Shown here one piece after another: positions 1 to 64,000 of a DNA stretch of 64,000 nucleotides. Numbering within the stretch: position 1 is the stretch's first letter; the number at the start of each line of letters is the position of its first letter. Position numbers and translations under genes: made by a program. The stretch is from the NCBI RefSeq assembly GCF_003576645.1, contig NC_044924.1, forward strand, positions 20,282,876 to 20,346,875, given 5' to 3'. Under the pieces are notes generated by a model that did not search any database, had not been told where the DNA came from, and saw only the letters and a program-made list of their open reading frames with translations. The DNA comes from Ipomoea triloba. Its lineage: Eukaryota > Streptophyta > Magnoliopsida > Solanales > Convolvulaceae.

Positions 1-2923
1 TCGGCTACAGGGGCCCACACTAATCTGCAACTGATAAGAAACACATTGAAGTGCAGTTAGCGCGACGGCTAAGTAAGGAAATCCGATGTCACTCAAAAGT
101 AGACAAAGGTTTGAAAACATAATCATTTGGAAAATAGTATATCGTTCAGTGAATCAAAATCCACTCGTCTCGTAAGACAAAATCATTTCTTTCTCAAAGA
201 CGTTACAGAGTAACTCTTTACTCATTTTTAAAACTTCCTTAGTTTCATATAGTAAGAGTGAGGCCTACAACCTCGGGCCATGGCACTCCAGCCCTCCCGT
301 AGGTTCCTCCCTTATCCCAACCCCGGGCCGTGGCACTCAAGCCTTCCCGTGGGCACCTCTCCTTATCCCAACATGACGACATAACGGCGAATAGACTTCG
401 CTCTAACAATATAATATAACGACCACTGGGCAAGGGCACTTAAAGCCACCCGTGGGTCAATCAAGGTCCTCCTCAACTTACTTTAGAAACTACGGTTTTG
501 AAAACATGATTCTTCCTTCAATTTTTCTTACTCAAATCATTTCTTTTGGACATATTTCACCAATGAGTCCAATATTTGAAATCGGCTACCTCTTTAGCCC
601 CTGAAGGATTTTCAAACATCATTTTCTCAAACAATAAGGTTTTGACAACCTTTATATCAAAATAGCATACGTTTTTCAACGTAAGTTTTCATAAACATTT
701 TTGGATACACTTCATATGTCCATCTCACACTTAAAATCAACCAACATCCTTAACTATCGTCCTCAACAACTTCCACTATGATCAACACCATTAGATCATA
801 ACTTGAGGATATCGTACATCCAAACATATATAAATTCTAATAGGTAAGGTCATTGCCTAACCATAACCCAAAAATCATGAGATTATCATTTAATCTCCAT
901 CATTAATCCACGTCCTTAGCATCACCTAATCACCATTAACTCACTAACTACCTCACAATTATCATTAACACATCCATAATCATAATAAGCATAATTCAGA
1001 AAATTTCAGCTTGGCGCAGTCCGAAAGATTGAGCCGGTAAAAATAGTTCCCGAACTCTTTTTCACTTGAAATTTTTATGGTAGAATCCCAACTTATAGTA
1101 CTTGATGTCCATAAAAAGTTTTGGTCATTTTGGTCCGTGAATAAACACAGAAAATTCCATCTTTGCCCTTGGCAGTGTGCTGTCCGGAAATTTTCTCTCT
1201 CTGGACCAGTTTTGGAGAAAAATTCGAAAACCATACTTATACTACTCCGATCATTATGAAATTTTATAGGCAGGTTCTACACTTATATAACTACATGTCT
1301 AAAAAAAATAGGATTAAAATACCTTACCAATATTTCCCAATAAATCTCGGAAGTTACTGCCAGAATCTACCCTGATTTCCTTTCATTATTCTCACAAGTA
1401 TAAGCTCATATGAACATAAATATAACATATACATGCATATCCAAGCTATGAACATGTATAAAAAAATATTTCCAAAGCTCAAAAACACCATATTTCAACC
1501 AAAAATCAATTATCCAAATTCAAGTGACTAATTCCAACTTAAGGGAATTCCTTACCTCAAAGGTTTATTAACACCTTAGGAAGAAATTGTTGGATCTTTC
1601 CCCAACTTTCACCTTAAAACCCTAGGTCCAAATCAACACCAAAACATCAAATATCAAGAAACTAAGCATAGATTCATAACCTAGGAAGGATTACAAGGCT
1701 TTCTACCGAATAAAATCGAAAACTTACCGAATAAAATTGAGAGTTGAGAAGGATTTTGGCTATGGAAGCAATGGAGGAAGAAGAATGGTGAAGATGATCT
1801 CTCTCTCTCTCCTCTCCTCTTCATTTCGGCAAAAGCAAGGGAAAAAGGAAAAAAAATTGGCTTTTATACTACATCACAATCTTATGTGATAAGATTGGAA
1901 AAAAAAAAAAAAATAATAAAATATCTTCCAACTTATCAGTTGGGGTCCAAACAGATAAAGTTTCGGTGGAAAATAATCCAGATAGAATAATTTCCGAAAC
2001 TAAAAATTTATTCCAGACTAACCCTCAAAATTGGGCTAGGTTCGGTACACCGCGAAATTTAGCGATGTATGATCAAAATAAATTTTCGCTGCTATGGGCT
2101 AATCTAATTAAATAGGAAATTCAAGAATAATAGTATGGTGTCTAGAAATCCATTTCCTAGGACAAACAAGTCCAAATACTAGTTCCTAAAAATTTTACGG
2201 TTCGTGACCAGGACGTACGATCGCAGCTTAATAACAACTATACTTACTTATAAAAATTCTTTTGAAGTATCGGGAGATCATAACTCATGTATGTCAATAC
2301 CTTAGGATAAAATAATAATGTTAGGAAAATACGGAGGATTTTGGCTATGGAAGCAATGGAGGAAGAAGAATGGTGAAGATGATCTCTCTCTCTCTCCTCT
2401 TCATTTCGGCAAAAGCAAGGGAAAAAGGAAAAAAAATTGGCTTTTATACTACATCACAATCTTATGTGATAAGATTGGAAAAAAATAATAAAATAATAAA
2501 ATATCTTCCAACTTATCAGTTGGGGTCCAAACAGATAAAGTTTCGGTGGAAAATAATCCAGATAGAATAATTTCCGAAACTAAAAATTTATTCCAGACTA
2601 ACCCTCAAAATTGGGCTAGGTTCGGTACACCGCGAAATTTAGCGATGTATGATCAAAATAAATTTTCGCTGCTATGGGCTAATCTAATTAAATAGGAAAT
2701 TCAAGAATAATAGTATGGTGTCTAGAAATCCATTTCCTAGGACAAACAAGTCCAAATACTAGTTCCTAAAAATTTTACGGTTCGTGACCAGGACGTACGA
2801 TCGCAGCTTAATAACAACTATACTTACTTATAAAAATTCTTTTGAAGTATCGGGAGATCATAACTCATGTATGTCAATACCTTAGGATAAAATAATAATG
2901 TTAGGAAAATACGGGGTATTACA
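1..2923 (-). mobile_element. Ty3/gypsy-type LTR, partial
   Basis: Read on the minus strand, this stretch begins at 2923 with TGTAATACCCCG, which resembles the TGTAAyACCCC start of Tekay/Del-type chromovirus LTRs. No long ORF is present. The other end lies outside the window, so the paired LTR and target duplication cannot be checked. GGTGG follows immediately at 2924-2928 and would be the 5-bp target copy. The end abuts an exon of the mitochondrial L24 gene. The assignment rests on the terminal motif, the lack of coding sequence and the position; it could be a solo LTR or one LTR of a full element. Confidence 0.5.
1751..2910. repeat. 585-bp tandem duplication inside the LTR
   Basis: The segment 1751-2335 is repeated almost exactly at 2336-2910. 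Differences are small: CT-run length near 1800/2395, a poly-A run near 1900, and the junction around 2330. The near identity suggests a recent unequal exchange after the LTR inserted. Confidence 0.9.
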
Positions 2924-3462
2924 GGTGGGGTATTTACAGTTGAAGCCCCATTGCATGTCTCTAATGTGCAGGTTGTAGATCCAGTGACGGGGTATGGTAC
3001 ATTGGTTGTTCTCATTAACAAATTTTTCTATTGAGTCCTGTTAGCTAATGTTTGCTTTTTCCAGGCAACCATGCAAAGTTGGAATCAGATACTTGGAAGA
3101 TGGCACCTAAGTAAGAGTTTCGATCTAGAGGAATTAATTGGAGCATCTGGCTCTATTATTCCTCGTCATGAGATCTTGAAGATAAGGACTACACCAAGAC
3201 CATCAGTTGGTAAGTTTAAACTCCACCTGTCTGCATATAGGGAAATGTAATCAAGATATTCTATATTTCTATCTGCTTTAGTTTTAACATCATGCGTCTT
3301 AGATCCTGCCATTTAGAGGCTAAAATAGAACTCATCCTGATACTTAATATCATAGTTGATCTAAATGGAGCATTGGAAAATCCAGCATATCCATAACTTT
3401 AAATCCTGGCATTCTTCTCTAGGATGAACAATTAGAATAAGTTGGTACTTGGTAGTTGATAT

Positions 3463-4186
3463 CATGTTGCAAAAATCCCGCCTAGTCGCCGATTAATCGG
3501 CACCCAAGCGCTAGGCGGCCGGCTATCACCATAATCGGTGATCTAGGCAGCCGGCCAGCTAGGACCACCTAGGCCTCCTAGGCACCGATTAGGCCGCCTA
3601 GTCAGCCGATTAGCTATTGTTCTTTTTTTTTTTTAAATGAGTTATTTGACTTATTTCACTCAATACAACATCGTTTTGAGTGAAATAATTCTAAATTGTT
3701 CAAACTCTAGATGTTTTTAGGTTATTATTTAATATTTTAGTATTAACTACTACCTCCGTCCCATTCTGTTTGTCTGATTCGGTTAACGAGGCTTGACTGA
3801 AGTTATTTTTAATTCAATTTTTCATAATATTAAATTTAGTATTAATATATAAAATTTATATATTTAGAAACTACATTAAAAGTACTATTAAACACAAAAA
3901 ATAAAATTTAAAAATAATTAAAAATTACTAAAGAAAATAAGCAACGAAGAAAAAGTTGGTTTGACCAATAAATAGTAAACAGGACAGGTAAAATGGGACA
4001 GAGAGTATTAAAGTATTAAATAGTTTATAATTTTAGTCTTAAAAAAATTTAAAAAATTTAAACAATTTTTTTTAAAATAAAAAATAATATAAAAATATAC
4101 ACAGACGCCTAGGCGCCGATTAATCGCCACCTAGGCGCTAGGCGTCCCCGGGTGCCCGAGGAGCGCCTAGCGATTTTTTCAACCAT
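3463..4186. mobile_element. Non-autonomous MULE-like element, copy 1
   Basis: The ends are CATGTTGCAAAAATCC and the inverse of GGATTTTTTCAACCAT-type sequence, rich in CGCCTAGGCG motifs. A perfect 9-bp target duplication, AGTTGATAT, lies at 3454-3462 and 4187-4195, as expected for Mutator-like elements. A sibling copy is at 13568-14079 with its own 9-bp duplication. There is no coding capacity. It sits in the L24 intron. Confidence 0.85.
3750..4005. mobile_element. Stowaway-like MITE nested in the MULE
   Basis: Terminal inverted repeats CTACCTCCGTCCCATT and its counterpart ATGGGACAGAGAG are flanked by TA at 3748-3749 and 4006-4007. The sibling MULE at 13568-14079 lacks this insert and shows the empty site, which fixes the boundaries. 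Internal sequence is AT-rich and non-coding. Confidence 0.85.
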
Positions 4187-4197
4187 AGTTGATATAT

Positions 4198-4331
4198 TGA
4201 TGTTGTGTGTATGGTGGTGAGTGAATGTGAAGGGTGGAAGTGATAAAACGAAGAGTCAAGACTCCCCGAGTGTCGTGTCTCTCAAGGATGGCGAATGGGA
4301 ACCAAATTTATGTTGGCATTTATAAGGTTGT
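4198..4331 (-). repeat. Truncated 3' LTR of the gag-only element
   Basis: The segment matches 5750-5883 with a few differences and stops abruptly at 4331. The first 1.2 kb of the 3' LTR is missing, through internal deletion rather than a second insertion. Confidence 0.85.
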
Positions 4332-5494
4332 GTGGGCTTTTCGTCTTCCCACACAATTTCAATGTGATCATCGTCTTCACTCTCAATCTCTCCCCATTGT
4401 TGTGTGTTCAACTCAAGAGTCGAAACTTCTTGGAGCACCGGGCTGTCAAGTTCTGTGGATTCTTTTACACACACCTCTTCATCATTAACCATTCTGTCCA
4501 TCTCGTCATTACTTTGCGGGTTGGTTTCCATTGTCGGGTGATCATCTACGAATGGGTTGTTAGCTTGTGGTAGCATCCTTTTCATGAGCTCTTCCGACAT
4601 CGATAGCATCTTAGCTTCAATTTCGTCCAGTGGAAGTCCTTCCTCGCGAAGAGTGGCGAGATTCTTCTTGATTTCACTCCTAATTTCATTTCTTAAGTTG
4701 ATAGTATCCTCCTTGGCCATTTGGATAAACATTTCTAATTTATCCTTCAAGATTTGGATTTCGTCATTGACCGGAGGAAGATACTCACAAGATGGTCTCT
4801 CATATGGTATGAATTGGGTGAAATTTTGAGCAAAGGGTGGTGTTTCGTGGAAATATTTATCATGTTATTGAGGTGGGGGTGAATAGCTAGGATGAGTGTA
4901 AGAATGAGAATAACTATTTCTCTCAGGATTATAATTTGATGGAGGGTTATAATGAGGTGGAGGTTTAAGAATTGAAGGAATTGTGGCCTGTAATGCCGGT
5001 TCACAACTAGGAATTGAAGGAATTGTGGCCTGTAATGCCGGTTCACAACTAGGATCAGAAGGAATTGTGGCCTGTAATGCCGGTTCACAACTAGGATCAA
5101 TCTCCTTCGTGGCCTGTAATGCCGGTTCACAACTAGGATCAATCTCCTTCATGACCTGTAATGCCGGTTCACAACTAGGATCAATCTCCTTCATGACTTG
5201 AATAAGTCGGTTGTTAATACTCTCAGCTATAGAACTAATGGATTCCTCTCCACTTTGGTATGTAGGCTTCTCAATTCTTTCGTGGGTAAGCACAGAGGGG
5301 GTATCATGAGGATATGGTGCATAATTGGAATAAGGGAAAGTGTTTGGGTAAGGTGGATATGTATATTGTGGTGGTGGGTATTCATAAGGGTTTGGATAAT
5401 AATGTGGGTAAGGTTTATAAGTTTGGGGTGGAATATTTGTTGTATATGGTCTTCCATGGTATGGGTAACCATGGAGATACTTATAAGCACTCAT
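4256..5494 (-). pseudogene. Gag-like ORF of the gag-only element, one stop
   Basis: One reading frame runs from ATG 5494 to 4256, interrupted once by TAA at 4865-4867. The N-terminal part (to about residue 75) is rich in Tyr, Pro and His. Next come five 14-residue repeats containing PSCEPALQ, then another Pro/Tyr segment. After the stop the frame continues with a charged, probably coiled-coil region (MKDKLEMFIQMAKEDTINLR). The last 25 or so residues are read from the LTR remnant across the deletion junction near 4331. No zinc knuckle is seen. The role is assigned by position after the primer site and by analogy to gag-only families, not by a clear domain. Confidence 0.6.
4974..5198. repeat. 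42-bp coding minisatellite, five copies
   Basis: Units share TGTAATGCCGGTTCACAACT and keep the reading frame, giving 14-residue protein repeats with PSCEPALQ. The leftmost units differ from the rightmost at ATIPS versus KEIDP, as expected for expansion from both edges. Confidence 0.9.
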
Positions 5495-5727
5495 TTGTAA
5501 GCTTCAATTGATTTGTTGAAGAAAATTTCCTGTGCAAAGCTTAACAAACAACAAATATTTGCAACTAAAAGTAGTTGCAAGTGAGCACAAGATATACGAT
5601 GCAATATAAGCTCACTTCTTCAAGCAAGTAACAAAAATAAGAAAACAATATAAACAAAAAGAAAACACTTCAAGAACTCTTACAAATCTACTTCAAAAAT
5701 GTCAACACAATTCAAGAACCGTTTGCC

Positions 5728-5746
5728 ATCCCCGGCAACGGCGCCA
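5728..5746 (-). other. Primer binding site, tRNA-Asp
   Basis: The plus strand reads ATCCCCGGCAACGGCGCCA, identical to the 3' end of plant tRNA-Asp(GUC) with CCA. On the minus strand this gives a 19-nt primer site three bases after the LTR end. Confidence 0.9.
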
Positions 5747-5749
5747 TTT

Positions 5750-7090
5750 TGATGTTGTGTGTATGGTGGTGAGTGAATGTGAAGGGTGGAAGTGATAAAA
5801 CGAAGAGTCAAGACTCCCCGAGTGTCGTGCTCTCAAGGATGGCGAATGGGAACCAAATTTATGTTGGCATTTATGAGGTTGAAAGGTAAGAGTTACAAGA
5901 ATCATAGGGAGAAGGTTGGTTCATGGTTGGTTGGGTAAAGGTTTTAAAGGTAAAATAAGATAGAAAATACAAAAGGTAAAAGGAAGGGGTGCATGCCAAA
6001 GTTAAGCCAAAGGATTGATTATCGTAGGTAGCTTGGAATTGGGTTTCAGGATTGATCTAGGGAGTCACGGTATTAGTACCGAGTGGTGTCACACTCAGAC
6101 TCTCAATCCTCATTCAGTTGAGGCATTTTATCGAACACCTTGCCTACCACTCCTCTCGGATCTCATCCTTTCGGATTAAGAGCGGAGATATAGATGAGTT
6201 GGGCTCGTGAGAGGCCGCTATCGCGCACTCTCTCACTTCCACTCGGTTCACTAACTATCCCGGCCGGAAATAGAAGCAAAGATTGAACAACATCATCCAT
6301 ACAATCATCAATCATACTCCCACAAATCTCAAGATCATAAGATAAATTATAAGCATCAATCCATAGATTAACAAGGGCACACACACCCAAACTACTCTAC
6401 TCTAACATAGAAAGCATTAAATCAACAAAAGAAACAAAGCAATAAAGTAAAAGAGCAAACTTTATATTAAAAGAAGAGTATTACCTAAGGAAAGCTTTGG
6501 ATCTACAAGATCTTCATCTTCTACACTAAGCTAAATCTAATCTAAGGAGGATTTGTCTTCCTCCCCAAAGGGGAAGAAATTGGAGAAGAAAACCAGATCT
6601 AAAGTTTATTGGGGCTATGGGGAACTTGTCTAAAAGACCTATAAAGGGCATATATATAGCCCCCAAAATCTCGCCCTAATAATTTCCGCGCTGTGTCGCG
6701 TCCACGCGGCTCACACGCGTGTGAGCGTGCGTGGGAGCGAACCAGTAAGCAACCACGCCGCTCACACGCGTGTGAGCGTGCGTGGTGAAGTTTGCTTCTT
6801 CTGTCTTCTTCTATGTTGTAGCTCTCGCCGATACGGTTCCATAGCCACCTGTCTCGCCTCATTTGGACATTTCTAGCTCTGGTTACGTCCGTTTTACTGA
6901 AGTGTCGCCGGAATGCCCTGCGAAGTGCAAGAATTGTGCAAATTATAATGAAACCCACAAGATTAGTCCCTAGACCTATATTCAATGAAATTACCCTATC
7001 TTAACATGTTTCTAGGCCTAATGGACATCTATTATAGCATATTTTACACCTAAATGACCCCTAAAATATGGCTACTTTTGGCACTTATCA
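5750..7090 (-). repeat. 5' LTR of the gag-only element
   Basis: This 1341-bp LTR runs (minus strand) from TGATAAGTGCC at 7090 to CAACATCA at 5750. It contains a TATA-like CTATATATATG near 6649-6659. Around 6704-6784 two copies of a roughly 32-bp GC-rich segment contain the palindrome TCACACGCGTGTGA, which could form a hairpin. Confidence 0.85.
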
Positions 7091-7378
7091 TATATATATA
7101 TATATATAAGTAGTGATCATGGTTATCAAGGCGTCGCCTAGGCGTCCGGGCGGTCGAGAACGACCGCCTAATCTGCTCGCCTCGCCTAAAACAAAACGAC
7201 CAGCGAAGTTGCTAGCACGTGACGGCGGAGCAGCTCGGAGACGGTGGCGCGTGAAGGCGCGTGAGCTCTCCGATGGCGACCGGACTCCTTGCCGTGGAGT
7301 CGCTGCTGCTCCCTGAACCCAGCCCAGGCACTAACTTGCTCCAATAACAGGTTAAAGGTTGAAAATATTCATATCTGG

Positions 7379-7382
<4 letters not shown>

Positions 7383-7438
<56 letters not shown>
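7383..7438. repeat. (TA)n microsatellite
   Basis: Uninterrupted TA run inside the MITE. Confidence 0.95.
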
Positions 7439-7441
<3 letters not shown>

Positions 7442-7559
7442 TAGAAAGAAGGGACTCTTGAGCTGTCCAATACAGTGCAAGTCTCAAGGAACTTTTGAGC
7501 TGCCAATACAATACAAGTCCCAAGAATATTAATCTGACATTTGATATTTAATATTAATT

Positions 7560-7562
<3 letters not shown>

Positions 7563-7607
<45 letters not shown>
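7563..7607. repeat. (TA)n microsatellite
   Basis: Second TA run inside the same MITE. Confidence 0.95.
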
Positions 7608-7608
<1 letters not shown>

Positions 7609-7673
7609 CTCATCGCCTAGGTGGTCGACGGCATCTCACCTAGAATGTCCGCCTTGATAACCATGGTAGTGAT

Positions 7674-9072
7674 TAGTGAGGTTCAAACTGACATTCACAG
7701 TGGGTCATTTGGCCCTGCTGAAATATAGTCCAGCCTTTGCTTTTTGTAAGGGTTGTGAGTGAGGATTTTTTATTGTATACTGACTGCTTGGCTCAGTGAA
7801 AGCATTGTATCAACTAGCAAGGGTTAAGGGTTGACCATACACCATATGTTAGTTGCTATGCTAGAATTGTGTTCTTCGTGTTCTATCAAAATTCCACTAT
7901 CCGACCTCAAACTCCCTCTTATACCGCAGTGACCTTCCTTTTCTTTGAGGACCAAAAGGCCCAAAACTATCAAATCTCTATTTGGAAAATGTCAAGAAAG
8001 TCTCTTTCCTAGCAAAGGGTGCACAAATAATTAAAGCCCTCATCCCTCATTAGCTCTGAATTTTCATTTTTTTTGCATCTTATAAATAACACTCTGGTAT
8101 GTAGCATTTGAAACATACCATCTAGGTTCTCTATTGAGTTGACTCACAATATTAAGCCAAATTACTTGGACTCCTGAATTCTTTACTGTGCAATGCCTTG
8201 GCCAAGATATTTTAAAGTGAGAATTAGAGTGATCATACCTGATGATTTTTCCCACCAAAAAAAAAAAAAAAATACCTGATGATTTTGTGTACTCAATAGT
8301 AAAATGGTTACCACAAATCTTCTCTATTATTTGCATATATTTCTGCTATCTTTGAAAATGAACCAGGTCCTTAGTTGGTGGTGTTTATTTAAATGCAGAA
8401 TTGTGATTGTCTAAAATGGGTTTATATTGGTTTTTGTTTGTTTAATAAAAAGTACCTATCCAAAAAGTAAAACATAAAAAATTTAACCCCATTGAGGGCA
8501 TATGCTTCTGTAGCTATTTAATCTGTCTATAGAGTCATCATTAGATGCTCTTTTTATGATTTGAAATCAGTGCTCACTTTTTCTTTCTCCATAATCATAT
8601 ATTTCCAAACATTATTTTAGGAACTTGAAAAAGACCAAAATAAATACATAAAATGAAAAATAAAGAATTGTTCTTTATTCAGTGCCAATTTATGTTTTTT
8701 AATATGAAGTTCTTGAATAAGTGTTAAAAATTCACAATTAGGTGGGTCATAGCACAGATGAGTTTTGTTTACATAATTGTTATAATCTAAGACTGGGCTA
8801 TAAATTTATAATAATGAATCCAATCAATTAGCTAGTTTAACCCATACTCTTATAAGGAGATATATGTTCTCTCTTTGCTTTAATAGCATGTTTTAATCTA
8901 AAATTGGGTTAGGGTCACTCAATTAAGCTATAATGGATATGGGTCAAATTACACTAAAAGATTGAACCCAATCAATTAGCTAGCCTAACCCATAACCTTA
9001 TAAACACATGTGTTCTGTTATATTATCAATGTGGGACTCTTAACAGATCTGTTATGTGTTTCTTTTGTGTAG
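7674..9072 (+). other. Remainder of the last L24 intron
   Basis: AT-rich, no ORF or recognisable element. A degenerate direct repeat (AATCAATTAGCTAG, AACCCATA, CTTATAA) occurs near 8820-8860 and again near 8970-9005. The stretch ends with the acceptor TTTTGTGTAG before the last exon. Confidence 0.6.
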
Positions 9073-9286
9073 CTGGTCCCAAGGACACTCCATTGGAAGA
9101 TGTAATGGAAAGGACATATGATCCAGAAACTGGAAAAGGCATGCCAGATCTTTAAACAATATAATGCTACTACATTTGTTTTCATGAATGCAAATTGAGC
9201 TGCTTCATCTCTCTCATCTGCCTTTCTTTGGCTAATTCAGCTCTATTGCAAGGCAGAGCTCCCCCCTTCCTATCGAATACTCCTTA

Positions 9287-9571
9287 GGCCTTCTCCAATA
9301 GTTAAGAGTTTGGTGTAGTTTTTGAGAAGATGGGATGGAAAAAGAATAAAACAAAAAAACAAAATAAAACAAAAAAAATCTGAAAAAAAAAACAAAAAAA
9401 AAAACAGTAATTACGGCGCGAAGCGTGAGGCGCAGTAGCATTTCCTCAGTGGGGCCACCCAATCTGCAAAAAACTTGAGTTTGTAGGAGAAATAATAAAA
9501 AACACCTCCCAATAGATATAAACTCATTTACTGTTCCAAAATTGGTTTAAAACCAACCAATGGGGTAGGCC
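9287..9571. mobile_element. Tourist-like (PIF/Harbinger) MITE
   Basis: Ends GGCCTTCTCCAATAG and the inverse of CCAATGGGGTAGGCC form imperfect terminal repeats. TTA flanks both sides (9284-9286, 9572-9574). It lies 130 bp downstream of the L24 stop codon. An internal GCG-rich segment is non-coding. Confidence 0.75.
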
Positions 9572-9773
9572 TTAGCTTAGCTCATGCTGCTGTATCATTT
9601 ATGATCCAAACGGACCTCATGTAGGTTTTATTAAGGCCAGGTTTAAAAGATGGCTTGATTTTTGCTTTTTTTTTTTTTTTTTTTAATAAGTTTTGGCAAC
9701 TCTAAACATAAGATATGAAGGGAGTGATTTTTACTAAAATTAAATACAATACTATGCTAAATGATCAATCATT

Positions 9774-9917
9774 GCCAATGACCTTGTGGTCTAGTGTCAC
9801 TCGGTGTTCCGGTTTACACTCCCACATGGATGATGGGAGTGGGTTCGAGCCTCAATGGAGGCAACAATTGACTCTTTGTGCTTAATACTACATTGTAACA
9901 GAGTTAGTAGTACTAAA
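9774..9917 (+). mobile_element. tRNA-derived SINE
   Basis: A box A-like TGTGGTCTAGTGTCAC is followed by a box B GGTTCGAGCC near 9843, typical of an internal RNA polymerase III promoter. AAATGATCAATCATT (15 bp) flanks the element at 9759-9773 and 9918-9932. Relatives sharing the box B and GGAGGCAA segments occur near 28200 and, reversed, at 40109-40225. Confidence 0.85.
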
Positions 9918-9930
9918 AAATGATCAATCA

Positions 9931-10112
9931 TTATTATGTGGATCATACTATCAAATAATGTACTTTTAGTATATTAAAAATGTATTAGGGCAAGTACGTT
10001 ATTTGAGTAGTGAAAGTACATTATTTTGTATAATGTACATTTAGTACATGAATAATGTACTTTTTAGTATATTAAAAATGTACTTTTTGTTAGACCATGG
10101 TCCACACAATAA
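9931..10112. repeat. Small inverted-repeat element
   Basis: The left end TTATTATGTGGATCAT and the right end ACCATGGTCCACACAATAA are imperfect inverses. The interior repeats AATGTAC and TTTAGTA motifs. GACCATGGTCCAC is shared with the foldback at 27421-27787, so the two may be related. Confidence 0.4.
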
Positions 10113-10736
10113 TTTTCCATAAATGATGGAAATTAATTACTAAATCCCATCTAAATAATGTACATAAATCATGCTTATTTTCATAGCATTTGTTTTAATC
10201 AGTTTCTTGATCTAGGTTTTGAATTTTTGATGTACTAGAGTTGTTTATTTCCTTGCTGAAAATTTTGAGAAATATAGCATTGTGATTAAAGTTGCTTTAT
10301 TCTTGATATGTTTTTTTAGAGGAAATTTCATTATATGCTTGGTTTATCAATTATCATTTACATGAAAAAAGGGAACTATATGCATATTGCTCATGCTAAG
10401 AAAACAAAAATATTTTATTAGTATAGTTGTTCTCCCTGTTTCTTCATTCTTATCATGTTAATAAAGAGAAGAAAAACAAATGCTAATTTTCAAAGGGAAA
10501 GTATGCCTTCAAAATCAGTCATGTTAAAAATCTTTAAAAAAATATTTTAAGCACTAATTGAGGGGATATTTGCTTTTATTATTTTGGCGCTTATACTTAT
10601 TTTTATAAATTTGGCTTAAAGGTTCTGCGATTACTTTCTCTGTACCACATCCGGTATCCTTACTGTGAGAGGGATGTGATATAAGTGAAAAATAAATATA
10701 ATATGTCTTGTCAATATATATATGTATATGTGTGTG

Positions 10737-10769
<33 letters not shown>

Positions 10770-10770
10770 T
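10113..10770. other. AT-rich intergenic DNA with TA/TG microsatellite
   Basis: No gene or element recognised up to 10715. From 10716 to 10770 there is a compound TA/TG microsatellite. Confidence 0.6.
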
Positions 10771-11475
10771 GGTTCTCGTGCGGTTGGAGTGCTCAAGTGC
10801 GGTTGTACGGTGAGAGAAGAGCCATTGATCTTGTCAAAATCAACGTTCAGGATTAATAACGTTTAAAAAAATGCGGTGGCAATTTGATAATTTTATATAT
10901 GGGTCAAACATAAGGTGCGTAGGATTTGTGTGCGTAAGTCTTGTGCTTAAAGTGCGTCATGTTTCTTCTTCAAAACTGGAACAGACCTATCCACTTAACT
11001 AGCAGGCTAGGGTGGCCCTCACCTAGTACCTCAAGAAGAAGGCGAAGGCAGCAGAGGGTAAATGCACTCCTTGCCCGCCACCCATCTCCCTTTTGAGCTA
11101 ATGGGCCTGAGTGAGGGGTTTATCAGACCCCTAGCTCAGGCCCTCAAGAACAAAACTTTTGAACTGAGGGGTCTGTTAGACCCCTAGCTTAAACCATCAA
11201 GAACAAAACTTTTGAATAAAATTAGCGTGCGTCATTTTAACATTTAATGTGCGTCTTTGTATCACTTAAGGTGCGCCATTGTTATAAATTGAAGGTGCGC
11301 GATATTAATACTTAAGGTGTGTGTTTCTATCACTTAAGGTGTGCCATTTTTAGCTTATGCTTCTTTCTTCCAGACACGCCTTTTAAAAAAAATTCATTGA
11401 TTTGAGTCGTTGATCTAGATTTGATCAATGACTCAGATCTAACCGCATGACCGCACCTGGGAGCATCCTTAGCTT
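10771..11475. repeat. Unclassified repeat with degenerate inverted ends
   Basis: The left end (GTGCGGTTGGAG, GTGCGGTTGTACGG, CCATTGATCTTG) is a degenerate inverse of the right end (TTGATCAATGACTCAG, AACCGCATGACCGCACC). The interior repeats AAGGTGCGTC-like motifs several times. About 75 bp of the right end recur at 25555-25640. No coding sequence. It could be a MITE or Helitron-derived; no target duplication is clear. Confidence 0.45.
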
Positions 11476-11659
11476 GCACCCGAACTCATCCCTATATCTT
11501 AAAAAAACGTGATGTTTTCTTATGTGAAAAATATGGTTAATGCCATCCATTGATTCAGTTTAGATTAAGGATCCAAAATGGAGACATCTTTAAAAAAAAT
11601 GCCATGGCATTATGGTAATTTTGAGTAGGTTAATTTTTTGTTTGTCTTTCAGTACATTT

Positions 11660-11930
11660 TTTCCTTCTTGCAGAGCACAATGTTGTGCTTTCTAGACACA
11701 CTAATGTGTCTTTGAAAGCACATTGATGTGTCTTCCAACGCACATTGTTGACTCTCCAAAGCACATTGTTGAGCCTTCCATAACATATTGTTGTACATTC
11801 CAGAGCACATTGTTGTGCCTTCGAAGTGCATATTATTTTGCTTTAGAGTGCACATTGTTGAGTCTTCTAGAGTATATTGTTATGCTTTCTGATGTACATT
11901 GTTGTGCGTTCTAGGAGACAATTGTGTCTT
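11660..11930. repeat. Degenerate minisatellite of about 25 bp
   Basis: Around ten variable units contain GCACATTGTTG and CTTCCA/CTTTC. Open frames here are by-products of the repeat. Confidence 0.8.
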
Positions 11931-12009
11931 CCATGATTTGAATATAATGCAAAGATAGATTAGAGATGGTTTACTGGAGAAGATGGCGTCATGTAGATTA
12001 GAAGCGCTA

Positions 12010-12089
12010 TATATATGTGTGTGTGTGTGTCAGTGTGTATGCATGTCTGTGTATGTGTGTGTGTGCGCGCACGCGCGTGTGTATATATA
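12010..12089. repeat. (GT)n-rich microsatellite
   Basis: TG/CG dinucleotide tract ending in TATATATA, directly left of the Sirevirus-derived block. Confidence 0.9.
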
Positions 12090-12536
12090 TGTTAGAAAAA
12101 ATTGTAATAAAGATTTTGATGAGCCAAATGTATTTTTAAAACCCTATATTTTATTTTGTCATGTCGTGTCCAATCATGTTTAATACCAAAAGTTTAAAAG
12201 GGAGAATCAATCTCTAAGTTTTGTGATTTTTAAAGGTCAACCAAATTTAGAAATCAAACTCTATGTAACAATAAGATCCAACAATTACCTATAAGTTGCT
12301 TTTGAGCATTGGTAAGTAAGAGAGTGCAGGGAGCTGGTAGTAAAAGTAAGTCTACTTCAAAGCAAAGATTATATATGGCACACAGAAAACTTAAGAATTA
12401 TGTGTTGTTTAGAATTACAAAGGATAAAGAGAAACAATGGTTAAAGAACAAGTTATGTTTCTCACATGTCTAAGGTTCGAATTCGCAAATTCAAGCAGTG
12501 TAAGTTCATAGCAGTTATCAAAATTACTCTACCAAA

Positions 12537-12815
12537 TTGTATCATCTTATTGACTAAAATTCATCAAATCTTTCTTAATTTATTGACCAATCTCTCAAAA
12601 TTACTCTTGTCAAAATTTTCTTGAAGATTTCACTAAAGTAACTGACTAAAATTCATCAAATCTTTCTTGATTTATTGACTAATCTTTAATCAAAATTACT
12701 CTACCAGATTGTATCATCTTATTGACTAAAATTCATCAAATCTTTCTTAATTTATTGACCAATCTCTCAAAATTACTCTTCTCAAAATTTTCTTGAAGAT
12801 TTCACCAAAGTAACT
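12537..12815. repeat. Tandem duplication inside the LTR-like region
   Basis: Blocks with CTACCAAATTGTATCATC, GACTAAAATTCATCAAATC and TTTTCTTGAAGATTTCAC recur about 190 bp apart. Copy 2 has a single version. Confidence 0.8.
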
Positions 12816-12867
12816 AGTCCACTGCAAGTCACCTACACCTAAAAAGGGCAAAATTATCTTTCAACCA

Positions 12868-12878
12868 TCAAAGTCTTA
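12868..12878 (+). promoter_or_regulatory. Putative TATA box, LTR-like region copy 1
   Basis: TCTTATAAAAC lies about 310 bp upstream of the ATG and is conserved in copy 2 (near 22953), which supports a promoter in the repeated unit. Confidence 0.4.
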
Positions 12879-13188
12879 TAAAACTCACTTGGTTCTCTCT
12901 CTCTCATTCCCCCCTCCCCCCCTCTCTCTCTCTTCACATCAAAGCAAGAACGTAACCAGACAATGCATATTCTTCCTCAAAGTTTTTCTCTGTTTCTCCA
13001 CCATAGCCGAAAAAAGCTTCAAGCTAAAATACTCCTTCCTATAAAAGCTTTATAAAAACCACTTATTTTCTCTCTCCTCACGTCAGAGACCACATAAGAC
13101 CCATTTTCTTCCTAAATTTCTCCTCTCTTCTTCTTTACCACCATATCCGAAAATCTTAGAGCTCCAATTACTCTCAATCTATGGCTAC

Positions 13189-15210
13189 TGTTGATCCCAA
13201 AAAAGATAAGGTAAAGTCTAGAGAGGGTGGAAGGGGGTGGGTGAATAGACTTTACTCTAAATTTGAATTTCCTAAGCCAATATTAAAACAAAAAAACTTA
13301 ACAATTTGTTAGTGTCTTGTGCACAACGGAATATAAAATAATATGTTGTGTGTGATCCACCTATAGATCAAGCAAGCATAAATAAGTAATGTAAAACAAT
13401 AAAGGAACACAAGAAATTATAGTGGTTCAGAGGTATATGTAATCCTCCTACTCCACTCACTCCTATCTCCAAGAGGAATTCACTATATCTACCACTCCTT
13501 GGTTATAAGATACAATGAATTTTCGTGATCTAGTGTTTTGATCACCAAACCTACACTAATCATGCCCAGTGTTGCAAAAATCCCGCCTAGGCGCCGATTA
13601 ATCCCCGTCTAGGCGCTAGGCGCTGGTCGACCGCCTAGCATATCACCTTAAATGGTGGTTTAGACGGCTGACCAGCTAGCGGACGCCTAAGCTCCGCCTA
13701 GGCCGCTTAGGCGCTGACCGCCTAGGCTTTCTAGGCGCCGACTAGACCTCCTAGGCATCGACTATGCCGCCTAGTCGGCCGATTAACTAATTTTTTTTAA
13801 TGGGTTATTTCACTGGAAATATTATTTTGAGTAAAATAACCCTAAATTGTAGAAACTCTAGATATTTTTTAGGATAATATTTAATATTTTAGTATTAACT
13901 ATTAAAGTATTATATAATTTCGAATTATTAGTCTTTAAAAAAATTAAAAATACTTAAACAAATTTTTAAAAAATAAAAAATATACAAGCGCCTAGGTGCC
14001 GATTAATCCCCGTCTAGGCATCCTAGGCGCTAGGCGTTCCCCGAGCGCCCGAGGAGCGCTTACGATTTTTTCAACCATGATCATGCCCCAACTAGTGTCT
14101 CTAGCACTGCAACTAAGATTTCACACTCCCTTGTGACAATTCGGCCCCTATCTACACTCCGGTAGAGAAACCACTTTTTTGTCAAAACAAGATTTTTCCT
14201 TGCTTCCAACTTTGAGACTTCTTGATAGATTCTTCAATGAATTGCAAGTCTCTATAAGATGAAGGGTAGAACTCTAGATTTTTCACTTGTGAATTTCGTA
14301 TGCAACACTTGTTCGCTTGTTGTGTACTCGTGTATGTTCTCTTCTATGTGTCATCAGCCGCTTCAAATCTTCATCTATTATTTATAGGTATTGAGAGTTT
14401 TTCCGTTGGTCTCCCAATTTTGAATATTTGCCCGTTAGTCTCATAGTCTTTTCAGTCTAAAATAGATTTTATCTTATTTATTATACATTAAAAATATTCC
14501 CATGTTGTGCTGAGCTTCAAGTCCACGCAAGATTGATATCTTCAATTTTGTCTGATGAAGTCCACGACATTTGATAATTTAATCTTCAAATATTGCTTCA
14601 ACCTTAGCTCCTATTTTGTCACTTTCCAAATACAACTTGTGCTCATATTTCTTCTACTTTGAAATATATATACGGCCACTTCATCCATAATTTAGTTTGG
14701 ATTGAGATTTCATGAAATTGCATCTCTATTTAAATTGGATCCCATGATTTAATTACATCTTCAAATTGGATTGAGATTTCATGAAATTGCATCTTCAAAT
14801 TAATCTCCTCTTGAAATCAGACGCCAACTTCATCTAGGATTAAGTAAAACATACATAGATAATGAGATTTGATCATTAGACTTTACAATAATGAGATTAA
14901 GCTCTTAACCACTCTGTCTTATACAATTATTGATTAATAAAATATTCTTCTTTATGTAGTCCTCTTCTTAAACTTCAAGTGATCTTCACGCAATGCCATT
15001 ATCTTCTTCGATTTCATGCTTCAAGATTTTTATCAATGACTTGATATCCTCGAATTATTTTCTTCCCAAAGTGATGATGCATTTTTCGACATTATTCCAT
15101 TCTTTGATATTCCTTTGATCTTTGACTCCTTAGACAAATAAAAACTTGGGGATCTAATATTTGTCAATACACTTTGGTATATCAAAATCTATTACATTTT
15201 ATTCCTAACA
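13189..15210 (-). repeat. Sirevirus 3' LTR containing a MULE
   Basis: Ends TGTTGATCCC and ATTCCTAACA on the plus strand correspond to TGTTAGGAAT and GGGATCAACA on the minus. It shares GTCTAGAG, GGGTGAATAGACTT and GTGGTTC-type phrases with the intact LTR at 54881-56682. Without the 512-bp MULE the LTR is about 1.5 kb. Confidence 0.8.
13568..14079. mobile_element. Non-autonomous MULE-like element, copy 2
   Basis: Same family as 3463-4186. A perfect 9-bp target duplication, ATCATGCCC, lies at 13559-13567 and 14080-14088. It lacks the Stowaway and so shows that element's empty site. Confidence 0.85.
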
Positions 15211-15619
15211 ATTTACCCCTTTTAGTAATGCAAAAAATCTATACTCAATCAAATGGCTTTAAGTCTTTTTGAAAAATATTTTTATTACTTTTTATTTTTG
15301 ACAAAGCCATGATGAGTTTAACAAAATATTGTTCTAGACCGAATCGAATTATTTTTAGGTAAGTTTCCTATACGCATTTGCAATTAACCACTTTTGATAA
15401 TTTTATTTTGATTATGCGTTTGACATACTTGCAAAAATAATTCATCTAAAAATAAAGCTTATACAAAAAATAAGTCAAGATCATAAAGAAATATTTTTGA
15501 GTAATTCGAAACCAAGATAGGTATTTATAGGAATAATTAAAAATTAACAATAGCAAAATTCAAACATCATATACTAATGCAAAAGTCATCAGATGAAATC
15601 AGATAGATCAGATTAACTT

Positions 15620-16518
15620 CTTGCTCTCTTCTTTTCCCTTTCGAGCTTCATCATGCCATTGATCTGCTCTCTTAATTTGAAGAAATCATCTTTGAAAGTT
15701 CAGTAGCAGTTTCATCTTGAATTTTTTCCTTCATATAATTTTCAAAAGCCTCTTGAATATTTCTTCCGGGAAACACACCGGCTTCAAACCATTCAATGCA
15801 TTCATTGAAACTTCTTTAATAGCTTAGTTGAGATTCATCAAGGTTTGCAAAACTTCTCAACGTATGCCACAAGTCAATCTTCTTCCGCTTGATTCTCTCC
15901 AACCAATTCTGTTCATCAACCCATATTTTCTGATTGGTCGGATGTTGCTTCTTGATCATGGGAGTTGCATTTTGAAGTGTCCACACTTTGTCAGGGATGG
16001 AAGTTCTATTTTCAAAATAAGATTTAAACGTAGGTCTAGCACTTGAACTTCTTCCTCTTTGGCTAAACTGAGCAAGTCCATATTGAATCCCAGTACCGCG
16101 ACCGCTACTGCCACTGCCATGACCTTGCGTTCTTACTTGGGAAATATTTTGGCAAATTTGATTGAGTGTTTCTTCCCCCTTTTACATTATCAACAAGAAA
16201 ATCAATCGCCTTGGAGTCCAGGTCTTGATGTGCTCTCATAGTATCAACCGTGGAGTTAATCCGGTTTGAAACATATTGTAAGTGAAGTAGGTTGGTCGAC
16301 ATGTGTGTAAGCTCAATCTCTAAGCTGTTAATCCGGGTCTCTTGACCTTGTATCATTCTCACTTGTTTCACATATCTTTCTTGATGCATATGCTCAGACA
16401 ATATTTTCTCATCCTTAAGATTCTTTATAAGATCCATAAGAGTGTTTGTCAGACTGTTCCTCAAACGAGATTCTGTCTTGTCAATTTTTGCATGAAGAAC
16501 TCGTTGATGGTCGGCCAA
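15620..16518 (-). pseudogene. Sirevirus envelope-like gene remnant
   Basis: An open segment from 16518 to 16105 (137 aa) is strongly coiled-coil (KIDKTESRLRNSLTNTLMDL, TRINSLEIELTHMSTNLLHL). It breaks in a short CGCTACTGCC repeat. Downstream, in another frame near 15790-15650, ECIEWFEAGVFPGRNIQEAF resembles EECIAWWKDGVIDGEFVGEA of the intact envelope-like protein at 56965-59859. This ties the remnant to that gene. It is not functional. Confidence 0.65.
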
Positions 16519-16536
16519 CTTGTGCAGATTATTCCT

Positions 16537-18162
16537 AGTGTAAAACTGGTAGTGTTGATGATATTATTCAAGAAATTGCTGGTTTTATGCATATTATATA
16601 GCACAAGGTTAATATTGATTGGGATGATTATGTGTTTAAAAGGCTCCAAAACTTTGTGATGGCTACCCGTGATGAGTATGGAAAATTGGTGAATGATTTC
16701 TTTACCAAGAGGGTAGGATACGGTTTCCTAGTTGGAGAGATTTTAAGGAACAAAGGTGTTACAATGGGGAAACCAAAGTCCATTGGGATCTACAAGTATT
16801 TATTTAAAACTGGATCTTCTAGTAATCGGGGAACAAAGAGAGCTTTGGATGCTAATGAAGGCTCAGTAAATGCCAATTCCATAAACTCCAGTACATTCTT
16901 GATTCATGCTGTTAGAAAGAGGATATCTCAAACCTTACCAAGGGCTAATATACCTATTGCACCAAGAAGGGAAACTCATGATGAAGAAGTTACAAGTGCT
17001 CAAGTGCCAGCCACAATCACACCACTATCAATCAACATAGACCACAATCACACCACTATCAATCAACATAGACATTCCTTATAAAGCTGCAAGGCTATTG
17101 ACTGCCTATCAGCCAATTTTGGCTTATTTGACCACTATTAGTTGTAAGTTAATAAGTTTTTTTTGTGACTCCAAAATACTAAAATTCAAAAGGCTACTCA
17201 AAGCAACCTTTTCAATTAGCTTTTTGAGAAAAGAAATTATACCAAACAGTTATCAGCTAACAGCTAATTTATCAAACAACTTTCTACAATCAGCTAATGT
17301 TATCAAAAAATCATACATTCTAATTCAAACAGCCAACCCAATCAGCTAACAGCCATTTACCAAACAAGGCCATTATGTTCTCATGAATTGAATGCAATCA
17401 AACAGCTGCAAGTCCACAATTAGAAGAAGTAGATACCAACCGAAAGTCATCTACAATCAACGGTAATGATCAAATATCCCTAGAAGGTGTTGACCATGTC
17501 TTGATGGACGAATTTGAGAAGGTGAAAGCTTGGAGAAAATGCAGGCTTCAACCCTATCAAACCATGGTGACTAGATTGGCATACGAAACTTTGCATGGGC
17601 TACTAGATTTTCATTTATCAAAAGGTTATTTTTTCTAAAATTAAGGAAATTAAGAATGGCGTTAAAGGGCAAAGAGGTGTTTATACAAACTAGAGAGATG
17701 TCTACATCATTTCATGAGGTTAGAGAACATTAAAGAGTGGAAGATGGAGTGGGAGTCGGAGTGAATGAAAGAGTGGATGGATGTATGGAAGTTGGAGTGG
17801 ACGTTGGAGTGCAAGTAAGAGTGAAAGTTGTGAATGAACTACAAAATCAAGTTGCTCAAATTCCAACCACACCATTTGAGGTATCCTCACCCGTGACTAC
17901 ACCATTTACAAATTCTCTCACTACCAACATTCGAAAAGATCAAATATCAAGCATTCTCAAGGCTTATCAAAAACAAGAAGAAGAACTCTTTGCACCTAAT
18001 AAAGATGAATTTGCAGAGTTTAAACTTGCGAATGCAAGGATTGAAACGAAGGTGGATATAATCCAAGAAGTTCAATCCTCAATGCAGAAAGTATAGACCA
18101 AAGACTATGAGGCTATCCAATACCAGAGTTGTAGAAAATCATTTAATCTTGATATAGTTATC
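16537..18162 (+). pseudogene. Envelope-like ORF fragments of copy 1
   Basis: Matches 23706-25030 of copy 2. The first open part (16632-17084) contains VMATRDEYGKLVNDFFTKRV and YGFLVGEILRNKGV, reminiscent of plant transposon-protein domains in Sirevirus envelope-like ORFs. It ends at a 36-bp local duplication near 17025-17076 and a MITE insertion. A second open part (17737-18096) contains a coiled-coil (QEEELFAPNKDEFAEFKLAN) ending VQSSMQKV. The frame is broken by stops and insertions. Confidence 0.6.
17098..17372. mobile_element. Tourist-like MITE, one end degraded
   Basis: Inverted relative of 21738-22026 (AGCTTTTTGAGAAAAGAAAT, CCATTTACCAAACAAGGCC). Copy 2 at 24244 shows the uninterrupted GGCTATTATGTTCTC, which defines the insertion. 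The left terminal repeat has been lost. Confidence 0.75.
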
Positions 18163-18555
18163 TGAAATAACTTCGTGGATCTTGAATGCAAGACTTTACG
18201 GGTTCAGGGATTATTTAACGTTTTTATAGTTATTAGTCCAGATTAGATAATACTAAAAGACAAACAAGAATAAAAACAAAAGTAAAGAAAAAGAACCCGG
18301 ACACAGGAAATGATCACGCAGTTCAGAGCTAAAACTCCTACGTCTGCGAGGCTACTCAGCTTTTGCCCAATCCACTAGATGCACCAAGGTTTACAATAGT
18401 TGGAATACAACCCAAACATACAATGGTTCAAAACCAACACACAACCTTCAACATTTACTCTTGAATTGACAAAACTGCAAGCCAAGAATTCTTCAATTCT
18501 TCATCTCGACTCAGTATCAACGACAGCTTCAAAGACAGTAGCAAAACGCCATTAA
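18163..18555 (-). repeat. Partial LTR fused to gag copy B
   Basis: Matches the primer-site-proximal part of the full LTR, with a small insertion (TAGTCCAGAT) near 18235. Confidence 0.8.
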
Positions 18556-19212
18556 TGACCAACCAGCGTTTTCCTGGATAGTGGTCACCTTCATTCGAAA
18601 ACGCGGTGGTAGAGAACGCAAGACTTTCTTGACCAATTTTTGTTGGGGAAAAGGCTCGCCTAGCACAGCAGCTCGATTTGCAAGTTCTTGAACATGTTCA
18701 TTGAAACTCACAATGTCCTCATTTTCGTTCATTCGTAATTCTTCAAAATCAGATTGAACCAGTTGTAACTTAGACTGTCTTACTGAGTTAGTGCCTTCAT
18801 AGGTAGTTTCCAGTATTTCCCACGCGACTTTTGCAGAGTCACAACCTGCAACTAAAGTGAATTGGCTTACATGCATTAGTGAATATATTATATCTAAAGC
18901 TTTATTATTATATCCAGCAAGGGTCCTTTCAGCTGCATCCCATTCAACTTCTGGTTTGAGCACTTTGGGATCATTTGTTGTTTCACCCGCTTTTGTGGGA
19001 TGTTCCTAACCAGTTAGGACGACTTTCCAGATAAGTTCACCATGTGCTTTAATATGCATCCTTGTACGTGCTTTCCAGTAAGCATAGTTGTCACCATTTA
19101 GTTCGGGAGGTGGTTTATTCATTCTGAAACACTCAACACATAGTGAGACAGAACAAAAAACAACAAGAACCGAAAATAAAACAACGAAAAGACAACAAAG
19201 AACTGAGTTCAA
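18529..19212 (-). pseudogene. Copia gag, copy B, identical to copy A
   Basis: Both halves translate identically to copy A, including the TAG (19006-19008) and the LTR fusion. The stop therefore predates the duplication, and the duplication is recent. Confidence 0.85.
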
Positions 19213-19273
19213 GAAACACGAGATCGCCAGATCGGTAGACTAATAGATTAAGTCCCTGTGCTCTGATACCAAT

Positions 19274-19655
19274 TGAAATAACTTCGTGGATCTTGAATGT
19301 AAGACTTTACGGGTTCAGGGATTAATTAACGTTTTTATAGTTATGATAATACTAAAAGAAAAACAAGAATAAAAACACAAGTAAAGAAAAAGAACCCGGA
19401 CACAGGAAATGATCACGCAGTTCAGAGCTAAAATTCCTACGTCTGCCGGGCTACTCAACTTTTGCCCAATCCACTAGATGCACCAAGGTTTATAATATTT
19501 GGAATACAACCCAAACATACAATGGTTCAAAACCAACACACAACCTTCAACATTTACTCTTGAATTGACAAAACTGCAAGCCAAGAATTCTTCAATTCTT
19601 CATCTCGACTCAGTATCAACGACAGCTTCAAAGACAGTAGCAAAACGCCATTAAT
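19274..19655 (-). repeat. Partial LTR fused to gag copy A
   Basis: Matches 20373 onward and ends at CCATTAAT, where it joins gag. Confidence 0.85.
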
Positions 19656-20311
19656 GACCAACCAGCGTTTTCCTGGATAGTGGTCACCTTCATTCGAAAA
19701 CGCGGTGGTAGAGAACGCAAGACTTTCTTGACCAATTTTTGTTGGGGAAAAGGCTCGCCTAGCACAGCAGCTCGATTTGCAAGTTCTTGAACATGTTCAT
19801 TGAAACTCACAATGTCCTCATTTTCGTTCATTCGTAATTCTTCAAAATCAGATTGAACCAGTTGTAACTTAGACTGTCTTACTGAGTTAGTGCCTTCATA
19901 GGTAGTTTCCAGTATTTCCCACGCGACTTTTGCAGAGTCACAACCTGCAACTAAAGTGAATTGGCTTACATGCATTAGTGAATATATTATATCTAAAGCT
20001 TTATTATTATATCCAGCAAGGGTCCTTTCAGCTGCATCCCATTCAACTTCTGGTTTGAGCACTTTGGGATCATTTGTTGTTTCACCCGCTTTTGTGGGAT
20101 GTTCCTAACCAGTTAGGACGACTTTCCAGATAAGTTCACCATGTGCTTTAATATGCATCCTTGTACGTGCTTTCCAGTAAGCATAGTTGTCACCATTTAG
20201 TTCGGGAGGTGGTTTATTCATTCTGAAACACTCAACACATAGTGAGACAGAACAAAAAACAACAAGAACCGAAAATAAAACAACGAAAAGACAACAAAGA
20301 ACTGAGTTCAA
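19628..20311 (-). pseudogene. Copia gag, copy A, with premature stop
   Basis: The N-terminal part contains NKPPPELNGDNYAYWKARTR, a DUF4219-type gag start. An in-frame TAG at 20105-20107 follows VVLTG, where TGG is normal. The frame continues EHPTKAGE to MLKPEVEWDAAE and a UBN2/retrotran_gag domain (SVRQSKLQLVQSDFEELRM, LVKKVLRSLPPRFRMKV). It then runs into partial LTR sequence, giving the tail AFCYCL. The zinc knuckle and everything beyond are missing. Confidence 0.8.
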
Positions 20312-20358
20312 GAAACACGAGATCGCCAGATCGGTAGACTAATAGATTAAGTCCCTGT

Positions 20359-20370
20359 GCTCTGATACCA
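20359..20370 (-). other. Primer binding site, initiator tRNA-Met
   Basis: Minus strand TGGTATCAGAGC, the standard plant Copia primer site. A second copy lies at 19260-19271. Confidence 0.9.
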
Positions 20371-20372
20371 AT

Positions 20373-21143
20373 TGAAATAACTTCGTGGATCTTGAATGTA
20401 AGACTTTACGGGTTCAGGGATTAATTAACGTTTTTATAGTTATGATAATACTAAAAGAAAAACAAGAATAAAAACACAAGTAAAGAAAAAGAACCCGGAC
20501 ACAGGAAATGATCACGCAGTTCAGAGCTAAAATTCCTACGTCTGCCGGGCTACTCAACTTTTGCCCAATCCACTAGATGCACCAAGGTTTATAATATTTG
20601 GAATACAACCCAAACATACAATGGTTCAAAACCAACACACAACCTTCAACATCTACTCTTGAATTGACAAAACTACAAGCCAAGAATTCTTCAATTCTTC
20701 ATCTCGACTCAGTATCAACGACAGCTTCAAAGACAGTAGCAAAACCCCATTAATTCTTCAAATAAATCTTCTTAAAATTCAAGTGTGAATCTCTGAACTT
20801 GTATCGTGTGTAGATGTGTCATTTAGAGCTTCAAATGCCTTCCTATTTATAGCATAGGATCCTTCAACAAACTTCACAATTATAGATCTGAAAAATCAGC
20901 TTGATTTAATGAGAGCCACATTCCTTAAAAAACTGTTAGCCACACAAATTAAATGGGTGGACTAATTCCTTGTTGAGAGCTTGCTGTCTGAGACAGCGTC
21001 TGCTGGCACAACTTCACTATCGGCACTGGTGGACAAGCTGACTAACGGTCCAAAAACTAATAAAAACTAGATATAGGCTAAGTGTATTTTTGACAAATAA
21101 TATAGCCAATAACAAAGGACCGTGTATCATTTGTACACTTACA
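20373..21143 (-). repeat. Complete LTR of the Copia gag element
   Basis: 771 bp, starting TGTAAGTGTAC and ending GTTATTTCA on the minus strand, two bases before the primer site. The two other LTR copies stop at GCCATTAAT, where they join gag. Confidence 0.7.
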
Positions 21144-21560
21144 TCACCAATCAAGGGGGAATCGAAGGAAACACCACTTTTACCGGATGTGTTTCAAAAT
21201 TTACTAACTCTTACAATGCAGCACTTTCCCTATCAAATTCCTATGAATGATAAAGTTTCTAAAGGAGGACCTTCCCTAACAGAAGAGTAATGAGAATATA
21301 TTTTGCTAAAGAGATTACAAGACTATGAAGGATTCAGAGAGATATACTATGATGATGAGAGGAGCCTGCAAGAATGTGTTAAATGGTTCTTTGTAGGTGT
21401 GCTACCTACAGAAGACATCCTTGATACTTGTAGTTCCTATCTGGATGAGGAAGTCAACCCAGACTACAACAATGAAAAACTCAAGAAAAATTTCTACGAA
21501 TTAAGGCAATGGATTAACAAAAATCTTGAAAAAGAAGCAAAAGGAAAGAAAGGGAGGTAA
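21144..21560 (+). pseudogene. Envelope-like C-terminal fragment of copy 1
   Basis: Continues copy 1 after the Copia insertion. The open part 21303-21560 contains LQECVKWFFVGVLPTEDILD and a basic C-terminus with NKNLEKEAKGKKGR. This parallels EECIAWWKDGVIDGEF and the INKKRKANKK end of the intact envelope-like protein at 56965-59859. The similarity identifies the duplicated unit as Sirevirus-derived. Confidence 0.6.
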
Positions 21561-22236
21561 AATGATCTTAACCATGTATTTTGGAAATCCTTGATGCGTA
21601 ACTAAAATCTTGATACAAGTTATGTAATATATTTAACACATGTATGGTTCTATAATGGCTACTAAATATGTTGGATAGCGTTGTTTAATTTATTGTATAT
21701 TATGTCTTTTTGTCGTGTTTAAAAAAAATATGTTTTAGGCCCTGTTTGGTAAATGGTTGTTGGCTGATCGGATTGGCTGTTTGGGTTAGAAGGTATGATT
21801 TGTTGATAATATTAGCTTATTGTAGAAAGTTGTTTGTTAAATTAGTTGTTAGCTAATAGCTGTTTGGTATAATTTCTTTTCTCAAAAAGCTAATTGAAAA
21901 TGATGTTTTGAGTAGCCTTTTGAATTTTAGCATTTTGGAGTTACAAAAAGTTTATTAACCAAACAACTAATAGTGGTCAAATGAGCCAAAATTGACTGAT
22001 AGGCTGATTATTTACCAAACAGGGCCTTAGACTTAGTTTGTATTTTTGAGAATGAGAAGAACAAAATTAATTATAGTAGAGTCTCAAAATTCAATTAGGA
22101 TTTATTGTCCAAAACAAATCTTCTAGATTAAAATTTTGTAAATTCGTCTAGTGGCTAGTTAAAATAAAAATAAAAAGTTTTTAAACATTTTTTAAGACTA
22201 AACTAAAATGATTGAGTATATTTGTTTTGATATCAT
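21561..22236 (+). other. Non-coding 3' internal region with a MITE
   Basis: AT-rich sequence between the envelope-like stop codon and the polypurine tract. No other ORF. Confidence 0.6.
21738..22026. mobile_element. Tourist-like (PIF/Harbinger) MITE
   Basis: Near-perfect ends GGCCCTGTTTGGTAAAT and the inverse of ATTTACCAAACAGGGCC, flanked by TTA (21735-21737, 22027-22029). Related to 17098-17372. Confidence 0.9.
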
Positions 22237-22250
22237 AAAAAAGGAGAAAT
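22237..22250 (+). other. Polypurine tract
   Basis: AAAAAAGGAGAAAT directly before TGTTATGAAT, matching the Sirevirus 3' junction style (compare AAAAAGGGGGAAAT at 56696-56683 minus). It marks the start of the second LTR-like copy. Confidence 0.75.
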
Positions 22251-23230
22251 TGTTATGAATAATTGTAATAAAGATTTTGATGAGCCAAATGTATTTTTAG
22301 AACGCCATATTTTATTTTGTCATGTCGTGTCCAATCATGTTTTAGTACCAAAAATTTAAAAGGAAGAATCAATCTCTAAGTTGTGTGATTGAGAGAAGAT
22401 GAACCAAGTTTAGAAATCAAGCTCTATGTAACAATAAGATTCAACAATTACCAATAAGTTGCTTTTGAGCATTAGTAAGTAAGAGAGTGCAAGGAGTAAT
22501 ATAAGTAAGTCTACATCAAAGCAAAGATTATACAACACACAAAAAACTTAAGAATTATATGTTTCTTAGAATCACAAAGGATAATGCAAAACAATTGTTA
22601 AAGAACAAATTATGTTTCTCGCGGGTCCTAGGTTCAAATCTGTAAATTCTTTTAAAATATTAAAGGCTTTAAGAGCGGTGAAAGTAAGCGAAAAGAAGTG
22701 AAAGTTCATTTATTGAGGAAACTTTATTTGATAAGACTATTGTTGAAATATGAATGTTGTATACACTTTGTTTACTGACCAGTTACCAGATTATCTAATC
22801 TTAATGATTAAAATTCATCAAATCTTTCTTGATTAATTAACCAATCTCTAAAAATTACTGTTGTCAAAATTTTCTTGAAGATTTGACTAAATAACAAGTC
22901 CTCTCCAATCATGTACACCTAAGAAGGGCAAAATTATCTTTCAACCATCAAAGTCTTATAAAACCCACTTGTTCTCTCTCTTCACGTCAAAGCAAGAACT
23001 ATACAACCCAAATTCTTCCTTAAATTTCTTCTCTGTCTCTCTCTTCACGTCAAAGCCGAAAAAAGCTTCAAGCTAAAATACACCTTCCTATAATAGCTTT
23101 ATAAAACCTACTTATTTTCTCTCTCCTCACGTCAAAGACCACACATACCCATTTTCTTCCTAAATTTCTCTTATCTCTTTTTCTTAACCACCATATCCGA
23201 AAACTTTAGAGCTCCAAATACTCTTAATCT
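22251..23230 (+). repeat. LTR-like region of copy 2
   Basis: Starts TGTTATGAATAATTG. Contains GTCTTATAAAACCCAC near 22953 and repeated TTCACGTCAAAGC leader motifs. The ATG follows at 23231. Confidence 0.65.
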
Positions 23231-25481
23231 ATGGCTACCCATTCAAATAGCCATGAATGGAACGACATTCCACCAACAAGCTTCAAAGACTTGACATCTA
23301 GTATCACAACTGGAAGCATCCTCAATGTTTTGAGTTTCATTATGGCAATGATCAAAAATAGTGATTTGGCTCACAGGATCATCCAAGCTTTAGAAGAAGT
23401 TGGGCTACTAAGGTTATGTACCTATCATTTCAACCAACAATATGATGAATGTGTTGGCTGAATTTATTTAAATGCACGCTCTAGTTGTTGGTGATTTGAT
23501 TGTCACATAGAAATTAAATTGAATTATATTAGAAGCAAATTTGGATTATTTGTTGGTGATATAAAAATTGATGGTTATGATTTTGATCAATTGGAATTTT
23601 GGAAAATAGTTCGGAAAGATGAAGCTGATTTTTTAAAAAATAAGAAGGTTTAAAAGCTTGAATTTGAAAGATTGCTTGACATTGCTCATAAATGTATTAT
23701 GTGTAAAACTTGTAGTGTTAATAATATTACTCCAGAAACTGCTGGTTTTGTGCATAGTATATGGCAAAAAGGTTAAAATTGATTGGGATGATTATGTGTT
23801 TAAAAGACACCAAAACTTTGTGATGGCTACCCGTGATGAGTATGGAAAATTGGTGAATGATTTCTTTGCCAAGAGAATAGGATATGGTTTCCTAGTTGGG
23901 GAGATTTTAAGTAACAAAGGTGTTAGGATGGCGAAACCAAAGCCCATTGGCCATTGGCATATACAAGGATTTATTTAATTTAAAACTGGATCTTCTTGTA
24001 ATTGAATTGGGGAACAAAGAGAGCTTTGGATGCTAATGAAGGCTCAGCAACTGCCAATTCCATAAACACCAGTACACTCTTGATTCATATTGTTAGAAAG
24101 AGGATATATCAAACACTACCAAGGGCTAAAATACCTATTGCACCAAGAAAGGAAACTCATGATGAAAAAGTTACAAGCCCTCAAATGCAAGCCACAATCA
24201 CATCACTATCAATCAACATGGACATTCCTTTTGAAGCTGCAAGGCTATTATGTTCTCATGAATGTAATCAAACAGCTCCAAATTCACCTTGTCTACAAAC
24301 TTAAACAACTCCACAATTAGAATAAGTAGATGCCAAAATCCCTAGAAGGTGTTGCCTGTGTCTTGCTGGACAAATTTGAGAAGGTGAAACTTAGAGAAAC
24401 TGCAGGCTTCAACCCTATCAAAACATGATCTTGCAGGTCAATGATGATTCAGATATAATTGAGGAGTTTTTCTTAAACTAGATTTTCACACGATACTTTG
24501 CAATTAAGAGATACTAGATTGTCATTTATCAAAAAGGTCCTTTTCAAAATTAAGGAAAAATGACGTTAAAGTGCTAAGAGGTGTTTATACAAACTAAAGA
24601 GATCTATACATCTTTTCATGAGGTTAGAGAACATGAAAGAGTGGAAGATGGAGTGGGAGTCGGAGTGAATGAAAGAGTGGATGAATGTATGGAAGTTGGA
24701 GTGGACATTGTAGTGAAAGTAAGAGTGGAAGTTGTGAATGAAGTGAACTACAAAATCAAGTTGCTCAAATTCCAGCCCCACCATTTAACGTGTCCTCACC
24801 CGTGACTACACCATTGGCAAATTTTCCTACTACCTACATTCGAGAAGATCAAATCTCAAACATTCTTAAGGCCTATCAAAATCAAGAAGAAGAACTCCTT
24901 GCAATTAACAGGGAATATGCAAAGTTTAAACATGCAAATGCAAGGATTGAAACGAAGGTGGATGTAATCCAAGAAGTTCAATCCTCAATGCAAAAAGTAC
25001 GGACCAATGACTCTGAGGCTATCCAATACCTTTTGATCATGCCAAAAAGGGGGAAGGAGGCCTCAATAGTCATTTTGACAATACATTTATTGGTTTTGCA
25101 AGAGTCTGCAGGGTTTGGAAGAAAATCATTTAATCTTGATGTAGTCACCAATCAAGGGATAACAGAAGGAACCACTACTTTTACAGGATGTGTTTCAAAA
25201 TTTACTAACCTTATCAGTGCAGGAACCTTTCCCTCTCAAAATCCTATAAAAGATAAAGTTCCTGAAGGAGGACCTTCCCTAACCGGAGAGCAACTAGAGT
25301 ATATTTTGCTAAAGTGATTATATGACTATGACGGATTCAGAGAAATATACTCTGATGATGGGAGAAGCTTGCAAAAATGTGTTAAATGGTTCATTGCATG
25401 TGTGCTACTTGGACAAGACACCCTTGATACTTGTAGTTCCTATCCAGATGAGGAAGTTAACCCAGACTACAAGACTGCATT
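23231..25481 (+). pseudogene. Envelope-like ORF of copy 2, decayed
   Basis: It starts MATHSNSHEWNDIPPTSFKD. After a stop at 23459 the reading resumes in other frames: YIRSKFGLFVGDIKIDGYDF, a stop after FLKNKKV, then (shifted near 23775) VMATRDEYGKLVNDFFAKRI and YGFLVGEILSNKGV. A coiled-coil part follows (24790-25317) with ISNILKAYQNQEEELLAINR and VDVIQEVQSSMQKV. It ends at LEYILLK and a stop where copy 1 keeps reading. Identity as a Sirevirus envelope-like gene is inferred from the C-terminus of copy 1. At least two frameshifts and three stops exclude function. Confidence 0.6.
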
Positions 25482-25660
25482 ATTTTGAACCTTAAGGTGC
25501 ATTAGTTTAACAATGGTAGGAAGAGAATCCATCTAGTTTGTAGGAAGCACGTTTTTTTTTAAAAAAAAATTTTTGATTTGAGTCTTTGATCTAGATTACA
25601 TCAATGACTCAAATCTCACACATCTTTCACCTGGGAGACTCTTCGCACGTCAACCATCAT
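25482..25660 (+). repeat. Fragment of the 10771-11475 repeat family
   Basis: AACCTTAAGGTGCATTAG, then TTTGAGTCTTTGATCTAG, ATCAATGACTCAAATCT and CACCTGGGAG match the right part of 10771-11475. Its insertion may have cut off copy 2. Confidence 0.6.
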
Positions 25661-27420
25661 ATATATAGTAATGTTATATATGGTTACAATAGATATTTTT
25701 AAAATGATATAGTAAAAATTAACTTACAAATTTCTTTAGAAGTTTTTATGCATTGATAAAATTCTGATAATGATATGTAAACTTGTTCAATTGGAGTTAG
25801 TGGGGTGTCAACATATTGTTAATTCTTTGGACAATGGCCCTATCGTTTAGCATCCAGATGTAGTTTTATTTCTAACCAATAACTTTGCAGTTAGGTCGTG
25901 CAGGTCTAACAATGATGTAAGAACAATTTTTTTCGATAAAAAAACAATAGTACAATATTTGTAAAGTAATGTACAATTGTGTCATTACTCGTTATAGAAA
26001 TATAGACAAAAATATGAATACCATAATGACCTAAATCATTCCCAATAATGCAAAAGCACGCATGATTGAAATATTGAGTCTTGTTCTAAATAATCTAAAG
26101 AAGATTAATTAAACGAAAAAAAAAAAAACTTAATTTAAATTTATTTTTATAAAAAACGTAAGAAAATGATTTTTAAGATTTTTTATTTGTAATCTTTGAT
26201 GCTCAAATTTGAATGCTATGTATTTAGTCGGACTAATTATTTGACCAAAGTTCATGTTAAATTTTATATTGTATTTTTTAATACACACTAACATATTCGT
26301 AGTATATGTTCAACAATTATGTCAACTATGATTGGAATGAGTTCGAACCTAAGACCTTTCTTATAGAAATGAATGAGTAAATTAAGAATAATAAATAGTT
26401 AACGGAATATTCCGTTACTAAAGTTTACACTAATGGTATGCAGGGTTATTTAAGGGAAGAAAATAATATAATAAAAGGATAAAGTAAAAAAAAATACTAA
26501 AATCAAAATAATTTGAACCATTTATTTTATCAAATAATTGTAACGGACATTGTTTAGTTCTTGTTATGGACCTAACTTTATTGGCTCTTGTTAAATGGTG
26601 TAATTGTACTTTTTAAAAGTTTAGCAACCTAATTTACTTTTCAGACAAATTTAGGGGCGTATTTGACTCTTTATCAAATTTTAAAACTTTATTACTTTGA
26701 ATGGAATTAGTTTAATATAAAATATAATTTGTGGCGTAAATAACTTTTTGGTAACATTATTAGCCTTATTTGATGTATTTGAAATTTTAATTAATATATA
26801 TTCAATATTAGTCTTGTTTCATTCGTCTCAATGAGATCTTTAAAATGGTATAGTTTTTTTTAATAATACAAATTTTAAATATAAATATTTAACAAAAAAA
26901 AAATGCATATAAAGCAAATAAAAGATACATTTGGAATTGTATAAATAAGGAAGGGCAAAAAAGTAATTTCACTCCTCATCTCACATTTGTTGTGTGTGAA
27001 AAACTGTTCACCTCTGAAAAAAATAAAATAAATATAAAATAAAAATAAAAATAATGGTGTTTGCTACTTAGCTTGGCGTGGGTTGGAGCACAACAAAATG
27101 ATGGAACGGTGGTTTGGCGATGGATTTGCCTTTTTAACGGTTCCCTTGGAGACGGACAAATGTTGATCTGGAGTAATTTTTTTTTTTTTTGACCACGGAA
27201 ATTTTCAGTCACTATTTAATGGTGTGCTTTGGGTAAACTTTACTCCTGTATAATATAGAGTAACTCACAAATCACACATGAAAGATAAATCACACTAAAA
27301 AGAACATATACATCGGACTTAATCAAGAGAGTATTGACAAAAATAGAACTCGTAATATTTCTTTGAAACAAAACTCATGACATTTAGATATAAGTATGTG
27401 CTCCACTGCACCAGTCGTTA
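25661..27420. other. AT-rich intergenic DNA
   Basis: No supported gene, repeat family or RNA. Short homopolymer runs only. Confidence 0.6.
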
Positions 27421-27787
27421 TACCATGGACCATGGTCCACAATGCATTGTGGATCATGGATCATGACTGATACTGTAGTTGTGTGAAATTGATACTGCAG
27501 TTGTATTGAACGGATACTGCAGTTGTGTTGAAAGGAAACTGCAGTTGCACGGAACAGAGGTCGTGTCATCCGTCTGGAACTGCAGTTGTGTTGAACTGAT
27601 ACTGCAGTTGTGTTGAAAGGATGTTGCAGTTGTGTTGAACGGATGGATGTCCTCTGTTCTGCGTAAATGCAGTTTTCTTTCAACACAACTGCAGTATCTT
27701 TTCAACACAATTGCAGTATCCGTTCAACACAACTGCAGTATCAGCCATGATCATGGTCCACAATGCATTGTGGACCATGGTCCACCA
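27421..27787. mobile_element. Foldback element with internal tandem motifs
   Basis: The left end (ACCATGGACCATGGTCCACA, ATGCATTGTGGA) is the inverse of the right end (CACAATGCATTGTGGACCAT). Arms continue inward through repeats of ACTGCAGTTGTGTTGAA, direct in the left arm and inverted in the right. The ends are themselves palindromic (CCATGG, ATGCAT). No protein domain. No clean target duplication could be fixed. Confidence 0.7.
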
Positions 27788-28189
27788 TATAATTTGCGCC
27801 ACTGCACGCCTCCACCCCACTAAAGGGTGTAGTAATGCTTTTTTGAAGCAATTGTTTGACTGTTTGTCAACCTCGAAAAGGAAAAAAAATATTGTTAGTA
27901 CAAATATGATCATGATTTTTATATTAACAAATAACTTAAACTTGAGTATATGTTATTCCATCCATTTGAATATTTCGATTGCTCACAGGGAAAGTGTGGT
28001 GTCATTGTGTCAAAACTAACTATTTATAGGATCATTTCGTAAGAATTATGCTTGGTATACCCTTGGAAAATGTTAAGTTTCAAAAATAAATAAATAAAAG
28101 AGTAGAGACAGTTTAATAATTTGAATGAGTTAGTTATGAGAGAAAGTGTGGTGCTTATGAAGAAATGGCATCAAATCCTTCCTTTTATA
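27788..28189. other. AT-rich intergenic DNA
   Basis: Nothing recognised except a GAAAGTGTGGTGCTTATGAA motif near 28143 that recurs around 32440-32760. Confidence 0.5.
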
Positions 28190-28264
28190 CGGGAGGTGGT
28201 GGATTTGAGCCTCAGTGGAGGCAATAATGACTCTTGTGCTTCAATAGGTTGAGAAAGTAGTTAT
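28165..28264 (+). mobile_element. SINE, 5' part, split by Copia
   Basis: GGCATCAAATCCTTCC, GGGAGGTGGTGGATTTGAGC and CCTCAGTGGAGGCAAT match the SINE at 40109-40225. Box B is mutated (GGATTTGAGCC). The 3' part resumes at 32352. Confidence 0.75.
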
Positions 28265-28433
28265 TATTAACCATATTATTTCTATTATCATTATTATAAT
28301 GTATTGACTTGTTATTTTGTAATTACTTAGTCAATAATAGGTTAGCTAGAGAATAGGAGAGTTATGTGTTTACTCTCCTATAGGACTCTTTTATTCACGT
28401 GTAACAGTTTCAACTGATTATCGACAACTCATC
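28265..28433 (+). repeat. 5' LTR of the Ale-like Copia
   Basis: 169 bp; boundaries fixed by the target duplication on the left and the primer site on the right. Confidence 0.9.
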
Positions 28434-28442
28434 TGGTATCAG
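28434..28442 (+). other. Primer binding site (tRNA-Met type)
   Basis: TGGTATCAG immediately after the LTR; the match weakens after nine bases (TAGTG). Confidence 0.8.
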
Positions 28443-28477
28443 TAGTGTTAGGATCTTCTCTCCGATCATCTACCCAT

Positions 28478-31400
28478 ATGGCAAACACCACCACCACCCC
28501 TGTTGATCAGACCATCACCGTCGCCGGCCACCCCCCAAATAGTTCACACTGCCCACCACCACATCTCGATAAAACTAACGTCTCGGAATTTCCTTTACTG
28601 GCGTACGCAGATTGTGCCATTTTTGAAGGGGCAGAACCTTCTTGGCTTTCTGGATGATAGCCATCCATGTCCCCCAGCCACTCTAGGCTCTCCAATGCCG
28701 GCCGATGCCTCCACTGCGAACGCTGCCACACCCAATCTGGCGTACCAAGCGTGGGTGCAGCAGGACTAGTTCATCCTCTCGCTAATCATCTCCTCCTTAA
28801 TCGACGAGGTGATGTATCTAGCGATAGGTCGAGACACCGAGCAAGCGGTTTGGACCTCCATCACCACCGCCCTCGCCTCCTCTACGCGCAACCGGTGCCT
28901 CAGCCTCCTCGGCCAGTTCCAGACGTTGCGACAGGGCAACTCCATTCCGGCTGAATACCTTGGCAAAGCACAGATGCTCGTCGAAGCTCTATCACTCGCC
29001 GGCCGACCGCTGTCGCCTGACGAAACCATCCTGTATGCTCTTCGCGGTTTGCGTCCGGAATTCCGGGCAATGGCGTCCTCACTCACGGTCGCCGGGTCTC
29101 TGGTGACTCTGCCGCAGCTTGCCGACCATCTGCAAGCCCAAGAATTCATCCATGCGGATGACCTGCTTCCTGCCGACATGTCGATACCGTCGGGCTCCCA
29201 GGCTCTCTACGCTGGGCGTGGTCGCGGCAACTATGGAGGACGACAAAACTCCAGCGGTCGAGGACGGCATGGACGTGGCAGAAACAACGGCAATCAGGGG
29301 TGTGGAAGGGGCGGAACTCCTCGTTGTCAAATCTGCAGATCACACGGCCATACTGCCGTGACTTGTTTCTGCCGGTATGCAGATCGTCAAGAATCCCAGG
29401 CTAACGTCGCATATTCCAGTGACGGAGTGGTCGCAAATTTGGTGGATGCTTGGTACCCCGATGATTCTATGTTGGATCATTCAACCAATTATTCGGGTGG
29501 CGATGTGCTGAAGGTTGGCAACGGAACACTTTTGGATGTTACTCGTGTGGGTCACTCGGTTATCCATTCCCACCCGCACAGTCTAAAAATGAACAATGTT
29601 TTATGCGTTCCTAAATTATCTTTGCCTTTATTGTCGGTCTATAAATTTACTAACGACAATGATGTCTTTTTTGAATTTCACAAAAGTTTCTTTATTGTGA
29701 AGGATTGCAAAACACAGGCAATTCTGCTTAAAGGGTCCACTGCGGGAGGTCTATACCAACTTCTCACTCCACGTAGTCATTTCGCGTTTCTGTCTGCCTG
29801 AGCCACTTCTGCTGTTTGGCACCAACGGTTAGGCCATCCACACAGTCAAGCCCTGGGTCGTGTTCTCCGGCTCTGTCCTGTTCTTCCCAATAAAGCCAGT
29901 TCGTCTTCAGTTTGCACCGCATGTCAAATGGGCAAATCAGCTAGATTTCCTTTAGATAGGGTTTCGAATCATAGCAATAATGTACTAGATTTAGTTTACA
30001 CGGACATTTGGGGTCCGTCTCCAATTATTTCAGCTTCAGGTTATCGTTATTTCATACTGTTTGTAGATGACTATTCACGGTTTTGCTGGTTTTATCCATT
30101 AAGGCTAAAATCATATGTATACAAAATTTTTGATGCTTTTCGTGTCATGGTAGAATGACAATTCTCGCGTTCTATCAAAGCGATACAATCTGATTTAGGA
30201 GCCAAATATCGTCGCCTACATAAAGTTTTTGAGTCATTAGGCATCATTCACCGTCAATCCTGTGCCTATACACATGAACAAAATGGTCGGGTCGAGCGTC
30301 AGAACAGACACATTGTCGAAACTGGACTCGCCCTTCTAGCTGAAAGTTCCACACCTTTTAAATACTGGGACTACGCCTTTGAAGCTGCAACTTATCTAAT
30401 CAATTGCCTACCCTCGTCTGCTATACACTTTGAAACACCTTATTACCGTGTCCACCGCAGTCATCCTCCATATACCTTTCTTCGGGTATTTGGTTATCTC
30501 TGTTTTCCTTATCTCCGACCTTATAATCGTCACAAGGTCGAGTACAGGTCAGCACCATGCGTGTTCTTAGGTTACCCAGTCTCATTTAGGGATACCGATG
30601 TCTGGACCTCAACACGGGTAATATCTTTATCTGTCGTCATGTGCGCTTTGATGAAAATGTGTTTCCTTTTGCTTTGCAGTCTCAACAGCTAAGACCCGTG
30701 TCCCAGGACAGCTCACCATATGGAGTCAGTCCACTCATTGTGACACCGCCGCCAATTCCTCTTGCTACTGCACCACCAGCAAGTCAAGATTCTGAGCCTT
30801 TGCCTGTCCTACCACCGTCAACATCAGACACCACGGAACACCCATCCTCTGGTCAAGCACAAACCACTTCTTCAGACACTCAACCTTATACAGGCAAGGT
30901 ACAACAGGGTGGACATGTTATGAGAACACGACGCAAGACTAAGGGTACGGGGGAGCAATTTTATGCTCTCAATACTACAGTTGACCCAACATGTTATTCT
31001 CAAGCAGTCGGGCATTCCCAGTGGCGAGATGCCATGGATCAGGAGTTTAATGCTTTGCTCCACAATCACACTTGGAAGCTGGTACTGCCTTCATCACATA
31101 TGAACATTATCGGGTGCAAGTGGGTATACCGCACCAAGAGAAAGGCGGATGGATCAGTAGAAAGGTATAAAGCGCGTCTTGTTGCGAAAGGTTTCAATCA
31201 GGTAGCAGGGGAAGACTTTTTTGACACTTTCAGTCCCGTTGTCAAAGCCACTACGGTTCGGATGCTGTTTTCATTGGCAGTTTCCAACTCCTGGACCCTA
31301 CGCCAACTCGATGTCCACAATGCGTTTCTTAATGGCAATCTCGCAGAAACAGTATATATGAAGCAACCGCCAGGCTATGAGGACCCCTACATCCTGATAT

Positions 31401-32174
31401 TCTACACCGAGCCGGCATGACTGATTGCAAACCTCTTGCTACACCGGCAGCTGTCACTCAACCAGCTACTCCCTCGTTGAATCCTTACGAAAACCCCACT
31501 CAGTATCGCCGAATAGTAGGTGCACTCCAGTATCTCACGATCACTCGCCCTGACCTATCTTATGCGGTCAACCGCCTCTGTTAGTTCATGCACTCTCCGA
31601 TAGACGATCATTGGGCCATGTTGAAGCGTGTTCTGCGATACGTCAAGGGTACACAGGACTTTGGCTTGCGTGTTGTGACTTCTCCTGGTACAGAAATACA
31701 TGCATACTCAGACTCAGACTGGGCAGGCTGCCCTATAGACCGAAAGTCGACTAGTGGCTACGTAGTTTACCTCGGTGACAATCTTATATCTTGGGTTTCT
31801 CGGAAGCAACGCACCGTAGCTCGGTCATCTACAGAGGCCGAGTACAAGGGACTAGCCGATGTTTCAACTGAAGTCACTTGGGTGGTATCTCTACTTGTTG
31901 AGTTGGGCCTTCATTCCGGCAAACCTGCTACTCAGTGGTGTGACAATCTCGGGGCCACCTACTTAGCGGCTAATCCGGTTTTTCATGCTCGCACCAAACA
32001 CGTTGAGATTGACTACCATTTTGTTCGTGACAAAGTTGCGTCCGGGGATTTGCTTGTCAACTTTGTATCCACACGGGACCAAATTGCAGATATCTTCACC
32101 AAACCCTTACCGGCTCAGCGTTTTCAGTTTCTACGGACCAAGCTCAATGTTGCGGCAATACAACCTTGCACTTG
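28478..32174 (+). pseudogene. Copia gag-pol, decayed
   Basis: Order: gag start (MANTTTTPVDQ), a frameshift, then gag (NFLYWRTQIVPFLKGQNLLG) with TAG at 28767. Gag continues 28809-29801 with a zinc knuckle CQICRSHGHTAVTC. Protease WYPDDSMLDH is altered from the usual WxPDSGAxxH. After a TGA at 29799 come the integrase zinc finger (WHQRLGHP, CTACQ) and core (YTDIWGP, SDLGAKY, QNGRVERQNR), with another TGA at 30156. A frameshift lies near 30580-30640. RT starts (KWVYRTKRKADGSV, RQLDVHNAFLNG) but a deletion near 31388 removes the YVDD region. RNase H follows ([29 protein letters not shown]), with TAG at 31582. Confidence 0.9.
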
Positions 32175-32182
32175 AGGGGGAG

Positions 32183-32351
32183 TATTAACCATATTATTTG
32201 TATTATCATTATTATAATGTATTGACTTGTTATTTTGTAATTACTTAGTCAATAATAGGTTAGCTAGAGAATAGGAGAGTTATGTGTTTACTCTCCTATA
32301 GGACTCTTTTATTCACGTGTAACAGTTTCAACTGATTATCGACAACTCATC
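32183..32351 (+). repeat. 3' LTR of the Ale-like Copia
   Basis: Identical to the 5' LTR except one base (TTTGTATT versus TTTCTATT). Confidence 0.9.
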
Positions 32352-32406
32352 GTTATGAACAGATACTGCATTGTAATATAGTTAGTAGTATTCAAAAAAA
32401 AAAAAA
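32352..32406 (+). mobile_element. SINE, 3' part
   Basis: GTTATGAACAGATACTGCAT and TGTAATATAGTTAGTAGTA continue the SINE interrupted at 28264, ending in an A-run. Confidence 0.75.
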
Positions 32407-32792
32407 CTAAGGATAAATTGATTATTAGTTATGAGGAAAAGTGTGATGCTTATAAAGAAATTTATGATACTTTATTTAGAGAAAAAATGTAATACTTTTA
32501 AATCAAAATGTAATATTTAGGAGTTAGAAGAGTTACTTATGAGAAAAAGTATAATATTTATCAATGATAAATTGATTTATTAATTATGAAGAAAAGTGTA
32601 ATATTAAATTACTAATTGATTGTTATTTAAGAGGAAAAATGTAATACTTATAAGGAAATGGATGCTACTTTTGTGGAGAAATGTAATACTTTTAAAACAA
32701 AATATAATATTTAGGAATTGAAAAGTCAATTATAAGGAAAAATATAATAGTTATAAGGAACCCGGCCAGTCTCATAGGAGTATTTTAAAAAA
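32407..32792. repeat. AT-rich degenerate repeats
   Basis: Loose repeats of TATGAGGAAAAGTGTAATAC and AAAACAAAATGTAATATTTA at irregular spacing; the same motif lies left of the split SINE near 28143. No coding sequence. Confidence 0.5.
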
Positions 32793-33039
32793 AGGGAAAA
32801 TGTACTAATAGGTCATTGAACTATTTGGGATATAGCAATTAAGCCATCGAGCTCGAATAAGTTCCAAATTCATCCATGAACTCGAAAAAAAGGAGCAATT
32901 AGCATTTTTAGCAAGTTAACAACAGATTTGTACTGATTGGGATTTGGGATGCCATGTATATATTTTATTTTATGTTTTATTATTATTATTATCCTACTAA
33001 GCATTTGACCCTCTTTCTAGATGCCATGTTTTATATTTT

Positions 33040-33042
<3 letters not shown>

Positions 33043-33121
<79 letters not shown>
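33043..33121. repeat. (TA)n microsatellite
   Basis: About 40 uninterrupted TA units. Confidence 0.95.
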
Positions 33122-33123
<2 letters not shown>

Positions 33124-33171
33124 ATTTTTATTCAAATGTGGCCGCGCCCTTACGTGCGCCCGTGCGGTTTA

Positions 33172-33248
33172 CACCACTCAATGTTAAGAAATGCACCACT
33201 CAATGTTACGAAATGCACCACTCAATGTTACGAAATGCACCACTCAAT
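33172..33248. repeat. 22-bp tandem repeat
   Basis: About 3.5 units of CACCACTCAATGTTACGAAA plus TG, following a GC-rich segment CCCGTGCGG that looks Helitron-like. Confidence 0.85.
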
Positions 33249-33412
33249 ATATATATATTTGTACGTATATGTTATTGTACGAAAACACAAGGTAATTACT
33301 AGGATTATATATTTATAATAATTATTATTATTACTATTATTCTAATTATTTTTTTTGAGAAGATTATTCTAATTATTATTACTGTACAAAAATACAAGGT
33401 AATTACTAAGAT

Positions 33413-33417
<5 letters not shown>

Positions 33418-33461
<44 letters not shown>
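33418..33461. repeat. (TAA)n microsatellite
   Basis: Left flank of the inner inverted-repeat element. Confidence 0.95.
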
Positions 33462-34212
33462 GGGAAAAATGACACTTTTTCTCCCATTGTTATAAGTATA
33501 TAGAACTTTTCCCCCCTCAGTTATTAAAGTGGTGGTTTCCCCCCATGTAATGTTAAATTGACTTTTTTATCCTTAAAAATAATTATTTCATTTATTTTCT
33601 TCAACAAATTATTGCTTTTATGTATCGACAACCACGATTCGGTGGGAACATAACCGGACATTGTAGCAATCATACCAAAATAATATGGACGGTTCTGGTT
33701 ACGATTCAGAATCGAAAAAATAACATAAAATAAAATAATTGTTGAACCGTGAACCGGAATTGAACCGCAGTCATATATAGTGAAAACGATGAAACACTTA
33801 TTTTGATAAATCGATTCGGTTCGGTTCGGTTCGGTTTCAATTTCAATTTTAAACCGCCAATCAAAACTTATTTATTTATTTTATTTATTTTTATAATTTT
33901 ATTTCTTATTTTTAAAATAGTCTAAATTCAACACTTAATTTTTTTTTTTTGGGTTCTGAATCATAACAGTAACCGTCCATACAATTTAGGTTCAATTGCT
34001 ACAGTGTCCGATTAGGTTCGAATCGAACCATAATCTTCCATACATATTAGTAATAATTAGTTGGAGAAGAAAAATAAATGAAATAGTTATTTTTAAGGGC
34101 AAAAATGTTAATTTAATATTACATGGGTCAGGGGGGAAACCGCCACTTTAATAACTGAGGGGGGAAAAATGCTATATACATATAACATAGGGGGCAAAAG
34201 TGCCATTTTCCC
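33462..34212. mobile_element. Inner long-inverted-repeat element
   Basis: The left arm (GGGAAAAATGACACTTTT, AGTTATTAAAGTGGTGG, CCATGTAATGTTAAATTGAC) is the inverse of the right arm (ACATGGGTCAGGGGGGAAAC, GCAAAAGTGCCATTTTCCC). Inverted similarity extends about 300 bp inward, past CCATACAATTTAGG-type sequence. TAATAATAA flanks both sides but lies in a TAA microsatellite, so the duplication is not independent evidence. Confidence 0.75.

Positions 34213-34283
<71 letters not shown>
34213..34283. repeat. (TAA)n microsatellite
   Basis: About 23 units, right flank of the inner element. Confidence 0.95.
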
Positions 34284-34284
<1 letters not shown>

Positions 34285-34766
34285 CTTTGGTTTTTTTAAC
34301 CGTAATTACAAACATATATGTAGAATTGAATTTGGTTTGCTATATCACCTTATATGTTCCAGGATGTATGTATAAATATATAATTAGGACATTAGTTGTA
34401 TGTTACGGACGTGTACACACACATATATATATATATATATAATATAAAATATGACATTCAGGAAGAATGCTTAGTAAGATAATAATAATAATAAAATATA
34501 AAATAAAATATACACATGGCATCCTAATCAATGCAAACCTGTTGTTAACCTGCTAAAAATGCTAATTGTTCGTTTTTTTGTTTTTTTTTTTTCGGATTCA
34601 TGGATAAATTTGGAGCTTATTTGAGTAGATGACTTAATTGCTATACCTCAAATAGTTCAATGGGCTATTTGTACATCTTCCGTTTAAAAAATAGTGTGTA
34701 ATTACCAAAATGATACCATTCTTTTCATTTTTAGAAAAAGACATTAAAGTCAAATGCACCATAGAA

Positions 34767-34882
34767 AAATCCACCCTTCTTATATTTTTACATGAAAATA
34801 AATATCAAACATAATGAAAACTTCAGTGTACAGGATCCACTATTGGCAAATCCACCCTTCTTATATTTTTACATGAAAATAA
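34767..34882. repeat. 34-bp direct repeat, two copies
   Basis: CCACCCTTCTTATATTTTTA plus CATGAAAATAA occurs near 34770-34801 and 34851-34882; the second copy contains the target site of the next element. Confidence 0.85.
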
Positions 34883-35720
34883 GAGTTAATACCACAAATG
34901 GTCCTCTGACTATTGAGCTAGTACTCCTTTTAGTCATCGACTTTCAATTCGACCACAAATGGTCCTCTGACTTTAATTTTTGACCACAAATAGTCCTCCA
35001 TTAAAAATTCTGTTAAATAGGTGTTAAATCTAAGGGTATCATCGTCAAATCGATATATATAATCGTCATAAAATAAAAATGTTTACAATTTTTCACCAAC
35101 AAACATAATTGAAAAAATTAACAAATATAAATACTTCTAAATAAAAAGACAATACACGTTATTCTTGTAATTATGCGTACAAAATGAAAATTTAATATTA
35201 GAGCTATCTGTTTTTAATTTAACCAATAGATTAAAATGGAAGATTTTTTTTTAAACCATGTTTCCATAATTTTCATGGTTGTTCATACATGGATGATTAA
35301 TAATTTTCACTTTTCATTAATCGATCAAACATTTTGTTTGGGACATAACTGAAGGTCGCCACCGTTGAATTAATATAATTAATCAAGTACAAATTGCAAA
35401 TATTAATCATGGAATTTTTTTTAATTTGTTCATTTATGTGATTTGTCACATCCATTTTGTTATTATATTTATTAACTTAATGTTTATTAATGTTTGAAAT
35501 TAATTATGGTGTCATATAATTCTAAAAAAGTAGTCATAATAATATTAATCAATTTGACGATATTACCCCTAAATTTAACACCTATTTAACAGAAATCTTA
35601 ACGGAAGACTATTTGTTGTCAAAAATAAAAGTCAGAAGACCATTTGTGGTCGAATTGAAAGTCGATGACTGAAAGGAGTACTAACCTAAATAGTCAGAGG
35701 ACTATTTGTGGTATTAACTC
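34883..35720. mobile_element. MULE-like element with about 170-bp inverted ends
   Basis: Ends GAGTTAATACCACAAATGGT and the inverse of CTATTTGTGGTATTAACTC. Perfect 9-bp target duplication TGAAAATAA at 34874-34882 and 35721-35729. The AT-rich interior has no ORF. The termini resemble those of 42920-44567 in style (TGGTCCTC motifs), but it carries no captured gene. Confidence 0.9.
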
Positions 35721-35729
35721 TGAAAATAA

Positions 35730-36218
35730 ATATCAAACATAATGGAAAAATATAGCGTGTAAAGAGGCCGGGTGTTCGTGACGTTTGCATGTGTCTAAAT
35801 TTGGTTTTTGCGATTTTTATTATTTGTCTATTAGTAGCTTTTTTTTTTTTTTTTTTACTATTTCGTTTGATTTTATTCCACGGTCTAAGAACCAGTTTGT
35901 TCATAGGTTGGCCACTATGACACAAATTCATATTGACCAGGGACAGTGTTCTCCTGATTTTTTGTCGATGCTTAATGCAATGATTTGTTTTTTGATTTTC
36001 AAAAAAGAAAATATCAAACATAATAATTTTGTAATAGTTATTGGTTGCAATCAGAACCAAAACTGGCACAACAGAGTAATCAAACTCTGCTATACTTGCC
36101 TCCTTGGTAATGAAACAATTATCAATGTGGGAATATAATATATTCCTGGTCTTGGCGCCCAATTGTTCTGTGAAGAACATCAATGACACGAGAATGTTGA
36201 ATATATTCATGCTCTTCA
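35730..36218. other. 3' flank of the PPR gene
   Basis: AT-rich. Contains a poly-T run at 35841. No separate gene supported; includes the presumed 3' untranslated region. Confidence 0.5.
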
Positions 36219-38156
36219 TTATAATTCCATTCTATGCATTGAGTCATTGACTTCAACGACACTATAACCCATCCCTTTCTTTCTCTTCTTTCCATCCATC
36301 AGTCGCCTCAACTTTTCTACCTCTTCCCATCTGCCCTGATCCGCGTATAAGTTTGATAGAATGACATAATAGCTCGCGTTTGTTGGGTCCAAAGAAATAA
36401 GCTGTTTGGCAACTAGTTCAGTCGATCCATGAGTTTTTCTACATCCAGCAAGCAGAGCTCCCCATATCCGCTTATCTGGCTCAATGGGCATTTTATTCAC
36501 AAACTCAAGAGCTTCTTCTACGTTCCCTTGACGGCTAAGCATGTCCACCATACAAGCATAGTGTGCAAGTTTCGGAGTAATATCATATTTCTCTTCCATT
36601 GCGCGGAACCAGTTCCAACCCTCGTATTCAAGGCCACAATGACTACAAGCAGACAGGACAGATATGAAAACAACATCATTTGGTTGTATCCCATGAGACA
36701 ACATGTCCAAGAAACACTCAAGAGCCTCGTTTCCATGACCATTGATCCCATAACCATTGATCATCGAACTCCAACATATGAGATCTTTGTCAGGATTTTC
36801 ATCAAAAATGGTTTTCCCCTGCTGTATTCTTCCAAATTTACAATACATATCAATTAGTGCAGACGCTAAAAATGCATTAGATGTATAACCAAGTTTCATA
36901 ACTTGTGTATGTATAATTTCTCCGAAATCTTGTGCTGCCATTGAAGAACAAGCCGGTAGTAAACTATGAAAAGCAAATTCATTAGGCTTCCCGTGTTCCA
37001 GTTGCATCCGTTTAAATATAGCCAGAGCATTACTGGGTTGCTCACTCTGGGCATAAGCCGAGATCATTGCACTCCAAGCAATGATATCTTTTTGGCTAAG
37101 AGAATCAAATAAAATCCTTGCTGTTTCAATACTTCCAAAGTTAGCATACATTTGAAGAAGTGCAGTCACGACAGAAATACATTTCAAAAATCCCGACTTT
37201 AGTGCAAAGCAATGAATTCCCAGTCCAGCTTTTGTCTCATTCAATTTGGAGGATGCTCCAATCACTTCTGTTATGATAGTTTCATCTATGTCAAAGCAAC
37301 AAAACTGCATCTCATAGAAAAATCTCAAAGCTTTTCTATGACAGTGATTTTTTACACACCCAAGAATAATATTTTTCCAAGAAACAAGATCCTTGTGTTC
37401 TATGTGTCGAAAAACATAAATTGACTCTTTCAAACTCCCACACTTGGTGTACATATCCACAAGCGAATTCTGAACATTGACATGGGAGGTGAATGATCTT
37501 TTAATGGAAAAACCATGTACTTCTCTCCCAAATCTCAAATTGCCAAGATTTGCACAAGCCGGTAAGATACTCAAAATGCAAACATAATTTAGTAGAACAC
37601 CACAGAATTGCATTTCTTTAAAAAGGTCAATGGCCAAAATATACTCTCCAATCTTCACAAAAGCCGAAATCATTGCACTCCACATAATAAAATCTTTCTC
37701 TGGTGCCTGTAGAAACAACTTCCACGCAGCTTCCATGTCCCAAACAGAATAAAAACCAAGAAGAGCTGTTATAATCGGCATTTTCAATTCAAATCCCATT
37801 TTTATAGCAAAACAGTGAATCCCCATTGTCAAATTGTCTGAGTCCATACAGGAAGATGCTCGAATGGAGCTTAGAACTGTCACATAGTTGGGCTTTAGAT
37901 TGCTTGTAAGCATTCTCTTGAAAAGCTCAATGGCCTTCTGTGGCTGGTTTCTCTTGACGAAATTTGAAATCATCAATGTCCACGACACTACGTTATCGTC
38001 TTCATTTCCACAAATACAATGGACTTGATCTTGGAAATGCGAGCTCCGAGTTACATTGTATGTTGAGGTTCTGACAGAGAAATTTCGTTTGGAAAATCTT
38101 ACAAACAGCTTGTGGGCATTTTGAAAAACAGGGTGCATGTCACAACCTGGAACCAA
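36219..38156 (-). CDS. PLS-class pentatricopeptide repeat protein, E subgroup
   Basis: Single-exon, 645 codons. A 55-residue N-terminal segment rich in Arg, Ser and Phe (RFSKRNFSVRTST) is a plausible organelle-targeting peptide. P, L and S motifs then repeat about five times, for example VVSWTLMISNFVKRNQPQKA, HVNVQNSLVDMYTKCGSLKE and NDVVFISVLSACSHCGLEYE. The array ends with L2/S2 and E1/E2 motifs (KRIWGALLAGCRKTHGSTEL, SYYVILSNLYADQGRWEEVE). The protein stops at GMGYSVVEVNDSMHRMEL, early in the E+ region, with no DYW deaminase. Proteins of this class bind single-stranded organelle RNA and usually guide C-to-U editing with a partner deaminase. The target cannot be predicted here. Intact and probably functional. 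Confidence 0.9.
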   Translation of the reverse strand: MVPGCDMHPVFQNAHKLFVRFSKRNFSVRTSTYNVTRSSHFQDQVHCICGNEDDNVVSWTLMISNFVKRNQPQKAIELFKRMLTSNLKPNYVTVLSSIRASSCMDSDNLTMGIHCFAIKMGFELKMPIITALLGFYSVWDMEAAWKLFLQAPEKDFIMWSAMISAFVKIGEYILAIDLFKEMQFCGVLLNYVCILSILPACANLGNLRFGREVHGFSIKRSFTSHVNVQNSLVDMYTKCGSLKESIYVFRHIEHKDLVSWKNIILGCVKNHCHRKALRFFYEMQFCCFDIDETIITEVIGASSKLNETKAGLGIHCFALKSGFLKCISVVTALLQMYANFGSIETARILFDSLSQKDIIAWSAMISAYAQSEQPSNALAIFKRMQLEHGKPNEFAFHSLLPACSSMAAQDFGEIIHTQVMKLGYTSNAFLASALIDMYCKFGRIQQGKTIFDENPDKDLICWSSMINGYGINGHGNEALECFLDMLSHGIQPNDVVFISVLSACSHCGLEYEGWNWFRAMEEKYDITPKLAHYACMVDMLSRQGNVEEALEFVNKMPIEPDKRIWGALLAGCRKTHGSTELVAKQLISLDPTNASYYVILSNLYADQGRWEEVEKLRRLMDGKKRKKGMGYSVVEVNDSMHRMEL

Positions 38157-38787
38157 TTAGGGTTTCTATGCTCCGAAGCGTTGTAGATAAACGCAGGCAC
38201 TGTGGAGGCAAGTAAATGGTGCCATGGAGCTTGAAACTTACCCACTGCACAATGTCACTCTGTTAGTTGCTGAAGATTAGGAGAATGGAGACCTGGAGCA
38301 ATGGAGATGGGCAGACGGAAATACGGCAATGGTGATGGGCAGCCGGCGGTGCAGCGATGAGCCGATGAGCGATCTGGCGTTGGCCGGTGAGCGGCGGGTT
38401 TCAGGCGTTAGGCGGCTGGCGTCGTGCGGTGGCGGCGGAGAACTGGCAGTGGCGAGTGGCGACTGTAAGCTGCGGCCTGCGGCTGAAGAAGTGAAGAGTG
38501 AAGACCCTCCCTGCCTGGCTGGAGTGGCTGCCTCTCTGCCACTCTGGTAGTCTACTACTCTGCTCTCTCAAGTGTGAACTGTGAAGCACTGAAGCGGGAA
38601 CAATAAATTAATGAATCCTAATTTTTTAGGTGTGAAGGCCCAAGCGGGAGAGACTTTTGTTTAAACACGCCAGGCTTATAGGGTTGGCTCAATTACTTTA
38701 TCGGGCTAATTAATTAAGTGATATTCATAGGCTTGGTTTCATATTTTTATAGTAGTATAGTATATGACTAGTATGTCTTAATTGTAA
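38157..38787 (-). promoter_or_regulatory. 5' flank of the PPR gene
   Basis: A GC-rich block (38280-38560, many GGCGG and GCGGTGG motifs) lies upstream of the ATG on the minus strand and may include the 5' untranslated region and promoter. I see no clear TATA box. Further out it becomes AT-rich up to the Helitron end. Confidence 0.35.
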
Positions 38788-38799
38788 CTAGTATTATAC

Positions 38800-38814
38800 C
38801 CGTGCGGTGCACGG
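38800..38814 (-). other. Helitron terminal hairpin
   Basis: CCGTGC and GCACGG pair around a 3-base loop, nine bases before the terminal CTAG. Confidence 0.8.
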
Positions 38815-38964
38815 ACAGAGATTTAGACACAAAAAGTACACTTATTTGAATATGAACGTAGCTAATAAATATTAAGATCATTGATTCTTTATGTGTATTT
38901 AAATTATACGCATTCTTGAACAACTGACTTTTATTATTTTAGATGAATGACTAAGTACTTCATG

Positions 38965-39306
38965 CTACACAACATTGTTAGTTGAAGTACTACTTTCTCT
39001 AACTTCGTTTGCAATCAAGATTCTTAACCCCTTAGGGTTGCTAACCCTTGAAGCAACAACGTATAGTTGACAATGAACAAACACTGATTTCCTTAACAGC
39101 AAACCTAGATGGGTTAATGTCCTTGACTCTTGTTTATAGTCATTGCGTGCGAAAGCATTAAAGGAAATTGTTTTCTTTGGAATTTGAATGACAATCTTAT
39201 ATCTGTTGGAGTCATTGACATTCTTACCAGAGTTGTTCCGAGTCAAAATTTTGCTTCCACCACCTAATATGAAAACCTGGTAATGACCAACCTTGTACCA
39301 TTGCAT
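38965..39306 (-). pseudogene. Helitron helicase, C-terminal remnant
   Basis: The 113-residue frame contains LLRKSVFVHCQLYVVASRVS and NPKGLRILI, matching the conserved C-terminal block of PIF1-type helicases of plant Helitrons (usually VFxHGQLYVAxSRV). The tail TSTNNVV is also typical. The Rep domain and most helicase motifs are absent, so the protein is not functional. Confidence 0.8.
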
Positions 39307-39319
39307 AGTCCAAGTGAGT

Positions 39320-40075
39320 GGTTTATGTTCCTCAACAACAACATGACTGGAGATCCCACCTTTAGAGTTAATGTATGATTAGCGGGCGTCCACATCTGAG
39401 AGGACACCATTGAATGTTCCTCAACAACAACATGACTGGAGATCCCACCTTTAGAGTTAATGTATGATTAGCGATACCAGATGCTCGGACACCATTGAAT
39501 GTTCCTCAACAACAACATGACTGGAGATCCCACCTTTAGAGTTAATGTATGATGCTCGGACACCACCACCTTTAGAGTTAATGTATGATGCTCGGACACC
39601 ATTGAATGTTCCTCAACAACAACATGACTGGAGATCCCACCTTTAGAGTTAATGTATGATTAGCGATACCAGATGCTCTCACTCTCAACGGACTGGAGAT
39701 CCCACCTCCCACAATGTATGATTAGCGATACCAGATGCTCTCACTCTCAACGGACTGGAGATCCCACCTCCCATGCTCTCACTCTCAACGGACTGGAGAT
39801 CCCACCTCCCACAACCTCCCACAATGGACTGGAGATCCCACCTCCCACAATGTATGATTAGCGATACCAGATGCTCTCACTCTCAACGGACTGGAGATCC
39901 CACCTCCCACAACCTCCCACAATGTATGATTAGCGATACCAGATGCTCTCACTCTGCGTCCACATCTGAGAGGACACCAATGTTCCTCAACAACAACATG
40001 ACTGGAGATCCCACCTTTAGAGTTAATGTATGATGCTCGGACACCGGGCGTCCACATCTGAGAGGACACCATTGA
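39320..40075. repeat. Compound tandem array
   Basis: Irregular combinations of ATGTTCCTCAACAACAACAT, GACTGGAGATCCCACCT, AGAGTTAATGTATGAT, AGCGATACCAGATGCTC and GTCCACATCTGAGAGGACAC recur about ten times in varying order. All units derive from the sequence next to the helicase remnant. Open frames here are products of the repeat. Confidence 0.85.
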
Positions 40076-40108
40076 ATCAGACTGTGTCGCTGCTGTATCC
40101 TACAATTT

Positions 40109-40225
40109 ACATTGTAGTATCTGTTCATAACTACTTTCTCAACCTATTGAAGCACAAGAATCAGTATTGCCTCCACTGAGGCTCGAACCCACCACCTCCC
40201 ATATAAAGGGAATGATTTGATGCCA
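40109..40225 (-). mobile_element. tRNA-derived SINE
   Basis: Minus strand: AGTGGCATCAAATCATTCCC, box B GGTTCGAGCC, CTCAGTGGAGGCAATA. A 16-bp target duplication CTGTATCCTACAATTT lies at 40093-40108 and 40226-40241. Probably slightly 5'-truncated within box A. Confidence 0.85.
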
Positions 40226-40241
40226 CTGTATCCTACAATTT

Positions 40242-40693
40242 CTTTGAAAACATTGTTATTTATTATTTGTGTTTTAGCACCCATGGTCGTTCCACTAAAA
40301 ATTGGGGCCCTGTGTCATATCTTAATTTGGGCCCCTTTTTTCTCGAGTAATTTTTATATATAAATAATAGTTGTTCAAAAAGTTGTATCAAAATATAAAT
40401 ATTGTATAAAAAATACATATAAAATTTTATTTAAAAAGTAACAGGCGACGCGCACATTTAGATGCAAAATCAGCAATCAACTTCTTCCAAAAGCTATTTT
40501 CAATGAAGAATCAGTTGAGTTGCGGTCTGTGATCTTCGAAATTACCGAATTGGGAATTGTCGAATTTCGTTACGGTATTGCCGTATTTTATAGGGTTGGG
40601 AATTGAGAATTTTTTAATTGTCTAATTGAGAAGTGGGATTATGATTAATGAAATATAATTGCCGAACGAAATTGACAATGTTTTTGGATTAGG

Positions 40694-40738
<45 letters not shown>

Positions 40739-41130
40739 AATTGGGTTCAATTTCATCTTGTCACAAATTGGTCCAATCTTCATACATTTAGCCTAAATTT
40801 TTGTAAAATATATATACATAAAATTTCTTTCTTTTTTTTTGTGTTTTTTTTAAATATGGGCCCTGTGCAGTCGCACATGTTAGACATGCTCAGATACGAT
40901 CTTGGCACCAATAATGCTATCCAATTAATTAATATTAAGAATATTCTTGGACCACCGTTAATAAAATGTAATATAATAAATCTTAGATTATTATACCAAT
41001 TAATTATTACTAATACAGATCATCTTAGTTTTAGACCACCATAATTCTAATAATAATGAATTTCGTTTTTTTTAAAAGGAAAAATGAATTCCCTATTATT
41101 ATATACTATTATTATATACTAATTATATTA
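40242..41130. other. AT-rich intergenic DNA
   Basis: No gene supported. Contains an (AT)n microsatellite at 40696-40735. Confidence 0.6.
40696..40735. repeat. (AT)n microsatellite
   Basis: About 20 units. Confidence 0.95.
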
Positions 41131-41140
41131 AATTAGATTA

Positions 41141-42109
41141 GGGAAAAGTGTCAAATTGGCCCCCTAAGTAGGGTGGATAGTGCAATTAGGTCCCCTAAGT
41201 GAAAAAAGGTCCATTTAAGTTTCCTAAACCGGTAAAATAGTTCAATTAAGTCCAAATTGACTTGTTTATCAAGTCAAATTCGTGAGGTGTTGACACATGT
41301 CCTTTTTTAATTTTATTTTTCAAAACAAATATTTTTATTTATTAAAAATCTTATTTATTATAAATAATAAATAAATAAATAATTTAAAAAAAAAAAAAAA
41401 GTAGCGTCGCCATGGAAGAGAACAGAAAGCAGTTTCCCATCTTCTTCTTCTTTGTCTCGCATTCTCGTCGCACGTCCGCCGGAGGGAGAGACGGAGCTAC
41501 ACCCTGCCATCGTCGCCGCTTCCAGTCCGACGCCGGCGACGTGAACACCTCTCCCTCATCCGCAAACACCGCTGTAGCCACCACCACAACTGTCCCCCTC
41601 CCTCGCCGGCGAACTGAGATGCGGCAAGCGTCAACGGCGGAGCTTGAGCGATGCTCGATCTGGTTCATCTCTGGCGGCAAGGTCGACGGAGCAGCAGGCG
41701 GCGAGAACTAGTTCCTCCTCCGGCGTCGGACTGGCAGCGGCGGCGATGGCAGGGTGCAGCTCCGTCTCTCCTTCCGGCGGACGTGCAGCGAGAATGCGAG
41801 ATGAAGAAGAAGAAGATGGGAAACTGCTTTCTGTTCTCTTCCATGGCCGACGCTATTTTTTTAAAAAATTATTTATTTATTTATTATTTATAATAAATAA
41901 GATTTTTAATAAATAAAAATATTTGTTTTGAAAAATAAAATTAAAAAAGACACGTGCCAACACCTCATGAATTTGACCTGATAAACAAGTCAATTTGGAC
42001 TTCAATGAACTATTTTACCGGTTTAGGGGGCTTGAATGGGGCTTTTTTCACTTGGAGGACCTAATTGCACTATCCACCTGATTTAGGGGGCTAATTTGAC
42101 ACTTTTCCC
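41141..42109. mobile_element. Palindromic MULE-like element with GC-rich cargo
   Basis: Both arms are long inverses: GGGAAAAGTGTCAAATTGGC at the left and its partner TAATTTGACACTTTTCCC at the right. A perfect 10-bp target duplication AATTAGATTA lies at 41131-41140 and 42110-42119. The arms continue inward through AT-rich sequence into a GC-rich segment (41410-41560) that recurs inverted at 41705-41850 (GTCCGCCGGAGGGAG, CTTCCAGTCCGACGCCGGC). The GC contrast suggests captured host DNA in head-to-head form. The open frames (for example 41412-41711, MEENRKQFPIFFFFVS) show no known domain. Confidence 0.85.
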
Positions 42110-42119
42110 AATTAGATTA

Positions 42120-42910
42120 ATATGAATATATTAACGCCTCCCTTCTCCCCCACTTTCATTGTAGATTAGCAATAACATCATGCATCCGAGGATTCCAGAA
42201 GCTTCACTGCACCGCCAAATTCCTCGCAATTTTCAATTCCATTTCTATGTTTCGTTACTTGTGTTCCCCACCATTTTATCTACACCTTTCTCCATCTCAC
42301 ACCTGTACTGACTGCTGTGTGAAGCACACTGATTCGGGTTCATTTCACATGAATCTTCGCTGTAGATTTCTAGACCGTGTATTTGATACTCAACAATTTT
42401 AGATAGATTAGTACTAAATCTCCCACAGCACGCAAGCGATTCTTGTAAATCGCCCTACCTTATGGTTTGACGACGTTGTTTGTGTTGGATTTTCAATACC
42501 TATGGCAGATCGGTTCGGTTAGCAGAATACTTCACTATCTAGGTTGGACCAGACACCCAAGGTAAGTGTTATTCACGTCTCAAATAAAGTTATTTGGATA
42601 TTAACATACTTAAAGGCATTTAAAAATTTACTGGTTGTTTATGTGTATTAATACTAGTGGTCGAATTATAAGTACTATCTGACTCATTAGAAATCATAAG
42701 TTTGAGACTTTTAAAATTATTAACTCTAAAAGCTGCTACGTATAATTATTCGTGTATAAAGACTGATTTTTTTAATAACAATTCGACATAAGATAACGTT
42801 AGTATAAATGCATTATCTAATTTTTGCTTGATTATCCGTTTGATTTTCTACAACAAAACAAATTATTAATCTCAAAGATGTAAGACTGTGAATTTTGTAA
42901 GCTATATTCA
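42120..42910. other. Intergenic DNA left of the Pack-MULE
   Basis: Contains CT-rich sequence near 42140-42330 that could be a leader or promoter. No ORF or splice pattern convincing enough to call a gene. Confidence 0.5.
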
Positions 42911-43095
42911 CAAAATGTAGAGTAAATATCCAAAATGGTCCCTCGACTATAGCATAATTCACAAATTGGTCCTCGACTTATGATTTTAACCAATAACATC
43001 CTTAACTTTTGATTTTTGACCCAATTCAGTCCTCCGTTAGTATGCCCGTTTGTTGACCGTGAGATCCGAGGACAGAGTAGTAATTTCACTCCTTT

Positions 43096-44085
43096 ATGTT
43101 TTTGGCGACGAACCGGTTCATATGCGAAATCTGCAACAAGGGTTTCCAGAGGGACCTTCGGCTGCTCAAGACAATCACCGCCCATGAATCTGTTAGGACC
43201 TCAATTGTGAGTGTTGGGAGCATCCCTCAATTGGTGGATGCATTGCCCAATCTAAACGCAGAATGCCTGGAATCAGCACTTGTGATTCTCGACGTTTTGT
43301 CCACCCTCCCCGAGGGCTCATTGGCCTTGAAGGATTGCCCTAGGACAATCTCAAACATGGTGAAACTGCTGATGAAAGTTTCCGAGAAGTGCACTCAGCT
43401 AGCTTTGTCGGTTTTGTGGGCCGTCTGCAAGCTCACCCCTGAAAGATGTGCCTCCGTTGCTGTTGAGGCCGGGCTAGCTGCACAGCTCCTCCTCGTAATT
43501 CAGAGTGGCTGCAATCCTGCATTGAAACAGCGGTCTGCAGAGCTCTTAAAGCTCTGCAGTCTAAATTACACCGCTACCATTTTCATTTCAAAGTGTAAAC
43601 TCACTCACAAAAACAATACAATGATTGTTACAAAAACTCCCCCTTTCCAGAACGTGCAGCTTCATAGGAGAGGGCACAACCTGCCATGGAAGCTGAAGCA
43701 AAGGAACAACAAGGAGGTGATCAAGAAGAAGGTGTATATATGCCCGGAGAAGAGCTGCGTTCACCATGACCCGTCTCGAGCTCTCGGGGAACTCACTGGG
43801 ATCAAGAAACACTTCAGCAGAAAGCATGGGGAGAAGAAATGGAAGTGTGATAAGTGCTCCAAGAAGTATGCTGTCCAGTCTGATAGGAAAGACAGCTTTA
43901 TTACACATAGGGCGTTTTGTGATGCATTAGCGGAGGAGAGTGCGAGGTTTACTACTTCTGTTCCGAATCTCAACTTCCGTAACGAATTGCTGTCCGACGG
44001 GAATCCCGGATTCGGATCTCACGTTTTCCGGCCGCCGCAGAACGAGCTGATGGTGGGTGTGGACGCGGCGGGGAATCATCATTAG
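43096..44085 (+). CDS. Chimeric IDD-PUB-IDD ORF inside the Pack-MULE
   Basis: A continuous 329-codon frame. Residues 1-20 (FLATNRFICEICNKGFQRD) are the start of the first C2H2 finger of INDETERMINATE-domain transcription factors. Codons 21-184 (43156-43647) are the C-terminal ARM-repeat part of a PUB25/26-like U-box E3 ligase (LLKTITAHESVRTSIV, SAELLKLCSLNYTATIFISK). From 43648 the IDD finger resumes at its next residue (QNVQLHRRGHNLPWKLKQ). VYICPEKSCVHHDPSRALGE and CDKCSKKYAVQSD follow. The second pair of fingers is damaged: QSDRKDSFITHRAF lacks about 22 residues normally between D and R. The U-box itself is absent. Whether it is expressed is unknown. Confidence 0.8.
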   Translation: MFLATNRFICEICNKGFQRDLRLLKTITAHESVRTSIVSVGSIPQLVDALPNLNAECLESALVILDVLSTLPEGSLALKDCPRTISNMVKLLMKVSEKCTQLALSVLWAVCKLTPERCASVAVEAGLAAQLLLVIQSGCNPALKQRSAELLKLCSLNYTATIFISKCKLTHKNNTMIVTKTPPFQNVQLHRRGHNLPWKLKQRNNKEVIKKKVYICPEKSCVHHDPSRALGELTGIKKHFSRKHGEKKWKCDKCSKKYAVQSDRKDSFITHRAFCDALAEESARFTTSVPNLNFRNELLSDGNPGFGSHVFRPPQNELMVGVDAAGNHH

Positions 44086-44368
44086 TTCGGTCTCGATGGG
44101 TAGAAGCCACGGCTGCTGCTTTGGCTGGACGCCAATAACGCCAACGAGTTCGCCGGCGGCGGCGGCTTAGCTCACGAGCTCCTACAAATGGCGGCGCCGC
44201 TGGCTAATATGCTGGGTTTGTCTTCGCAGAACCACTGGTTTCACGGCAGCGGCAGCGCATCTTCGTCGTCGCTACCGCCGATGATGAAGGAGGGGACGAC
44301 GGGAAGATAAGCTCCATGTTCTACGAAGCGGCGGTGGCGGGAACCGTGCCACCCTCCTATAATTAGCG
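44086..44368 (+). pseudogene. IDD C-terminal tail beyond the stop
   Basis: The frame continues after TAG 44083 as FGLDG, a second TAG, then KPRLLLWLDANNANEFAGGG and NMLGLSSQNHWFHGSGSASS. This looks like the Gln/Asn/Ser-rich tail of IDD proteins. Both stops fit CAG-to-TAG changes. It shows the captured IDD sequence ran further than the present ORF. Confidence 0.65.
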
Positions 44369-44576
44369 AACAGGTGAAGTCCAATGGCGGGAAGCTTGTG
44401 AAATTACTACTCTGTCCTCAGATCTCACAGTCAACAAATGGGCATACTAACGGAGGACCAAATTGGGTCAAAAATCGAAAGTTAAGGATGTTATTGGTTA
44501 AAATCATAAGTCGAGGACCAATTTGTGAATTATGCTATAGTCGAGGGACCATTTTGGGTATTTACTCCAAAATGTA

Positions 44577-47500
44577 TTAAATATTAAATAAGCTACTAAA
44601 TACAGAGTATTATTTACCATTATTTTACATACTATATTCACAAAATGTACAAAATATTAAATAAGATACATTATATATTTAATTTCACCATATATACACA
44701 CGCATACACGTATAACATTAAACAGTATATGCATCAAATACTTTATATATAAAAGAAAAAAGAAAAATGGAAAGCCTAGTCTGCGTATTGCATCTTCCAG
44801 AACTCCCTGCCTCCATCTCTCTACTCCTATACCTCTATCTCTCTAGCTCGATACCTCCATTTCTCAAACACAGCAATTATATCCCTCAAAATCACTGTAA
44901 TCTACACCCCGGCCATGGACAATAACGGGTTGATGTATCGCATATCTTGGAAGATCAAATATCGGGTTCTCTTGGAAGATCAAATACAGAAGAAACAGGT
45001 ATGCCTTTACCCATATTTCTTCGTAATTTGTACTTCGTAGATCTAGGGTTTTTTAAAAATTATTTTGACATGCATGTGTTTTCTTTGTTTATTTTCTTAT
45101 TCGTTCCTTATCTTGCTGAGAATTCCTAACACAGACGACTGGCAGATGTAGTCTCAATCTTGGATTTACAGACAAAAATGGAGTTTCTACCTAATTTAGG
45201 AGGTAAATATTCAATTGTTTTGAATTTCAGTTGCCTTAAAGTCCCAAATTTATCTTCGTAGCATCTTCATAGTAAGCAGTGGTTAGGTCTTCCTTAATTG
45301 CATTATGTTTTAGGAAATACACCAAAATTGGTTACATCTAGGCTATTTTTAAGAAATACTGTTAATGCGTAGGTTGATTTGTACATGATATAACATAGAG
45401 GTACTTATTTTCTTTCTCTAGAGTACTACAAATTGGTTACTTAAAAACGTATCTTGCTCCAATAGTTTATATCAATAGGCCAGTCTCATCTTGGAACACT
45501 AAAAGTTCTTCAGGTTAATAAATGTTGTTGTGATCCCAGCAAATATTGATTCTATAGATGAACTGGAGATAATTTATTTATCATGTACATAGGTTATATT
45601 TCTTATGTATAAGTTTTTTTCCATGGGGATACTAACAGTTTTTTTCAAACTTTAATACTGTTGTATAATCTGTGGTAGGATTACTTAGATGGCTTTTCTG
45701 AAATTCTCATATATATGTTTATATTTAAGTAAGCTTACTTCACACTGTTCCTCTTCCATGTTTGGTTAAAATTTTGTTAATACTTACTCATAGGCTGTAT
45801 AGCATTGCCTTACACTTTCAATTTCTTATATTTTCTTTTTGCAAATGCTATAGTAAACTAAATTGCATCATCATTGCATTTGCTCATTGCCAAGTTTGTC
45901 TACATTGGACTTTCACTCCCTTAGTAAAAATTATCTTGCTTCCAAAGCTTAATATAGGTGATTGGTTTGTTTGGTATCCTCGGAGCATTAAATCTATAAT
46001 GCTACGTTAAAATCCAAATTTTAAACTAAAATCTGTACATTTCAGATTATCACTTACATCGTAGCTCACAACTTTGTTGGCATATGGTGATTAACATAAT
46101 GGTGAGAAGTACATATTGTAATTGTTACACTTTACACTATCATTTTGATTAACACTTTTTCCATACAGTTCAAACATGTAGGATTACGGTGGGAAATCTA
46201 CAATCACTTACAATGATTTTATTTTCTACACAGGTGTTGGATTTGATATATGTAATTGCTACAACATACTATTTTCAACTCAGTATCCATCCTGAGAACA
46301 TCACGATAGGTAAGTGATTTACCACAATGCTTTTGTTTGAACATTTATAGTTATTTTAGGTTACATATTGATTACTGATTAACATATGTCTATCATGCTG
46401 CATTCTCATTTGAATTGTAACATAGTTCCATATAATGTGCACTATGTACCCTTGAATTTGGGTCTTCAATGTTGCATTCTGCTTTTCTTCTTCATTAATG
46501 CAGCACCTTTTAAACTTGTCGCAGATCCAATGCTGCTTTATGTGTGAGGTTGTCTTTCATAGATGATTCATTCCTGCAAATAAAACTCCCAAACACTGGA
46601 AAAACATTTTTGAAAATTAATTTTTATACTATTTCTTCCTAAAATGTATCATATTAGTTTCCAAAAGCTTACAAAAACCTAAACATCTCAATACTATCAC
46701 ATACACATTGCAATGTTTAATGAAAACTGTCCAGCAATTAACCAATTTCAGTACTGCCACTTTAAGTCAGAACATTATCTCATTTCCTGATCCCTAAGTC
46801 CCAATAAACCAACTCCTAAGACAGTTGGAACACTTATTCAATCCTACTAACACAGCAAGTTTTTTGTTACAACCCGTTAGACCTGCAGGAGCCATAGTAC
46901 CAATCATTGGAACTCTCAATACCAGAAATCGTTACAGCTCTTCTTCTTGCACTGGAACTCTCATATAGATACCGGCTCTTCTTGCACTGGAACCATTTGC
47001 AGACAGGTACATGGTCTTCTTCATATAGATAGTACCATTTTTCATTTAAAAATTCATTAGGCTTGCTTTAATTAAAGAAGTATAAAAGAGAGTATACACA
47101 AATAAGATAAAAGTAAGTTAAACATTAGAATTATATCATAACACTCAACAATGCACAAACACATGAACAACAATTCAATATGCATACATAGAAGTACTGA
47201 AGAATTGCATTTTGTAGAGAAGGTATCAGGTCACAGGCAGTTTGCTTGATCTTTGTGGATACAGAGCTCAAGAAGCAAAAAAAAAAAAAACAATTCTACA
47301 AACAGTGAGTTTATGCCAAAAGTCATGTGATTAGGCCCAAAACAGATTTTTAGCTCACAGAGCTACAGTCTGTAAAGTCTGCCATCAGGTAGTTCTGTTT
47401 TCCCAAATAAATAACAAATGTTTCAAAGTGTTTCATCCCAAAAAGTGCATGAACAATGTTCGTGGTCAAACAACACTGTTTTTATCCTTGTGATCACAGC

Positions 47501-48698
47501 AGAACACCAAAACCTTGCTTCATAAAATCACATCCTATCTGCCTCATCATTTAGAAAACCATGAAATTTAAGAGCATTATCTTAAATTAATATGAGCATG
47601 TACCACAGTGCCCTACACACAAAAAAATAACATTATTTTTTATTTCAATATATATAAAAACTTAAAATTAGCTGTTTACACATTATAATGTAGAAGGAAA
47701 TGTACCTCTTCATCATTTAAGACAATTTCTTTGCTCTTGATTTCAAAAGAACCTTTCCTTGCTCTTGATTTCAGAAGAACTTTTCCTTTCCATCACTACG
47801 TTTTGCCGGACGACCACTACCTTGACAGCGCTTCTTTTCTTGAAGGTTGATAAACCGCGAGCACGAACGTACCCATTCGGGAAGAGAACTGTGAATTTTG
47901 AAGAAATTTCTGGGTTATCGTTTGCTGTATACGATAATTATACCTGCATTATATAGGCTTTAATTGTGCTGCGTACATTGTAAGAGTTCTGAACCTATAT
48001 TAATTCCCATATAGTATTAATTGCTGTCGTCGATTCGATCGATTCGTTTTTTTAAACAAACTTTTTGCGGCTATTCATCTAGGACTGCAATTAATACTCT
48101 TTCCTTTCCCATGTAATGAATAAATCTATGTAATGAATGCAAAATATCAATTCTCAAACATTGGATACCAAAAGCCGTGGCTGCTACTTCTCTATCACAA
48201 TATGTCACCGATTCCACTAAATTTTCCCTTTCTAAACGCCGCCGTTTTGTATGGGCGGGAATTTTGGCCAAAGTGCATTAACTGCTCTTCTTATGGCTTT
48301 TTTATAATAGAGATGTTTTAATTTTTTACATAGATTCTTTAAGAGCATTTAAGCAAAATGAATGTTCAGATAACATACATTGATTTGTGAATTAGAATAT
48401 GTATATTCATATCAATTTTTCATATTAACATTTTTTTTTGTTTGAGCAAACTATTTTATAACAATTTTTTTAAATATCTTTTAATAATCTTTTTTTTTTC
48501 TTTCTTTTTGGTGATGTTTTGTTGCAAATGAAAAACTAAAATGCAATTGTTGTAGAATCACTGTTATTTTTTTATTATTTAAATAAAAATGACATATGAA
48601 TTGAAAGTGCTTATAGATTAAAGACTCACCCCACCTTATCGACATGAAAACAACAAAGTACTTAACATTCGTAATATTTATTTCAATCAGTAGTAATA
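44577..48698. other. AT-rich region without a clear gene
   Basis: About 4 kb with no long ORF. Several exon-like pieces flanked by GT/AG signals lie in the first 2 kb (see 44915-45194). Near 46900-47050 TCTTCTTGCACTGGAAC is locally repeated. The short frame at 47759-47956 has no recognisable domain. Confidence 0.5.
44915..45194 (+). other. Candidate spliced small gene or non-coding RNA
   Basis: ATG at 44915 opens MDNNGLMYRISWKIKYRVLL and reaches a GT donor at 44999 (AAACAG/GTATGC). An acceptor AACACAG at 45134 joins in phase to a second piece (TTGRCSLNLGFTDKNGVST) ending in TAA at 45194. That makes a 47-residue peptide. Further exon-like pieces follow at 46235-46312 (donor GTAAGT) and from 46505. 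The upstream 44770-44890 is CT-rich, as in plant leaders. No homology is recognised, so this could equally be a long non-coding RNA or chance. Confidence 0.25.
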
Positions 48699-48751
48699 TT
48701 TACTTCGTAGTAATTTTTTTTTTTTTTTTGAAAAACACACAAAAACTTTCA

Positions 48752-51700
48752 TTAATTCAAAGTCATACAAAGAGTTGATGAAATATAACGAGGAATACTA
48801 TCAAAATACTCAGTCAGGTCAAAACCCTGATTACATAAAGCTCTCTGCGCCAAAACATGGGCCGTCTCATTTGCGCTGCGCTTCACAAAGTGGAGGCTAA
48901 CATCCCCTAGACTCTCAAGTAGAAGACGAATATCATCAATTATGCCACCGAATGGAGTGATATTGAAGCCTCCTTTCACCGCATGAGTTACAAGTTGAGC
49001 ATCCGTTTCGATCACCACACGATCCCAACCTTTCCTCTTAATCCAACTCAAAGCCTCCCTCGCTCCCATAGCTTCTGCTTCACGTACTGAGTATAAACCA
49101 TAAACCTTTTGCATACCTATACCCACCACCACCCCTTCCACAGTACGAACCACCCAACCAAATCCCATCAACCCTCGGCAAGCATCTAACGCAACATCAA
49201 TATTTATTTTCAAATAAAGAGGCGGCGGTGGCTTCCAGATAGCATCATGCACAATCAAAGACGGAGAAGAGACAGTGCCACCACCCCTTGCCATTCTCCA
49301 ATTTGCCAGAAACAAATTTGCACGTAAAACCAAAGTATGTGGGTCCACTGCATGCATATTCCAAATTAGATCATTTCTCCCTTCCCAAATTGCCCAGCAG
49401 ACAACAACAACACGTTCCACCACCTTTCTTGGCAATTCTGACCACATTTCCTCAAACCACTCATCCATAGACTCAACCATTCCCAGCCTCCACCTCATAT
49501 CAATCTCACGCCAGCAGTTCTTCGAAAAAGAGCAATTAGCAAACACATGAACTGCTGACTCGGGTTCCATTCCACAAAAAAGCACATTGGATCACATGCG
49601 ACCTGTTTAATAGACAAAGCATCCTTAGTAGGCAAGCGATGTGTACACATAGCCCAAAAAAAATACTTTATCTTCGGAGGAATATCGAGACCCCAAACAC
49701 CCGCCCAAGCTCTCACCCTGCCCCTTACCCTTCTACTAGTGGCAAAACGATACCTGCTTTTGACTGTATAAAACCCATGTGTCTCCCACACCCAATAGTG
49801 CTTATCCCCACAAGGCGTTTTCGGAATCGGCACGTTAAAAATTCTTTGAGCATCCCTCAGATTAAACATGTCCCTCACGAGGTCATAATCCCACTGGTTA
49901 GTCCCTATACAAAATAAAGAAGCAACGCAAGGATGATTTAAATATTCAGGCTCAGGGGTTGATATGTAAGGGTCGTTTGCATCATTTAACCATGGATCTC
50001 CCCACACTCGAACCCCCTCCCCATTCCCAATTCTCCACCTAACGCCATTACAAAGCAAACTCTACGACTCCCTAATACTAGTCCATACATATGAAGGATT
50101 TGAACCCCCCGATGCTTCTAAAAACGAGCACTTTAGGAAATAACGGGCTTTAAAAATTCTAGTAACCAAAGCATTTGGTTCATTGATAAACTTCCAACCC
50201 TGTTTCCCTAACATAGCTACATTCATCTCTCGCACGGACCTAAATCCCATACCCCCATATTTCTTCGGCTTGCACAAATCATTCCAGTTACCCCAACGAA
50301 TGCCCCTTCCACCCCTCCTCTCACACCCCCACCAAAAAGAATTCATAAGTCTCTCAATCTCACCACACAACCTCTTTGGTAAACAAAAAACATTCATTGC
50401 ATAATTCGGTATACTCTGGAGAACAGTTTTCAAGAGAACTTCCCTCCCAGCCCTTGATAAGAATCGGTTCCCCCAATGCAAGATCCTAGCCCGAACCCTA
50501 TCCCGAACAAAACCTAACACAGCCCTCTTATTCCGTCCCACAAACCTCGGTAGCCCCAAGTATTTGCCCCTACCCTGCTGTTCATGAATGCCCAACACTT
50601 CACAAACAGCCTCCTTATCCTCCCGAGCAACAGTTTTCCCAAAAACAATAGAAGTCTTTCCCAAATTTACCTGTTGCCCACTCGCTTCCCCGTATTCCTT
50701 TAAGACTTCGTTAACCACCCCAGCTTCTAAATTATTTGCTCGAAAGAAGAAAAGACAATCGTCAGCAAAAGAAAGATGTGAGACAGTCGGAGCCATACGA
50801 GCTACCCGCACTCCATGCAAAGCCCCCACCTCCTCCTGCACCCTCAACATAGAACTCAAACACTTCGCTACCACAATAAACAAACATGGTGATAAAGGAT
50901 CACCTTGTCTCAATCCCCTAGATGGAACAATAGGACCCCATTCTTTTCCTTCCACCAAAACCCAATACCGAACTGACGACACACAGGTCCGCATGAGTCC
51001 CACCCATTTCCCATCAAAACCCATTTTCACAAGTACTTTTTCCAAAAACTCCCACTCAACCCGATCATATGCTTTACTCATATCTACTTTTAAAGCCCCA
51101 TAACCACCCCCACTCCCCTAATTACGATTCAAAGAATGGGCAGATTCATAAGCAATTAAGACATTATCAATAATAGACCGACCGAGAATAAAAGCACTTT
51201 GCGAGGGAGAGATAATAGAATCTAAGACAGCACGAAACCTATTTGCAAGGACTTTGGCAAGAATACGATATAACACATTGCACAAGGATATTGGGCGGAA
51301 ATCAGACATTAACGCAGGATTTTTCAATTTTGGGATTAGCACAATATGGGTATCACTCAAAGAAATAGGCAAATGACCAGAAACAAGGAAAGATTGACAA
51401 AAAGAAACTACCTCCGTTCCCAATATGTCCCAATGCAACTAAAAGAAAGCCAGAGACAGGCCATCAGGACCCGGAGACTTGTCTGGATGCATCGCGAAAA
51501 GAGCTCCCCTCACCTCCTCACTCGTCACCTCCCTTAATAAACCCGCATTTTGAACTTCCGAAACCCTTATTTCCACACATCTCAACACCCCCCTCCCATC
51601 CCCAGCATTTGCCGTAAACAAGTGAGCAAAGTAATCCACAAAGACTTTTCCCATCCCATACTCATCCGTAATCCACCGTCCTACCCCATCTCGCACTCCC

Positions 51701-52809
51701 CGAATTGTATTCTTTCTACGCCTCATGTTCATAGAATTATGGAAAAAACGGGAATTACTATCGCCACTTGTATACCATAACTCTTTCGCACGCTGGCGCC
51801 AGCGATCACTCTGATTTTTTGCAAGAGATAAATACTCACGCTGGACCCTCCCAAACTCAGTAATCTCTCTATCCCCCCTTGCCGTACGAAGCTCTGCCAT
51901 TCTATCTCTAAGCTTTTGCAGCTGTCGCTCATCCCCTCTCACGTGCCTACAACCCCATTTCCACACCTGCTTACCACAATCTGCCAGCCTCTCCCCTAAA
52001 TCACCCCCCACTGCCCCTATCCAAGCCTCCTCAACAGCCGCCCTACACATAGGATTCATACCCCATGCATTCTCAAATCTAGGACGCCTCTTATACCCCC
52101 TTCTCCCTATCAAGTTCAATTCCAAAAATAAAGGAAGATGATCACTATGACTACCCTCCAAAGACCAAGCTTTCGCATTTGGAAAAAAATCCCTCCACCC
52201 GCCTGACACCAGAAATCTATCTAGTTTCTCCTGAACCCAATTTGGAGTCCCCCTACCCCTCTCCCAGGTGAATTGACAGCCCTCAAACCGAAAATCCTCC
52301 AGTCCACTTTCCCGAACTGCCTCCTGAAAACCCCGCAGCAACCACCTAGGATGAGGAACTCTCCCAAACTTCTCCCAATCCCATAACAAATCGTTAAAAT
52401 CTCCCATGAGAATCCAAGGAAGAGAATTAACAGTAGAAAGGTACCTTAACAAATCTCATGATTCCCTCCTCCTATGACGTTCCGGACAGCCGTAGAAACT
52501 TGTGAAACGCCACTTAGGAGCCGAACCAACCCCAACCCTTGTGTCGATATAATGATTCGAATACCCCAGAACCTCCTCATCAATCCCTCCGTTCCAAAGC
52601 AACGCTAATCCCCCACTTCTCCCAGTTGCTTCAACTACAAAACAACTTGAATATCCCAACGTAACTCGAACAGTCTCCATTCGCCTATTGCCACATAATG
52701 TTTCTGATAAAAAAGCAATGTCGGGTTTTTTTTGACGCACCAAACCCAACAAAACATGAACTGTCAGAGATGTACCCAACCCCCGACAGTTCCAACTTAG
52801 GCAACTCAT
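48752..52809 (-). pseudogene. LINE ORF2 (endonuclease, reverse transcriptase, RNase H)
   Basis: It starts MSCLSWNCRGLG, 54 bases after ORF1. The AP-type endonuclease shows LSETL, LMGDFNDLLW and SHSDHLPLFL. RT shows SDFRPISLCNVLYRILAK, VDMSKAYDRVEW, LRQGDPLSPCLF and the active site LSFADDCLFF. A zinc-binding domain (PPKIKYFFWAMCTHRLPTKD) is followed by a frameshift between 49600 and 49495. RNase H comes last (INIDVALDACRGLMGFGWVV, REAEAMGAREAL, IETDAQLVTHAV). Stops: TGA 52456, TAG 51439, TAG 51118, TAG 50062. Not functional. Confidence 0.9.
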
Positions 52810-52862
52810 TGGGCCCGGTGGGCCTGGGGACCAGGACCCACCTCATCAAACACGTTTAAGTT

Positions 52863-53990
52863 CTAACTTTCAATTGACATCGGACTACTCCAATCACTAC
52901 TCTCCCCATTTACAGCATCATTATTGCCCACCCTTCGCCGTTTTTGTTCCACAATAACTATGCCATCACTGTCGTTACTGGCAGTCTTTATTTCAGAATT
53001 ATGAGCCGTTACATCCTTAATACCAGAATAAAAAGGCACGTCAGGATTATGAATGCTCATTAATTGCCCATCATTACTTCGTAATTGGTCCTCATTCCAC
53101 TCCGTATCTGTCGCTGAAACCGACGCCCCACCCTGCTTCACCTCATCCAACACCAACCACCGGTTAGCCGGAACGACCGGCGACTTCCGACCTCCCGCCC
53201 TCAACCACGGACCAAACACTACTTCCTTCCCTTCCATCGCCGGATCACAAGCCAGATGGCAGAATTTTTCCCCATGACCTATAATCCCACAAAAGAAACA
53301 GAACGAAGGTAAACGCTCGTATCTCAAATCTACCCAAAACTAGTCTCCCCCAGCTTTCCTCATCTTCATCTTTGTTTTCAGAGGTTTTGATACAAGCAAC
53401 TGCGTCCGAATACGCATAAAAGATGTCCGCTCCCCTTTAAAGTTCCTCTCATCAGCGAACTCAAAAGTGCCCACATGGTTCCCAATCACATTAGCAGTTT
53501 TCTCAAACATGAAGCCCGACGGCAAATTATAGACCTGAATCCAGAATGAACAAAGTTCCAAATCGATTGTTTGAGGGTCGACATCCTTCTCCAGACGACG
53601 TAGTAAAACCAGATTCTGATCATATGTCCAAGGGCCTTCATTCACAACTCTCGAAATATCCCTCTCATGATAAAAAGTGAATAGGATCCTTCTCCCACCT
53701 AACTCACGAAAGTGAACGCCTTTTACCGGACGCCAAGCAGTGGCCATCACATCCCGAAAAATCACGAACTTTAACGGTCTATCAGAAACCACTCGACCCA
53801 CTGCTGCAAACCGATAGTCCACGACCTGCTTAGGAATAAGTTCTTCAACCTCCTCCACCACAACCCCTTCATCGTCATCATCAATGGATAACGCTTCACA
53901 AGAGGCAGCCAGGGCTGTTGGATGCTCAGTCGAATGTGCCATGAACGCAAAAAGACAACGCAAAAAAGAACAAGGATACAAGAAAGCCAA
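52863..53990 (-). pseudogene. LINE ORF1 (gag-like RNA-binding protein)
   Basis: The first part (53990-53340) is a DUF4283 domain (RRILFTFYHERDISRVVNEG, DLELCSFWIQVYNLPSGF). An in-frame TAG at 53340-53342 follows KAGGD. The frame continues FWVDLRYERLPSFCFFCGII with a CCHC zinc knuckle (CFFCGIIGHGEKFC) and an acidic tail ending SSPMSIES. The stop is consistent with TGG-to-TAG decay. ORF1 proteins coat the element's RNA. Confidence 0.85.
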
Positions 53991-54069
53991 AACCCTAAAA
54001 CTGGGAGGAAACTCTCGACGCAGAGAGAGAAAAAGTTTTTTGGGTCCAATTTTTTTTACTTCGTAGTAA

Positions 54070-54880
54070 ATTTAACCAAAATAATTTTTAAGTTTTAGCT
54101 ACAATCTAATGGCCAAAAAAAATATTTGTCATCTCAACTATTAATTAATTATTTAATACAAAATGATATAAATAAAAAATAACTAAGGTGTCCATCAATA
54201 ATTTAGAAATTTAAAATACATTATTAATATTAACATAATTTGCTAGTGGTGGACTAAAACTACTTCTTTACACATAATTAAACGAAAAATTTTATGTATA
54301 ATAATAATTTATGAAGTGAGTATAATTAATGGACTAAAATCGTCATTTTCTATAAAAAACACAAAAACAAATAGTTTCTTCAGTGGCTAACCAATGAACT
54401 TGTGTAATAAAGACAAGCATAAATGGGAGTTAAAAGAAAAAGATTTGCAGTAAAATGGAATCTGAAATGAAAGAATTCATTTAATTCAGAGTGTAGAAAA
54501 TGGAAAAGCCCTAAAAGAGTAAAAGGATAATTTCATGTGTAACCCTAATTTTTCTGCTCCACTACTAGCCACTTCTGGTCATTGCGGTCGCCAGAGTCCG
54601 TCGGCAAGCTTCCTGACCGAAACTGCAACCCGATGTTTCCGTTGACAGTTCCGCCGATGCTCCGCCTCTTCCCCAACAACACTAGCATTGTCACCCTCCA
54701 CACCCTCGTTGAACTTCCACTGTAGAAGCAGGGTCTTGGGGTGACTCTTCCTCCCCTAAGACCCCCCTGCCGACGTCCTTCCGCACCCATACGTAATTCG
54801 CCATCGGTGTTCTTGATTCTCCGGCAAGGATGTTTTCACGGGACACAAGGCTTATGAGGAGGCTTCTGAGGAGGATCATG
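54070..54880. other. Intergenic DNA between LINE and Sirevirus
   Basis: AT-rich to 54540, then GC-rich (54545-54870) with short open frames on the minus strand lacking recognisable domains. The GC-rich part could be an exon cut by the Sirevirus; I cannot identify it. Confidence 0.45.
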
Positions 54881-56682
54881 TGTTGGTCCCAAGGGGATGG
54901 GGTACAAGTCTAGAGGGGGGGGGGGTGAATAGACTTGTATAAGATTTTGCAAATCTTTTCGACCTCTCGTGTGTATTGAACTTAGGATGTTTAGGTTTGA
55001 TACCTCACGAGGTGAATACAAAGTTTTATGCGCAGCGGAAATGTTATCCCCTTTTAGTTAGCACGAGTTTGAGTTAGTTCGAGAAGTGCGTTTATATGTA
55101 GTGCAATCGAGAGGTTAGCGAGAGATAAAAGCAGTAAGTAAATGCAAGAGAGATTTTTAAGTGGTTCGGCCAACCCGCCTACGTCCACTCTTCTTCCAGA
55201 AACTCCCTGGAAGGATTGCACTAAAACTTCCCTTTTTAGTACAATGTCGAGCGCTTGAGCTTTGATCACGAAGCCCGCCTCAAGCCTCAGGTTTTTCGCC
55301 CCGCTTCTTGTTACTCCACCTCTCGAGCACTTGACCTTTGATCACCAAGCCCGCGTCAAGCCTCAGGATCTTCACAAGACAGCTCCCAGGTTACTCCGCC
55401 TCTCCAAGGTCTTTCTCCCCGCTTCCAGCTACTCCACCTCTCGAGCACTTGACCTTTGATCACCAAGCCCGCGTCAAGCCTCAGGTTTCTTTCACTCGGA
55501 CAGCAGCCAGGTTACTCCACCTCTCTTGCTTAATCCAAAGCAAGGTGTTTTTGGTTGTCACAGTTGAATGTAACAGACTCCAATCTGACCACAAGCTATC
55601 GTTGAATCAACTTCGATGTAGAGCAGCTTCGGTCACCTTCTAGATGTATAACAGTTTAAGCTTTGTAACTCTCTTAAACACTTAGATGTGTTTTCTCGCT
55701 GTTTTGAATATCAGGATGATATTCCAAGTTAAGCACTAGCACTTGAACGTTTTAGACAGACACCTCTTAAGAATTTCGAACTTGTTTACCCTTGAGAACC
55801 CTCACTTTATTTTGTGTCTTCACGTCCTTATATATGAGAGTAGAGGAATAATTCCGTTGGAGGGAAAACTATTCCGTTTGAAATTTGTCTCCCATGCTGA
55901 TCATGGGTCTTGCATATTTTCAGCATATTTCATGGAGTGGTGATCTTGTAACTTGAACCTCTTTGTCTTGTAGTGAATATTCCATAGTTCACTTTCTTGA
56001 GTCCATGCTCCACTTGCGTCTTTTGGTAAAAGTTACTCTTTTTATATTCCCATTGTTCCTTGTTTGTAGGGAATCAGACCACTTCAGCATTGGTGCACCT
56101 TTTGACCGTTTGTGGTGGAAATCTGACGTGTCGTCCATTTCCGCCCATTTTGAAATATTCACGTTTGGCACCTCTTCATTATTCTATCTCCATGATATTC
56201 TTCTTTTCCAAACTTTAAGTATGCTTCCTGACCGTCATTCAGCTTTGTTGGAGATTTGTTAGTGTATCGAGACCAAGGTTGATATCTTGATTGCTTGATA
56301 TCTCGTACTCAAATATCGAGAGGTCTATCTCTCGAACTCTGTTTATGTCTCGAACTAGATAGCTGTATCGAGAGGTCCTACCTCTCGAACTCTGCTTATG
56401 TCTCGAGACTTAGTTGATGTCTCGCAGACCCTTATTCCTCCAGTGTTGTCCCATGCTTTCTTCTGATCTGTCTATATGATTACAACACACGAGACTTCTA
56501 AGATGTTCAAACAAATTTACCTCAAGCTTAAATATTTTCCGAGTTGAGCTCAAAGTTACCCGGTTGTATTTTCGCTCTTGGTTTACTTGTCGAACTTACA
56601 TCGTTTTGCCTATGTATCGAGACTTGGGGATTTCTACTTATCAGTTGGTATCATCAAAACCTATTACATGATGTTCCTAACA
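54881..56682 (-). repeat. Sirevirus 3' LTR
   Basis: 1802 bp, minus strand TGTTAGGAACATCATG to GGGACCAACA. Repeats of CTCGAGCACTTGACCTTTGA and GCGTCAAGCCTCAGG occur near 55260-55500. A G-run near 54916-54926 interrupts TCTAGAGG/GTGAATAGACTTG. Confidence 0.9.
55827..55834 (-). promoter_or_regulatory. Putative LTR TATA box
   Basis: Minus strand TATATAAG in the middle of the LTR, a sensible position for the U3/R boundary. Confidence 0.45.
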
Positions 56683-56696
56683 ATTTCCCCCTTTTT
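56683..56696 (-). other. Polypurine tract
   Basis: Minus strand AAAAAGGGGGAAAT directly before the LTR start. Confidence 0.85.
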
Positions 56697-56964
56697 GATG
56701 ATGCCAACACTTATACTTACTCTATATGGCTGATTTGATAGAAAGAATTAACACAGATTTTATTTTTCAGCGCATATGGTAAGTTTGACAAATACTCTAC
56801 TAAAAATAGTACTCACGCAACACCCCCAGCAAAAGATATATATATGATTATAAAAAGGGAATGTTTACAAAGCAGAGTTTAGTAGACAAGATTGAAAGAA
56901 ATAAGACCAAGAACAACATAAACATCAATACATTGAAATAAGACGGAGTTTGGACCACGAGAGC

Positions 56965-59859
56965 TTACTTCTTGTTGGCTTTCCTCTTCTTGTTGATGGC
57001 TTCTCGTGTCTTGATGGGGTCTTTCGGATTTACCAGGCTTAGGTATTCATCTGTGACATCTAGATGCCTGTAATTCCTGTAGGCTTCCCCTACGAACTCA
57101 CCATCAATTACTCCATCTTTCCACCAGGCAATGCATTCTTCTGGAGACATGTTGCTGTGTGTTGATATCCCAGTGATTTTCAGAAGCTTGAATATCTCCA
57201 GAGTCAGAATTTGTTCAGTGTCTTCTCTGTTCCCAAACTTAAAGTTTGTCATGAGAAGATCTATCTTCCTTTCTTCTTCTGACTGTTGTTCTTGTCTTTT
57301 TCTTCTTCTTTCTCTGTCCTCTTCTCTCCTTCTCTCCATTTCCAGTGTACGCTGGACCCTTAGGTTTTCTGCCTGTTTAGCATCCTCCACTGCTTTGCTC
57401 ATGATTCTTGGTATTTTTGGAGGTGGTCCAGCTGGTTCACTTGCTGCCCTTTTCTTGCTTGTTGTATCCCCCTTCTTTTTCCCTTTATTTTCCCCCTTGT
57501 TGGCATCATCAGCACGGGAAAGAAGGATGGACATACCTTCGAAGATAGCTTGAAGCTGGGCAGGCACTTGATTCGACAGGTCATCGAGTATGGCCTTCAT
57601 CACATCCTGTCGAAGTTCACTAGAATATTGGAAGGCTCGCAGCTCTGCCCATAACTCAGCTAGTTCAGCTTTCGCACTTGCAGCCTCTGCTCGTAACTCA
57701 GCTAGTTCAGCTTTCGCACTTGCAGCCTCTGCTCGGGCGAGAGCAGCCTCATCGGCCGCACTTGCAGCCTCTGCTCGGGCGAGAGCAGCCTCATCGGCAG
57801 CACTTGCAGCCTCTGCTCGGGCGAGAGCAGCCTCATCGGCAGCTTTTGCAGCCTCTGCTCGGGCGAGAGCAGCCTCATCGGCAGCTTTCTGTGCTGCAGT
57901 CTCAGCCCATACTGCCTGTTCGAGTAGTTCTTCATGATTGGCCCGAGACTCGGTTGTGCCAGCCACGGGTAGTGCAGCATTTCGAACAATGGCCAGTACG
58001 CGCTCAAAGCGAGCCATCTTCTGAGTTTGATCAGCCATAAATTGACGTACTTCGCCAAAGAACTCTTGCGCGGCCTGTTGATCATGATCAGAAGTAGAAG
58101 GAGAAGAGGATCGATAGGTACCTTTCGTTGGAGGGGACTTGGGTGCTTCCAGATTTCCACCCATGACTTGCAGTTGCGAGTCCACCTCTCGAAGGAGTCT
58201 CTGAGGAGCCACAGGGACACCGGGTTCAGAGCTCGAAGGTAGCTCCATGTCAGGCGCTTCCCGGTTTCCACCTGAGGGATGGATCACTTCTTGCTCCTTA
58301 CCACTCGAACCTGGAGCCTCAGCTTCAGCAACTGTGGAGATAGGATCAGCCGGAGAGGGTTCTTCGGTATTGGACGCTTCCCGGTTTCCATCCAATAGAG
58401 GTTCCCCTTCAGCATCACTTCTCGAACCAGTGCTGGGAACTTGGTCATCTGCTGGTGGAATTGGAGACGAGGTTTCGATAGGTGCTTCCCTGTTTCCACC
58501 TTTGATAGTTGCATCGTCCTCCTCAGCACTTCTCGAACCAGCAGAACTTGGAACATTCTGCTCATGTTGCTCATTGTGCTGCTCTTCGGTCTGCTCCGAT
58601 GAGTCTGGGATGATGATTATTTCAGGAGCAGTAGGAAAACCTGGCAGTGCGAGCAAGGGAACTTCACCCTCTCGAATTGTCTGTGCTTCATCTGTAGTGT
58701 TCGAGGGTGTGGACGCAGGAGGTGGCAAAAGTAGAACGGTGTTGGGTGCCACTTGAAGTGCTTCAGAGGTCTCGGATTCACCTCTCGAAGCTTCTACCTG
58801 TTCGTCCAGAGCAGAGTTACTGACTTGGGACAGTGGGATTGCGGCTGTTGCGATATTATCGTGAGCAACCCCAGAGGTCTCTCCTGGACCTCTCGTGAAT
58901 TCAACATTCTGTCCCAAGGAGATGGCAGTGGCGAGTCTGATATCTTCTCGAAATCGAGCTTCTGTTTCAGGATCTTCTTCAGGCTCAGCTTCAACTTCTG
59001 GTGCATCAACTGCTATGCTCTTCCCTTTATCAGTTCTTCCACTGTTCAGCTTCATTACTCGTGTTTCGTGGGCAAGATCCAGCAGTTGTTGAGCTGGGAT
59101 CTCGGAGATGCCCAACCACTGGAGTGCAAACTGCTCTTCTGCCTCCATTTCAGCTGCTTGACTCATCAATTGAGTGAAAGAACTGGTTCTCCAGTTGATC
59201 CACCTGATCACCCTGGAGTAGTCATCAAGAGTGGGTGCTTCCACTGCCAACTGAGTGGAAACTTCTTCATATAAGTCATCCCGCCCATCAGAGATGATTT
59301 CAGTGGCAGAAATTGCTTCGTCTATCTGAGCTGTGATCTCTCGACTATGCTCCAAGAGATCATCTCCCACCCTGACTGTGTAGTCTATCTCTCGAACCAT
59401 CTCACGTGGTTCTTCTGCACCCCCTTGTACTGGATCATTGATCCCAGTACCTTCAACCTCTCGAGCCATCTCTCGAGATAAACCAACAGAGTCACCAGTA
59501 CCCTCAGCAGTAATATCATCATTAACACACAAATCTCTTGACAGGGACCTGGTAGGGGGCACTCTCTCAACCTCAGTGGCCAGTGTAGCCTGAGGTTCCC
59601 CCTGGGCTTGTGCCCTGTCCTCGAAGGGTACTTGTATAACTGACGGTGTCACCTCTCGAACCCGGGTGACAGCAACAGTTTTGGCTTTCCTAGCCCTCTT
59701 TGGCAGATGAACCCTTTGTATCAGTACATCGAGAGGTTCATCATCAGAATTCTTTTCCTCGGTTTGGGCTTTCCTTTTGCCCCTTCCTTTTGGCTGTGAG
59801 GGAGAAGGTGCAGCCTTAACACCTTTAGTTTTGGGGATTAGAGATTTCGTCCTACCCAT
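56965..59859 (-). CDS. Sirevirus envelope-like protein
   Basis: An uninterrupted 964-codon ORF, the additional gene that defines Sireviruses. It has a basic N-terminus (KGRGKRKAQTEEK, RVHLPKRARKAKT), then a long acidic, Ser/Pro/Glu-rich middle. An Ala-rich coiled-coil follows, made of 11- and 14-residue repeats (AADEAALARAEAAS, four to five copies; AKAELAELRAEAAS) encoded at about 57680-57900. A basic stretch (KKGDTTSKKRAASEP) and a charged helix (RRREEDRERRRKRQEQQ) come next. It ends with EECIAWWKDGVIDGEFVGEA and INKKRKANKK. I see no convincing signal peptide or membrane segment, so an envelope role is only a label. The same C-terminal block occurs in the copies at 12-25 kb. Confidence 0.85.
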   Translation of the reverse strand: MGRTKSLIPKTKGVKAAPSPSQPKGRGKRKAQTEEKNSDDEPLDVLIQRVHLPKRARKAKTVAVTRVREVTPSVIQVPFEDRAQAQGEPQATLATEVERVPPTRSLSRDLCVNDDITAEGTGDSVGLSREMAREVEGTGINDPVQGGAEEPREMVREIDYTVRVGDDLLEHSREITAQIDEAISATEIISDGRDDLYEEVSTQLAVEAPTLDDYSRVIRWINWRTSSFTQLMSQAAEMEAEEQFALQWLGISEIPAQQLLDLAHETRVMKLNSGRTDKGKSIAVDAPEVEAEPEEDPETEARFREDIRLATAISLGQNVEFTRGPGETSGVAHDNIATAAIPLSQVSNSALDEQVEASRGESETSEALQVAPNTVLLLPPPASTPSNTTDEAQTIREGEVPLLALPGFPTAPEIIIIPDSSEQTEEQHNEQHEQNVPSSAGSRSAEEDDATIKGGNREAPIETSSPIPPADDQVPSTGSRSDAEGEPLLDGNREASNTEEPSPADPISTVAEAEAPGSSGKEQEVIHPSGGNREAPDMELPSSSEPGVPVAPQRLLREVDSQLQVMGGNLEAPKSPPTKGTYRSSSPSTSDHDQQAAQEFFGEVRQFMADQTQKMARFERVLAIVRNAALPVAGTTESRANHEELLEQAVWAETAAQKAADEAALARAEAAKAADEAALARAEAASAADEAALARAEAASAADEAALARAEAASAKAELAELRAEAASAKAELAELWAELRAFQYSSELRQDVMKAILDDLSNQVPAQLQAIFEGMSILLSRADDANKGENKGKKKGDTTSKKRAASEPAGPPPKIPRIMSKAVEDAKQAENLRVQRTLEMERRREEDRERRRKRQEQQSEEERKIDLLMTNFKFGNREDTEQILTLEIFKLLKITGISTHSNMSPEECIAWWKDGVIDGEFVGEAYRNYRHLDVTDEYLSLVNPKDPIKTREAINKKRKANKK

Positions 59860-60018
59860 ATAGGTATTTCGATGAATCTCTTTTCCNAGTCACGGGATGC
59901 AATATGAATGACCATTCAATGCTTGTGTAACTCCAAAGCTGCCATAAAGTTGATGAAACCGCCCCTCACATGCGAAACAGTTCATGGCACTAAATACAAG
60001 AAGATAAGATTTGACCAT

Positions 60019-63000
60019 TCATCCCAATTCTATCATTCCCAATTCTAACCTTAGTTGAGAGAATATATTTTCACATAACGCTTTTGTGAAAATATCTGCT
60101 AGTTGCTCCTCCGTTGTAACATATTCCAAAATAATGTCCTTCCTCTCAACATGGTCTCGGATGAAGTGATACTTAATATCAATATGCTTTGTTCTAGAAT
60201 GTAACACTGGATTGTGGGTGATGGCAATAGCACTTGTATTGTCACACATGATCTTAACCTCCTTACACTCAACCCCATAATCCAGTAATTGTTGCTTCAT
60301 CCATAAAACCTGAGCACAGCAACTTCCAGCTGCTACATACTCTGCCTCAGCGGTGCTTGTAGCTATCGAATGCTGTTTCTTGCTAAACCATGAGACAAGT
60401 CTTCCACCTAGAAACTGACATGTCCCTGATGTGCTTTTTCGATCAATCTTACAGCCGGCAAAGTCCGCATCTGAATAACCCATAAGTTCGAAAGATCCAC
60501 CTCTCGAATACCAAAGTCCAACACTTTGCGTACCTTTGAGATATCTAAGGATCTTTTTAGATTCATTTAAGTGACTTTCTTTAGGACTTGCCTGAAATCT
60601 AGCACATACACCTACTGCAAAGGATATATCTGGTCTACTAGCAGTTAAATAGAGAAGAGATCCGATGATACCTCGATAAGTAGTCTGATCGACCTCTCGA
60701 CCTTCACTGTCGACATCGATACGTAGAGAGGTTCCCATGGGTACTTTGACTGAGGATTTCCCTTCTATATTGTATTTTCTGAGCAGATCCTTGGTGTATT
60801 TCTCCTGATTGATGAAGATACCTTCCTTAAGCTGTCTCACTTGTAATCCAAGGAAGTAGTTTAGTTCTCCCATCATGCTCATCTCGAACTTCCCTTTCAT
60901 CAATCTGGAGAACTTCTCGCACAAGTCTGGATTGGTGCTTCCAAAGATGATATCGTCCACATAGATTTGCACCAATAAGATGTGATCCCCGTCCTTAATT
61001 CTAAACAATGTTTTGTCCACTAGGCCTTTGGTGAACCCACACTGGATTAAAAAAGAGGATAAGGTATCATACCAAGCTCTCGGAGCTTGTTTTAAGCCGT
61101 AAAGTGCCTTCTTTAATTTGTATACTTTGTCAGCTCCCACGTCCTTCAAGAAACCCGGAGGTTGTTCAACGTACACCTCTTCTTCGAGAAGTCCGTTCAG
61201 AAAAGCGCTCTTGACATCCATTTGATATACCTTAAAGTCTTTGAAGGCGGCATATGCGAGAAAGATGCGTATGGCTTCGAGACGTGCCACTGGAGCGAAG
61301 GTTTCATCAAAATCTATTCCTTCCTCATGACAATAGCCTTTGGCAACAAGTCTGGCCTTGTTCCTAACAATAACTCCATCCTCACTCATCTTGTTTCTGA
61401 AAACCCACTTTGTACCAATGACATTTTGATGATGAGGTCTCGGAACTAGTTCCCAAACGTCGTTCCTCTCGAACTGATGAAGTTCCTCTTGCATTGCTTG
61501 CACCCAATCTGCGTCGCTTAGAGCCTCATCGATCACCTTAGGCTCTATTTGAGATAGAAAACAAGCAAACATGCTTTCTCTGTAAGCTGATCTGGTTCGA
61601 ACTCTGTCACGTACATCTCCGATCACTTGATCAGCAGGGTGACTTCTCAGCCATCTTAGGTCGGGTTGCGGCTCCTCAGTTGATACTTCCATTGAAGGTT
61701 GAGATATGGGTTGAACATCTATGATCTGGTTTTGATCAACTGAGTCAGGCGCTTTCTTCTTGGTAGACTCTTCATCATCTGATTCTGACTGGAGTTCTGC
61801 TACGTCTCGAACTATCGACTGCTTGTCTTCGAGAGGTAAGTTTGATCTCTCGATAGACTCTGGCTGATCTTCCTCAGCAGCTTCCGTTGTCTTTGATGGT
61901 TGATCTGTTGATGCCCTTTCATCAAAGGTAACATGTATGGACTCTTCAACCACCAAACTCCGCTTGTTGAAGACTCTGAGTGCTTTGCTTGTCGATGAGT
62001 ATCCCAGAAATACTCCATCATCTGCCTTTTCTTCAAAAGTTCTTCGTTGAGTCTTCCCATTGTTGTGAATATAGCATTTGCACCCGAATGAGTGGAAGTG
62101 GCTTACATTCGGTTTTCTTCCATTCCACAACTCATATGGAGTCTTTCCAACTCCTTTTACTATCAAGGACCGATTTTGGGTGTAGCACGCTGTGTTGATT
62201 GCTTCTGCCCAAAATCCTTGTGATATGTTGGCTTGCGAGAGCATGGTCCTTGCGGCTTCTTTGAGAGTTCTGTTCCTTCTTTCAGCAACCCCGTTTTGTT
62301 GAGGTGTTCGAGCAGCTGATAGTTGATGATGAATTCCGTTCTCGTTGCAGTAGCTCTCGATTACTTGATTAACGAACTCTCCACCTTGATCTGACCGGAT
62401 CTTTAGTATCGAGACTTCCTTTTCAACTTGAACTTGTTTCAAGAGATTTGGTAGGGCAATTTTTGTCTCGCTTTTCTTGGTTAAGAACACGGTCCAAGTG
62501 AATCTTGTGTAGTCATCTACTACCACAAGAGTGTACTTCTTTCCCTTTATGCTGGGTGGATCCACTGGGCCAAATAAGTCCATGTGAAGAAGACTTAATG
62601 GTCTAGTGGATGATGTCTTGGCTTTGCTCTTGAAGGAGGATTTGATCTGTTTGCAACGTTGACATGCCTCACAAATTTTATCCTTTCGAAACGTCACTTT
62701 GGGCAGTCCTTCCACTAAGTTCCTCTTAGTAAGCTTGTTGATAGTCTTGAAGTTCAGATGACTAAGCTTACTATGCCACTCCCAGCATAAATCTTCCTTG
62801 CTCCTTGCTAGCATACATAGGGATGGTTTTGCAGACCTCCAATCCACTATGTACATGTTTCCTTTCCTTGCTGCTTCCAAGACGACTTCGAGAGATTCCT
62901 CGTTCATAATCTGACATTTGCTTTTGGTGAAGACAACTTTGTGGCCCTTGTCACAGAACTGGCTTGTACTAAGGAGATTGAACTTGAGCCCCTCAACGTA

Positions 63001-63207
63001 GGACACTCCTTTAATAACCAGCTCATTCTTTTGGATTTCACCAACAGCTCTTGTGCGCCCCTTCTTCTCGTTGTCGCCAAATGTCACCAAGGGACCTTCG
63101 ATAGGTTGGATGTTCTCTAGCAGTGTTAGATTTCCCGTCATATGTCTCGAACATCCACTGTCAATGAACCACACGTCCCTGGTGTCCTGCAAGGAAGTTA
63201 AGCAAGT
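60019..63207 (-). CDS. pol: Sirevirus pol polyprotein
   Basis: Open from 63207 to the stop at 60019. There is no ATG at the start; the first conserved block is [14 protein letters not shown], so translation must come from gag. Counting from TTG 63192: aspartic protease (FIDSGC, residues 9-14); integrase zinc finger (H140, H145, C174, C177); integrase core with D205 (HMDLFG), D268 (RSDQGGEF) and E304 (GVAERRNRT). RVT_2 reverse transcriptase follows, with YVDD at about 744-747. RNase H is last ([39 protein letters not shown]). All catalytic residues are present. Gag and pol frames overlap only in 63207-63198, so a -1 shift would have to occur in this 10-nt window. Confidence 0.93.
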
Positions 63208-64000
63208 TTAGGTACCCAAACTTTGGGTCCTGGTGGGTTAGTGAGTTTAGGCATCCATTTATACCTTGTGCCCATTATTCCAGGCCTAGGCGCAATGTAG
63301 CCATTGTACGTTTGATAATCATAAGGAATGCTAGCAAATGTTTTGGGCCTCTTTGGTGCATAAATCAACTTAGGTATAGACTTTTCGATCGGCTTATGCA
63401 CCATGCCTTTCATACGCTGTTTGGTCATGTGAAATTGCTGAAAGTGAGGTTTCTTCCAGAAGTTGTGATTCGATGACCAATTCTCACTAGATGGATAGAG
63501 TCTGCCTTTCTCCATCCGTGAGTTCCTAACTATGTGGATCTCAGACCTTCCATATTTGCCTTGAGGCGCATTATATGGAATGTAGCTCTTTTTGTACTTG
63601 GAATGGCCTTGCGAGAGATAGCAAGGTGATCTCTCGATATTGTTTACCCGGCCATTCTTCGTAGCTTTCCTATACTTTCCATTTCTGGTGTATAGGGACG
63701 GTTTATGAATAGCTACCCTGGTCTTTTCTGTTGGTCCTTTATGACCTTTATTTGGTTTGGGTTGAGATCCTCCATTTCTTGAAGTTCCCAAACCATTGGT
63801 CTGTTTATCTCTCGAGAGATGGTCTTGATGGAACCCTAGACCGGTTCTATCACTTGTAGGTCTGTGATCAACCACCATTTTCTCCATAGCTTTGGAGGAA
63901 TTAGTGTATGATGCTATGACCTTTCGAAGATTAAGCTCTCTCGTCTCTCGAGCTTTGCACTCTTCAGATAGTAGGATTACTTTGGCTTCTAACTCACTTA
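63198..64000 (-). CDS. gag: Sirevirus gag, C-terminal part, partial
   Basis: The frame is open from the window edge to TAA 63200-63198. The upstream part ([18 protein letters not shown]) is coiled-coil. The rest is basic and rich in Lys, Asn, Gly and Tyr ([40 protein letters not shown]), ending [10 protein letters not shown]. The capsid domain and zinc knuckle would lie outside the window. An internal ATG at 63887 is not the true start. Confidence 0.8.

Follow-up and report, generated by a model that had tools for sequence, protein, structure and literature searches.

The target site duplications of Mutator-like elements (MULEs) are 8 to 11 bp long, typically 9 bp, and Pack-MULEs, the kind whose interior derives from host genes, were reportedly described in rice by Jiang in 2004. 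Chimeric Pack-MULEs are already well known; according to the available part of one report on Oryza, 5 to 10% of the putative genes that derive from MULEs have at least two parents (PMC4858842). In animal Pack-TIRs, capture by gap filling and template switching has been shown, with a median microhomology of 2 bp in the excerpt of that source (PMC8277862). In the maize retroelement Bs1, three transduced gene pieces form a chimeric gene that its report, as excerpted, describes as transcribed and translated (PMC13317346). Here we describe a 1,648-bp element on contig C9 of Ipomoea triloba, a wild relative of sweet potato (positions 42920-44567 of the window, the 64,000-nucleotide stretch of DNA analyzed). 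It is an ordinary Pack-MULE of the multi-locus type, and its history can be read unusually well. A search of a collection of open-access papers for reports joining Pack-MULE with indeterminate domain, U-box or Ipomoea (the last judged by titles and opening lines of abstracts) found no earlier description of it.

The element is flanked by a perfect 9-bp target site duplication, identical copies of CAAAATGTA, and ends in 170-bp terminal inverted repeats, as the first-pass annotation of this DNA had reported (Table 1); the two repeats match at 163 of 170 positions. The duplication and the long inverted repeats are features of a MULE, and a host-gene-derived interior (donors on C7 and C6), no transposase and related copies elsewhere (C4 and C14) are those of a Pack-MULE. 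No transposase was found in the element: only IDD and PUB domains passed the Pfam cut-offs in the 329-codon open reading frame (ORF), the ORF covered by the profile scan, and the other listed ORFs of at least 50 amino acids are all 117 amino acids or shorter. The captured host-gene fragments have a GC content of 0.49 to 0.55, versus 0.31 in the flanks. Positions from about 44357 to 44397 were assigned to the element itself because they are common to a sibling element.

In the available portions of two reports (PMC4858842, PMC8903248), Pack-MULEs of rice and other plants likewise have long terminal inverted repeats, a 9-bp duplication and no transposase found, and they share with this element unlinked host fragments that are GC-richer than the flanks, several copies and a decay consistent with neutrality. 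Unlike the elements described in those portions, this one holds one captured fragment within another, coexists with both donors and an IDD-only relative, and gained its fused frame after capture. The order of capture is readable because the nested fragments, the IDD-only relative and both donors remain. We regard it as very probable that this is a non-autonomous MULE of the Pack-MULE kind that took up an IDD9-like piece and later a PUB30-like piece, that its fused frame arose after capture, and that the captured sequence is most likely drifting, with no function as a protein.

Table 1. Coordinates of the element and its parts in the window
Feature	Position	Strand	Remarks
Left 9-bp target site duplication, CAAAATGTA	42911-42919	n/a	
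Left terminal inverted repeat, 170 bp	42920-43089	+	7 mismatches versus right arm
Element's own subterminal sequence, including the ATG of the ORF (43096)	43090-43102	+	Also in siblings without the IDD piece
329-codon ORF	43096-44085	+	
IDD fragment, first part, TGGCGACG (donor ATGGCGACG), to GFQRD; finger 1 cut after CxxC	43103-43156	+	96% to C7 donor
PUB30-like fragment with C-terminal ARM repeats, the gene's own TGA stop (43622-43624, not in the frame of the ORF) and 3' UTR	43155-43651	+	97% to C6 donor
4-bp tandem duplication ACTC	43599-43606	+	Absent from C6 donor and C4 copy; shifts frame past PUB stop
IDD fragment, second part: remainder of finger 1, complete finger 2 and the first half of finger 3	43647-43884	+	97% to C7 donor; Pfam
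Internal deletion join: 192 bp of donor gone; AT microhomology; AG of intron 3' end kept	43883-43886	+	
IDD fragment, third part, with the second half of finger 4 plus some C-terminal region	43885-44341	+	94% to C7 donor
Nonsense codon TAG	44083-44085	+	Not in C4 or C14 copies
Nonsense codon TAG	44101-44103	+	Common to C4 copy
Right subterminal sequence	44342-44397	+	From about 44357, 79% to sibling L039
Right terminal inverted repeat, 170 bp	44398-44567	-	
Right 9-bp target site duplication, CAAAATGTA	44568-44576	n/a	

Other repeats occupy the same window. A MULE-like element of 838 bp (34883-35720) has a terminus about 71% like that of the Pack-MULE over 120 bp and a 9-bp duplication, TGAAAATAA, identified by eye (34874-34882 and 35721-35729). 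A near-complete foldback element (41141-42109), 810 bp upstream of the Pack-MULE, has arms of about 413 bp at 90% identity and carries AATTAGATTA on both sides. At 18163-20743, three repeated units are spaced by about 1,100 bp and are about 97% identical, and two identical 158-codon ORFs in this region look by eye like part of a retrotransposon gag.

The parental genes, for which a genome search had been proposed, were both found in I. triloba (462 Mb in 17 contigs): an IDD9-like gene at C7:14960874-14961819 and a PUB30-like gene at C6:24572473-24572965. When the element itself was used as the genome query, 118 matches were obtained and 40 of 679 first-look candidates were scored, so that the copy counts given here are lower bounds. 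Within the 329-codon ORF, Pfam placed an ARM_PUB domain (1.2e-46) over residues 15-171 and IDD fingers over residues 210-290. A plant U-box ARM piece does lie in the IDD finger where the first-pass annotation had placed a PUB25/26-like fragment, but its parent is PUB30-like, with 97% identity to I. triloba protein P0003, and PUB25/26 was rejected as the parent. The claim that one MULE lineage captured two unrelated genes was borne out, as a single genome holds the two donors together with a relative that carries only the IDD piece and another copy of the chimera. Viral contigs scanned with the IDD and PUB proteins yielded no relatives.

The PUB fragment overlaps the flanking IDD parts by CC on the left (43155-43156) and by CCAGA on the right (43647-43651), and no IDD bases were lost at its insertion. 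The junctions had been given as 43155/43156 and 43647/43648; these positions are correct, although each can be shifted, by 2 and 5 bp respectively, since both parents have CC and CCAGA there. Assembly error, which would have undone the case for capture, has a negligible chance of explaining these junctions, since the second chimera (L009, C4:1814649-1816213) repeats both of them with substitutions of its own, and a gene model of I. batatas (P0188) also joins PUB and IDD sequence. The left end of the C4 copy falls in an assembly gap. At the other end of the captured sequence, similarity to the IDD donor extends beyond the ORF stop to about 44341 (element position 1422), across two nonsense codons (44083 and 44101) and a 1-nt deletion (about 44293).

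A further internal join, unseen in the first-pass annotation, lies at 43884/43885. Here 192 bp of the IDD donor are gone, a stretch over the exon 2/intron boundary with 68 nt on the exon side and 124 nt on the intron side; an intron is stated to split finger 4 in all maize, rice and Arabidopsis IDD genes except ZmIDD3 and ZmIDD4 in the available text of PMC1586020. The exon side of the join ends in GAT, and the other side consists of the last AG of the intron followed by exon 3 (donor GGATTATAG/GAAAGAC), with AT common to both. The join is present in all three I. triloba copies and, at the protein level, in I. trifida P0122 and I. batatas P0130. Capture of a spliced, exon-skipped IDD mRNA was attractive from protein comparison, as the join falls at the start of exon 3 and an annotated I. 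nil isoform X2 (P0001) has the same QSD-RKDSF join at the protein level. It is nevertheless highly improbable, and was rejected on the intron end of the donor: the element retains the AG, and possibly the AT, of the intron 3' end (GGATTATAG followed by GAAAGAC), and there is no GT donor where the exon breaks off. Thus, the retained intron bases, found in the comparison of intron content with the parents that had been suggested earlier, show that genomic DNA rather than spliced RNA was captured. P0001 itself is IDD9-like and full-length apart from a gap of 22 residues, as in the elements; the I. triloba join keeps intron bases and lacks a splice donor.

Copies with and without the PUB insert, also named as worth seeking, both exist: the C4 copy has the insert and a copy on C14 (L010, C14:6644173-6645306) lacks it. 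In the C14 copy the PUB site is unfilled, with element positions 1-237 and 728-1628 adjoining, and 8 of 9 A-rich bases of its flanks match by eye. This copy corresponds to the annotated protein P0005, both starting with MFLATNRF and ending with GTVPPSYN; the frame of the GTVPPSYN end is lost in the window copy through a 1-nt deletion. In the C14 copy, the right inverted repeat is interrupted by a further insertion of about 750 bp (L010 2135-2887), which includes a long run of AT and is GC-rich at one end. Because an IDD-only relative with an unfilled PUB site is present on C14, the IDD piece was placed as the first capture. Consistent with this order, the IDD pieces have diverged further from their donor at synonymous sites (0.095 for C9, 0.094 for C4 and 0.080 for C14) than the PUB pieces have from theirs (0.045 for C9 and 0.064 for C4). 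The two captures were thus sequential, IDD and then PUB.

The chimera is present in I. triloba at least twice, on C9 and C4. The I. batatas gene model, available at the protein level, suggests a third chimera as a likely relative. It has LLSDGNP, RLLLW and MMKE in common with the C9 and C4 copies and lacks their A-to-V change, a pattern that suggests that P0188 branched off before these two separated. The C9 and C4 copies differ at 30 of 1557 aligned sites, which corresponds to about 1.4 million years at an assumed rate of 7e-9 substitutions per site per year.

The genome was also searched with the terminal inverted repeat, with at least 40 matches and 40 of 407 candidates scored. Thirteen sibling elements were compared, of which one (L025) was left out with its right end in a gap. 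The remaining 12 comprised 10 with perfect 9-bp duplications, one with 8 of 9 bases matching and one that failed. Six of seven further loci were two-armed, and four of these had perfect 9-bp duplications. Overall, 4 of 18 siblings were without a perfect duplication, and several of the perfect ones are A/T-rich, which we count against our best explanation. When sibling ORFs were scanned by profile, three of four carried gene pieces (PTR2, DUF688 and DUF1645), and one sibling group (L013) joins pieces from C2 and C14, a two-locus capture. The elements L014, L016 and L021 are sibling Pack-MULEs with frames of 288, 249 and 261 codons from DUF688, PTR2/NPF and DUF1645 genes, respectively.

The 329-codon frame had been described as kept through the insertion. 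The codons are indeed open, but capture itself did not preserve the frame: the native PUB stop is present and was escaped by a later 4-bp duplication. The donor PUB frame ends in KLTKTIQ-stop, and unaltered, reading from the ATG of the element would end at 43622-43624, 23 bases before IDD sequence resumes. ACTC occurs twice in the window copy and once in the donor and the C4 copy, and it is only because of this duplication that the window frame runs on into the IDD part. The C4 copy has a 7-bp duplication instead and reaches a stop after codon 150, and in the C14 copy finger 3 is interrupted by a TAG in frame. Thus the disabling changes differ among the three I. triloba copies, and only the window copy has an open fusion among those whose DNA was read. 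Both chimeras carry tandem microduplications in their PUB tails (4 bp in C9 and 7 bp in C4), each with a net +1 shift; this can only be called a coincidence, and we count it against our best explanation. Stop-to-stop frames on either strand in seven of 12 siblings scanned, without this fusion, are 288, 261, 249, 221, 190, 190 and 157 codons long, versus 333 here, and a long frame in captured exons is therefore no surprise. The alignments point to the 329-codon frame being a late accident in a decaying copy, arisen after capture by a 4-bp slip.

A regulatory protein joining ARM repeats to an IDD region had been proposed as a possible product. The fusion could in principle be a new functional protein in which an ARM fragment is tethered to IDD residues, for example a dominant-negative partner of PUB30 substrates or of IDD partners, yet we consider this very unlikely. 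In its favor, the 329 codons are open, raw Ka/Ks to the donors is below 1, and the predicted structure of the ORF (mean pLDDT 63.9) has blocks at 89-96 over residues 21-150, the ARM part. Against it, the frame is open only through the 4-bp duplication and is closed in the C4 copy. The U-box domain, present in P0003, was not captured and is absent from the chimera by Pfam. The CxxC and HxxxH of finger 1 are parted by the PUB insert; finger 3 lacks its second half and finger 4 its first half, each without some ligands, and the two are joined by the 192-bp genomic deletion. By Pfam only finger 2 of the four is whole, whereas DNA binding requires both finger 2 and finger 3 according to the excerpt of PMC10298287. 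An IDD transcription factor has four intact fingers of the ID domain and a nuclear localization signal; the sequence captured here begins only with the SLMATNRF region, which lies downstream of the KRKRNLPG of full-length relatives, and it includes neither the nuclear localization signal nor the C-terminal motifs of those relatives. All 10-residue blocks after residue 160 average below 70 in the structure prediction, which was made without zinc from a 16-row alignment of PUB relatives only, without IDD rows.

The protein search was consistent with these findings. A total of 7979 candidates sharing the most words were scored, among proteins of about 181-575 residues in a database that includes those of I. 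triloba. Among the best 120 of 5365 matches, the closest were Ipomoea IDD9-like and PUB30-like proteins, and none had both parts; P0115, which aligns over 71% of the query with 56% identity, has only U-box and ARM domains. With finger 1 cut, ligands missing from fingers 3 and 4, the nuclear localization signal and C-terminal motifs not captured, the other copies disabled and branches that look neutral, the proposed regulatory protein is poorly supported. There is only a slight chance that a frame-restoring microduplication after nested capture gave rise to a young ARM-IDD fusion that is translated and disturbs the function of PUB30-like or IDD9-like proteins. If so, a de novo fusion gene would have been caught at birth, while the genome still contains its donors, an element with one capture and a chimera that is out of frame.

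A comparison of dN/dS, another check proposed earlier, gave raw values below 1, but the counts on individual branches fit neutrality. Raw Ka/Ks versus the donors was 0.26 (IDD) and 0.32 (PUB) for C9, 0.30 and 0.18 for C4, and 0.29 for C14; taken alone, these values look like constraint, and we count them against the neutral reading. Post-capture substitutions were then polarized by the other copies. The C9 branch had 5 nonsynonymous changes (1 stop) and 4 synonymous, the C4 branch 5 and 6, the C14 branch 7 and 2, and the ancestor of C9 and C4, for the IDD part only, 7 (1 stop) and 1. In total, 24 of 37 changes were nonsynonymous (2 stops) and 13 synonymous. This count leaves out 15 changes found in all three copies, the PUB part of the C9 and C4 ancestor (2 nonsynonymous, 3 synonymous and 2 UTR), one change common to C14 and C4, and one two-state site. 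With a uniform expectation of 0.772 nonsynonymous, p was 0.079, which is not significant, and omega about 0.54, which we likewise count against the neutral reading; with transition weights giving expectations of 0.713 and 0.687, p was 0.37 and 0.60. The branch substitutions are thus consistent with neutrality, which they do not reject.

The 15 differences from the donors common to all three copies are 10 synonymous and 5 nonsynonymous, and may lie largely on the branch of the constrained donor. C>T or G>A changes make up 19 of 29 copy-specific versus 3 of 15 all-copy changes (Fisher p 0.0097, with the C9 and C4 class, 7 of 15, left out), an excess that would be expected if silenced copies were methylated. 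The captured IDD region of the window copy carries two nonsense changes and one frameshift.

The element might alternatively act as a source of small interfering RNAs working in trans on IDD9-like and PUB30-like genes, a reading that we hold to be unlikely. The long inverted arms would suit such a source, as would 243 perfect 24-mers in common with the PUB donor and 302 with the IDD donor (exact runs of 149 and 110 bp, respectively), and a role of this kind has been proposed for gene fragments in transposable elements in the excerpted text of PMC2773423 and PMC8277862. On the other side, the PUB donor retains a 458-codon open frame and the matching exons of the IDD donor read open, although this tells us only that both donors persist.

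Under the history that we favor, capture without a protein function, an element of this inverted-repeat family gained about 0.95 kb of genomic DNA of the IDD9-like gene on C7, and none of the three I. triloba copies has the 192 bp over the exon 2/intron boundary. A piece of the PUB30-like gene on C6, about 490 bp long and reaching beyond its stop codon, was later placed inside the IDD part at the 2-bp and 5-bp microhomologies. To judge from the junctions, both gains probably occurred by break repair within the element, with template switching guided by microhomology as in the gap-filling model, and transposase supplied from elsewhere would presumably move the elements. A 4-bp slip after capture then opened the 329-codon frame. 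Most likely the captured sequence is drifting and has no function as a protein; were it active, small RNAs to both donors would be the likeliest route.

As in the gap-filling capture described in the available part of PMC8277862, fillers from other loci are joined here at short microhomologies, of 2, 5 and perhaps 12 bp. The last of these is TGGCGACGAACC, the first 12 bp of the IDD piece (from 43103), which the IDD donor also carries and which occurs in 8 of 12 IDD-free siblings (4 exact and 4 with one mismatch), followed there by differing sequence; the IDD-free siblings could instead descend from an IDD-bearing element. Unlike the animal Pack-TIRs of that source, the present case concerns one plant MULE family and is read from junctions alone. 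The element also resembles Bs1, as excerpted in PMC13317346, in that multi-locus gene pieces give one ORF only after later mutations; in contrast to that transcribed and translated retroelement, it is a DNA transposon known from sequence alone.

With both donors, a one-capture relative, two chimeras and base-level joins in one genome, nested filling at microhomologies is directly readable in this family, and an open frame over captured exons need not mean in-frame capture.
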